A DNA stretch of 38,885 bases from a virus, in IMG/VR virus record IMGVR_UViG_3300042691_026659, positions 1 through 38,885 of that record. One strand, given 5' to 3'. The notes beneath the pieces were generated by a model that saw nothing but the letters and a program-made list of their open reading frames with translations, did not search any database and was not told the DNA's origin. The first letter of the stretch is position 1. The number at the start of each line of letters is the position of its first letter. Of the stretch, positions 1 through 38,885 are shown piece after piece. The position numbers were made by a program, and so were the translations under genes.

Positions 1-64
1 GTGTCCGCCGGCATCTTTGCCTTGCCGCTACCTTTGCCCATTAGACCCCCCACCGACGCTTGCG
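1..64. repeat. Terminal direct repeat, left copy (circular overlap)
   Basis: The first 64 bases are identical to the last 64 (38822-38885). Both copies carry the same gene junction, the stop of the hydrolase gene overlapping the start of the next leftward gene. This is the signature of a circular or circularly permuted genome cut open by the assembler. It is too short for typical podovirus terminal repeats, but real physical ends cannot be excluded. Confidence 0.93.
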
Positions 65-916
65 CACCGCTTGTGTTAATCCCGACAGATCGACCTTTGG
101 AGCTTGTGCCTGAGCCATCTGCAATTGCATCCGAGGCGCTTCCGGCAATTTGAAATCGCCTGCCGCCGCGCCGAGCCCGCCTAGCACCGCCTTGAACACG
201 TCGCCCATGCCGGGGCTTTCATTGGCGTTGAAGGTATCCGCGAGCAAACCCATGCCTTGCTGTGAGCCCGTGAGAGCGCCGCCAGCTGGCGTTTCTGTTT
301 TGGGCAGCGTTATGCCTGCGTCGCCTGCGTCGGGCGTCTGGATGGCTCCTGCGACGCCGTAGGCCCCATCAGGATCAACCCCATAACCGCCGCCGCTTGG
401 CGTGGTGTTGGGCTTGGTTGGTTTTGGCGTTCCATCTGGTGACAGGAATGCGTGCGATCCATCGCGAAGCAGGACGCCGCGATATTCGCCCTTGCTCGGG
501 TCAAAGCCGGTCCATTGCCGCCATGATTTGTATTTGTTGGGTTCGCGGGCTTCGAGTGCGAGCATGGTTTTTTCGGGTGCGAGGAAGTGCGTCGCCCCTT
601 GCACCGGGTCCGCTTCCTGTCCCTGCAACCGGCGCTCCGCCCACCCGCTCAACTGGGAAAAACTGGGGTCGGCCAAAATGCTGCGCAGCCGCGCCTGCTG
701 TGTGGGCTCAATTGTTGGTTGATAGATCGCTCTAGAAACGTGCGAGCCTAAATCCTCGCCCGTCATCTGAGCGCGGTTAATGATTGCGCCGAGGACGTTG
801 CGCGCGTCCGCCGGGTTGCGCCCATCTGCTTCCATCAAAGCCATAGCCACGGCTTTTTGCGTCGGGTTGAGTGAGGCCCATGTCGGATCGGAGGCGGTCC
901 AGGTGCGGTAAGCCAT
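41..916 (-). CDS. Virion-associated cell wall hydrolase, SleB-like
   Basis: The product has 291 aa. Residues about 20-160 look like the SleB/Hydrolase_2 fold: a candidate catalytic Glu29 in ALMEAD, an AIINR helix at 44-48, GWAERRL at 91-97, DPVQGATHF at 103-111 and a lysine/tryptophan-rich KSWRQW stretch. The family cleaves peptidoglycan glycan strands. The remainder is low-complexity, rich in Gly, Pro and Gln, as in ejection proteins. It follows two large ejection-type genes, so it probably enters the envelope with the DNA to open the wall locally. I use ATG 916, which overlaps the upstream stop as TGATG. A GTG at 919 is the alternative. Confidence 0.72.
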   Translation of the reverse strand: MAYRTWTASDPTWASLNPTQKAVAMALMEADGRNPADARNVLGAIINRAQMTGEDLGSHVSRAIYQPTIEPTQQARLRSILADPSFSQLSGWAERRLQGQEADPVQGATHFLAPEKTMLALEAREPNKYKSWRQWTGFDPSKGEYRGVLLRDGSHAFLSPDGTPKPTKPNTTPSGGGYGVDPDGAYGVAGAIQTPDAGDAGITLPKTETPAGGALTGSQQGMGLLADTFNANESPGMGDVFKAVLGGLGAAAGDFKLPEAPRMQLQMAQAQAPKVDLSGLTQAVRKRRWGV

Positions 917-2952
917 CACCGATCCTCCGTTGCTGACATGCTGCCACCAACAGCGGCACCCGCGCCCGTGATGCCGGCACTAATCCTGCGCAGCGTGGCA
1001 AGGTTGTCCGGCGTCGAAAGCTGCTGCATGGCAAGGTTGACGGCCTTGGGGTCTTTTGAGGTCAGAATGGCCGCGATGTGTTGGGCGAACTTGTTGTCGA
1101 TGTTCGACTTGGCTTTTGCGCCGCCGTATTTCACAGCAATGCCGGTTAAGATGCCCACCGGGTCTAACGGGTTCCCGCTTGTCGCAATCCCGCCCGCAGC
1201 GCCGAAAACCGCTGTAGAGCCCATGTCTCTCAACTGCTGCGCCGTGGTCGAGTTGCCGAGCGCCCCCTTGGTCGCTTCCATGACCTTCTCGATGTGCAGG
1301 AAGGCTTCAAACTGATTGGCCTTTGAGTGGCCAAGCGCAACCTTGAAGGCTTTGCGCGCGCTCTCGTCGCTCATCAAAATCTTAGCGAGATCGCGTCGGT
1401 CGTTTGTGCCGCTGATCTTGTCAAGATACTTGGAAACAAAGCCCTCCTGAAACATGCTCTTTTCCATGGGCGACGCCTTGGCCAGCATCTTCTCGACTTC
1501 GTTGAAGTCGTATTTGCCGCCGGCGAACTTTTGCCCGGCTTCAAGCGCATCTTCGGCCTGAAAGTAGTTCGCGGCGATGCCGCGAGCCTTTTTGTACTCT
1601 GGTATCGCGGCGTCAAGAGAGTTGCGCAGATCGCTTGCGAAGTTTCGGGCAAGACCGGCCGTCTCTTTATCGCCTTGGCGCATGGCCGTTTCAGCGATGT
1701 TGTCAAGTTCTCGCTTGGTGTAATCCCAAAATTGAAGAGGCGGAAAGTTTGCCTTCCCATCGCGAAACGTGCGCAGCACGCCATCGTCGCCGATCTTCAC
1801 CTCAATATTGAGAGGGCCGACACCCTGTGCGGCGGCTCTATCCTTGCTCCGCTTTACAGCGTCGTTCATTGCGCGTTGAAACAACGGCGCGCCAGCCATA
1901 CGCTCAATAGGCCAGTTCCAAAGTGGCCGATCGCCTTTTTTCATAGCCTCCTGATAAGCGGGAGCCGATGAAATCTTGCGCCACTTCTCCAGGTCGTCGC
2001 CAGCCTGTCCGGCGTTGCCTTGCCTACCGGTCAACCCCTTGATGAAATCAAGCGCCCGCGATCCTTGACCTTCCGAGCGCTGCATCAGCGCCGCTTCGGA
2101 CATTTCGCGGGCTTCAGGCGAATTGTTAGTTGCCGATCGCAGTAAGCGCCGACCGCTCTCGCCCATCGTATCGACGAGCATGATGTCTTGACCGGCCTGC
2201 CCGCGATTGGCGAGGTTGACCGCTGCCGGGTTGCTATCAATCCGCAGAGGCTCGCGCCCCATTGCCCGCATAAGGTTCGCGCTCTCGTCGCTGGCCTTTG
2301 AGGCGCGTGCGACTTCCCGTGTGGCTTCGTCCAGCGGGTTGCGTATCTTGTTGACGTTGGAGCGGATGCTGTCCGCAATCGCGCCGCCACCGGCCATGAC
2401 AGCAGGCGCAACGCCGCCAATGGCACCGCCTACGGCAGCGCCCCCTAGAGCGCCCTCCGCGCGGTTTTCCAGCCCGCCCTCGCTCTTGCCCGCACCATAG
2501 GCGGCACCGTACAGAGCGCCTTCCTTTAGCCCGGCTATCGTTGCCGCTTTAAGGCCCTGTCCAGCCGCCTTTGCCGTGTAGCCGATACCCTTTGCAGCCA
2601 ACCCCATAGGCATTGCAACGGACCCCAGGATTTCCATGCCATAGGTCGTTTTTGGAAACTCTTCCTGAGACTGCGCGAGCTTCTGCCGAACTTCGGGTAT
2701 GATGTCGGAATAGGTTTTGTTCGGGTCGATCGCCGCGCGGATGCCCGCCTCGATTTCATCGCCAAGGCCGAACGCCGCTTGACCAAGGCCACGCGCAGCC
2801 GAGCCGAGAAAAGACGTTTTAGGCTCGTTCGATACGGTCCAGTTCGCTTTGACTTCTGCGATCTTGGCGTCGATCTGCTCTTGCGTCGCGCCTTCGGGCG
2901 GCGTGATACGCGCCACGCGGCCGTCCGGTCCGGTGATGCGAATGGTTCCCAT
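916..2952 (-). CDS. Putative DNA ejection (internal virion) protein
   Basis: The product has 678 aa. The N-terminal 40 residues form a compact domain (GTIRITGPDG start) often found on podovirus ejection proteins. A Gly/Ala-rich stretch at about 110-185 has repeated small-residue spacing like a glycine zipper and could insert into a membrane. The rest is mostly predicted helix. The ATG overlaps the upstream stop (TAATG). Position between the tail hub and the hydrolase matches the P22 gp7/gp20/gp16 ejection block in role, though I see no clear sequence match to those proteins. The function is inferred from composition and position. Confidence 0.6.
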   Translation of the reverse strand: MGTIRITGPDGRVARITPPEGATQEQIDAKIAEVKANWTVSNEPKTSFLGSAARGLGQAAFGLGDEIEAGIRAAIDPNKTYSDIIPEVRQKLAQSQEEFPKTTYGMEILGSVAMPMGLAAKGIGYTAKAAGQGLKAATIAGLKEGALYGAAYGAGKSEGGLENRAEGALGGAAVGGAIGGVAPAVMAGGGAIADSIRSNVNKIRNPLDEATREVARASKASDESANLMRAMGREPLRIDSNPAAVNLANRGQAGQDIMLVDTMGESGRRLLRSATNNSPEAREMSEAALMQRSEGQGSRALDFIKGLTGRQGNAGQAGDDLEKWRKISSAPAYQEAMKKGDRPLWNWPIERMAGAPLFQRAMNDAVKRSKDRAAAQGVGPLNIEVKIGDDGVLRTFRDGKANFPPLQFWDYTKRELDNIAETAMRQGDKETAGLARNFASDLRNSLDAAIPEYKKARGIAANYFQAEDALEAGQKFAGGKYDFNEVEKMLAKASPMEKSMFQEGFVSKYLDKISGTNDRRDLAKILMSDESARKAFKVALGHSKANQFEAFLHIEKVMEATKGALGNSTTAQQLRDMGSTAVFGAAGGIATSGNPLDPVGILTGIAVKYGGAKAKSNIDNKFAQHIAAILTSKDPKAVNLAMQQLSTPDNLATLRRISAGITGAGAAVGGSMSATEDR

Positions 2953-4202
2953 TAGTCTTCAAACTCCACTTTGAAGCCGCTTTGGTCGATCAACGGCTGA
3001 TCGCCGCGACCTTGCAGAGCCGAGCCGTCAAGCCCTCCGCCTTCCCCACCGCCATAAATGCGATCATAAGCCGTGCGGACGCGCCCCTTGCTTTCCTGTG
3101 TAAACTTGAGAATGTCCTGCATGGCTTTCTTGAACTGGTCATAGCTCTGCGCCTGCTCCAACGGGACCAGAGCATTTTGCAGCATCGCCAATTCGCGTTC
3201 CGTGACCTGCCCGAGAGCGCCGCCCGTCTTGGAAGCGTTGCGCATGTCTTGAAGCGTTTGGAAGGCGACCTGCGCTTTTAGCGTTTCAAGCTGTGCTTGT
3301 GCGTTGGCCGCGTCGCCACCGGGAATGTTTGGCAGAACGCTCATAGCGCCCGTAATGCGACCGAGGCCGCGATCATTTTGCAGCAACGCATTGACCGACG
3401 ACGCGAGCCGATCCATGCCGGTGAACGTGTAATCGAGCGCCGTCTTGTCGCCCTGCTGTTTCGCGACTTGCTTTTGATCGGCGGGACCACCTGGCACCGC
3501 TTCCATTGTCCCGGTTTCGCGATTGTAACGGAAGCCCTTGGCCAGCAACCCGGCGGGCTGGTTGTCGTCTGGATTATTGCCGTCCGGCTTCATGTATTCA
3601 CGGAAAGCCACCTCATCCTGTGCGATGGCCAGCGCCTTCTCCGTCGTCATGCCGGGAACGGCCTTGAGTGCGTTAAGGCGCTGCGTGATGAGTTCTGTGC
3701 TCTTGCGCTCTGACTTGAGCTTCTCCTGATTGGCTTGGATGACCTTCAGCGCTTCCGGCTGCTTAATCGCTAACTGCGCCGTGCGCGGATCAATCCCACC
3801 CGCCACCAGCGTCTGATAAAGCTCATTCTGCCGTGTGGTTTCATCGCCGGCATTCATAGCGCCGCCAATAGCGCCTAAGATGCCGTAACCGCCACCCTTG
3901 CCGCCAAAGCCTTGCAATGCGCCCTTCAGATACGTGCCGACGCCGGCCTCTTCGACCGGAGCCGCCTGCGGCCCGCCGAGGTTCATGCGCGGCGCTACGG
4001 CCGGTGCCTCTTTCGGTGCATCGGGAGCCGGGAACATCTTGCGCATTCCCGCCTGCGGAGGCGTGGACCCCGGAAGGCCCTTAGGAGCCTCGTAATTGGT
4101 CGGAGACGGCGAAATCATGCCCGACTGCATCTGAGCCTGCATCTGCCGCGCCCAGCCGTCCGGCTCGCCCTGTAGCCCAAAGAGTTGATCAAGTAGGCCC
4201 AT
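2952..4202 (-). CDS. Putative internal virion or ejection protein
   Basis: The product has 416 aa and begins GLLDQLFGLQ. Residues 20-130 are rich in Pro, Gly, Met and Gln, followed by a long helical segment with Lys, Gln and Glu (about 150-370). It has no recognised catalytic motif. Composition and its place among long, helix-rich, low-complexity products fit a protein carried inside the head and ejected with DNA. Start ATG 4202 lies 3 bases after the upstream stop. Confidence 0.5.
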   Translation of the reverse strand: MGLLDQLFGLQGEPDGWARQMQAQMQSGMISPSPTNYEAPKGLPGSTPPQAGMRKMFPAPDAPKEAPAVAPRMNLGGPQAAPVEEAGVGTYLKGALQGFGGKGGGYGILGAIGGAMNAGDETTRQNELYQTLVAGGIDPRTAQLAIKQPEALKVIQANQEKLKSERKSTELITQRLNALKAVPGMTTEKALAIAQDEVAFREYMKPDGNNPDDNQPAGLLAKGFRYNRETGTMEAVPGGPADQKQVAKQQGDKTALDYTFTGMDRLASSVNALLQNDRGLGRITGAMSVLPNIPGGDAANAQAQLETLKAQVAFQTLQDMRNASKTGGALGQVTERELAMLQNALVPLEQAQSYDQFKKAMQDILKFTQESKGRVRTAYDRIYGGGEGGGLDGSALQGRGDQPLIDQSGFKVEFED

Positions 4203-4205
4203 GGA

Positions 4206-5042
4206 TTAGCCCCCAAACTTGCCGAGTAGCGAGCCGAGATTGAAGCCGCTGGATTTGGTGGCAGAATTGCCTTGCGCGTTGCCGGTCTGCGTTCCGCCCA
4301 GCCCTGCGGCCGGGAACAGAAGCGACGCCACCCGCTGCAAATCCTCGTAAGGCAAATCCTTGATTTGCTGGTCGAGGTTGAGGATCGTGTTGGCCCCGTA
4401 GTTGCGCGCATCAAGCGCGGCTTGACCCTGCTCAACACCTCCGGCCCGCATCGCTTGCCGCTGTGCGTCGAGGCTTGATTGCGTGGCGGCTGTGTTCTGA
4501 CCCGCCCCATAAAGCGAGTTGGCTGCGCTCATCTGGTTGGCGACGTTCCGATTATACTGATCGAACAGCAGAGGCGTGGTGGCCTGTGCGACGCCACGGG
4601 AAGCGGCGAGCGAGTTCATGCCCGACAGATCACGGCCGGCACCGGCAAATTGCGCATTGATCCGGTTCTGTGCGTCGTCGCCCACCTGTTGCAGCATCGC
4701 CTGCATTTGCGGGTTGGACATCGGATCGAGGTTCGCCCCGCTGGCATAACCACCAAGCTGGTTTTGCATGGTGTTATAGGCTTGCCCCACGAGGCCGGAG
4801 CGGTCCTGCGTGTTGAAACTGTCGTTGGCGAGCTGTGCCGTTTGCGCCGTGAACGGGTTGCCTTGCGCGGCGTTGTTCTTAAGAACACCGAACGCCGAGG
4901 CTTGATCCGGCGTCATGCCGACACCGCCCGCCGAGGCCAGCTTGTCGGTGAACGACTTCACGGCCGGCGTTGCGTAGGACCACGGACCCGACGCGCCGCT
5001 TGTCTTTTGCGCCTCGCTGGTTTTGCTAGACGATTTGGACAT
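4206..5042 (-). CDS. Putative internal virion or tail-associated protein
   Basis: The product has 278 aa and begins with a Ser/Lys/Thr-rich tail. The rest is rich in Gln, Asn, Ala and Gly with helical QMQAMLQQVGDDAQNRI-type segments, ending in a glycine/serine-rich GFNLGSLLGKFGG. I recognise no domain. It sits at the start of the ejection-protein block and its ATG overlaps the previous stop as TGATG, so it is probably a minor virion component delivered with the DNA. Confidence 0.45.
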   Translation of the reverse strand: MSKSSSKTSEAQKTSGASGPWSYATPAVKSFTDKLASAGGVGMTPDQASAFGVLKNNAAQGNPFTAQTAQLANDSFNTQDRSGLVGQAYNTMQNQLGGYASGANLDPMSNPQMQAMLQQVGDDAQNRINAQFAGAGRDLSGMNSLAASRGVAQATTPLLFDQYNRNVANQMSAANSLYGAGQNTAATQSSLDAQRQAMRAGGVEQGQAALDARNYGANTILNLDQQIKDLPYEDLQRVASLLFPAAGLGGTQTGNAQGNSATKSSGFNLGSLLGKFGG

Positions 5043-5476
5043 CAGGCGACCCTCCGCTCATAGAGATATGTTCCGTCCGGTTCCTGTCCCACGGCTCGAA
5101 TGCCGGGATAGGCCCGCTGCAAAGCCTTGCGGCCTTTGAAAATGATGCGATCACACCGATTGACTTGCGCATAGGCGATCATGGCGGTCGTGATCTTCTG
5201 ACCCCATTTCAGGATTGACCGGCCGCCGAGGCCGTAGACGTCGAGGGCTTCGCCGTCGCTCGTCTGGACGATCGAAGTCAGAAACGCGCCAATCGGGGTT
5301 TCCCCGTCGAGGATCACCCAAATTCGGGCTTTGCCTTCCAGCACATCGGCCACGGCTTGATTTAGATCAACGTCGGGATCGACCTTTGCGCCCGCAATCA
5401 GGAACGGTGCCAGATACGGCCACGCCGGGGTCAGAAGGTCCAAGGGCAGTTGCCCGATTTCAATCTCTTGTGTCAT
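5042..5476 (-). CDS. GNAT-like small protein in the tail module
   Basis: The product has 144 aa. The order of elements resembles a shortened GNAT acyltransferase fold: a strand pair around KARIWVILDGETPIGAFL, then EALDVYGLGG, then a helix KWGQKITTAMIAYAQ and a strand RCDRIIFKGR. The usual Q/R-x-x-G-x-G/A acetyl-CoA loop is not convincing (GLGGRS is the nearest), so enzyme activity is doubtful. Similar proteins occur near tail genes in many phages with no established role. It overlaps both neighbours (ATGA, TGATG). Confidence 0.45.
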   Translation of the reverse strand: MTQEIEIGQLPLDLLTPAWPYLAPFLIAGAKVDPDVDLNQAVADVLEGKARIWVILDGETPIGAFLTSIVQTSDGEALDVYGLGGRSILKWGQKITTAMIAYAQVNRCDRIIFKGRKALQRAYPGIRAVGQEPDGTYLYERRVA

Positions 5477-5781
5477 CCGAGGGCCACCCAGAAAAATGTT
5501 TTGTCTGCGTTGGCGTTGTTCGTGTGCGTGATCGTGAAGGTTCCCTGTCCCACGCTTGAGACGTAGGTCGCGGCGACGATTGCCGCGGCATTGGCCGTGG
5601 TCGGGAACAGAAACACCTTCGAGCCAAGGCCGCAGTTAATGGCTGTCACGGCCGTGGTGGCTGCGTTAGCCGTCAACGTTACCGTGCCGACCGCGTTAGA
5701 CCGTCCGGCGAACAGATCGCGGATGGCTTGGTTCTGCCGCGTGGGGTCTTTCTCGGCGATGTGGAGGATGACGCCACTCAT
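5473..5781 (-). CDS. Small structural protein, function unknown
   Basis: The product has 102 aa. An N-terminal helix (about 15-27) is followed by Thr/Ala/Val-rich beta-type sequence (GTVTLTANAATTAV and GTFTITHTNNA), a composition typical of small phage surface or neck proteins. It overlaps both neighbours by 4 bases (ATGA), so it is translationally coupled within the tail-completion genes. I recognise no family. Confidence 0.5.
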   Translation of the reverse strand: MSGVILHIAEKDPTRQNQAIRDLFAGRSNAVGTVTLTANAATTAVTAINCGLGSKVFLFPTTANAAAIVAATYVSSVGQGTFTITHTNNANADKTFFWVALG

Positions 5782-5972
5782 GCGTCACCTCCGAGAAATC
5801 CCAGCGGCCCACGATCGGACGCCATGATCGCGTTCCCATCCGCATCCAGCAGGCCCGTATCGCGTGCCTCGTCATCCCACACGGTGACGCTTACCGGCTT
5901 GGCTTCCTCGACTTCCGTCTCACACGGTGCCGTCCATGCGGCCATGCGTGGTTTGATAAAGTAGCGGCTCAT
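5778..5972 (-). CDS. Small hypothetical protein
   Basis: The product has 64 aa: a basic-aromatic start (SRYFIKPRMAAW) then an acidic C-terminal half. ATG 5972 is chosen because it overlaps the stop of the tail hub gene as ATGA, the dominant junction type here. No motif is recognised. Position suggests a tail assembly accessory. Confidence 0.5.
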   Translation of the reverse strand: MSRYFIKPRMAAWTAPCETEVEEAKPVSVTVWDDEARDTGLLDADGNAIMASDRGPLGFLGGDA

Positions 5973-7720
5973 CGGCGGCCCTCCGCGACCACATCCGGTT
6001 GAACGCCAGTGATGAAACTCCAATCGGTACCAGCGGGGACGCGCATCTTGAAACGCGCATGGCGGGTCGAGGCCCGCTGTGGACAAAAGCCCTGCGTGTT
6101 GATGAGTGTCTCGCTGGTATAAGAAGGCGTCGCATACATGTTTTCGCGACGCCCGACAGAGGCATAGAGCGTGCCGGCATCCGTCACCGGGAAGCCGCCG
6201 CGCACAAAGAGACGCTTATCGATGGCCGACTGCTCGGCGGTTTCGACCGTGGCTTCGACCGCATCACCTGTAAAAAACGCGATCTTGTGGTCTGAGTTCG
6301 CGATGGCAATGTCAGGACGGGTTGCGGCTTCGAAGTCGTCCAGCGAGATGCCGAGATCGTCGATCGAGCCCTCGATATACCCGCCCGAGACGTAGGCATT
6401 GGTAAATGTGGAACCGTCCAAATCAATCGTGGTGCCGTCAACCACCGTGATCGTCCACGTGCCATTCGCTTCCGTCGTGCCGGTGACGCCGGCAACGGTT
6501 TTGATGTCCCCCGTTGACCAGCCCGATGTTGACGAGACCGTGAGACGAATGCCTCCGCCAGGAGCAGATGATACGGTTGCAATGAGGAGGGTCAGACCTA
6601 GCGGCACGCCAGGAACGCCACCCCCGCCGCCGGTCAAGGCGTTACTCACCGCACGTGAGCCGATCAAGGCCAGACCTTCTAGCGTGATGCCGGGCTTAGC
6701 CAGTGACGTGATGATTTCCGCCTCAAGATCGACAGGCGACCAGCGATCGAGGATGTAATCGTAAACGAGCGCCTTATCCATCGTCGTTAGGGCGTTGGCT
6801 TGCGACTTGTAGGCAAAGAACACACGATTAGAGCGCGGGTCTGCTGCGGCCTGAAGCATGGAGTGGTCCGTTGCGTCGTAATCATCGAGGAATGTGCGAT
6901 CGACCCGCTCGCGACCTATGGGCGTCATCGAGCCTGAGGCGTCGATGGTATAAAAACCCTTGTTCGCGAAGAAAAAGACGCGGCCTGAGGCGTCTACAAT
7001 TTGATAGGGGTGCGCTGCGCCAAGCTCTTTTGACAGCCTGTCGATCTGGAACACGATGTCGGAGCCGGGCGAAAAGATCATGCGGCGGATGCTGCTCTCT
7101 TGCAGGATGACGCCAAACTCGCCACCAACCACGCCGAGCACGTTGCCGCCGTCTGGCAAATCTTGAAAGTCGCTGTAGGTTGTGCCGCTTGTCCAGGTCG
7201 TAATGGCGTTCAAACCCGACCACTGCACCCGGTTGGCATTGGAAGCGAGACCCGACAGAACCAGAAAGCGGTTTACAACGGAGACATAAGACGCACGCGG
7301 CGGCGATCCTGCGAGGTTCGCAAATTCCGTGTCCGTGTCGATGTCAAACACTTGCACGTCGTCATTGGGCTGCGTCGCTATGATCTTGTCGTTGAATTGC
7401 GCGAAGCTCCAAAGCCCCTCTGTCGGGACGGTGCTGTAGGCACTGCCGCCCGCGCTCGCATCGGTCCAGGTCAGCGTTGTATTGTCGAGCGTGTAGAGCC
7501 GGTCAGCGGTCCCTGCGAATATCTTGATCGTGCCGTCCGACTTGGTGCCGAAGAACAAACCCCGACAGCGTGCGCCCAGCGCATCGGAAAACACGTTAGC
7601 GTCAAAGAACGGTCCATACCCATCGCCACGCGGCAAGACGTTCGACACCGACGCCGTGTAGGCGGCGTTGTGGTCCGAAACGTCGGGCCGGTATTCACCG
7701 ATGGTGAGGAGCGCGGCCAT
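5969..7720 (-). CDS. Tail hub / packaged DNA stabilisation protein, P22 gp10-like
   Basis: The product has 583 aa and is rich in beta-type sequence. Recognisable features of gp10-like hub proteins are the N-terminal GEYRPDV and CRGLFFGTK segments, repeated beta-propeller-like units (GTADRLYTLDNTTLTW, GLWSFAQFNDKIIAT, RVFFFANKGFYTID) and LVYDYILDRWSPVD near residue 320. A Gly/Pro insertion near 365-375 leads into an added C-terminal beta domain. It should sit below the portal and plug the DNA channel. It follows the adaptor gene, the same order as in P22-type phages. Confidence 0.68.
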   Translation of the reverse strand: MAALLTIGEYRPDVSDHNAAYTASVSNVLPRGDGYGPFFDANVFSDALGARCRGLFFGTKSDGTIKIFAGTADRLYTLDNTTLTWTDASAGGSAYSTVPTEGLWSFAQFNDKIIATQPNDDVQVFDIDTDTEFANLAGSPPRASYVSVVNRFLVLSGLASNANRVQWSGLNAITTWTSGTTYSDFQDLPDGGNVLGVVGGEFGVILQESSIRRMIFSPGSDIVFQIDRLSKELGAAHPYQIVDASGRVFFFANKGFYTIDASGSMTPIGRERVDRTFLDDYDATDHSMLQAAADPRSNRVFFAYKSQANALTTMDKALVYDYILDRWSPVDLEAEIITSLAKPGITLEGLALIGSRAVSNALTGGGGGVPGVPLGLTLLIATVSSAPGGGIRLTVSSTSGWSTGDIKTVAGVTGTTEANGTWTITVVDGTTIDLDGSTFTNAYVSGGYIEGSIDDLGISLDDFEAATRPDIAIANSDHKIAFFTGDAVEATVETAEQSAIDKRLFVRGGFPVTDAGTLYASVGRRENMYATPSYTSETLINTQGFCPQRASTRHARFKMRVPAGTDWSFITGVQPDVVAEGRR

Positions 7721-8358
7721 TAGAACTCCATCGCCATAACGCGACCGTCACCGATCTGCGTGATTTGGTTGGTGCGCGACTTCAGTTGCTCAAAGGCTTC
7801 CTCCACCGCCTGCTGCATGGTGGCGGCGAGTTCGAGGTCTTTCAGGACGTGCAACGCCAGTTCCAGCTTGGCGCGCGAGCGGATCAGGCGCTCCGCCGTT
7901 GTCATCCAAGGGTTCGAGGCCTCTGCGTCTGTAGCCGGTGCCGCCACGTCCACCGCAGCCGCGACGCGCATTGTGTAGACGGCATCGGGCACGGGATAGA
8001 ACCGGATTTTCTTATCATAGTAGGCATACCAGCTCGGCTGACCGGTGCTGGTGCCGTTGGTGGAAAAGTGTTCCATCTCCACCGGCCGCATGGGCAGCAC
8101 TTGGTAAGGCTGATCGCCAACGTAGATCGCGATGTAATCGATTTTGTTAAGGGTGCCGATGAAGGCCGAGTCCGTGGAGGCGTAAAACTCCTGATTAGCC
8201 ACGGTCGAGAAGGTGTTGGACCGGCTTTCATTGAACAGAAACCGCTCGTCGGTATAGGCGGCGATGGCATCCGTGATGGCATAGGCAATCTGCGACGTGA
8301 GGTCGTCACGCGCTAACTCGTCTGCGACGCGGGCTTTCATGATCGCGAGCGTGCTCAT
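7720..8358 (-). CDS. Head-to-tail adaptor protein
   Basis: The product has 212 aa. The pattern fits podovirus adaptor proteins: N-terminal helices (ARVADELARDDLTSQIAYAITDAIAAY), a central part with GQPSWYAYYDKKIRFYPVPDAVYTM, and a C-terminal helix pair (AERLIRSRAKLELALHVL). Such proteins bridge the portal ring and the hub. It lies directly upstream of the hub gene and overlaps the preceding gene by 4 bases (ATGA). Confidence 0.65.
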   Translation of the reverse strand: MSTLAIMKARVADELARDDLTSQIAYAITDAIAAYTDERFLFNESRSNTFSTVANQEFYASTDSAFIGTLNKIDYIAIYVGDQPYQVLPMRPVEMEHFSTNGTSTGQPSWYAYYDKKIRFYPVPDAVYTMRVAAAVDVAAPATDAEASNPWMTTAERLIRSRAKLELALHVLKDLELAATMQQAVEEAFEQLKSRTNQITQIGDGRVMAMEF

Positions 8359-8840
8359 TTGCTGCGCTTCTCCACGGTCGGAGCCCAGTCCAGTTTTTGC
8401 TCGATCTTCTCTAAAAGGCCCTCTGTCTTGTTGACCTTCTCTTCGAGCTTGCTGTCGATCTTTTCGAGGATGCTGTCGGTCTTTCCAACCTTCTCCGCGA
8501 GGGCGTTGGCAATGATCTCCTGCCGCGCCCGCTCGGCTGCGTTTTGCGAGTTGGTGATGTAGATGATGCCGGCGCAGACCATCGAAAACAGAACCGCAAG
8601 GCTCAAGACGGTCTTGGTCGTCTGGTGAAAATCGAACTGTGGCCGGCTGTCGAGCTTATCCAGCTTCGAGCCCAGCGCCGAGAAACCCGTGTGAACTTCG
8701 CCTTGCAGCGTGCGCACAGAGCTTTCCACGCCCGTCATGCGGCCGCCAAGCACGTTGATGGCTGCGTCATGGGTGGCGAGCGTTGCAGTTAAGTCTTTCG
8801 GCATGGGACCGGACATTGATTTACCTGTTAAGGTCGTCAT
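8355..8840 (-). CDS. Membrane protein with coiled coil, possibly holin-like or structural
   Basis: The product has 161 aa. There is one clear membrane segment at about 78-96 (TVLSLAVLFSMVCAGIIYI), preceded by a helical region and followed by a repetitive coiled coil with two similar units (KTDSILEKIDSKLEEKV and KTEGLLEKIEQKLDW). It sits among head and neck genes, not in the lysis cassette. It could be a holin-like or envelope-interacting protein, but I see no decisive family match. ATG 8816, with AGGT ahead of it, is an alternative start. Confidence 0.5.
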   Translation of the reverse strand: MTTLTGKSMSGPMPKDLTATLATHDAAINVLGGRMTGVESSVRTLQGEVHTGFSALGSKLDKLDSRPQFDFHQTTKTVLSLAVLFSMVCAGIIYITNSQNAAERARQEIIANALAEKVGKTDSILEKIDSKLEEKVNKTEGLLEKIEQKLDWAPTVEKRSK

Positions 8841-8919
8841 GGTCGGGGCTGCTTTCCGTTAAGCAAACTCTGACAAGTCGGTCGGTTCCGTTCCCAGCGG
8901 AGCCGGCCGGCGCACACAC

Positions 8920-9408
8920 TCAACCCTCAATCTCCAGGGTGATGGTGAACGTCTCCGATGAACCCGGCGCGTAAGCGCCGACCGCCTCCAGTAGTCCGTA
9001 AATCGACGCGCCCGACGTGGGAAAGTTCACGCCAATAGCGATGGCTGCGCTGACATCGGCCAAACCCGACGCCGACCCGGCTTCTGCGCCGCTGCTCATA
9101 TCGAGCGCGACCGACCCGAGATAACCGGCACCAATGCCCGCCGACAAAGAAAAGGCCCCGTTGTCACCGTTGGCGACGGTCGGGGCTGTCGTGAAAAGGT
9201 GCAGCAAAAACGATGCGGCGGTCGTGGTCGTGGTTGATTTGAAAATGCGCACGCGCCGGATCATGCCGGAGCGGCCGAGACCCGACATGCTCCACTCGAA
9301 CGGCGTCACGCTGCCCGCTGTCGCGCTGTTCGCAATCAAGTCGCCGGCATCATAGGCCGTCGTGCCGCTGACCTTCGTGAGCGTGTACTGAGGCGTCGTG
9401 ACGATCAT
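8920..9408 (-). CDS. Small virion protein, probable head decoration or neck
   Basis: The product has 162 aa, is rich in Ser, Thr, Ala and Gly, and has alternating hydrophobic beta patterns (GMIRRVRIFKSTTTTTAASFLLHLF near 49-73; ETFTITLEIEG at the end). The composition matches capsid-surface or neck proteins that often follow the major capsid gene. No specific family is recognised. A GC-rich hairpin lies just upstream. Confidence 0.45.
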   Translation of the reverse strand: MIVTTPQYTLTKVSGTTAYDAGDLIANSATAGSVTPFEWSMSGLGRSGMIRRVRIFKSTTTTTAASFLLHLFTTAPTVANGDNGAFSLSAGIGAGYLGSVALDMSSGAEAGSASGLADVSAAIAIGVNFPTSGASIYGLLEAVGAYAPGSSETFTITLEIEG

Positions 9409-9441
9409 GGTGCTGGTTCCTTGTGTCCCGTTACGAAGGGA

Positions 9442-9461
9442 CGGGGGGCCGAAACCCCCCG
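9442..9461 (-). terminator. GC hairpin between structural genes (attenuator-like)
   Basis: The stem CGGGGGG/CCCCCCG (9442-9448 with 9455-9461) has a 6-base loop and lies between two leftward structural genes. No T-run follows on the leftward strand, so it is more likely a pause, mRNA-stabilising or processing structure than a full terminator. Confidence 0.45.
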
Positions 9462-9465
9462 CTGT

Positions 9466-9849
9466 TTAGAGTGCTTTGACGATAAAGAAGCGAATAAGCA
9501 GCGTGCCGTTGAATGCTTCGGCCGATGCGTGCTTGTTGACGATTTCGAACACAATCGTGCTCGCCGAAACCGTCGCCTGCATCATCATCGGCGTGCCCTG
9601 CGTGTTCGTGCCGTCACCGATCGACCAGAACACGAGATCACCGACCGCTACCTTATCATTCGTCAGAGTAACGGTTGCGATTGCGTTCTGTGCAGTGGTG
9701 AGGGCTTCCGTCGTGATCAGGCCCGCAAGATCGTTGATCGTCACGGCCGCCGACGATGCGGTGCCCGTGCCGACTTCCGTTGCAAGACCTTGGACCGCCA
9801 ACCGCATATTGCGATAGCGACCGTCTGAGAGTTCCGGCCCGTAAGCCAT
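9466..9849 (-). CDS. Small structural protein downstream of the capsid gene
   Basis: The product has 127 aa. It starts AYGPELSDGRYRNMRL and then turns Thr/Ala/Val-rich and beta-like (AIATVTLTNDKVAVGDLVFWSIGDG). The start at 9849 is supported by a strong GGAGG 6 bases upstream. It is probably a capsid decoration or stabilising protein by position (second gene after the major capsid gene). No family was recognised. Confidence 0.5.
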   Translation of the reverse strand: MAYGPELSDGRYRNMRLAVQGLATEVGTGTASSAAVTINDLAGLITTEALTTAQNAIATVTLTNDKVAVGDLVFWSIGDGTNTQGTPMMMQATVSASTIVFEIVNKHASAEAFNGTLLIRFFIVKAL

Positions 9850-9870
9850 AGCAACCTCCAAAGTTGAAAG

Positions 9871-9893
9871 GGGCGGGGTTTTAGGCCCCGCCC
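9871..9893 (-). terminator. Strong GC hairpin after the capsid/decoration genes
   Basis: A perfect 8-bp stem GGGCGGGG/CCCCGCCC (9871-9878 with 9886-9893) has a 7-base loop. On the leftward strand it is followed by CTTTCAACTTT, only weakly T-rich. It could lower read-through from the highly expressed capsid genes into the lower-demand genes. Confidence 0.5.
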
Positions 9894-9901
9894 GCTATGG
9901 G

Positions 9902-10300
9902 TTAGCGGTTCGGGACGATGTAATAGACGAACACGTGGCCAACACCGGCCGAGATCGCGCCGCTCGAAGTCAGAGAGGCAACGATCTTTGTGTCCACCGT
10001 TCCCGTGTCGTCATGCGACAGCAGCGGGACGGTCGACACGTCACGAATGCAGCCCGCCGTGGTCATCACGATAGCGGAAGCATACGCATCCGGGTCGGCA
10101 GCCGTGCCGATGTCGAGCACAGAGTTGGCCGAGAAGGCCGTGGTGACAGCGACACCGCAATCGACCACCACCGCATTCGGGGGAAGCCAACCAACGGTCA
10201 CAACCAAGTCGTCATCTGCGAAGCCGATCGTCTTCGAGATGTAGTGCACCATGTTCTGCGGGTATTCCTGGCCAACGCCGCCAGCTGTATCAGTAGCCAT
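9902..10300 (-). CDS. Putative head decoration protein
   Basis: The product has 132 aa. The beta-rich pattern (DDDLVVTVGWLPPNAVVVDCGVAV, HVFVYYIVPNR end) and its position directly after the major capsid gene suggest a head decoration or head-completion protein. Start ATG 10300 has AGGAGA 7 bases upstream. An upstream in-frame TTG at 10306 would sit too close to that site. Confidence 0.5.
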   Translation of the reverse strand: MATDTAGGVGQEYPQNMVHYISKTIGFADDDLVVTVGWLPPNAVVVDCGVAVTTAFSANSVLDIGTAADPDAYASAIVMTTAGCIRDVSTVPLLSHDDTGTVDTKIVASLTSSGAISAGVGHVFVYYIVPNR

Positions 10301-10330
10301 GTTCAAGTCTCCTAGTTAGCTGGGGTTGGG

Positions 10331-11401
10331 TTATGACGAAGCAGCGGCGTAGGTGGAGATCACAACCGTGCCAAAGTCGGCAGAGTTAAACCGCGTCTTT
10401 TTAAGACCAAGTATCGCGGCCGCAGCGATTTCCAATTTGCGCTTGTGGTCGAGGAGTTCTTCGTTCCAGCGATATTTGTTCGGCGTGCCCTTATCAGCCG
10501 AGCCGTAGGCCATTGCAGCGGCCTGTGCGCCCAACAGAACCGCGCGGCGGGTGTTGGATGCTGCCGTGGTCGTGACGCAGCCCAGCGGAATGTCCTGCGA
10601 CGAGCGCAAGATCACGCCGTTGTATTCACCAAGCGCACCGCTATAGATCGGGTTTTTCGTCGAGTTATCGGCCGAAAGAGCGGCTTTCTGGATGTCGAGC
10701 CACTGACCCGACGAGCTATTGGTACGAAGCGCCGTGACTTGAAAAGGGTGCATGTAGCACACGTATTTCTTCGCACCGCCGATGTTCAACGGAACGACCA
10801 TATTGTCGCCAACCTTGGCCATTTCGACCGCCTGGTCGATCAGGTCGAGCGTCATGATGTCGGCAGACGTGAGGTTGTTATCGGCAGCGGCCGTGCCAGC
10901 GCGGATGATGCGAGCCGACGAAGGAGCGACCGTGGCGTTCAACCCGGTGTATTTGGTGTCCGTCTGGACGGTGTTGCCGCAAACCTGATTGAAGAAGCTC
11001 ACCGACAGGCGATCAGCCCACCACATCGCGAGCGCCTCTTTGCACTCATCGCGGAGGTTAAAGGGCACGCGCTGCTGGTCGATGGTGTTTTCCGAACGGG
11101 TGCCGACAACGTGCAGAAGTTCGTTGATCGTTACGCTGTCAGAGTAGATCGAGAGCGACTCGCCATTGCCTTCGGCGGTTTCGCCTTCGGTCTTACCAGC
11201 GCCCGTGAGGCGAGCGCGAAGGCCGAACGTCACCTTGTCGCCGGTGCCCTTTTTGGTTTCCGACTTGACGTGAATGACGGAGTTGGGATCTTCGCCCATC
11301 AGCGGGGCGATTTCCAGATACTCCCGCATGGCGGCTGTAAGGTTCTTAGCCCACAGCTTGACGGCCAGTGCGTCGTTTACACCGAACGATGTGTAAGACA
11401 T
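10331..11401 (-). CDS. Major capsid protein, N4-gp56 family
   Basis: The product has 356 aa, the usual size for the family. Typical segments are the start SYTSFGVNDALAVKLWAKN, GDKVTFGLRARLTGAG, the short acidic EGETAEGNGESL loop, INELLHVVGTRSENTIDQQR and ALAMWWADRLSVSFFNQV. These place it in the N4-gp56/P22-like HK97-fold capsid family, building the icosahedral shell around the scaffold. Start 11401 is preceded by GAGAGGA. A 259-base gene-free leader lies upstream. Confidence 0.85.
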   Translation of the reverse strand: MSYTSFGVNDALAVKLWAKNLTAAMREYLEIAPLMGEDPNSVIHVKSETKKGTGDKVTFGLRARLTGAGKTEGETAEGNGESLSIYSDSVTINELLHVVGTRSENTIDQQRVPFNLRDECKEALAMWWADRLSVSFFNQVCGNTVQTDTKYTGLNATVAPSSARIIRAGTAAADNNLTSADIMTLDLIDQAVEMAKVGDNMVVPLNIGGAKKYVCYMHPFQVTALRTNSSSGQWLDIQKAALSADNSTKNPIYSGALGEYNGVILRSSQDIPLGCVTTTAASNTRRAVLLGAQAAAMAYGSADKGTPNKYRWNEELLDHKRKLEIAAAAILGLKKTRFNSADFGTVVISTYAAASS

Positions 11402-11660
11402 GATTGATCCTCTCCAAGGATTGAATGGTTCCGCGTGTTTGCTCGATAACGGGAGCACCGGAATGGCCGTGGAGAGGTGTCGGGGCCATGCGACGAGCGC
11501 GATACGGGCGCAAACCGAAAAGCCTTATCGTGGCTTCGTCGGACCCTGGACGTGCAGTGCGTGGGAAGGGTGGGGGTTGCGGGCTCTAGGTGTGTGGCCG
11601 ATGACCAGTCGGCCGCCTATCGTCTCGCTGTAGGGCTTGTCTGTTTGTTCGTTTTTCCCG
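11402..11660 (-). promoter_or_regulatory. Gene-free leader upstream of the major capsid gene
   Basis: These 259 bases are the longest gap inside the late operon. On the leftward strand they start with a TTGACG hexamer but have no convincing -10 at standard spacing. They contain a small hairpin, GGCCGA/TCGGCC (11596-11601 with 11609-11614), and end with the capsid ribosome-binding site. A dedicated capsid promoter or leader is plausible but not demonstrated. Confidence 0.3.
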
Positions 11661-11903
11661 TCAAGCCTCTTTCGGATCATCATGGACAGATATTGTTTCG
11701 AGGCCGATCGTGGCTTTGTCTTTTCCGACTAGTTTAGCCGCAAACTCGCGGGCATTTTGCTCCTGATAAAACGCGGCGACGCGCTCCACCATGCCCGTAG
11801 GCCAATGCTTGTAAACCACCCACAAAAACCGGGTCGGCAGCGTTGTTTCGAAGGTTTCGACCCCATCGTCATACTTAATCGTCCCGACAATCTTCATCGT
11901 CAT
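11661..11903 (-). CDS. Small hypothetical protein between scaffold and capsid
   Basis: The product has 80 aa, with N-terminal KIVGTIKYDDGVETFETT and an aromatic WVVYKHWPTGMVERV segment. No family recognised. Start ATG 11903 is preferred because GGTGGA lies just upstream, inside the end of the scaffold gene. A GTG at 11912 would overlap the scaffold gene by 8 bases. Confidence 0.5.
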   Translation of the reverse strand: MTMKIVGTIKYDDGVETFETTLPTRFLWVVYKHWPTGMVERVAAFYQEQNAREFAAKLVGKDKATIGLETISVHDDPKEA

Positions 11904-11904
11904 T

Positions 11905-12924
11905 TTATCCACCCATCAATGCGCGCAGCTTCGATTTTCCGAGCTTCGCTGAAACAGCCGCAAATTCCTCCTCGCTCATGTTGGCGAGAGCTTCGACCGT
12001 CAAGCCTTCGCCCGATGATCCACCCGCACCGGAAAGGCTCTTTTGCGTTGCCTGTCCTCTGGCCACGGTTTCGAGCTTCTGTGCCGGGTTGATGGCTTGT
12101 GCGGCGGCGGCAGCCTGCTTTGGCGTGTAGCCGCGCGCTAACGCTTGTTCGTACAGCACCGCAGCCGGCGAGCGCCGCTGTTGAAACGCCTGTGCAACGA
12201 TGTGCGTCTCTTCCTGCGTCAACTGAGAGCGAATTTGCTGTTCGTTATAGCCCAGCGCCATCAGTTCCCGAGCCCGTGAGTTGGCCAGATGCGAGTAGGC
12301 GTCTTTGAAGTCCGGCTTATCCTTGGCGAACGTTTGCGCGTCTTGCACGTAGGCTTTTTGGAGTTGTGCGAGGCCTTCCTGCTGCTGCGTGCGTTCCTGC
12401 ACTTGGTTCTGTGCGGCCTTCAGGTCCTCGATCAGCTTTGCCTGATATTTGACGTAGGCGAAAATATCCTTCTCAGGGTCGGGGATTTCCTCGACCTGTC
12501 CCGGCTGCTGCTGACCGAGCTGCGGCGCTTGCGGCTGTTGCAACACCTCATTCAAGACGGCCAAGCGCTCCTCGGCACGGGCCATCTTCTCCCGCACGGT
12601 GAGGTATTCAGCCTCGACGCTCTTCCGTCGCTCCCGCTCTTTGTGGAGCGCGGCGTGGGGCACAAACTTGCCTGTCAGAACCGAACGAGCCTTGCCGTCC
12701 TCGTCAATGTAAATGCCTTCCTCATCGTCTACAGCGCCGGGCTCTGCTTGTGGGGCAGCATCACCCTCACTCGCCTGGGTTTCGGCCTGTACGGGCTCGC
12801 TAGGGGCTGCGGCGGGCTCTGACGGAGCCAAGCCCTCCGTCTTTTCCCCCCTCGATGAGAAGTAGGCGGCTTCAGCCGGCGACAAGGCTTCCGAAAAGCT
12901 GCTTTCAGTCGATTCCGTGCTCAT
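11905..12924 (-). CDS. Capsid scaffolding protein
   Basis: The product has 339 aa. The N-terminal 70 residues are acidic, Glu/Ala/Pro-rich and disordered. The middle (about 90-260) is a Lys/Glu/Gln-rich coiled coil (HKERERRKSVEAEYLTVREK, QLQKAYVQDAQTF). The C-terminal end is basic (AKLGKSKLRALMGG), as in P22-like scaffolds whose basic tail binds the coat protein. Its place between portal and major capsid genes is classical. Assignment is by composition and position. Confidence 0.78.
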   Translation of the reverse strand: MSTESTESSFSEALSPAEAAYFSSRGEKTEGLAPSEPAAAPSEPVQAETQASEGDAAPQAEPGAVDDEEGIYIDEDGKARSVLTGKFVPHAALHKERERRKSVEAEYLTVREKMARAEERLAVLNEVLQQPQAPQLGQQQPGQVEEIPDPEKDIFAYVKYQAKLIEDLKAAQNQVQERTQQQEGLAQLQKAYVQDAQTFAKDKPDFKDAYSHLANSRARELMALGYNEQQIRSQLTQEETHIVAQAFQQRRSPAAVLYEQALARGYTPKQAAAAAQAINPAQKLETVARGQATQKSLSGAGGSSGEGLTVEALANMSEEEFAAVSAKLGKSKLRALMGG

Positions 12925-12933
12925 GTGTTCCCC

Positions 12934-13023
12934 TCAGAACAGAAGTTGGACTGCGATAATCACGCCAAACAAGATCACCCCAAAAACAAGGATCACCGCC
13001 CCTGTGATGAATTCCTCTCTCAT
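12934..13023 (-). CDS. 29-residue single-span membrane peptide
   Basis: A 29-aa product, MREEFITGAVILVFGVIL then FGVIIAVQLLF: a charged start followed by one hydrophobic span reaching the C-terminus. The ATG overlaps the portal stop as ATGA and a ribosome-binding site lies in the portal end. Possible roles are a holin-like or other small membrane peptide. It is short, but the coupling and the clean hydrophobic design argue that it is real. Confidence 0.5.
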   Translation of the reverse strand: MREEFITGAVILVFGVILFGVIIAVQLLF

Positions 13024-15167
13024 TGCGGCATCCCCGGCATAGGTGGCGGCATCAGTTCCGCATCTTCAGCCATGGGTAACGGCCGCTGTGGACCGCGCGG
13101 CACCTGTGGCATCATCGGAGCCATCGGTGGCATGGCACCGTTACTCTGCTGCGGTTCGATGAGATAAGGGTCATTGATCGTCGGCATGGCCCACGGCTCT
13201 GGTGACATGATGTTTTCATGCGCGCCGAGTAGCCCCATTTGAGCCGCTTGCACGCCGGCCGTAGCCAGATCAATGATCGACGAGACGCGGGTGCTTTCCG
13301 CTGCGGCCCGATCCTTCTCAGCCGCTGCCTTATCCCGGTCTATCTTGACCTGCTCAACCGCTTGCGCGATCTGCTTGGCCATTTCCGCTTCGGGGTTCGG
13401 CTTGCTGGCCATCTCTTTGAACGCGCCGACCAGTTTGGACGGCAGCGGCGAGTATTCCAGCACCGTAATCACCGCTTCAGGGGTAAGTAGTTCCTTAAAC
13501 GCCGGCAAAATTTGCTGAATTGTGGTCCAGGTCTGCTCTTTTGAGTTGGGAGACGTTGGCGCATCCTCAACGATGACTTCATACTGACCCGCTGCCGCGT
13601 CACGCATCAGGGGGATTGCCTCCGTCGTGCCGTCCTCTTTGGCGATGCGGATCAAACGCCCGTCGCTGAGATAGTTCTGGATATAGTGCAAGCGGACGCG
13701 GCCAACCTGCTTACGGAAACGCCGCAGCGAGTCAAACAACGTCGCGAGAATGGTCAGCCCGGCTTGTTTGCGCTGCGCTTCCAATACGCCCGGCTGGTTG
13801 GCGTCCCGCATTCCGAGCAGTTCAAGGTTGACGCCCGACGCATCGCGGATCGAGGAAATGGAAAACTCAAGCAACTGCGTATAACCGGCCGTCATGCCGC
13901 CGCCGGGCTTCTGCATAATGCGGCCGTTTTTAATGGCGTCCTTGGCCGTCCAGGTGATCGCGTCCGGCTTGGCGTAGGTATCCTGTGCCGCCCTTTCGTC
14001 TTTGAATGCGCCCGACTCGGCAAGGATGCCACCCTTTGCCGTCGTGGCGAGGATGTGCATGATGCTCGACATAAAGCGATTGGCCATACGCTGCGGGTCT
14101 TTCATCACCCGCACCAGACCGAACCACGTTCCTTTGTTGCGATCGAGTTCGCCCGTGATGCAAGACCACGAGAAGCGGTCGCCGGCCGGGCTTTCCATGA
14201 CTTCGCCAAGGATTTTCGAGCCAAGAAACGCCTGCTTGTAAACGCGCTTCATTTGCTTCACGGCCGTGAGTTGCACGCCTTGCTCGGCTGCGGCCTTGAC
14301 CAGCATCTTATACTCATCGTCGGCCACTTCTTCGACAGCGCCGGGGTTGGCCGGGTTGCTGACACGCCAGTAAGGCACCTTCTCAAACCACTGCGCGTGC
14401 ACGATATGCACGTCATCGGACTCGTCTCCGCCTTCTACGGGGTCCAGCTTGCGGCGACGCTGCTCAATGGGCTTCGGTTCCCGGCCATCGGTGCCGCCAA
14501 CAGCCCACGGGGCGTCCAGGTCGCACTCATCCTCGTCGGGGAACATGTCCTTGGCTTCGGACATGGACAGCTTGCGCACGCGGAACATGCGCCGCGCATC
14601 GACGAGGTTTTTCTTACGGGCGGCCTTGTCGTAATACATTTCGAACGGGTCGATCTTGTCCTCGACGTACATGCCATCGGGCTCAAGATCGTAATCAATG
14701 CGGGCCTCCGTCCAGCCCATGCCGCAGATCACAGCGTCTTGAAACGCGCCCGACTGCTCGTCCTCAGCATCGCATCCATCAGCCATCCACTGACCGGCAG
14801 CGGAGAGGATTTCATTGATCTTCACCTCACCGGCATTGGTGCCGCGCGGAAGATAGACGGTCTCGTGGCGGCTGTTGATCTCCAGGCCGCAGACCGCTTT
14901 GATAATCGCAATCACGCGGTTAAAGACGATCGGGACGCGCTGCTGATCGGACAGGTACGCCTTATCTTCCTTTGACCATTGGTCGCCGGCCACAAAGGCG
15001 AAATCCTCTTTCGCTTCCACGCGCCACTGTTGAGTGTGCTCGCTGTCTTGCCGGAAAAAGCCGCGCAGGCGGTTATAAAGCTCCACATCGTCCAGCCCAC
15101 GGGTGCCACCGTCGTCCTGCTTCTCGACTTCGTAACCTTCGTTCTTGTCGTCCTCGTCGGCGCTCAT
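13020..15167 (-). CDS. Portal protein, P22-like
   Basis: The product has 715 aa, the right size for P22-type portals. Landmarks are an acidic N-terminus, WRVEAKEDFAFVAGDQWS near residue 48, RVPIVFNRVIAIIKAVCGLE near 77, IDPFEMYYDKAARKK near 172, VMKDPQRMANRFMSSIMHIL near 358, and a long helical C-terminus ending in a Pro/Met-rich tail. Twelve copies would form the vertex through which the terminase packages DNA. It overlaps both neighbours by 4 bases. Confidence 0.88.
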   Translation of the reverse strand: MSADEDDKNEGYEVEKQDDGGTRGLDDVELYNRLRGFFRQDSEHTQQWRVEAKEDFAFVAGDQWSKEDKAYLSDQQRVPIVFNRVIAIIKAVCGLEINSRHETVYLPRGTNAGEVKINEILSAAGQWMADGCDAEDEQSGAFQDAVICGMGWTEARIDYDLEPDGMYVEDKIDPFEMYYDKAARKKNLVDARRMFRVRKLSMSEAKDMFPDEDECDLDAPWAVGGTDGREPKPIEQRRRKLDPVEGGDESDDVHIVHAQWFEKVPYWRVSNPANPGAVEEVADDEYKMLVKAAAEQGVQLTAVKQMKRVYKQAFLGSKILGEVMESPAGDRFSWSCITGELDRNKGTWFGLVRVMKDPQRMANRFMSSIMHILATTAKGGILAESGAFKDERAAQDTYAKPDAITWTAKDAIKNGRIMQKPGGGMTAGYTQLLEFSISSIRDASGVNLELLGMRDANQPGVLEAQRKQAGLTILATLFDSLRRFRKQVGRVRLHYIQNYLSDGRLIRIAKEDGTTEAIPLMRDAAAGQYEVIVEDAPTSPNSKEQTWTTIQQILPAFKELLTPEAVITVLEYSPLPSKLVGAFKEMASKPNPEAEMAKQIAQAVEQVKIDRDKAAAEKDRAAAESTRVSSIIDLATAGVQAAQMGLLGAHENIMSPEPWAMPTINDPYLIEPQQSNGAMPPMAPMMPQVPRGPQRPLPMAEDAELMPPPMPGMPQ

Positions 15168-15376
15168 GAGCGGGCTTCCTTCTTGGCTTTGTGCTTCGGC
15201 TTGTCGTTCTCTGCGATGGTTTCCGCATCGAACTGGTCACGCAAAAGCTGCCCGATCTCGATCGTCAGCGTTTTGACAAGGATGCGATCAGGACGCCCGT
15301 CCAGCACACGGGTGCGGATGTGGCGCTCGACGAAATCGGACACGAAAGCGTCGGCTATGGCGTTATAGTCTTTCAT
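15164..15376 (-). CDS. Small helical protein upstream of the portal gene
   Basis: The product has 70 aa, probably all helix (YNAIADAFVSDFVERHIRTR, EIGQLLRDQF), with a basic C-terminal tail (KPKHKAKKEARS). It overlaps both the ADP-ribosyltransferase-like gene and the portal gene by ATGA. No family recognised. An assembly or DNA-contact role is only a guess from the charge pattern. Confidence 0.55.
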   Translation of the reverse strand: MKDYNAIADAFVSDFVERHIRTRVLDGRPDRILVKTLTIEIGQLLRDQFDAETIAENDKPKHKAKKEARS

Positions 15377-16380
15377 TTGCCCCCCATGAGCAGGCGAAGG
15401 ATGTTGGCTGTGGTCATTGTCTGCGGGTCTTGTTCGCCTTGTGCGGCTTCCATCCCTGCGGGAATGGCTGCACCAGTCGGGGCATTCGCCGCTAACAGGT
15501 TCGCACTATCCGATTTAGAAGGATCAAAGGCGGCGTTGACAGAGCGGATGTTGCGGGGGTCGAATAGCATCACGCTATTTTGCGGACTCCCGTCTCTTGT
15601 TCCCTCGAATTCGTTTAGGTATTTGATGCCATCATAACCGGCATCTTGCAGCGACTTGCGAACGTCCGCCAAGGTTGGATTGAAGTCGTCACCCTTAAAC
15701 GGGATGCCGCGCGTTGCCATCTCATAGCGAAGCGCTCCAACATCCCAAGAATTGCCTTGGCCTAGGTCGGGCAATTCCAGCATGTTGCCTTGCTTGGCGT
15801 AAACAGGCAGAATGCGGCTTTCCGGCCAATAGTCCCCGACATTGCGCTTGTAATATCCAGACGACTTAACAATGTCGTCGGCCTGCTCTTTTGTCCCCAA
15901 GTGAACGCCGAAGATGTCCCTACCCGGCTCAGGCTCAATAGAGAAGGCATCGAAATCATTCCGCGTTCCATGATAGAGCGGCGTATCCGTATCAAACCCC
16001 ATTTCCTTAGCCCTAGCCATTCGGCTTGCAAGGTCCATCGGGAGGTCTGGGGTTGCGCCTTTCATCAGGTTGCCGCCAGCGCTTCCAAGGGCGTTGTCCA
16101 GCGCTCCGGTCATTGCCACGCCAGCGCCTGCCATCGGGGCTAGGCTGGTCATGTCAAACATGGCCGCCGACTTATCCGCCCATGCTTGATCATCATTGAT
16201 TGCGGGAATGGGCGTATCTGCTGCGGCCATGCCTTTCGAGAACGTATCGGCAAGCATCCCCGGCCATGCCAGGCGCACCGACCCGTCTTCGTATTGGCCG
16301 AGCGGCAACATTCCCAACCGTTCCTTTAACGGCTGCAAATACGGCTCCAGCATTCCGCCCCAGTTGATCGGTTTTACCAT
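15373..16380 (-). CDS. Putative ADP-ribosyltransferase-like protein
   Basis: The product has 335 aa. Residues about 118-285 show the pattern of phage polyvalent-type ADP-ribosyltransferases: SRMARAKEMGFDTDTPLYHG (120-138) with the LYHGT core, GVHLGTKEQADDI at 158-170, VYAKQGNMLELPDLG near 193, AGYDGIKYLNEFEG at 247-260 and NSVMLFDPRNIRS at 268-280. The family transfers ADP-ribose from NAD to target proteins or uses related chemistry. The N-terminal 110 residues lack recognised domains. It lies between terminase and portal, so it may be virion-packaged and delivered on infection. Start ATG 16380. Confidence 0.62.
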   Translation of the reverse strand: MVKPINWGGMLEPYLQPLKERLGMLPLGQYEDGSVRLAWPGMLADTFSKGMAAADTPIPAINDDQAWADKSAAMFDMTSLAPMAGAGVAMTGALDNALGSAGGNLMKGATPDLPMDLASRMARAKEMGFDTDTPLYHGTRNDFDAFSIEPEPGRDIFGVHLGTKEQADDIVKSSGYYKRNVGDYWPESRILPVYAKQGNMLELPDLGQGNSWDVGALRYEMATRGIPFKGDDFNPTLADVRKSLQDAGYDGIKYLNEFEGTRDGSPQNSVMLFDPRNIRSVNAAFDPSKSDSANLLAANAPTGAAIPAGMEAAQGEQDPQTMTTANILRLLMGGK

Positions 16381-16384
16381 TGTC

Positions 16385-16489
16385 TCAGTCCCACCGGCTT
16401 GACCAAAGAACGCCCAACACAAAACCTAAAACGATAATTACGCCACCCACGACAGTCCCCATCATCAGGTCAGCAATCATCTGTTCCAT
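16385..16489 (-). CDS. 34-residue membrane peptide
   Basis: A 34-aa product with a short helical start (MEQMIADLMM), one hydrophobic span (GTVVGGVIIVLGFVLGVLW) and a basic end (SSRWD). Its ATG overlaps the stop of the upstream 45-aa gene (TAATG). It looks like one of several single-span micro-proteins in this operon. Function unknown. Confidence 0.5.
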   Translation of the reverse strand: MEQMIADLMMGTVVGGVIIVLGFVLGVLWSSRWD

Positions 16490-16626
16490 TAGACAACCCG
16501 CCTTTGTGGCCGTTGCTTCTTTGATTTCTTGGCACGGATGGCATGGCTCGCATCCCTGTAGGTGCCGACCTTCACGAGCTTGCCGTCTTTCAGTCGATAG
16601 CCCTTGGGAAGCGCAATCTTTCTCAT
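16489..16626 (-). CDS. 45-residue basic protein after the terminase gene
   Basis: A 45-aa, strongly basic product (RKIALPKGYRLKDGKLVKVG, C-terminal RAKKSKKQRPQRRVV). ATG 16626 overlaps the terminase large subunit stop as ATGA and its stop overlaps the next start. The charge suggests nucleic-acid contact. The function is unknown. Confidence 0.5.
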   Translation of the reverse strand: MRKIALPKGYRLKDGKLVKVGTYRDASHAIRAKKSKKQRPQRRVV

Positions 16627-18062
16627 GCGGCCCACCCTGAATGGCTACGTGTTTGCGAGGCCCGGTGCCGATCGCGATCCGCAAGGAACCGCTGCCTGTC
16701 GTCTGCTGCAAAGGTGAGCATCAAAGCATCGGCAAGGTCGGGGCTCTTTCCCGCCAGCCGCTTTTTCATGTCGTCTTTGCTTTCGACCTGGACGCGGCCA
16801 GATGAGAGAACGCGGTATTTCGTGACCGTGAGTTCCGAGATCAGCGCGCGGTCGTTGGGTATCTTGCAGTTGCGGGCTTCGAACCACTCGCGCAGCTTCC
16901 AGTGGAGCTGATCGCGCAGGCGCATGAAAGTATCGTCAACGGACGCGCTCTCGCCCACATTGACGCCGCGCACGGGAAGGCCAAGCTCCGACAACCGATC
17001 CACGACGCCGGCACCGATGCCAATCACATCGACACAGATTTCATGCGGGCGGTCATCTATTTCGGTGGCATCCCATTCGCGCAGGATCAGACCGCACAGG
17101 GTCATGGTGTCTTTCTGGTTAAAGACCTTAATCGGCTCCATCACCGTGTTGCCCTTGCGCTTGCAAAGGGTGGAGCGGTCGCCGCCGCGTGCCGGGTCAA
17201 TACCCCACACCGGCAAGACGTTCATGGGTGCCACGTCACGAGTGATCGCGGCCTCAACCCATTCCATCGGGATGAGGCTGTCGGGTCCGGCCTTGGGGAA
17301 CTCGCCGAGAACGCGGACGCGGTATTCATTGCTGTCGGCCCCGAACCGCTGGATCACGTCCTCGATATGACCACGAGCGCGGGGCACGTCCTCAGACGAG
17401 ACGCGCAGGGTCCAGAACCGATCGGCTAGGAGCGTGTGGCTGTCGTAGAAGTAGCCCGAGCTTTCGGTCGGGTTGCCGGTCATCACGAGGATAGCGCCTT
17501 CGGTGCTCAAAGCGCCCATTGCGACTTCGTACGCTTTTTCATGCACGCCGCTGGCCTCATCGACCAAGAATTGCAGAAACCCGGCGTGAAAACCCTGCAT
17601 CGCGTCGGGGTTGTCTTTGCTGGCAGTACGGCAAACCGCAAAAGCCTCGTCCGGCCGCGCCCTTACCACGATGCGCTCGGCTTGTACCTCAAGTTGGTTC
17701 CGCAGAGGTTCCGGTAATGTCTTGTGCCACTTGGCAATTTCAGGCATCAGCGTATCGCGGAGCTGATCTTGTGAACCGGCGACGAGCGGCACTTTGCAAT
17801 CGACATGAGTCGAGAGCGCCCAGAGGCAGAGGATCGACTGAAAGCACGACTTGCCGACGCCGTGACCGGAGCGGATCGAAATGCGCTTGTGCCCGTCCCG
17901 AATGGCCGACAGAGCCAACACCTGCCACGGCTCAAGCTGCGGCTTGCCCTCGGGGTTGGGTTCCCCCGGCATCAGAAACCCCATGACCCCGCACGCAAAC
18001 AGGAGCGGGTCGTTTGTCGACCGCGCCCATGCTTTCATCCAGGGTTCGAGGGGAAGGGTCAC
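16623..18062 (-). CDS. terL: Terminase large subunit
   Basis: The product has 479 aa. The ATPase has a Walker A motif SGHGVGKS at 65-72 and a Walker B motif FLVDEA at 165-170 (catalytic Glu169), followed by MTGNP near 194-198 as coupling motif. The nuclease domain has GIDPARGGD with Asp289, then CVDVIGIGAGVVDRL near 345, and a C-terminal KSPDLADALMLTFA helix carrying the last acidic residues. This is the packaging motor and nuclease acting at the portal. It overlaps the methyltransferase gene by ATGA. Confidence 0.93.
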   Translation of the reverse strand: MTLPLEPWMKAWARSTNDPLLFACGVMGFLMPGEPNPEGKPQLEPWQVLALSAIRDGHKRISIRSGHGVGKSCFQSILCLWALSTHVDCKVPLVAGSQDQLRDTLMPEIAKWHKTLPEPLRNQLEVQAERIVVRARPDEAFAVCRTASKDNPDAMQGFHAGFLQFLVDEASGVHEKAYEVAMGALSTEGAILVMTGNPTESSGYFYDSHTLLADRFWTLRVSSEDVPRARGHIEDVIQRFGADSNEYRVRVLGEFPKAGPDSLIPMEWVEAAITRDVAPMNVLPVWGIDPARGGDRSTLCKRKGNTVMEPIKVFNQKDTMTLCGLILREWDATEIDDRPHEICVDVIGIGAGVVDRLSELGLPVRGVNVGESASVDDTFMRLRDQLHWKLREWFEARNCKIPNDRALISELTVTKYRVLSSGRVQVESKDDMKKRLAGKSPDLADALMLTFAADDRQRFLADRDRHRASQTRSHSGWAA

Positions 18063-18835
18063 TCTGCGGCCCCCAGCATGTCGAGTTGTTCCGGTTGGGG
18101 AGCCTTCGCAGCCTCTACAAACATATCGGGCTGAGCGTAGGCGTCGCGGATGCGCTTGCAGGCAATGTCAAAATACTTCGGTTCGCACTCGATCCCGATG
18201 AACCGCCGACCAAGTTTGACCGCAGCCACGCCCGTTGTGCCGCTACCCATGAACGGGTCAAGGATGGTGCGGGCGTCTGGAAACTGTTGGACGCACCACC
18301 GCATAACTTCGATTGGCTTCTGCGTCGGGTGTTGGCGCTCTTGGCCTACTTCGCTGTCGCGCTGAACGCCCATCCACATATGGCGCTTAATGCGATCTGC
18401 TCCAGTCTTTGAGCACCACGCCACCTCAAACTCGGAAAAGTCGCCGCTGCCAGCCCCTAGTGTCTTGTCCCAAATCAGCCACCGACCACGGGGCAGTTCA
18501 TAGGCGAAATGATTAGCGCCCCACAAAATGCACGGCCAGCGCAACAGCGCCGAAGGATCAAACGGAATATCGTCGTTTATAATGCCCGTCGCGCCAAGGG
18601 TCACGCCTTTGCCCCGATCCCCTGCAGACCCGCGCCTGTGACCAATCCCATACGGCGGATCAGTCACCACTGCGTCCACCCTTGGGAGAAGCGGGAGAAG
18701 TTCCCGGCAATCTCCAAGGTAAAGTTCGCAGTCGCCAATCGTTTCCTTTCGGAACGACTGGAGCCGCTCGCGCATGTTGGAAATGGCGAGGTCGTAGCAC
18801 TTGCGGGAATTGTCGGCGGGGTCATAATCATCCAT
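18059..18835 (-). CDS. DNA methyltransferase (beta-class N6-adenine or N4-cytosine type)
   Basis: The product has 258 aa. The catalytic motif IV DPPY is at 59-62, a HPTQKP motif at 169-174, and the SAM-binding motif I region DPFMGSGTT at 193-201. DPPY before FxGxG is the beta-class order shared with CcrM and HinfI. It lacks the C-terminal extension of CcrM (about 100 residues longer), so its target need not be GANTC. No restriction partner is next to it. It lies between the terminase genes, so it acts late. It probably protects packaged DNA or alters gene control. Confidence 0.85.
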   Translation of the reverse strand: MDDYDPADNSRKCYDLAISNMRERLQSFRKETIGDCELYLGDCRELLPLLPRVDAVVTDPPYGIGHRRGSAGDRGKGVTLGATGIINDDIPFDPSALLRWPCILWGANHFAYELPRGRWLIWDKTLGAGSGDFSEFEVAWCSKTGADRIKRHMWMGVQRDSEVGQERQHPTQKPIEVMRWCVQQFPDARTILDPFMGSGTTGVAAVKLGRRFIGIECEPKYFDIACKRIRDAYAQPDMFVEAAKAPQPEQLDMLGAAE

Positions 18836-19200
18836 CAGTGCCGCGCCTCCACGTCCTGCTCAAGCTTGTCGATCAGTTCGGCCAAGGCCCCCGATGAAAC
18901 CTTCTGCCAAAGGGCAACGAAGGCGTCGTCTCCCTTGACCGTGAGGTCCGTTTCCTTCGGGATGATCTGAGCCACGACACGGAGGTAGGTCGCCGGGTCC
19001 TCTTCCCGAACCTTGGACAGAACCGCCTTGCCGTGCTTTTCGAAATCCTCAGCCACGGCCGACAGGAAATCTTCGGTGATCTTGTGCCGCGATCCTTTCG
19101 GGCGGCCGGCAGCGTTACCAGTCCATTCTTGACCGGCCTTAAACGGCTTCAAATTGCTCAGTTTCTTCTCAGTTGTATCTGAGACCGGCTTTTTGCTCAT
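18835..19200 (-). CDS. Putative terminase small subunit (DUF5681-like)
   Basis: The product has 121 aa. The N-terminal part carries the FKAGQEWTGNAAGRPKGSR pattern (positions about 19-37), typical of the DUF5681 group commonly encoded just before phage terminases. The rest is helical (FLSAVAEDFEKHGKAVL, FVALWQKVSSGALAELIDKL). It would recognise the packaging site and recruit TerL. Start ATG 19200 overlaps the upstream stop by ATGA. The assignment depends on motif plus position. Confidence 0.62.
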   Translation of the reverse strand: MSKKPVSDTTEKKLSNLKPFKAGQEWTGNAAGRPKGSRHKITEDFLSAVAEDFEKHGKAVLSKVREEDPATYLRVVAQIIPKETDLTVKGDDAFVALWQKVSSGALAELIDKLEQDVEARH

Positions 19201-19709
19201 TGTGCCCCCGCTGTGAACGGAGGGCGGCAGGGGGCGGCGTCGACTTCGCAGCGGATTAAGGTCTGCCCAACCACCTCGCCAACCGATGATCGTGAACACC
19301 GTTTCTGATACCCGACCGCTTGGTCGAGTTGCATAAACGCCTCGCCGTGATTAAAGCGGACGGTTTCAGCCCATGCCTTCTGTGCGCTTTCTTCGGCCCC
19401 GTCTGCGGTTGCCCATTGGCTTCCAACCACACGAACAGGTGAGAGGCAGGATTGCTTTGTTTCCCGCTGTTCGATCGCCTTGACGCGAGTTCCTGTGTGT
19501 TTCTTGGCGGCTCCTGAGGCTCCGGCCGGGATGCTGACCAACAGCATGAATATCAAGCCCCAGACGATAGCGGCGAAGGCGTAGCGGCCTGAGGTCCAGT
19601 TGTTCTGTTCTGTCGGCCAATCAAGCGGCAGAAGCGGCTGCACCGGGCGGCTGTAGGTTGCCCAGTATTCCTCTAAGGGATCGCGTTCTGGCGTGGTGTC
19701 TTGAGCCAT
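19197..19709 (-). CDS. Single-span membrane protein, function unknown
   Basis: The product has 170 aa. It has an acidic, aromatic N-terminal cytoplasmic part, one membrane span at about 45-63 (FAAIVWGLIFMLLVSIPAG) and a larger exported part with four cysteines that could form disulphides. Start ATG 19709 was chosen over upstream options because it follows the 26-aa gene by 2 bases. No family recognised. A superinfection-exclusion or envelope role is possible but unproven. Confidence 0.5.
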   Translation of the reverse strand: MAQDTTPERDPLEEYWATYSRPVQPLLPLDWPTEQNNWTSGRYAFAAIVWGLIFMLLVSIPAGASGAAKKHTGTRVKAIEQRETKQSCLSPVRVVGSQWATADGAEESAQKAWAETVRFNHGEAFMQLDQAVGYQKRCSRSSVGEVVGQTLIRCEVDAAPCRPPFTAGAQ

Positions 19710-19711
19710 GA

Positions 19712-19792
19712 CTAGTCCCTCCGTGCTGCCAGCCAAATCCAAAGGGCGGGCAGGCCGATTAAGCCTATGAAAAGGAACAGAACATCGATCAT
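19712..19792 (-). CDS. 26-residue membrane peptide
   Basis: A 26-aa product, MIDVLFLFIGLIGLPALW then IWLAARRD: almost one hydrophobic span with a basic C-terminal end (positive-inside). ATG overlaps the upstream stop by ATGA, and the next gene starts 2 bases after its stop. The coupling supports reality, but its size leaves doubt. Confidence 0.42.
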   Translation of the reverse strand: MIDVLFLFIGLIGLPALWIWLAARRD

Positions 19793-20130
19793 TGCGCTGC
19801 CTCCGGTAGGTCGAACGGAATGTCTGCAACGGCCCCGACTTCGAGGACGCTCACGGTCCAGTCAGCTCCGATGATGAACTGCATGTCGCCTTCGATCATG
19901 GGCGAGTAAATATCGGCTGGGCGCTGATCCTGAAGCGGCCTGATCTCGATATGGACGAGGCCGTCAGCTTGGACGAGGGCGACTGTCGTTCCTTTTGGCG
20001 CGGGGGTAGATGTTTTAGCTTCGAACCCTACGTCCATAATGCAGCGATCAAGATAGGGCTGACGTGGTGCGCCCGGCTTTGCAGGCGGCGGTTCAAACCC
20101 TGAATGAAAGTAGATGCGCACTCTCGTCAT
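19789..20130 (-). CDS. Hypothetical protein of the late operon head
   Basis: The product has 113 aa, probably beta-rich (VRIYFHSGFEPP, GLVHIEIRPL, DMQFIIGADWTVSVLEVG). No recognised domain. It overlaps the preceding gene by ATGA and the following micro-gene by ATGA. As one of the first products from the 20403-20432 promoter it may be regulatory or a host-interaction protein. Confidence 0.5.
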   Translation of the reverse strand: MTRVRIYFHSGFEPPPAKPGAPRQPYLDRCIMDVGFEAKTSTPAPKGTTVALVQADGLVHIEIRPLQDQRPADIYSPMIEGDMQFIIGADWTVSVLEVGAVADIPFDLPEAAQ

Positions 20131-20396
20131 TGCTGGTTTCCCTCCAGTTGAACGGAAAACGGCCGCACCCTTCCCGATGCGGCCGTTAATGCGGTTGCCC
20201 GCCCCCGAAATTGTCCAAACCTAAAAGCGATGCACCCAAGGTCAGAGCGCATGGCCTTGACGGCTTGCTGATTCAAGAATAACGTCGGCGGCTGGATGTC
20301 CTGGTCAGGGGCACCGCTGACGTTAACCGAACCGATTGAGACAATGCCCGATTTTGGGCGTAGTTTCAAGCGGCTAATGGTGTTTTGTGTTGACAT
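20127..20396 (-). CDS. First gene of the late leftward operon, unknown function
   Basis: The product has 89 aa, beginning STQNTISRLKLRPKSG. No domain was recognised. Start ATG 20396 lies 7 bases downstream of the promoter -10 box, so the transcript would have little or no leader. An in-frame upstream start at 20438 would precede the promoter and is less likely. It overlaps the next gene by ATGA. Confidence 0.55.
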   Translation of the reverse strand: MSTQNTISRLKLRPKSGIVSIGSVNVSGAPDQDIQPPTLFLNQQAVKAMRSDLGCIAFRFGQFRGRATALTAASGRVRPFSVQLEGNQQ

Positions 20397-20402
20397 GACC
20401 TG

Positions 20403-20432
20403 CTTATACGTGTATGTTGATCGGTTTGTCAA
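20403..20432 (-). promoter_or_regulatory. Strong sigma70-type promoter of the late leftward operon
   Basis: On the leftward strand TTGACA (20432-20427) and TATAAG (20408-20403) are separated by 18 bases, close to consensus. The expected start of transcription is at about 20396, the first base of the downstream ATG, which implies a leaderless mRNA. A second TTGACA (20462-20457) lies upstream, in a partly similar context (GTTGAT next to TGTCAA). Confidence 0.68.
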
Positions 20433-20487
20433 TTCCAAAAAGTTAACAAAATCAACGTGTCAAGAGCCAAAAAGGGCCTTGACTGCG

Positions 20488-20793
20488 CTATTTCGCCACA
20501 CCCCCATCTAGAGCCTTCTGATTGGCCTTATCCGCCTCCGCCATCATGGGGAGCATCGGCTCTGACGGCCGCGCCGCTCTCGCCTTGGCTTTCCGATCCA
20601 GTCGCGCCCGCGTTGCCGGCATGGCCAAGTTTAAAAACGATTGAACATCATATCTGAAGCGCCCTCCAGGCGTCTGGAACGCTTTAATCTTGCCTTCCTC
20701 TGCCCATTGGCGTAGAACAGGTAAAGAAATTGACAGAATACGCGCTGCCTCTTGTGCCCTATAGAATTTCTGTTTTTCCTCGTCTTGTTTCAT
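20488..20793 (-). CDS. Excisionase-like MerR-type winged-helix DNA-binding protein
   Basis: The product has 101 aa. Residues 10-54 form the HTH_17/excisionase-type winged helix: FYRAQEAARILSISLPVLRQ then WAEEGKIKAF and TPGGRFRYDVQSFL. The C-terminal part is basic then Met/Ala-rich. Such proteins act as recombination directionality factors with tyrosine integrases or as small regulators. It ends the replication operon just before the late promoter, so a regulator of that promoter is the alternative. RBS AAGGAAGG precedes the ATG. Confidence 0.7.
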   Translation of the reverse strand: MKQDEEKQKFYRAQEAARILSISLPVLRQWAEEGKIKAFQTPGGRFRYDVQSFLNLAMPATRARLDRKAKARAARPSEPMLPMMAEADKANQKALDGGVAK

Positions 20794-20811
20794 TTCTTGG
20801 CCTTCCTTGGC

Positions 20812-21540
20812 CTAACCGTTTATTAATTCTTGAAGCATCTTGATCTTTTGCTTCGTTTCATCATCCCAATCTGCTTTACGCCTTCTCACGTCGAGTTGGA
20901 TATACGCTCGCTGAAAGTGCCCTAAACAGAAGGATTTCCCCGGAACCGTCTCACAGCCGCAGTAACCGTGGTCATTGAGCGGATCGCCGTATATCCATTT
21001 ACAACCCCTTCCCACGGCCTCTAGCGTGACCCAGGACGCCCTATCTGGTTCTGGGGTAGGCGCAGGTAGCGGAGACGCGACAATCGCCGCCAGTGGCGCT
21101 GTACGTGGCTTTAAAGCGGCCCTGCGAAGCTGAGCGTTGATCTTGCGATTGGCGTGGCCTGCGCCCTGCTTGCAGATGTTCCCGAGCTTGTGGGCCGGCA
21201 GCCGCAAACGATGCGCTTTTCCAATTATGCTCGATCGGGTAAAATCAACCTCGTAAACGGTCTTGATCTCGATTGCGATCCGAGCGGCGGAGATGCCGGC
21301 CTTCCAGCGGTCGGTTAGCAAAGCCTCAAGCTGCGGCGTCCAACGGGATTGCACGTCGCATTCTCTAGGTTGTAGACACAGGTGATAGGCTTTGTGTTTA
21401 ACGGAGCCGGGAGTGCAACCGGGAAACAGGCGGTCGGCGATGGCCTCGATCGTGTAGCCCAGTTTCCAAAGCCGTTGCAGGGTGCGGACGTGGGCCGGGG
21501 TCCAGTGGCGGTTTTTGTAGGTGTATTTGATCTCTGTCAT
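20812..21540 (-). CDS. GcrA-family cell-cycle regulator with two HTH domains
   Basis: The product has 242 aa. Two successive GcrA/SANT-like helix-turn-helix units are visible: 12-55 (HWTPAHVRTLQRLWKLGYT, then GCTPGSVKHKAYHL) and 67-113 (RWTPQLEALLTDRWKAGIS, then SSIIGKAHRLRL). A Pro/Ala linker (about 145-166) leads to the GcrA C-terminal signature GCKWIYGDP (179-187) and a Cys/His cluster (C180, C194, C196, C205, H208). Host GcrA has a single HTH, binds sigma70-RNA polymerase and responds to methylated GANTC promoters. The ATG overlaps the upstream 49-aa gene. It probably redirects host or phage transcription before the late operon. Confidence 0.8.
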   Translation of the reverse strand: MTEIKYTYKNRHWTPAHVRTLQRLWKLGYTIEAIADRLFPGCTPGSVKHKAYHLCLQPRECDVQSRWTPQLEALLTDRWKAGISAARIAIEIKTVYEVDFTRSSIIGKAHRLRLPAHKLGNICKQGAGHANRKINAQLRRAALKPRTAPLAAIVASPLPAPTPEPDRASWVTLEAVGRGCKWIYGDPLNDHGYCGCETVPGKSFCLGHFQRAYIQLDVRRRKADWDDETKQKIKMLQELING

Positions 21541-21686
21541 TCGATCACCCATAGGCAGGCGTGCGGCCCGTGGACCTTGAAATGATAGCGCCAATAAAGG
21601 CGGGCTAATCGGTTGAACTTCTGCGGGTCGCGTGCCTTGCGCTTTTTGCGCTCGTATTTGCGGAGGCGGTGACAGTTGCTGCTCAT
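21537..21686 (-). CDS. 49-residue basic protein coupled to the GcrA-like gene
   Basis: A 49-aa product, very basic and aromatic (SSNCHRLRKYERKKRKARDP, then LARLYWRYHFKVHG). It overlaps both neighbours by ATGA (start at 21686 with the upstream stop, end at 21537 with the GcrA-like start). Charge suggests nucleic-acid or ribosome contact. Function unknown. Confidence 0.55.
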   Translation of the reverse strand: MSSNCHRLRKYERKKRKARDPQKFNRLARLYWRYHFKVHGPHACLWVIE

Positions 21687-21973
21687 TCGGCGGCTTCCCT
21701 GAGATACCGAGGAGCCGTGAACCGTTCATCGATTGCCGGTGGCTGTTCCGGTTCGACCCGTCCCGTCATCAGGCCGTGGAGCTTTTGCAGTTCGCCTACG
21801 ATTTCAGCGTTTGCGATTTCCCAGCGGTAGGTCACGCCCCGGATTTGCTGGACGGCTCCCGATCGGATGATGTCGATCATCCTCTCAACGTCCTGAAGCC
21901 CTGCTGCGAGCTGGTGCCCGCGATCGTTCATGTCCCGTCGCATTTGTTCGATTTGGTCTAGTAAATCGCTCAT
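21683..21973 (-). CDS. Small helical protein after the helicase gene
   Basis: The product has 96 aa, mostly helical: SDLLDQIEQMRRDMNDRGHQ, then AAGLQDVERMIDIIRSGA and IVGELQKLHGLMTG. Start ATG 21973 overlaps the helicase stop as ATGA. Possible helicase-loading or accessory factor by position only. No family recognised. Confidence 0.55.
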   Translation of the reverse strand: MSDLLDQIEQMRRDMNDRGHQLAAGLQDVERMIDIIRSGAVQQIRGVTYRWEIANAEIVGELQKLHGLMTGRVEPEQPPAIDERFTAPRYLREAAE

Positions 21974-23400
21974 TTCGTGCCCCCAGTTCCCCTCAGATAG
22001 CCGCGATCCCTGATCGCATTCGCTCCAATACACCCAAACGCTTCAATCACCCCCGTGCGGCCGTTGCGGTTCTTTGCGACGACTAGTTCCAAGATGTTCT
22101 CAGCCGCTTGCAGCCGGTCTAGCCTGTCCTGTTCCCGTTCCGCATTGTCCTCTCGCGTGTTGGCGAGATAGTAGGCTGGCCGATAAAGGAAAATCACGCT
22201 CGACGCGTCCTCTTCGATCGCGCCGCTGTCCTTCAAGTCCGATAGGCCGGGGCGGCGGTTTTCGCGCCCTTCAACGCCACGATTAAGCTGGCAAAGGCCG
22301 ATCACAGCGCAGTCGAGGTCCTTCGCTAAGGTCGCCAAGCCGTCCGTGATTTCGGCGATTTCACGGGGGCGATTGCCGAGATACTGGCCAGAGGCGCGAA
22401 CCAAGCCGATGTGGTCCACGAAGATCGTTTCGAGCTTCTGACCCTTGGCGGCGAGCGCATTGGCGTGGCGACGGGCGCGGGCGGATATTTCCGCAATCGT
22501 CAATCCGCGCTGCTCCTCGATCTTGAGAGGCAGTTGGGCGATCCGTTCAGCGGCAGCGTTCAACCGATTTCGGATCGGACCCGATCGCAAAACGGGGTCG
22601 CCGTTCTGTATGGACTCGTACCAAATCGGGGCTTGTGCTGCGAATGCGGCATTGGCCAACATGCGGGCACCCATCTGCTCTTGAACCATTTCGAGCGAGA
22701 AAAACAGCGATGGTGCCGTCTTGGCAGCGGTCATAAATGCGTGCACGGCAAAGGCGGATTTACCCATGCCAGGCCGGCCGGCGACGATCGAGAGCTGCCC
22801 ACGTGGCCAGCCACCCAAGATGTCATCGAGATCGTGCAGACCAGTGGTGACGTTGGGGCTGATCTCGTTGTCGATCCGGCTCAGAGCGACCGTGACCGCA
22901 TCGGAGCCGCTCCCCACCGTCCGCTTCTTTTGGGTCGTCGTGCTGAGGATTTCGTCCAAATAGCCCATAGCCTCGGAAATCGCGTCAGCGAGATCACGGC
23001 CGCCGTGAAGGTCCATCACAAGACCGGATGTCGTGGCCTCAAGATCGCGGCGGATGCGGGCGTCGTGCAAATTCGCTAACAACGGCCGAACGGGCTCAAT
23101 ACGCAGCCCTATGTCCCGTGTCAGGCGGCGTAGATACTCGCCATAGGTAATTCCCTCACCGATCAACCGCCCGCAGTCGAGGCCCTGTAGAACCGTCGTT
23201 AGGGTCGGTTCCCGTCCAGACTTGCACGTCGCGCGAATAGCCTCGACAACCTCGGCATGATCCGGCCAAGCAAAGTCACGCTCTCCGATTTCGTGGATAA
23301 TGCTCCCGGCCTTCTCGGCGTTAAGCATCATCCAGCCGATCAGGCGCTGCTCGTTCTCGGCGTCCAAATCAGAACGGCTGTAATCGTGTTGCATGTCCAT
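21970..23400 (-). CDS. dnaB: Replicative DNA helicase, DnaB-type
   Basis: The product has 476 aa, the full bacterial/phage DnaB length. The N-terminal helical domain (about 10-110) is followed by a linker and a RecA-like core: Walker A GRPGMGKS at 208-215, SLEM near 235-238, Walker B IFVDH at 326-330, and the GLCQLNRGVEGRENRRPGL stretch then DLKDSGAIEEDA typical of DnaB motif H4. It unwinds DNA ahead of the replisome, 5' to 3'. It overlaps the initiator gene by one base (TAATG), the same pairing as lambda O/P-type modules. Confidence 0.92.
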   Translation of the reverse strand: MDMQHDYSRSDLDAENEQRLIGWMMLNAEKAGSIIHEIGERDFAWPDHAEVVEAIRATCKSGREPTLTTVLQGLDCGRLIGEGITYGEYLRRLTRDIGLRIEPVRPLLANLHDARIRRDLEATTSGLVMDLHGGRDLADAISEAMGYLDEILSTTTQKKRTVGSGSDAVTVALSRIDNEISPNVTTGLHDLDDILGGWPRGQLSIVAGRPGMGKSAFAVHAFMTAAKTAPSLFFSLEMVQEQMGARMLANAAFAAQAPIWYESIQNGDPVLRSGPIRNRLNAAAERIAQLPLKIEEQRGLTIAEISARARRHANALAAKGQKLETIFVDHIGLVRASGQYLGNRPREIAEITDGLATLAKDLDCAVIGLCQLNRGVEGRENRRPGLSDLKDSGAIEEDASSVIFLYRPAYYLANTREDNAEREQDRLDRLQAAENILELVVAKNRNGRTGVIEAFGCIGANAIRDRGYLRGTGGTK

Positions 23401-24548
23401 TAGTTTTGCTCCTCGGACATGCGGAGCATTCGCTCTCGGTCCGCCTGCATCCGTTCACGGGTTTCGTTCAAGGCGTTTTCACGCAAACGCGCGTCGGCCT
23501 CGTAATCGAAGGCGGCCGGTCCAAACTGGGGTGATTTGCGGTCCGACGCTTTAGGCGTTTCGGTTTTCAAAAGGTATTTACGGCCGATCCAGTTTTTCCA
23601 AGTCAGCGACCAATCGAGCTTTTTGCCCTTGGCACCGGGTGCCGCCAAAAAGTAATTCCGGAAAGCCTCGGCTTCCTTTCGGACCTCTACGTCGGTGATG
23701 CGGTACGTTTCGAGAGCCCACTCCCCCAGCGCTCGGGTCAACTGCCAGTCGTTTGGCAATCGTGTCCCGCTATTCGCTGCCGATCGCTTGGCGCGACGTT
23801 GAGCGGCTTCAAGTTCGGTTTGCGCGTGGCTGCGGATGATCGCCAGAACGTCATTCGGCGATGGGGTCTTGAGTTGTATAACGTCCTTTGCGGCGCGGTT
23901 GCAGACCGCCTGCAAGTCGATGCCTGGAAACTCTTCGGCCAACGATGCCGAAGTCCCGTTCAAGACGGTTAGCTTTCCATCCTCGAAAACGACGCTAGGC
24001 TCGTTCCCCCCTTGGGGGGTTAGGGGGGAAGTATTATTAGTTCTATCTAAGTTATTATCTATAGTGTTGGTGCGCGCCTGGTGCGCGCCTGGTGCTTGCC
24101 TGGTGCGCGCCTGGTGTTCAGCCTGGTAATTTGCCTGGTGTAGCGTCTCCTGAATAAGCTGATATTTCTTGAAATTACAGATAGTTATGATCTGTATTTG
24201 GTTGGTGCTGCGGTTGTTGTCTTGCTTGGCACAAAACCGGGTAATCATCGCTTCGCGCTCAAGGCGCTTCAGAAAGTACCTGACTTTATCAACAGTCCAG
24301 CCCCACCGCTTAGCAAGCTCCCCGTGAGCCTCCATAACGTCGCCCGGATCGATGATGACAATGGTTCCCTTGTTGAGTTTGCGCCGCGTTTCAACCGACG
24401 CCATAGACAGCAAGTGCAACCATGCAAAGCCATCACACCAAGGCTTAGCTTGAAACGCCGGATGATCAAAAACCTCACGGCTGACAAAAAACGAGTTGCT
24501 TGTATCAGCCTCGTTTATATCGCCGCCGTTGTGCCCTATGTTGCTCAT
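23400..24548 (-). CDS. Replication initiator, lambda O-like organisation
   Basis: The product has 382 aa. Residues about 20-125 carry a winged-helix DNA-binding region (FFVSREVFDHPAFQAKPWCD; ELAKRWGWTVDKVRYFLKRL). A hydrophilic linker (about 135-175, HQANYQAEHQARTRQ) is encoded by six DNA iterons, followed by a Pro/Gly stretch and a C-terminal helical domain that probably contacts the helicase (WSLTWKNWIGRKYLL; C-terminal Arg/Glu coil). ATG 24548 with AGAGGA upstream is chosen over TTG 24554. The gene carries its own probable origin. Confidence 0.78.
   Translation of the reverse strand: MSNIGHNGGDINEADTSNSFFVSREVFDHPAFQAKPWCDGFAWLHLLSMASVETRRKLNKGTIVIIDPGDVMEAHGELAKRWGWTVDKVRYFLKRLEREAMITRFCAKQDNNRSTNQIQIITICNFKKYQLIQETLHQANYQAEHQARTRQAPGAHQARTNTIDNNLDRTNNTSPLTPQGGNEPSVVFEDGKLTVLNGTSASLAEEFPGIDLQAVCNRAAKDVIQLKTPSPNDVLAIIRSHAQTELEAAQRRAKRSAANSGTRLPNDWQLTRALGEWALETYRITDVEVRKEAEAFRNYFLAAPGAKGKKLDWSLTWKNWIGRKYLLKTETPKASDRKSPQFGPAAFDYEADARLRENALNETRERMQADRERMLRMSEEQN
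24031..24139. other. Probable origin of replication: six iterons plus AT-rich block
   Basis: Six copies of GCCTGGT lie at 24076, 24087, 24098, 24109, 24121 and 24133, spaced 11, 11, 11, 12 and 12 bases, so they fall near one face of the helix. Longer copies read GCGCGCCTGGT. A 36-base AT-rich stretch (24031-24066, TATTATTAG and TTATTATCTA within) abuts them. Iterons next to an unwinding element inside the initiator gene copy the lambda origin layout. Confidence 0.72.
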
Positions 24549-24550
24549 AC

Positions 24551-24721
24551 TCAATCCTCTGTCTCAAGTTGCCGCAACATCTCGATCGCGTTGCCTTTCT
24601 GGCGTAGCGAGAGGTCAGAGCGGCTTAGGATTTCAATGATCGCCTTCTGCTTGCGGGCGCGGGTGAGCGGCGGCAGGCTTGGACGGCGAAACGGCAGCGG
24701 GATGCGGGTGGGCTTGTTCAT
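24551..24721 (-). CDS. 56-residue basic helical protein
   Basis: A 56-aa product: Pro/Arg-rich start (NKPTRIPLPFRRPSLPP) then a helix (KQKAIIEILSRSDLSLRQKG). Its stop lies 2 bases from the initiator ATG. Compact and tightly packed in the replication operon. Function unknown. Confidence 0.5.
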   Translation of the reverse strand: MNKPTRIPLPFRRPSLPPLTRARKQKAIIEILSRSDLSLRQKGNAIEMLRQLETED

Positions 24722-24723
24722 AC

Positions 24724-24990
24724 TCAAGCCCTACCCGACCAAGAGGCTTGCCAATTCAGCGAGTAGAGAATGACGGTATCGCCGTCGCGGATGCCTGCCA
24801 TATGCTCGGCGTGCATGTAGGCGGCGGCAGCGTCCCAGCAGAGCCATTCGGAGACGCTGGCCGGACCCTTGCCGCGCCAGACGAGGACCAAGCTCTTAGG
24901 GTCTGCGCGCTGGGCTGTGAACACTTCCTCAACAGGTTGTTCACAAGACGATGGGGGGTTGACGTCCGGGGGGAGTTCGCTTAGAAGCAT
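24724..24990 (-). CDS. First gene of the replication operon, unknown
   Basis: The product has 88 aa. ATG 24990 is chosen because AAAGGATC lies 9 bases upstream. ATG 25008 is possible but lacks a site. The C-terminal half has KSLVLVWRGKGPASVSEWL and AAAYMHAEHMAGIRDGDTVI, suggesting a small alpha/beta fold. No family recognised. Confidence 0.5.
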   Translation of the reverse strand: MLLSELPPDVNPPSSCEQPVEEVFTAQRADPKSLVLVWRGKGPASVSEWLCWDAAAAYMHAEHMAGIRDGDTVILYSLNWQASWSGRA

Positions 24991-25130
24991 AGTTGCTGAT
25001 CCTTTCATGGACGGCAGATGGCCTGTCCTCTTGTGCTAGGGGGTATGGTTGGTTCCCAAAGTTGCGTCCCGGTCCTGCAAGACCCCGACGCGCTCACGCA
25101 CACAATTCGCAAATCACACGATGAATGAAT

Positions 25131-25158
25131 AAGCCCCAGGTGTCTAGACCTGGGGCTT
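25131..25158 (-). terminator. Perfect 11-bp hairpin after the winged-helix-like gene
   Basis: AAGCCCCAGGT/ACCTGGGGCTT (25131-25141 with 25148-25158), loop 6 bases, starts just downstream of the leftward gene stop and is followed by ATTCATTCATC on that strand. On the other strand CATTTATTTTGG follows. It probably ends the regulator-side transcript and separates it from the replication operon. Confidence 0.65.
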
Positions 25159-25161
25159 CAT

Positions 25162-25569
25162 TTATTTTGGCTGTGTCTCCTTGGCTAACGGGAAGGCCAG
25201 AACCGTTTTCTTGTCTGCCCCGATCCGTTTGCGCTTACAACCAAACGCCACAAGATGCATTGACAACGCCTTCATTGAAACGGGCGTCCATCGTTTTTCT
25301 ATGGCAAGTTGCTTATACGAGTGTTCGATGTGATCCATGCGAATGTCATTGCCGGCGGCGTATTCCATCATCTCATCAAAAAACGCTTTGACGCTCTGCG
25401 GACCGTTCAACAACGGCGTCTGAAATCGCGCCGGACGCGATGTTACAACCGCGTCCTCAATCGCGTCCGCCTCAATAAGTGGCCCCTGCAAGCCTACGTC
25501 CTCATTCGCTACCGCTGGACGCGGTAGGCGATAGACGTTGGACGCGATCTTCCTGATGTTTTTCAGCAT
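25162..25569 (-). CDS. Winged-helix-like protein, possible repeat-binding replication factor
   Basis: The product has 135 aa. Residues about 58-125 (VKAFFDEMMEYAAGNDIRMD, then YKQLAIEKRWTPVSMKALSM, then FGCKRKRIG) resemble the C-terminal winged-helix domain of phage/plasmid D5-type primases: helix, Y-x2-W-like turn, recognition-type helix and basic wing. It lacks any primase or helicase core. Its first 60 codons overlap part of a GGACGCGAT repeat cluster that continues upstream. A DNA-binding protein that recognises those repeats is a reasonable hypothesis. RBS AGGAG precedes the ATG. Confidence 0.52.
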   Translation of the reverse strand: MLKNIRKIASNVYRLPRPAVANEDVGLQGPLIEADAIEDAVVTSRPARFQTPLLNGPQSVKAFFDEMMEYAAGNDIRMDHIEHSYKQLAIEKRWTPVSMKALSMHLVAFGCKRKRIGADKKTVLAFPLAKETQPK

Positions 25570-25669
25570 TTTAGCTCCTTTGACCGGCGCGATTCGGACG
25601 CGATGTAAATCGCGCCGGACGCGATAGCAGAACGCGTTCCTGAAATCACGTCATCGCGCCGGACGCGAT
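25425..25669. repeat. Cluster of 17-bp palindromic repeats and half-sites
   Basis: Three identical copies of ATCGCGCCGGACGCGAT lie at 25425-25441, 25609-25625 and 25653-25669, with 6-bp inverted arms ATCGCG/CGCGAT. Further GGACGCGAT or GGACGCGGT half-sites lie at 25448-25456 (-), 25460-25468 (-), 25517-25525 (+), 25540-25548 (+) and 25596-25604 (+). The cluster spans the start of the winged-helix-like gene and its upstream region, as expected for operators or a protein-loading site. Confidence 0.72.
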
Positions 25670-25925
25670 GTTGAAAACGCGTCGGACTAAAAAGAACGCG
25701 GCACACGGAACACAGCCGCGCCAAGTCTAGGGAGAAAACGCCCAAACCCCGGTCTCCCGAGGCAGGACTGGTGCCAACGGCACCCGAGAGTGAGCGGCTA
25801 TAGCTGGGGAGCGACCCCGGCTTCGCATTGGACGGAATTGCTGGAAGCCGTGCGCCCTGCGACGGGCATTGGCCAGCCTTTCACCGTCTCTCGGCCGCCC
25901 ACTCGCGGCTATCGTCGGTTACGCT
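25570..25925. other. Gene-free 356-base region with repeats and hairpins
   Basis: I see no convincing gene. Its left part holds palindromic repeats. The right part has two hairpins: GGTGCC/GGCACC (25770-25784) flanked by TCTC/GAGA, and GCTGGGG/CCCCGGC (25803-25821). It may hold an operator set or a small structured RNA. A leftward 60-codon frame (25563-25745) and a rightward frame (25790-26137) look like chance openings. Confidence 0.4.
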
Positions 25926-26150
25926 TTACGCCACGCACCCTAAAGGGCCGGGGTGTTTTCCCCGCTGCAACTCAGACATTGCCTTGTGCAACGCGATCAA
26001 GGTTTCTGTCTTGGGATTCCAAGTTGCGCAGTCAACGCCTGTTAGCGTGCTTTCGGGTACTCCCGCAGCTCGTGCCAGTCGCCGCTTGTTTCCGCGAATC
26101 GCTGCAAACTCCTGAACAGCGGATTTCGCGCCACTGATGATGTCGCTCAT
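25926..26150 (-). CDS. Small helix-turn-helix regulator (Cro/CI-like)
   Basis: The product has 74 aa. The helix-turn-helix lies at about 20-42: NKRRLARAAGVPESTLTGVD, then PKTETLIALHKAMSEL as the support helix, as in small Cro/XRE-like or YdaS-like repressors. No C-terminal cleavage domain is present, so it is not a LexA-type CI. It is the first leftward gene from the divergent control region, with AGGAGA just upstream, and probably controls that region. Confidence 0.7.
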   Translation of the reverse strand: MSDIISGAKSAVQEFAAIRGNKRRLARAAGVPESTLTGVDCATWNPKTETLIALHKAMSELQRGKHPGPLGCVA

Positions 26151-26171
26151 GATCTCCTGTTAACAAATGCC

Positions 26172-26245
26172 GAAACTACGGTCAAGAAAAAATACGGCCG
26201 AGTGTATTTTTCCACTTGCATTCTGTTACGGCGCAGCGTAGTTTC
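26172..26245. promoter_or_regulatory. Divergent control region with two inverted repeats
   Basis: GAAACTACG (26172-26180) is inverted as CGTAGTTTC (26237-26245), and AAAAATAC (26188-26195) as GTATTTTT (26204-26211). Both lie between the leftward regulator and the rightward operon, as expected for operators. A leftward TTGACC (26185-26180) exists, but its -10 would overlap the ribosome-binding site. Confidence 0.55.
26216..26244 (+). promoter_or_regulatory. Candidate rightward early promoter
   Basis: TTGCAT (26216-26221) and TAGTTT (26239-26244) have the ideal 17-base spacing. The -10 lies inside the right arm of the outer inverted repeat, so a bound regulator would block it. The -10 is only a fair match. 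Confidence 0.45.
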
Positions 26246-26289
26246 ATATTTATCGGAACACACGAACCCCGGTGCGGGGCGTGAGGGAG

Positions 26290-26337
26290 CCGGGATCGGA
26301 TGGGGTTGTTTTCTCCCGACCTACCATCCGGTCCCGG
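26290..26337 (+). ncRNA. Long stem-loop in the early operon leader
   Basis: Arms 26290-26303 and 26324-26337 pair over 14 bp with a single U-G wobble, loop 20 bases, and the loop can extend pairing (GGT with ACC). It lies 23 bases before the first rightward ATG and has no T-run, so it is a leader structure, not a terminator. Possible riboregulator or mRNA stabiliser. Confidence 0.5.
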
Positions 26338-26360
26338 CAAAGCAAACGGAGTGGCAAGCA

Positions 26361-26522
26361 ATGCGTAAGAAAACAGTCCTCGGCTACTACGTCCTCAACT
26401 CAGCCGGTGAACAAGTCGCTTGGCATAAGACACGGGCCGGAGCCCGCAAGATCGCGACGCAGATGTCTCTTAAGTTCCCAGGCATCTTTTACACGCAACC
26501 CGAATATGAAGAGGTGCTGTAA
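26361..26522 (+). CDS. First early gene, 53-residue unknown protein
   Basis: A 53-aa product (RKKTVLGYYVLNSAGEQVAW, then KTRAGARKIATQMSLKFPG), probably a small alpha/beta protein. ATG 26361 has CGGAG about 10 bases upstream. Longer in-frame starts run back through the leader hairpin and are rejected. Its stop overlaps the next start (TAATG). Confidence 0.5.
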   Translation: MRKKTVLGYYVLNSAGEQVAWHKTRAGARKIATQMSLKFPGIFYTQPEYEEVL

Positions 26523-26836
26523 TGGGTCGCCCCCCAGTCCTCTTTGATCGTGCTGGTCAGCATCGCCGCCGCTCCAATCTGCAACGCATCGGCGGGTTTT
26601 TCCCTCACGAAATAGAAAACACCTCGATTGGTGGCCGGATGCGGGTGCTCGAAGTCCTCCGCGATCAAGAGCGCACCCAACGCAAGATCGAGAACCAATC
26701 GCCTGAGTATCACAGCGTCGAACTGCACAAGCTGATCTTAAAGGCCATCGCAGACGAGCAAGAGGCGATCGCTTTCATTCAGCGCCGACTGCCGATCGGC
26801 ATCCCCGCCATGCAACTCCGACTGATTAAGGAATAG
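26522..26836 (+). CDS. Early protein, unknown function
   Basis: The product has 104 aa: a basic start (GRPPVLFDRAGQHRRRSN) then long helices (RVLEVLRDQERTQRKIENQ; LHKLILKAIADEQEAIAFIQ). Coupled to the preceding gene by TAATG and 4 bases from the next. No family recognised. Confidence 0.5.
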   Translation: MGRPPVLFDRAGQHRRRSNLQRIGGFFPHEIENTSIGGRMRVLEVLRDQERTQRKIENQSPEYHSVELHKLILKAIADEQEAIAFIQRRLPIGIPAMQLRLIKE

Positions 26837-26840
26837 ACCA

Positions 26841-27110
26841 ATGCGCAATACCGACTTTGCCGTCACCTTTGACGTGACCGTCACTGCCTACAACCGCGAC
26901 TGGACCCTCACCTGCACCGCCTCGATGAAGGGTTGGGATTGTGAGCCCGCGATCCTCTGGCTTGAGAACAACGCAGAGACGCCTTGGGTGCCGGCCGACG
27001 TGTGGGATGCAGTCGAAGCAGAACTAGCCGCTGGCGGCCCTGCTCGTGACGCTTACGACGCTGCAATGAGCAAGGCTGACTTCCCCTTCATGGCGGAGGC
27101 GGCAGAATGA
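26841..27110 (+). CDS. Early protein, unknown function
   Basis: The product has 89 aa: a beta-type N-terminal half (FAVTFDVTVTAYNRDWTLTC) and an acidic, Trp-rich helical C-terminal half (WVPADVWDAVEAELAAGG). No known motif. It overlaps the next gene by ATGA. Confidence 0.5.
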   Translation: MRNTDFAVTFDVTVTAYNRDWTLTCTASMKGWDCEPAILWLENNAETPWVPADVWDAVEAELAAGGPARDAYDAAMSKADFPFMAEAAE

Positions 27111-27415
27111 TTACGGCCAAGCAGACGACCACCTGCACCAAGTGTGAAGGCACGGGCGGTTTTGAGCGCCAGCACCCATCATGGGGCGCACGCGACTGCC
27201 CAGAAGCCTACATCAAAGTCCCTTGCGATTTGTGCGACGGAGCCGGCGATCGGCTCATCACCGAGCACATCATGGACCTGCTGATCGAGCTTGAGTCTTT
27301 TCTGGACAATCAGGCCGATGCGGAGATTGACGAGAATGGACGCACGATCGGCAACGATGCCATGAAACTGCTTGGTGAGGTTCAAGACGCAATGGCGCGC
27401 CTGGAGGGGAAATGA
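27107..27415 (+). CDS. Small zinc-ribbon protein with DnaJ-like CxxCxGxG motifs
   Basis: The product has 102 aa. Two CxxCxGxG-type knuckles, CTKCEGTGG at 10-18 and CDLCDGAGD at 40-48, probably bind one zinc as in the central DnaJ domain. The rest is an acidic helix pair (HIMDLLIELESFLDNQAD, AMKLLGEVQDAMARLEG). No J domain, so not a chaperone by itself. It may act as an adaptor. Overlaps both neighbours by ATGA. Confidence 0.6.
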   Translation: MITAKQTTTCTKCEGTGGFERQHPSWGARDCPEAYIKVPCDLCDGAGDRLITEHIMDLLIELESFLDNQADAEIDENGRTIGNDAMKLLGEVQDAMARLEGK

Positions 27416-27615
27416 GCGCTTTTGAAAAAGGCGTCGAAGCCTCTTTGCTTGTGACCCGCGCCGCTGGTGGCCGTCACGCCGCACACGAAGCCCTCAAAAG
27501 AATGAAGCGCAACCCGCGCTCGTTTGAATGGCTCAAGCGATACGTGACCGCTGCCGCGCAAGTTGAGGAAGCCGAACTTGCCCTTCTGCGTATCAAAAAG
27601 GAGTTAGGGAAATGA
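27412..27615 (+). CDS. Small basic early protein
   Basis: The product has 67 aa, helical and basic: AFEKGVEASLLVTRAAGGRH, then ALKRMKRNPRSFEWLKRYV. Unknown function. ATGA overlaps on both sides support translation. Confidence 0.48.
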   Translation: MSAFEKGVEASLLVTRAAGGRHAAHEALKRMKRNPRSFEWLKRYVTAAAQVEEAELALLRIKKELGK

Positions 27616-27788
27616 CCGAATTGCAGATTTTGTTTTTGTCGGCTGTTGGTCTCTACGTCGCTTGGCATCTGTTTTTGCTTATTATTTGGCTGTTTTTCAC
27701 CAATCACGACCTTAACGCGGTCCGAGAGGCTGAATTTTATACCGAACTTGGTTTCACCAAAGACCAAAACGGAAACTGGAGGCGCTAA
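27612..27788 (+). CDS. 58-residue single-span membrane protein
   Basis: A 58-aa product with one strong membrane span at about 5-29 (ILFLSAVGLYVAWHLFLLII) and a charged C-terminal tail containing EFYTELGFTKDQNGNW, a pattern seen in small phage membrane proteins. Starts ATGA-coupled and ends TAATG-coupled to the annealing protein gene. Confidence 0.55.
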   Translation: MTELQILFLSAVGLYVAWHLFLLIIWLFFTNHDLNAVREAEFYTELGFTKDQNGNWRR

Positions 27789-28516
27789 TGACAAAACTGG
27801 CCAAGGTACAAGAGCCCGCAGCTGCCGGGATTAGTTCAATCCTCGACAAGCTCATGGCAATGCCTGATCTGCCGATTGAACGTGCCGAGCAGTTGTTTAG
27901 CTTTTATCAGCGCGTCGAGGATGACCAGGGCCGCAAGGCCTACGCCGCTGCAATGTCCGCCTGCCAAGCTGAGCTAATGCCGGTCAAGGTTGACGCGGAC
28001 AACCCTCAGACGCGCTCCAAGTATGCCACCTATGACGCCATCGATCGCGCGACGCGGCCCATCTACACCAAGCACGGGTTTGGGATTTCATTCAACACCC
28101 GCTCACCTGCCCCCGACGTTCTAACCGTGATCGCCTATGTCACGCATTCCAGCGGATACGAACGCGAGTTCACGATTGACATGCCGGCTGATGGCAAGGG
28201 TGCCAAGGGCGGCGACGTGATGACCAAAACGCACGCCACGGGCTCGGCCTTCTCCTACGGCAAGCGCTACCTGCTCGGCGCGATCTTTAACATTGCCACC
28301 ACAAAGCGCGACGACGACGGCAACGGCGCATCGGGCGAGGCTGGCTTTATCACCGGAGAACAGGCCGAGGAATTGGCCAAGCTGATCAGCGAGACGCGCA
28401 CCGATATTGCCAAGTTTCTAGAGATGGGCGGCCTCGACAGCCTTTCAGACATGCCGGCCAATCAGTTTTCCGCCGCTCGCGCTCTGCTTCTGAAAAAGAA
28501 AGGCGCAAAGGCATGA
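27788..28516 (+). CDS. erf: Single-strand annealing recombinase, ERF family
   Basis: The product has 242 aa. The family core is clear: SKYATYDAIDRATRPIYTKH (77-96), GISFNTR, then GSAFSYGKRYLLGAIFNI near 150-168. A Gly/Asp-rich linker (DDDGNGASGEAG) leads to a C-terminal helical tail. ERF proteins form rings that anneal complementary single strands in phage recombination and genome circularisation. Downstream lies a YqaJ exonuclease, forming the usual exonuclease/annealase pair, but an HNH gene is inserted between them. Confidence 0.88.
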   Translation: MTKLAKVQEPAAAGISSILDKLMAMPDLPIERAEQLFSFYQRVEDDQGRKAYAAAMSACQAELMPVKVDADNPQTRSKYATYDAIDRATRPIYTKHGFGISFNTRSPAPDVLTVIAYVTHSSGYEREFTIDMPADGKGAKGGDVMTKTHATGSAFSYGKRYLLGAIFNIATTKRDDDGNGASGEAGFITGEQAEELAKLISETRTDIAKFLEMGGLDSLSDMPANQFSAARALLLKKKGAKA

Positions 28517-29022
28517 CGCGACGCGGCTCTAACAGCGGAAAAGGGCGCGGCAACTGGAACGTCAACCACGGCGAAGCAAAGCGTTCTGGTCGCTCCATTG
28601 AGTACATCATCTGGCGCGGTATGCTTCGTCGCTGCAATGACAACCAGTCCCCGAATTACGCTGACTATGGTGGTCGCGGCATAACTGTCTGCGATCGCTG
28701 GATGTCCCTTGAAAATTTCGTTTCCGATATGGGGCGACGACCTTCAAGGGATTATTCGATCGATCGAATTGATAACGACAAGGGTTACGCCCCTGAAAAC
28801 TGCCGGTGGGCTACTCGAAAAGAGCAGGCCGCCAACCGACGAAAGAAACGACGGCCAACGCACTGCAAGCACGGCCACGCTTTTGAAGGTGACAACCTCT
28901 ACATCACGCCGAAAGGGAAATACCAATGCAGGACGTGTCGATCTCAGTCGATGAAACGCCTAGCGCAGCGCGGATACTTCAGGGAACTGCGGAGTGGGCA
29001 ACCATCCGCCTCGGCAAAGTAA
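28513..29022 (+). CDS. HNH endonuclease with C-terminal zinc ribbon
   Basis: The product has 169 aa. The pattern is the common phage mobile-type HNH: YIIWRGMLRRCND (31-43), YGGRGITVCDRW (52-63), YSIDRIDNDKGYAPENCRWA (81-100, with the catalytic region), then a KEQAANRR helix. A second zinc motif C118-x-H-H...C139-x2-C142 follows. It overlaps ERF by ATGA and the exonuclease gene by 97 bases. It may be a homing or free-standing nuclease that has settled between two recombination genes. Confidence 0.82.
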   Translation: MTRRGSNSGKGRGNWNVNHGEAKRSGRSIEYIIWRGMLRRCNDNQSPNYADYGGRGITVCDRWMSLENFVSDMGRRPSRDYSIDRIDNDKGYAPENCRWATRKEQAANRRKKRRPTHCKHGHAFEGDNLYITPKGKYQCRTCRSQSMKRLAQRGYFRELRSGQPSASAK

Positions 29023-29600
29023 CGGCGTCGCGGGTTGCCGACGTAATTGCAAAAACAAAGTCTGGTTGGGGCGCTTCGCGCGGTCAGTACGCCGCCGAGT
29101 TGGTTATTGAACGACTAACGGGAACGGCTGCGGAAGGCTTCACCAATTCTGCAATGGCATGGGGCACGACGACCGAACCGCAAGCACGCTTGGTCTATGA
29201 AATGATGCACGATGTGTCTGTAGAGCAGGTGGGTTTCATCCATCACCCAAAGATTGCCATGTCGGGCTGCTCGCCGGATGGGCTTGTTGGAGCTGACGGG
29301 ATCGTCGAAATTAAATGCCCAACGTCAAAAACCCACATTGAAACCCTTCTCACCGAAACCGTGCCGGCCAAATACGTCACGCAAATCCAGTGGCAACTCG
29401 CCTGCTCGGATCGGGCGTGGTGCGACTTTGTTTCGTTCGACCCGCGTATGCCAGGGGAGATGCAGTTGTACGTCTCTCGGGTCCGCCGCGATGATGCAAT
29501 CATTCGCGATCTGGCCACTCAGATCGAAGTGTTTTTATCCGAAGTCGCAGACACCGTGTCTCAGCTTCAGGCCAAGTACGCTTTGAAGGAGGCCGCGTAA
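28926..29600 (+). CDS. YqaJ-family viral recombinase exonuclease
   Basis: The product has 224 aa. The core motifs are visible: ILQGTAEWATIRLGKVTASR (17-36), AWGTTTEPQARLVYE with Glu84, SPDG with Asp118, and VEIKCPTSKTH with Glu128 and Lys130 (D...ExK active site). The family degrades one strand 5' to 3' to feed the annealing protein. The start at 28926 lies inside the HNH gene with AAGGG 8 bases upstream. Later starts would lose the first motif. Confidence 0.86.
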   Translation: MQDVSISVDETPSAARILQGTAEWATIRLGKVTASRVADVIAKTKSGWGASRGQYAAELVIERLTGTAAEGFTNSAMAWGTTTEPQARLVYEMMHDVSVEQVGFIHHPKIAMSGCSPDGLVGADGIVEIKCPTSKTHIETLLTETVPAKYVTQIQWQLACSDRAWCDFVSFDPRMPGEMQLYVSRVRRDDAIIRDLATQIEVFLSEVADTVSQLQAKYALKEAA

Positions 29601-29719
29601 TGGCCTCGCTGCACCGGATCGCTGTCTATTTGTGGTTGGGTTATTCGGTGCGGCGTATCTGCGAACTGATGGACGCCGACAAGGCGACAGTCAAGGCCAT
29701 GAAGAAACGTTTTATCTAG
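29600..29719 (+). CDS. 39-residue helix-turn-helix peptide
   Basis: A 39-aa product that is essentially one HTH_23/resolvase-like unit: HRIAVYLWLGYSVRRICELM, then ADKATVKAMKKRF. It couples to the exonuclease stop by TAATG and precedes two strong hairpins. It may be an autoregulatory DNA-binding peptide or a remnant. Confidence 0.5.
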   Translation: MASLHRIAVYLWLGYSVRRICELMDADKATVKAMKKRFI

Positions 29720-29723
29720 AATC

Positions 29724-29794
29724 CGCAGCGCAGCGGGGAGCGCTGCGTGACCGTCGACAGGGACGCGTTGATGAGGGTCGGCGCGTCCCTGTCG
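29724..29794 (+). repeat. Two consecutive strong hairpins between early genes
   Basis: Hairpin 1 is CGCAGCGC/GCGCTGCG (29724-29731 with 29740-29747). Hairpin 2 is a perfect 13-bp stem, CGACAGGGACGCG/CGCGTCCCTGTCG (29755-29767 with 29782-29794). Neither has a T-run. They fill the only large gap in the early operon and could be an RNA processing, pausing or protein-binding site. Confidence 0.6.
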
Positions 29795-29814
29795 GCACCA
29801 ATAACGAGGGGACC

Positions 29815-30081
29815 ATGAAATATTCAATCAATCAGGCTCGCCAAGCGATCGAGCACGTCACACATGCTTACGCCGATGAGGGAACTATCGTCGAAGCCGC
29901 ACGTGAAGGGGTCCGCATCCTCGCATGGCTAGAACGACGCCAAGAGCTAATGAAAGCCCTCGATCGCCTAGAGCGCGAGCGCCCCGATCTGGTGGATTTG
30001 TTCCGCGAGTTTCCGGGAGCACAGATCACAGACGTGAGGCCGATGTTTCCAGCCTACAATAATGGGAGCGGTGTGGAATGA
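29815..30081 (+). CDS. Helical early protein, unknown
   Basis: The product has 88 aa, mostly helix (INQARQAIEHVTHAYADEGT; LAWLERRQELMKALDRLERE) with a PxxVDLFREFPG segment. ATG 29815 has GAGGGG upstream. Ends ATGA-coupled. No family. Confidence 0.5.
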   Translation: MKYSINQARQAIEHVTHAYADEGTIVEAAREGVRILAWLERRQELMKALDRLERERPDLVDLFREFPGAQITDVRPMFPAYNNGSGVE

Positions 30082-30335
30082 CATCTGAGATCGAAGTCGT
30101 TTACGCAATTCGCGGAGAGCCGTTTGACCCGTCGCAGGAGCAATGGCCATGCACGGTTCACGATCTTAGGAGCCGCCGCCTGCGCTACCAATATGTCCCT
30201 CGCTACATTGCGTTAGCTCTTGGCGAGTTCAACGGCCTTAGCAAAATGAGCGCCCGCTGGTGCCCGAACGTCGGGGATCGCGGGGAGTGGCAGTTATTCG
30301 ACCTGCTCCCAGATAACGTAACGGTGATCCCATGA
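30078..30335 (+). CDS. Small early protein, unknown
   Basis: The product has 85 aa. SEIEVVYAIRGEPFDPSQEQ and RWCPNVGDRGEWQLFDLLPD suggest a small alpha/beta protein. No motif recognised. ATGA overlaps on both sides. Confidence 0.48.
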   Translation: MTSEIEVVYAIRGEPFDPSQEQWPCTVHDLRSRRLRYQYVPRYIALALGEFNGLSKMSARWCPNVGDRGEWQLFDLLPDNVTVIP

Positions 30336-30457
30336 TTGAAACCTTGCTCGTTTTTCTTGCTGGTGTTGCTGCCGGTATCGCTGCCTTTTTTATCGGCGTC
30401 CAAGTCGTCGGTGAAATCTTGCTGCGGCGTCCTGAAAATAAGGATTTGCGGAAATGA
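30332..30457 (+). CDS. 41-residue single-span membrane peptide
   Basis: A 41-aa product: span at about 4-30 (LLVFLAGVAAGIAAFFIGVQ) and a basic tail (LLRRPENKDLRK), positive-inside. Coupled by ATGA to both neighbours. Function unknown. Confidence 0.52.
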   Translation: MIETLLVFLAGVAAGIAAFFIGVQVVGEILLRRPENKDLRK

Positions 30458-30885
30458 CCTATTTCGGTGAAAAGCAGCTTGGCAACTTTAAGCCGTCCCG
30501 CACCGCACGACAGAAGGCCAAGGCCAGCAAGTCGTCAGAGAAGCGCGCCGAGCGTCCCGGCAATTCCGAGGAGCATCTGGCAGCGCTGCGCAAGTGCCCG
30601 TGCGTCGTCACGTTGCGGGTGCCGGCCGGAGAGGTGCACCACTTGAAGCAAACCGGCGAACGCGGCGCTGGGATGCGCTCAAGCGATAAGTGGGGCGTGC
30701 CGCTCTCCCACGTCCCGCATATGGATTTGGAACGGGAAGGCTCCCGCAATGAGCGCCGCTGGTTTGAAAAACATGGCATCGACGCTCCGCTTGATCTAGC
30801 AGCAGCACTTTGGAACGCATCGCCCGACGTGGCGGCAATGACCCGCATCATTCTAGCAAACAGAGGCAAGCATGGGCTTAAGTAA
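30454..30885 (+). CDS. HNH-like recombination nuclease (DUF968/Ref-like)
   Basis: The product has 143 aa. A basic N-terminal tail (about 1-36) leads to CPCVVTLRVPAGEVHHLKQ (48-66), SSDKWGVPLSHVPHMDL (76-92) and LAAALWN near the end. The Cys pair, HH and distal His match phage HNH-type nucleases of the DUF968/Ref kind, which nick recombination intermediates or DNA under RecA. Fits the nearby ERF/YqaJ module. Exact family uncertain. Confidence 0.58.
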   Translation: MTYFGEKQLGNFKPSRTARQKAKASKSSEKRAERPGNSEEHLAALRKCPCVVTLRVPAGEVHHLKQTGERGAGMRSSDKWGVPLSHVPHMDLEREGSRNERRWFEKHGIDAPLDLAAALWNASPDVAAMTRIILANRGKHGLK

Positions 30886-31057
30886 GGTCGGCAAACTGAC
30901 CCTCACATTGAACAGGTACGATGCGGAGATCGAAAAACTGAAACGCGAAATTCTCGAACTACAACGCCAGCGCGTTCTGGCCTCGATCGAAGCCCAGCGC
31001 GAGATCAAGGCAGAGAGCGAGCGCCGGAGCGCAGCCAAGGCAGAGGTGGCGGCATGA
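30872..31057 (+). CDS. Coiled-coil early protein
   Basis: A 61-aa product, a nearly continuous charged coiled coil (LNRYDAEIEKLKREILELQR; AQREIKAESERRSAAKAEV). Overlaps the upstream gene by 14 bases. Probably an oligomerising accessory peptide. Function unknown. Confidence 0.5.
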   Translation: MGLSKVGKLTLTLNRYDAEIEKLKREILELQRQRVLASIEAQREIKAESERRSAAKAEVAA

Positions 31058-31155
31058 CCGACGCACACGAAGCAAAGGCACGGGAGATCGTCAGAAAGGT
31101 TGCACCGCTCACCTGCATTAGCGATCCGCCTACAACCCGAAATTCAGATAATTAG
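31054..31155 (+). CDS. 33-residue peptide, possibly a truncated gene
   Basis: A 33-aa product starting TDAHEAKAREIVRKVAPLTC and ending soon after. It looks like the beginning of a longer helical phage protein cut short, but no matching remainder is seen downstream. ATGA-coupled. Weakly supported. Confidence 0.35.
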   Translation: MTDAHEAKAREIVRKVAPLTCISDPPTTRNSDN

Positions 31156-31165
31156 TCTTCTTTTA

Positions 31166-31190
31166 TTTTACGCCAAAAAACCCCGTAAAA
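31166..31190 (+). terminator. Weak hairpin in the gap before the recombinase unit
   Basis: TTTTACG/CGTAAAA (31166-31172 with 31184-31190), loop 11 bases with A-run, between two rightward genes. Only moderately stable, no T-run follows. May partly separate the recombinase genes from the early operon. Confidence 0.35.
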
Positions 31191-31263
31191 TCAGCGTTTC
31201 GTGTTCCTGCCCCGTGATTGGCGTGTCATCATCACTCATAAAATGCCGCAAAAGGGATAAACA

Positions 31264-31476
31264 ATGAAAAATGGCGACACGATTGCATTCAGTCCAGGCG
31301 CAAGCGTTTACTGGACGCAGACGACTAACTTCAGGTGGCTTAGGCGTCGCGTGAAATTAGACCCGTTTTATTTTCCAGACGAGACAATCATCCTCGTCTT
31401 GCAACAATGCTGGCAAGGCAGCGACGGAACTCAAGACTGGAAAGACGTTCCTACGGTTGATGAGGGTCAGCCATGA
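31264..31476 (+). CDS. Small protein before the recombinase
   Basis: The product has 70 aa. KNGDTIAFSPGASVYWTQTT and FPDETIILVLQQCWQGSDGT suggest a small beta-rich fold. GGG-like RBS (AAGGG) upstream. Ends ATGA-coupled to the recombinase gene, so the two are co-translated. Function unknown. Confidence 0.5.
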   Translation: MKNGDTIAFSPGASVYWTQTTNFRWLRRRVKLDPFYFPDETIILVLQQCWQGSDGTQDWKDVPTVDEGQP

Positions 31477-32015
31477 AACAAGCGCGCACCCTAGATGACC
31501 GCCGCATTGCCGCCTGCCTCAAGCAAGTTTCCAATGCAACCGAGTTGGCTATGTTCCTGCTCTCTGTCAAAGCCGGGTTGCGAGCGGCTGAGATCGCCGA
31601 CCTGGAATGGGACCGCATCGACTTCGAGGGCAACGTGTTGCTCCTCACCGCGACCAAAGGCGACAAGCCCAGATCGCTTCCGATCAATGCCCAGCTTCGT
31701 GACGTGCTGTTGGGGCTCTACGCTCACCGGGGAATGTCCGGCCGCGTCATCATCGGACCGTTCGGCCGTCCCCTCACCGCTAACAGCGTCGCGCAATGGT
31801 TTTGGAAGTTCTACACGCAACGCATGGGGTGGGAAGGGTTTAGCTCGCATTCCGGCCGGCGGACGTTCGTGACCAAGGCTGCGCGCGCCATCATTGAAGC
31901 GGGCGGCACGCTGAAAGACGTGCAGTCGATGGTAGGCCATGCCGACATGAAAACCACGTCCCGCTACATCGACACGAACGAAGATGCGCAAAAGCGCGTC
32001 GTCGATATGATCTAG
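31473..32015 (+). CDS. Minimal tyrosine recombinase (integrase catalytic domain only)
   Basis: The product has 180 aa. All catalytic residues of tyrosine recombinases are visible: Arg37 (GLRAAEI), Lys62 (ATKGDKPR), His126 and Arg129 (SHSGRRT), His156 (VGHADMK) and nucleophile Tyr165 (SRYID). It lacks the arm-binding and most of the core-binding (SAM-like) N-terminal domains, so it is half the size of lambda integrase. It could integrate the phage or resolve genome multimers like XerD. A partner excisionase-like protein is encoded at 20488-20793. Confidence 0.82.
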   Translation: MKQARTLDDRRIAACLKQVSNATELAMFLLSVKAGLRAAEIADLEWDRIDFEGNVLLLTATKGDKPRSLPINAQLRDVLLGLYAHRGMSGRVIIGPFGRPLTANSVAQWFWKFYTQRMGWEGFSSHSGRRTFVTKAARAIIEAGGTLKDVQSMVGHADMKTTSRYIDTNEDAQKRVVDMI

Positions 32016-32039
32016 ATCAAGCGCAAATTCTCCAAAAAA

Positions 32040-32067
32040 ATGCCCACGACACTGAAGTCATGGGCAT
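32040..32067 (-). terminator. Terminator of the leftward late operon
   Basis: ATGCCCACGAC/GTCATGGGCAT (11-bp stem, one mismatch; 32040-32067) has a T-run (TTTTTTT) after it on the leftward strand, directly after the last late gene. On the rightward strand no T-run follows, but it still faces the end of the recombinase gene, so it is where the two operons converge. Confidence 0.78.
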
Positions 32068-32086
32068 CTCTTGAGCGTGATGCGGC

Positions 32087-32551
32087 TCAGGCCCAGACGT
32101 TGCGCGGTGACGCGACTAAAGCCGGATCAAACGCCCTCACGGCATCATAGGGGCTCAGAGGGTCGTCAATGCGGTAGCCGGGCGGAATTGGACCGTCTAA
32201 CGCTATCCAGTTGGGTGGGCTTCCCGTCCTGTATCCCACGAGTTCCAGAATGCTAGTCTTGTCGAACAGGTCGTGCTCTGGGAGCCACCCGCCTTCAGGT
32301 GTTGGTTTGGTCAAGGTGACTTCGCTGCCGCCGTAGAAGCGCAGATTGAAGTGATGGCCGGGAACTAGCTGCTCTTCCCCGTCCACGATCTTCATGACCG
32401 CGATGCTTTCCTCTGGTCTGTGGGGATGGATGTTCACGTCTGCGATTGAGTTGAGACATCCCGTCTCAGGGTCCAGTTGGGCAATCTGGACCGCTTCGCA
32501 AAACGCCGCGAAAGCCTCAAAGGACGGAGCCCATGCTAGGACGTGGATCAT
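32087..32551 (-). CDS. Tail fibre-associated protein, unknown
   Basis: The product has 154 aa. N-terminal MIHVLAWAPSFEAFAAFCEA then acidic/beta segments (GHHFNLRFYGG, SILELVGYRTGSPPNWIALD). It follows a large tail fibre-like gene and overlaps its end by 4 bases. Likely a fibre assembly chaperone or small tail protein. No family recognised. Confidence 0.45.
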   Translation of the reverse strand: MIHVLAWAPSFEAFAAFCEAVQIAQLDPETGCLNSIADVNIHPHRPEESIAVMKIVDGEEQLVPGHHFNLRFYGGSEVTLTKPTPEGGWLPEHDLFDKTSILELVGYRTGSPPNWIALDGPIPPGYRIDDPLSPYDAVRAFDPALVASPRNVWA

Positions 32552-34482
32552 GGGGATACCCGCGTGATTTTCTGAATGTTGGCGTTGGCCTCGCGTCGGG
32601 GAAGGTATGCGACTTTGCGAATGTGACCCGTCCAGGTTAACGTTCCGCCACGAGACCCCACGTCAACACGCGTTGTAGATGATGGCATGGTCACTGCTGT
32701 ATCATCCGCATGGGATGAACCGTCAACCGACGAGTTGGCAGAGTTCGCTGTAAACGTCAGTGCGGCTCTGTGAACTTTCAAATCGGTGGCTGTCGTCAAC
32801 CCGTGGTTTTGACCGTATTGGGCGGTTCCCGTGTACATGGCGGCATACGTGTAATTACCGGCAACGGAGTTGTCTGAGTTGCTTTGGCTTATGTTTGTTG
32901 AGTTGTTAAAGTTGGTCGAGGCGTCGTCCAATCCGAAAATAATGGCAAGTTGGTCGGCTGAAACAGCGCTGCCATACTCGACAAATATGGTTGATGCTGT
33001 CGATAAAAACGGCATTGCCGATGCCGCCATTTGGACGTTATCCAACGCCCTTGTCACTGTTGCAGTGGTCGTGGGGATGTAGGAGGTCGGGAAGGAGCCT
33101 AGCTCCATTTGAGCGCCCCATATCAAGATGGTGTTCGTCGTCGTGCCAATGATATTCCCAAAATTATTGAACGTGTTGCCCGTCTTTGCGGGAGCAATGC
33201 CTATGCCGTGGTTCGAGGAAGTCTCGTTAACCGATCCGATAAGCACGCAACGATACCAACCATTTCCGACAGGTGTGCATGAGGTCGAAACAACAGTTCC
33301 AGACACTGTTCCGGTGTCTGTATCTCCGACCGTTCCATCTGACAAATCAAATACTGCCGAGATGTGTTCTTCGCTGGCGTTGCCAAATTTAATATAACCA
33401 AAGTTCGATGTTCCAGCCTTCATGTAACAAGATATGGCATAAGTTGAGCCACTCGATATTCCAGGCGCGCCCGACGTGTAAATACTGTTTGAGCCGGATG
33501 CCCCGCTGCCCGTTAGCGTCCATGCCGTCGTTGTTCCGTCTGGGGCTACAGCATTTTGGGCTTCGGTCGTTGTGTCGTTAGTCCACGATGTGCTGAAAGT
33601 CTGACTTTGCAAGACTATGTTCGTCCTAGCCTCTTCACACAGCAACCCGAGTGGCTCTCTTGTGCTTGGGTTATGGTCTATCGGGAGGGCGTAGACTGCG
33701 GCTGAGGTGGTTGCGACAAAAATATCTGGCGACGGGAGGTTTGAAACTTGCAGGTCTTTAACCTCATAAGCACTAGACCCTGACCCTAAGTATGACGCGG
33801 TATTATCCGCCGATGCCCCATATATAAAGACGGCTCCTGAAACTACATCTGCGTCGATAAAAACTTTATAAAACCCGTCAGCATCTGCCGCTGAAATTGA
33901 GGCGCCTTTATTATTGGCTTGTACGGTGCCAACGCTTCCAGCCCCAGAAAGATTGAAATATGCACCAGTACTTGAGGCGGCTGAGGCTAAGTGAACCCAA
34001 GTTCGCCCGATTGGCTTAATTTTGGCCTGAAACCGAACGCGCGTTGGGCCAGTAGTTACAGACTGAGATATGCTGCGGTTGTTGGTTGTGCTGTCCTCAA
34101 CGAGCGTACCCGTTCCCGTCACCGTGAATCGTGACTTGGTCCACGACGCATTCGAAACATCGTTGGACCACAGGCACCTATTATGCGGAGCAAACTCTAA
34201 CAACCCGCTGCGGTTCGTCACCATTTTTGTGCTTGGAGACGTATACGTAAAAATAGATGACGGCCCACGGAGGTTGCCGTTTCCGTCTGTGCGTCCAACC
34301 GTGTTGCGCAGGTCCGTCGGATCAGACGCTGATCTAATGAGGGCGCTAAAGTCCGTGAAATCCACGAACAACCCCTCACGCTCTTTCCCCGCAAGCTTCT
34401 GCGCACCTGTGGGGTTGCCGCCATGTCGGCGGGTTGTGATGGGGCCGGTTCGAACGCCTCTCCGGGCTCGTAAGCTGCTCAT
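32548..34482 (-). CDS. Tail fibre or spike with lectin-like beta domains
   Basis: The product has 644 aa. After a basic start it is Ser/Thr/Asn/Gly-rich and beta-type. Two carbohydrate-module-like repeats are suggested by similar phrases: CLWSNDVSNASWTKSRFTVT and LQSQTFSTSWTNDTTTEAQN, each with 'W-N/S-D ... W-T', plus LGLLCEEARTNIVLQ and a C-terminal concanavalin/LamG-like part (ATDLKVHRAALTFTANSANS). It probably binds host surface glycans. ATG 34482 lies 1 base beyond the upstream stop codon; longer in-frame starts would overlap the upstream gene. Confidence 0.6.
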   Translation of the reverse strand: MSSLRARRGVRTGPITTRRHGGNPTGAQKLAGKEREGLFVDFTDFSALIRSASDPTDLRNTVGRTDGNGNLRGPSSIFTYTSPSTKMVTNRSGLLEFAPHNRCLWSNDVSNASWTKSRFTVTGTGTLVEDSTTNNRSISQSVTTGPTRVRFQAKIKPIGRTWVHLASAASSTGAYFNLSGAGSVGTVQANNKGASISAADADGFYKVFIDADVVSGAVFIYGASADNTASYLGSGSSAYEVKDLQVSNLPSPDIFVATTSAAVYALPIDHNPSTREPLGLLCEEARTNIVLQSQTFSTSWTNDTTTEAQNAVAPDGTTTAWTLTGSGASGSNSIYTSGAPGISSGSTYAISCYMKAGTSNFGYIKFGNASEEHISAVFDLSDGTVGDTDTGTVSGTVVSTSCTPVGNGWYRCVLIGSVNETSSNHGIGIAPAKTGNTFNNFGNIIGTTTNTILIWGAQMELGSFPTSYIPTTTATVTRALDNVQMAASAMPFLSTASTIFVEYGSAVSADQLAIIFGLDDASTNFNNSTNISQSNSDNSVAGNYTYAAMYTGTAQYGQNHGLTTATDLKVHRAALTFTANSANSSVDGSSHADDTAVTMPSSTTRVDVGSRGGTLTWTGHIRKVAYLPRREANANIQKITRVSP

Positions 34483-34483
34483 G

Positions 34484-35092
34484 TTATGCCTCGCAAGAAA
34501 TGCCAAGACGGAGCTGGATGCCGGACGCCGTGTAAGTTCCGGTCCCCCTCGAAATCGCTGCAACATACATGTCATCAGAGGATGAGACGGGCTTCACATG
34601 CAGAGACAGGCCCGTGAGCGTCGCGAGCCGCGAGCCGCCGAGGTCAATGAAGTCAGAGGCGGAGATGCGGACCCATCCCAGAATGTTCCGCGCGTTGGCA
34701 TCGGTGATCGACGGGGCAGCGTTCTCAGTGCCTAACGAGACGTTGCTGTCGAGGAACACAAGATCGAGACCCGCGCCCTGGTCATCTTCGTCGAGGACCG
34801 TGATGCTGTTCAAAATACCAAAGCCATCGTTTTTCGAAAAGCAGGCCGTAACGATCTGACTATCAGCCAAAACGTCCCCGTCCGCATAGGCCGACGTGTC
34901 CAGAGACAGCGTCACCGTGGTGATCGTCGATTGCGTTGCGACCTTCAGCGCGCTGGCACCATCCACCGATGCCACGTTGACGCCCGTCGTGTCGGCAATG
35001 CCATGCAGCGCCAGAAATACGCTGGTGTTATCTTCGGCGCGCATGACGACTGTAGAGCCTGATGCGTCCTTTACTGAAATGTTATCGGCCAT
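34484..35092 (-). CDS. Virion surface protein, related start to 35257-35970
   Basis: The product has 202 aa. Its start (ADNISVKDASGSTVVMRAED) resembles that of the 237-aa protein two genes upstream (ADNVAVTAGSGTNIAADDIS). The remainder is beta-rich with ARNILGWVRISASDFIDLGG and DDMYVAAISRGTGTYTASG. Probably a tail or head surface protein. The shared start may be an assembly or attachment domain. Confidence 0.5.
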   Translation of the reverse strand: MADNISVKDASGSTVVMRAEDNTSVFLALHGIADTTGVNVASVDGASALKVATQSTITTVTLSLDTSAYADGDVLADSQIVTACFSKNDGFGILNSITVLDEDDQGAGLDLVFLDSNVSLGTENAAPSITDANARNILGWVRISASDFIDLGGSRLATLTGLSLHVKPVSSSDDMYVAAISRGTGTYTASGIQLRLGISCEA

Positions 35093-35107
35093 GTGCCCGT
35101 TCCCTCT

Positions 35108-35260
35108 TTAGAAGATGCCGCAGGTCAGGAGATGACCGCTGTTTTCTGCAAATGAGAAATCCCACTGCGTCCCGTCACCGCCGCCGCCCCCGCCGGGAGC
35201 CGCCACAAACAACGCCGCATGGGATACTGTGTTCATCACACGTAGATAGATCATGCTCAT
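35108..35260 (-). CDS. 50-residue glycine-rich protein
   Basis: A 50-aa product, start SMIYLRVMNTVSHAALFVAA, then a run of six glycines and GTQWDFSFAENSGHLL. ATG 35260 is ATGA-coupled to the upstream gene. A glycine-rich loop with adjacent aromatic residues suggests a surface element. Function unknown. Confidence 0.5.
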   Translation of the reverse strand: MSMIYLRVMNTVSHAALFVAAPGGGGGGDGTQWDFSFAENSGHLLTCGIF

Positions 35261-35970
35261 GTGAAGTTCCCAATGCCGATGGCCGACACGTTCGCGCCGG
35301 TTGTGATCTTCCAAGCCCCCGACACGCTCAACATGCCGAGAGGCACCATAAAGGGCACCAGATTGGAAACTGACGCCGCGCCGCCCGTAAAGATTGTGAT
35401 GCTGGTCGCGTTATCGAGGATGATCACGTTGCCCGGTGATGTGGTTGCGGGAACGATCAAGACGCCAGACAGATAATCTCCCGTCGCGCCGGTTGCGCCG
35501 AGTGTCTGTGCCGTCTGTGAGGCCGCAACGGTTTCATAATCGCCAACAAGTGCGTTCGTGAGGTGCGTGTTGGTCACGGCTCCGATGCTGTTGGTTCCCG
35601 CCGGCAGAGCCGCAACCACGTCGACCTGCATCTCCGATCCGGAAATAGCGTTATCGAGCAGCTGGACCGCCGTAAGAATGCCGCCCGTGTCGGCGTCAAT
35701 GGTGCCAAGCAGAACCTCGATCGCCGCAAGGTCCGTGACCATTGCCCCGGTATCGGTGTCGATCGTCCCGAGCAATGCCACCGCCGGGTCATCACTAGCC
35801 AGCGTCACCCGCTGCACACCCGTTCCAACTGCGCCCGCACCTGCTACAGCGTCAACAGCCGTACCGTCTGCGCCGAGTGAGAGCTTCACGCGCTGGTAGA
35901 ACACGCTCGAAATATCATCGGCGGCAATGTTGGTGCCCGACCCCGCCGTAACCGCTACATTGTCTGCCAT
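35257..35970 (-). CDS. Virion surface protein with internal repeats
   Basis: The product has 237 aa. It begins ADNVAVTAGSGTNIAADDIS and contains a repeat, VALLGTIDTDTGAMVTDLAA and EVLLGTIDADTGGILTAV, near 65-105, then VVAALPAGTNSIGAV, a pattern seen in phage tail/receptor-zone proteins. The C-terminal half is beta-rich. Located between the lysis genes and the tail fibre, it is probably an exposed structural protein. Confidence 0.55.
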   Translation of the reverse strand: MADNVAVTAGSGTNIAADDISSVFYQRVKLSLGADGTAVDAVAGAGAVGTGVQRVTLASDDPAVALLGTIDTDTGAMVTDLAAIEVLLGTIDADTGGILTAVQLLDNAISGSEMQVDVVAALPAGTNSIGAVTNTHLTNALVGDYETVAASQTAQTLGATGATGDYLSGVLIVPATTSPGNVIILDNATSITIFTGGAASVSNLVPFMVPLGMLSVSGAWKITTGANVSAIGIGNFT

Positions 35971-36000
35971 CGTTTTAACCTTTCATTCCCAGTTGAGAGG

Positions 36001-36032
36001 TGCCGCTCCGGAGGGGTGGCTCCGGAGCGGCA
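36001..36032 (-). terminator. Perfect 13-bp GC hairpin between lysis and surface genes
   Basis: TGCCGCTCCGGAG/CTCCGGAGCGGCA (36001-36013 with 36020-36032), loop 6, in the 102-base gap. It is not followed by a T-run, so it probably acts as an mRNA structure or partial attenuator. Confidence 0.5.
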
Positions 36033-36072
36033 GCGGCATGATTGCGAGAGGGAAAGACCGCATTTCAAACCG

Positions 36073-36381
36073 CTATTTCAAGGCCGCCCAATTCTCACCG
36101 CAGTAGGATTTCCCTGCTGCATTGTGACCGGCGACCCACTGCTTCTGCCCCGTCGTCAAATTAGAAGTTGGGGAACGAAACGGCTGGAACACCGAACACC
36201 CAAGGTCGATCGTCAGGGGTGCTGACTTTGGGTTTGGGCTGCACCCCGCTAGAGCGAGGCTTAGGATTGCTAGGCTTGGTAGGTGCCAGCTTAGGCTGGA
36301 CGGCGGCAAGTTGCGCCTCGGCGGCCTCTGCGGCTCGGCGGGCTTCCAATGCCTCTCTGGCCCTTGTCTCGGCTGTCGCAT
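36073..36381 (-). CDS. Outer-membrane spanin lipoprotein, Rz1-like, nested in Rz
   Basis: In a shifted frame inside the Rz-like gene there is a lipobox: SLAILSLALAGC, followed by SPNPKSAPLTIDLGC, then TTGQKQWVAGHNAAGKSYCG near the end. The Cys after LALAG would be acylated and carried to the outer membrane. ATG 36381 would give a 45-residue Arg-rich lead, unusually long. A TTG at 36309 gives a 22-residue signal peptide and may be the true start. It extends 88 bases past the Rz stop. Confidence 0.65.
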   Translation of the reverse strand: MRQPRQGPERHWKPAEPQRPPRRNLPPSSLSWHLPSLAILSLALAGCSPNPKSAPLTIDLGCSVFQPFRSPTSNLTTGQKQWVAGHNAAGKSYCGENWAALK

Positions 36382-36679
36382 AAGCGATGACCCTTTCTTG
36401 CTCGGCTTTCGCAACACGCTTCACACCTTCGCTTGCGCCCATCTGAAGCCCTAAGGCAAACGTGGTCATCGACACCAAGCCCACCGTCACCAGCGTCACC
36501 GGGTTCGCAAACATCACTGTCAGGCCCTTGAACGCGGCCCCAATCACTGACCCCACAACCGCAAGCACGGCTGACGCAGCACCGCCTAGCCATCCCAATC
36601 CCGGCAGCGGTATCCACCGCACCAGAGAAATCACTTTGAGCCCGCTCACCAGAGCGAGAAGAGCCTTGATCTTGCCCAT
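36161..36679 (-). CDS. Inner-membrane spanin or holin-spanin fusion, Rz-like
   Basis: The product has 172 aa. Two or three hydrophobic spans (about 31-55, 62-82) are followed by a coiled coil (GVKRVAKAEQERVIAYATAE; AREALEARRAAEAAEAQ) and a proline-rich C-terminus. This matches an i-spanin (membrane anchor plus periplasmic coil), but the extra spans are unusual and suggest a holin-like part. ATG 36679 overlaps the endolysin stop (TGATG). It carries the nested Rz1-like gene. Confidence 0.58.
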   Translation of the reverse strand: MGKIKALLALVSGLKVISLVRWIPLPGLGWLGGAASAVLAVVGSVIGAAFKGLTVMFANPVTLVTVGLVSMTTFALGLQMGASEGVKRVAKAEQERVIAYATAETRAREALEARRAAEAAEAQLAAVQPKLAPTKPSNPKPRSSGVQPKPKVSTPDDRPWVFGVPAVSFPNF

Positions 36680-37443
36680 CAGTCCCACTCCGTTCTGCGC
36701 TTGTCCTGAATGTGCCGCACCAACGCGACCGCCATGCCGCCGAGGGCGGCCACCATGCCGATTTTCGACCACTCGATGTTGAACCAAGAGGCCATTTGCT
36801 GTGCGCTGCCGACCGTGCCCGACGCATCTGACGTAAGGGACGGCAGCGACCCGACGAGGCCAAACACAAAGGTCCACGCCTGATACAGCCAGTCCGTCAC
36901 GTAAGACGTGACGACCAGCACCATCGCGGAGAACTGAGCCCACACCGATTTCGATTTGATGGCCGTTTTGACGATTGGTTTGGTCGGAGCCGGTTTCTCA
37001 CCGGCCTTGATTGGCCAGCGAATGCCGTTCGGCAGCGGATCGTTAGATTTCCACGTCTCGCGCTTGACCTTGTTCGAGGAGTTGCCGGCAATCACTGTGA
37101 ACGACCCATCGTCGTGCACTTCCTCGACAATCCCCACATGACCAAACGGGGCCTTGCCGCGCGCCTTGACGACGATCGCGCCCGGCTTCGGCTTATCGAG
37201 TTTCGTGCCGTAATTGAGGTAGGACCGCGCCATGAGGTTGTTCGCTTTGGGCGGGATCGCGTAATTGAAATCAGCAAGGCACGCGCCCGTGAACGCGGCG
37301 CACCATGCGACATCCTCGTCGACGATTTCGTCGTGCCCGACCTTGGCATACATCTCTAAAATCTTCGGGTTATTATCCCTGCCCCTGATCTCGGCTATTC
37401 CCACCGATGCTTTGGCGGCATCGAGCCACGGTGTCCCGGTCAT
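36679..37443 (-). CDS. Endolysin (CHAP-type amidase/peptidase) with C-terminal membrane region
   Basis: The product has 254 aa. The CHAP-type catalytic residues appear as Cys48 (AWCAAF), His102 (FGHVGIV) and Asn121 (IAGNSS), in the TIGR02594-like arrangement. It cleaves peptidoglycan peptide cross-links or the amide bond. Residues about 168-200 and 228-244 are hydrophobic and could span the membrane, which is not typical of a soluble endolysin. No separate holin gene is seen in the cassette. Confidence 0.78.
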   Translation of the reverse strand: MTGTPWLDAAKASVGIAEIRGRDNNPKILEMYAKVGHDEIVDEDVAWCAAFTGACLADFNYAIPPKANNLMARSYLNYGTKLDKPKPGAIVVKARGKAPFGHVGIVEEVHDDGSFTVIAGNSSNKVKRETWKSNDPLPNGIRWPIKAGEKPAPTKPIVKTAIKSKSVWAQFSAMVLVVTSYVTDWLYQAWTFVFGLVGSLPSLTSDASGTVGSAQQMASWFNIEWSKIGMVAALGGMAVALVRHIQDKRRTEWD

Positions 37444-37455
37444 GATGTCCCCCTG

Positions 37456-38568
37456 TTAAAGTTTGATGATGTAGGTGGTGAGGAATGCCGGCGGCAACTT
37501 ATCGACGGCGGTTCCCGACCCTGCGCTCCCCGTTGTGCCGCTCACCGTGTGCGTGTGTGCTCCGTTGGACGATGTCAGACCAACCGACGGAGAAACAGCA
37601 CTTGCGCCGATGGTGTAATCTTGATCCGAGCCGAGATTGACGCTTCGTCCTGGATAATTGGATGCAGAAATGGTTGAGGAAACCACGTCATTATTAAAGG
37701 AAAAGTGATCGTGCGATCCGTTACTTGATGTGGTTGCACTAAAGCTGTGCGTGTGGCTTGGAAGGTTGGCTTCTGCGAGCGTGACCGTATCCGCGCCACC
37801 CGTGGCACCGTTGGTCGTCTGGTCAATGGTAGCCGCTGCCAGTCGTCCGGCCGCGCTGTTGCCCATATCATCGAGGCCAAACAGCGCGCGACCACGAAGA
37901 TCAGGAAGGCCTAGCGTCTTGTTTGCGGCATAGTCGGCGGCAGCGCTGGCACCACGCCCAGACGACACCGGGCACACCGTGTCGCTATAGCTGTCCCATA
38001 AGAGCGCATACAGCGTGGACGTGTCGGCGTTGGCGCGTTCCGAGGCCCCCGATGATCCATTGCCGATGGTGCGACCGTTCGCTCGAACATATCCACTCGG
38101 AGCCGCTGTTCCGACATAGGCGCGGATAGTTCCCGCGGGTTCCACGACAGACGGAGCCCCTTCGACAATCCATGCATCCGCCGAATTATCGTAGGTGAAA
38201 GTATAGATCGCGCCGCCGAGCAGAACACCCGACGCGGGGGCCGTGCCAGAAACGTATTGGATTGACTTTGCGCCAAGGCTGTCAACGTTCAAGGTTGGAG
38301 CAACGCCGCTGGTTTCGTCCAAACGACAGCGCACATAAATGCCATCGGTCAATGCCGTAAAGGTTTGGTTTGTCGTCAACGTGTAGGCCGTGGACGATCC
38401 GGCCGTCACGAGGTTGCCCGACAGATCATCAAACCATTTCTTGACCGCGGCCATCATGGCGCGAGCCGAGTTATTCACCGACGCAGGGGATTGGCCTTCC
38501 TGCCAGTTGATCGTTGAATCGATGTCGTCGTTTGTGGCGGCGGTCGTTGACCACTTATATACTGACAT
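37456..38568 (-). CDS. Tail collar / short-fibre protein with HxH motifs
   Basis: The product has 370 aa. The N-terminal 60 residues carry INWQEGQSPASVNNSARAMM, typical of phage collar/fibre attachment. The C-terminal part is a collar domain: GTIRAYVGTAAPSGYVRANG, LGLPDLRGRALFGLDDMG, ANLPSHTHSFSA, SHDHFS and GAHTHTVSG. The HxH motifs resemble metal-binding sites in T4 short tail fibre-like trimers. Probably a host-contact fibre. Confidence 0.72.
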   Translation of the reverse strand: MSVYKWSTTAATNDDIDSTINWQEGQSPASVNNSARAMMAAVKKWFDDLSGNLVTAGSSTAYTLTTNQTFTALTDGIYVRCRLDETSGVAPTLNVDSLGAKSIQYVSGTAPASGVLLGGAIYTFTYDNSADAWIVEGAPSVVEPAGTIRAYVGTAAPSGYVRANGRTIGNGSSGASERANADTSTLYALLWDSYSDTVCPVSSGRGASAAADYAANKTLGLPDLRGRALFGLDDMGNSAAGRLAAATIDQTTNGATGGADTVTLAEANLPSHTHSFSATTSSNGSHDHFSFNNDVVSSTISASNYPGRSVNLGSDQDYTIGASAVSPSVGLTSSNGAHTHTVSGTTGSAGSGTAVDKLPPAFLTTYIIKL

Positions 38569-38862
38569 TTAGACCCCCAGCTTTTTCTTGGCCGGAGCCT
38601 GTTGGACGGGTGCGGTCGGAACGGGTCGCTGCATTCCGGCGATCTTGATCTGGTCAAGGATCGGCTGCGGAAGTGCGCCGAGCTGGTCAGCAAAGCTGGA
38701 GTTGGTCCAATCGATTTGACCGATCAGCCCCGGCAGATCGCCCATGCCCGTCAATTGCAGAAGCGGCCCCACCGGATCGGACATGCCCGGCCCTTGCTGT
38801 TTCATGTCTTTGTCAAACTGCGTGTCCGCCGGCATCTTTGCCTTGCCGCTACCTTTGCCCAT
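38569..38862 (-). CDS. Small virion protein crossing the contig junction region
   Basis: The product has 97 aa, Pro/Gln/Gly-rich, start GKGSGKAKMPADTQFDKDMK, end QQAPAKKKLGV. ATG 38862 overlaps the stop of the hydrolase gene (TAATG) across the circular join. An in-frame GTG at 38874 would overlap more. It links the ejection block to the tail collar gene. Function unknown. Confidence 0.5.
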   Translation of the reverse strand: MGKGSGKAKMPADTQFDKDMKQQGPGMSDPVGPLLQLTGMGDLPGLIGQIDWTNSSFADQLGALPQPILDQIKIAGMQRPVPTAPVQQAPAKKKLGV

Positions 38863-38885
38863 TAGACCCCCCACCGACGCTTGCG
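38822..38885. repeat. Terminal direct repeat, right copy (circular overlap)
   Basis: Identical to bases 1-64. The gene at 38569-38862 begins inside it. The hydrolase gene that precedes it in transcription ends at its left copy (41), so the true neighbour relation is only visible on the circle. Confidence 0.93.

Follow-up and report, generated by a model that had tools for sequence, protein, structure and literature searches.

The 38,885-nt stretch of viral DNA analysed here (IMG/VR record IMGVR_UViG_3300042691_026659, hereafter the window) encodes a GcrA homologue in which an additional helix-turn-helix (HTH) domain precedes the canonical DNA-binding domain. The gene, gcrA2, lies on the minus strand at 20812..21540, and its 242-aa product was assigned by profile, structure match and model. 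This tandem, asymmetric DNA-binding half is a new form within GcrA. Our best explanation of its function, which we offer tentatively, is that the product may serve sigma70 as a cofactor when the phage transcribes its own late genes; it is the position of the gene just ahead of a strong structural-gene promoter that suggests a late-gene switch.

A preliminary description, made from the sequence alone, had given the coordinates of the open reading frame exactly but had missed its strand; the plus strand of the same interval reads through stops. Neither the recurrence of the tandem form in other phages nor the scarcity of CcrM sites in the window figured in that description. The start of gcrA2 is supported both by an ATGA overlap with a highly basic 49-aa open reading frame (21537..21686, minus strand), to which it is likely translationally coupled, and by L014, a syntenic relative of 16.6 kb. 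Membership of the product in the GcrA family, as the same description had proposed, is well supported. Pfam GcrA (PF07750) matches residues 66-221 with an E-value of 3.9e-22 and 79.7 bits, above the curated cut-off of 26.9 bits; a GcrA chain (7ye1_G) matches in sequence over the same residues (E 5.5e-10), and the fold matches presented below agree. Residues 66-221 comprise the second HTH (HTH2), the linker and the C-terminal domain and constitute the GcrA part, with residues 1-60 as an addition. The host of the virus is probably an alphaproteobacterium.

An AlphaFold2 model of the product was built from 50 phage sequences. Mean pLDDT was 82, with both HTHs and the sigma-interacting domain (SID) mostly above 90 and the linker at 50-70, and the pTM of 0.43 is as expected for domains strung on a flexible linker. 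The model runs from a three-helix HTH1 (helices 15-26, 31-38 and 44-53) through a three-helix HTH2 (69-80, 85-96 and 102-111) and a long low-confidence linker to the SID and a C-terminal helix at 227-241. Both of the tandem HTHs previously described at residues 12-55 and 67-113 were recovered by structure prediction, at about 10-57 and 66-114. HTH2 (TRSSIIGKAHRL; aa 66-115; 21196..21345, minus strand) is the canonical GcrA DNA-binding domain, and its residues 65-114 match the DNA-binding domain of GcrA on methylated DNA (5yiv) with Z 8.0 and 1.1 A over 45 residues at 40% identity. HTH1 (TPGSVKHKAYHL; aa 9-57; 21370..21516, minus strand) is basic and Myb/SANT-like; its residues 10-57 match c-Myb R1 (1guu) with Z 6.2 and 1.9 A, and Myb repeats overall at 1.5-1.9 A, although Z values of this size are modest for small domains and the Myb match of HTH1 indicates fold only. 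Eukaryotic R2R3 Myb repeats likewise consist of two tandem three-helix domains, a resemblance of fold without family membership.

Within the GcrA recognition helix (TRNAVIGKxHRL), R102, G107 and R111 in gcrA2 numbering are nearly invariant in the phage alignment. HTH2 carries all three of these signature residues and HTH1 none, having P/H/H in their place. The two HTHs first described are thus not equivalent, and with P/H/H at the signature positions of HTH1 the protein would not most naturally be expected to bind pairs of GcrA sites. One HTH with the signature and one without it point instead to a canonical reader accompanied by a divergent basic HTH. HTH1 is strongly basic in both the window phage and L014, as counted from the sequences, which fits nucleic-acid binding. 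A match over the tandem HTHs to a T5 D5-like regulator (phrog_323, E 1.4e-8) was set aside as not specific: 32 of the 50 phage GcrAs, nearly all of them single-HTH, match the same family, as would a hit generic to GcrA HTHs.

The SID (aa 164-216; 20893..21051, minus strand) has the pattern CxW(IY)GDP...C...CxxH. Residues 168-214 match the SID of GcrA in complex with domain 2 of sigma70 (5yix) with Z 6.2 and 1.6 A, and C180, C194, C205 and H208 are invariant across the 50 phage homologues, in agreement with the GcrA C-terminal GCKWIYGDP and Cys/His cluster reported earlier. GcrA binds sigma70 domain 2 and stimulates open complexes (PMC7403470). The WPIGDP of the SID motif reads WIYGDP in the window and WVWGDP in L014, at positions where P and I are at least 90% conserved in the phage alignment, and this replacement could weaken sigma binding. 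The gcrA2 product thus shares with Caulobacter GcrA (PF07750; 5yiv, 5yix, 7ye1) the canonical DNA-binding domain, here HTH2, the long unstructured linker and the CxW..GDP..C..CxxH sigma-interacting domain. It differs in its extra N-terminal HTH of 50-60 aa, its C-terminal helix and WIYGDP for WPIGDP, and in being phage-encoded before late genes in a genome nearly without CcrM sites.

Tandem GcrAs are rare but recurrent. L014 encodes the same tandem protein at 44% identity, the terminase large subunit (TerL) of the two being 92% identical. By part, identity is 51% for HTH1, 44% for HTH2 and 27% for the linker; because an independent contig retains both HTHs, and at higher identity than the linker, the tandem arrangement is not due to chance. 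Divergence between the window and L014 is mosaic, with TerL at 92%, major capsid at 88%, portal at 78%, replisome organizer at 28% and gcrA at 44%. A motif scan of IMG/VR with CxWPIGDP returned 97 stretches with 96 GcrA proteins (88 clusters at 80% identity). Two of the 96, L189 and L241, are tandem, L189 being confirmed by a model in which both HTHs are mostly above pLDDT 90, and no second HTH was detected in the remaining GcrA proteins of that scan. Scans with the gcrA2 protein itself or with the pair alignment gave no tandem relative besides L014. Bajun, an unrelated phage of Brevundimonas (207 kb), carries another tandem GcrA, BAJUN_00520, which is annotated "cell cycle regulator". In the literature consulted, phage GcrAs are noted as homologues (PMC3556154), and neither a tandem form nor an experimental test of them was found.

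Among alphaproteobacterial genomes, 242 of 385 matched a tandem-profile search. No tandem GcrA was present among the listed matches, in which a full tandem protein is expected to score highest, and nearly all of them begin at the HTH2 part or later. Three full-length-looking chromosomal candidates (G265, G264 and G343) were rejected as single HTHs with long linkers, and the matches in G264 and G343 also run through a stop. An open frame of 140 aa (L272) that matches GcrA-type HTHs twice and no SID was observed at 213934-214269 of G397, a 279-kb viral record with a full GcrA elsewhere. An unannotated GcrA gene was also seen in a public phage record (MW202785; L003, 7550-8095), where a replisome organizer call that seems to extend too far and a hypothetical gene in antisense cover part of it.

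Each of the five tandem proteins has two or three of the R/G/R residues in one HTH and none in the other, a zero score found in no single-HTH GcrA. BAJUN_00520 shares with the gcrA2 product a tandem HTH and a SID; its HTHs, however, stem from a recent duplication within the protein (26/46 identical), and there HTH1 rather than HTH2 is canonical. In the window, HTH1 is closer to Caulobacter GcrA than to its own HTH2. The tandem architecture thus probably arose more than once, with one domain re-specified each time.

The window phage has a temperate, lambda-like plan, with integrase and ERF on the plus strand, a small repressor-like gene and operator-like repeats. The repeats (ATCGCGCCGGACGCGAT; 25425-25441, 25588-25604, 25609-25625 and 25653-25669, three exact and one degenerate) lie both within the first early gene of the minus strand and ahead of it and are likely repressor operators, and directly 3' of that gene is a terminator-like (tR1-like) perfect 11-bp palindromic hairpin at 25131-25158. 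The minus strand carries, in order, replication genes, the 49-aa basic frame, gcrA2, an HTH_17 gene, and packaging and structural genes. As had been noted, gcrA2 stands just before the late operon, the TerS position following at about 1.6 kb and TerL at 2.8 kb on the same strand. The next gene after gcrA2 (20488..20793, minus strand; HTH_17 E 1.2e-8) encodes an HTH_17/excisionase-like small DNA-binding protein conserved in L014 (54% over 61 aa). The first conserved packaging gene is a small DUF5681-like gene in the TerS position (18835..19299), followed by a beta-class N6/N4 DNA methyltransferase (18059..18835; Pfam E 1.2e-21) and TerL (16623..18062; phrog_2 E 4.7e-45), all on the minus strand. 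The methyltransferase is absent from L014, where its two neighbours abut. The protein of 15373-16422 gave a weak match, below the curated cut-off, to ART-PolyVal (ADP-ribosyltransferase in polyvalent proteins; E 7e-5). In 20 of the 24 IMG/VR records carrying both genes, gcrA is on the TerL strand, and in 18 of the 24 TerL lies no more than 16 kb downstream on a circular reading (13 if linear); none of 20,000 random placements equalled this arrangement, although the 24 records are not fully independent.

The best sigma70-type match in the whole window, the candidate late promoter TTGACA-N18-TATAAG (11/12; 20403..20432, minus strand; 0.025 expected per strand), lies directly downstream of gcrA2 and the HTH_17 gene. 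Its counterpart in L014, TTGACA-17-TAAAAG (record L271 at 3797), is the top match of that contig and occupies the same place. Preceding the promoter is a dyad, GTCAAG-N13-CTTGAC (20459..20483), a candidate activator site centred about -73 from the predicted start. It occurs only once in the window (0.04 expected), has a counterpart at the corresponding position in L014, and may also fold into an RNA hairpin. Among other GcrA phages the dyad was found only in L243, which by estimate is what chance alone would give over the sequence searched. A small open reading frame directly 3' of the promoter (20127..20396, minus strand) overlaps the next gene by ATGA. About 210-240 nt after the promoter stands a terminator-like hairpin with a 12-bp stem and U-tract (20158..20187, minus strand), one of three this strong on the strand (fold z -3.96) and kept in L014 with a 13-14-bp stem. 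The best conserved DNA upstream of the TerS-position gene is a 154-bp block of 76% nucleotide identity with L014, which runs from the GANTC at 20274-20270 to the start codon that follows. The conservation of promoter, dyad and hairpin is that seen between two genomes, the window and L014.

Anatomy and conserved promoter DNA together suggest how the gcrA2 product might act on late genes. Like that of Caulobacter GcrA, the SID would hold domain 2 of sigma70 within the host holoenzyme, and HTH2 and HTH1 would jointly give the complex a new DNA address, at the dyad and/or at sites close to the promoter, with less reliance on methylated GANTC. Open complex formation at 20432-20403 would then start transcription of the packaging and structural operon. 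The place would be that of lambda Q and the mechanism that of GcrA: lambda Q/pR'/tR' has the same order of regulator gene, late promoter, terminator and late genes, but Q is of another protein class and GcrA acts at initiation. In favour of such a role are the identity of the GcrA domain and fold, the retention of both HTHs where the early region of L014 has otherwise strongly diverged, the conservation of the window's best promoter right behind the gcrA2/HTH_17 pair, the unique and conserved dyad, the bias in gcrA-TerL strand and spacing across IMG/VR, and the distribution of GANTC described below. Against it, a promoter so near consensus could work without an activator, and the dyad may be the target of the HTH_17 protein or act as an RNA hairpin. 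Any gene lying ahead of the late operon is, besides, just a member of the early one, so that its position does not prove its target.

GANTC occurs 17 times in the window against 126 expected (O/E 0.135, about 7-fold depleted), the lowest of the 256 XYNZW gapped pentamers, with the next lowest word at 0.59. It is absent from the candidate late promoter. The site at 20270..20274 (GAATC here, GACTC in L014) is the only GANTC shared in alignable DNA, and its conservation near the late promoter makes a methylation input possible in the window phage. GANTC is missing from the entire 41-kb record of a relative with a single-HTH GcrA (G443; loci L262-L264), where 114 are expected, so that methylated sites of this kind in the phage's own DNA are not a general requirement of phage GcrAs. 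Depletion of the word thus argues against simple methyl-GANTC control on phage DNA. Host-type chromosomes around gcrA are themselves depleted (mean O/E 0.49), as is known for CcrM-host chromosomes (PMC3973325), and the host of the window phage therefore likely has CcrM. The closest genome-borne relative found, a Hyphomicrobiaceae prophage (TerL 52%), lacks GANTC throughout 21 kb. Most GcrA phages are GANTC-depleted, unlike the Caulobacter phage CcrColossus, which lacks GcrA and is barely depleted (L273, 1-50000; O/E 0.85, one sample). A GcrA-specific depletion (GcrA loci 0.365 vs TerL relatives 0.80) was rejected as confounded by host class; a clustering of residual sites at the immunity region (3/17 in 0.5 kb) was estimated not significant, and upstream of phage gcrA genes there was no enrichment (1.35 vs 1.34 per kb).

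The same scarcity of GANTC bears on the main rival, in which the protein is a host-directed cell-cycle regulator that acts at host methylated-GANTC promoters to give a replication-competent host. In its favour, the canonical reader persists in HTH2, GANTC is scarce in the phage's own DNA and absent from some GcrA phages, and host cell-cycle action was proposed for phiCbK gp222 in 2012 (PMC3556154). The phiCbK-like GcrAs are also phage-borne family members, but with a single HTH and from 200-kb phages. Host-directed action accounts neither for the added HTH nor for the position of the gene next to a conserved promoter of the phage, and the depletion it draws upon also mirrors host class, so we regard it as possible but doubtful.

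The dyad and the hairpin could also serve another factor, the late switch being the HTH_17 protein on the dyad and/or a Q-like antiterminator at 20187-20158, with GcrA2 only boosting or modulating sigma70 use. The HTH_17 gene adjoins gcrA2, is conserved and encodes a candidate dyad binder, and the order of conserved promoter and terminator-like hairpin is that of lambda pR'-tR'. However, no antiterminator homologue was recognised in this interval, and HTH_17 proteins of such size are usually excisionases; we consider this explanation unlikely.

The altered SID motif (WIYGDP/WVWGDP), with the SID fold kept and one HTH diverged, would also suit a protein that interferes with host GcrA by competing for sigma70 and methylated sites and so shuts off host GcrA promoters. 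Since both HTHs are conserved and basic, unlike those of a pure decoy, we judge interference very improbable. That the methyltransferase at 18059-18835 marks sites for GcrA2 to read, as a private epigenetic pair, is the least credible explanation of all: the two genes share an operon and methyltransferase homologues lie near 12/96 GcrA against 2/80 TerL loci (only suggestive, as the windows differ), but most GcrA loci have no methyltransferase and L014 keeps its tandem gcrA without one, so that the methyltransferase was rejected as an obligate partner of gcrA2.

The tandem form, the late promoter and the near-loss of CcrM sites make GcrA as a phage late activator a concrete alternative, which would show a route for giving a sigma70 cofactor a new DNA address and predicts a promoter sequence. 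A broader possibility, which we hold with considerable doubt, is that phages have repeatedly turned GcrA, an epigenetic sigma70 cofactor of alphaproteobacteria, into dedicated switches for their late genes, gaining a further HTH of altered specificity and purging their own CcrM sites. If true, a methylation-reading cell-cycle factor would have become a methylation-independent viral transcription factor.
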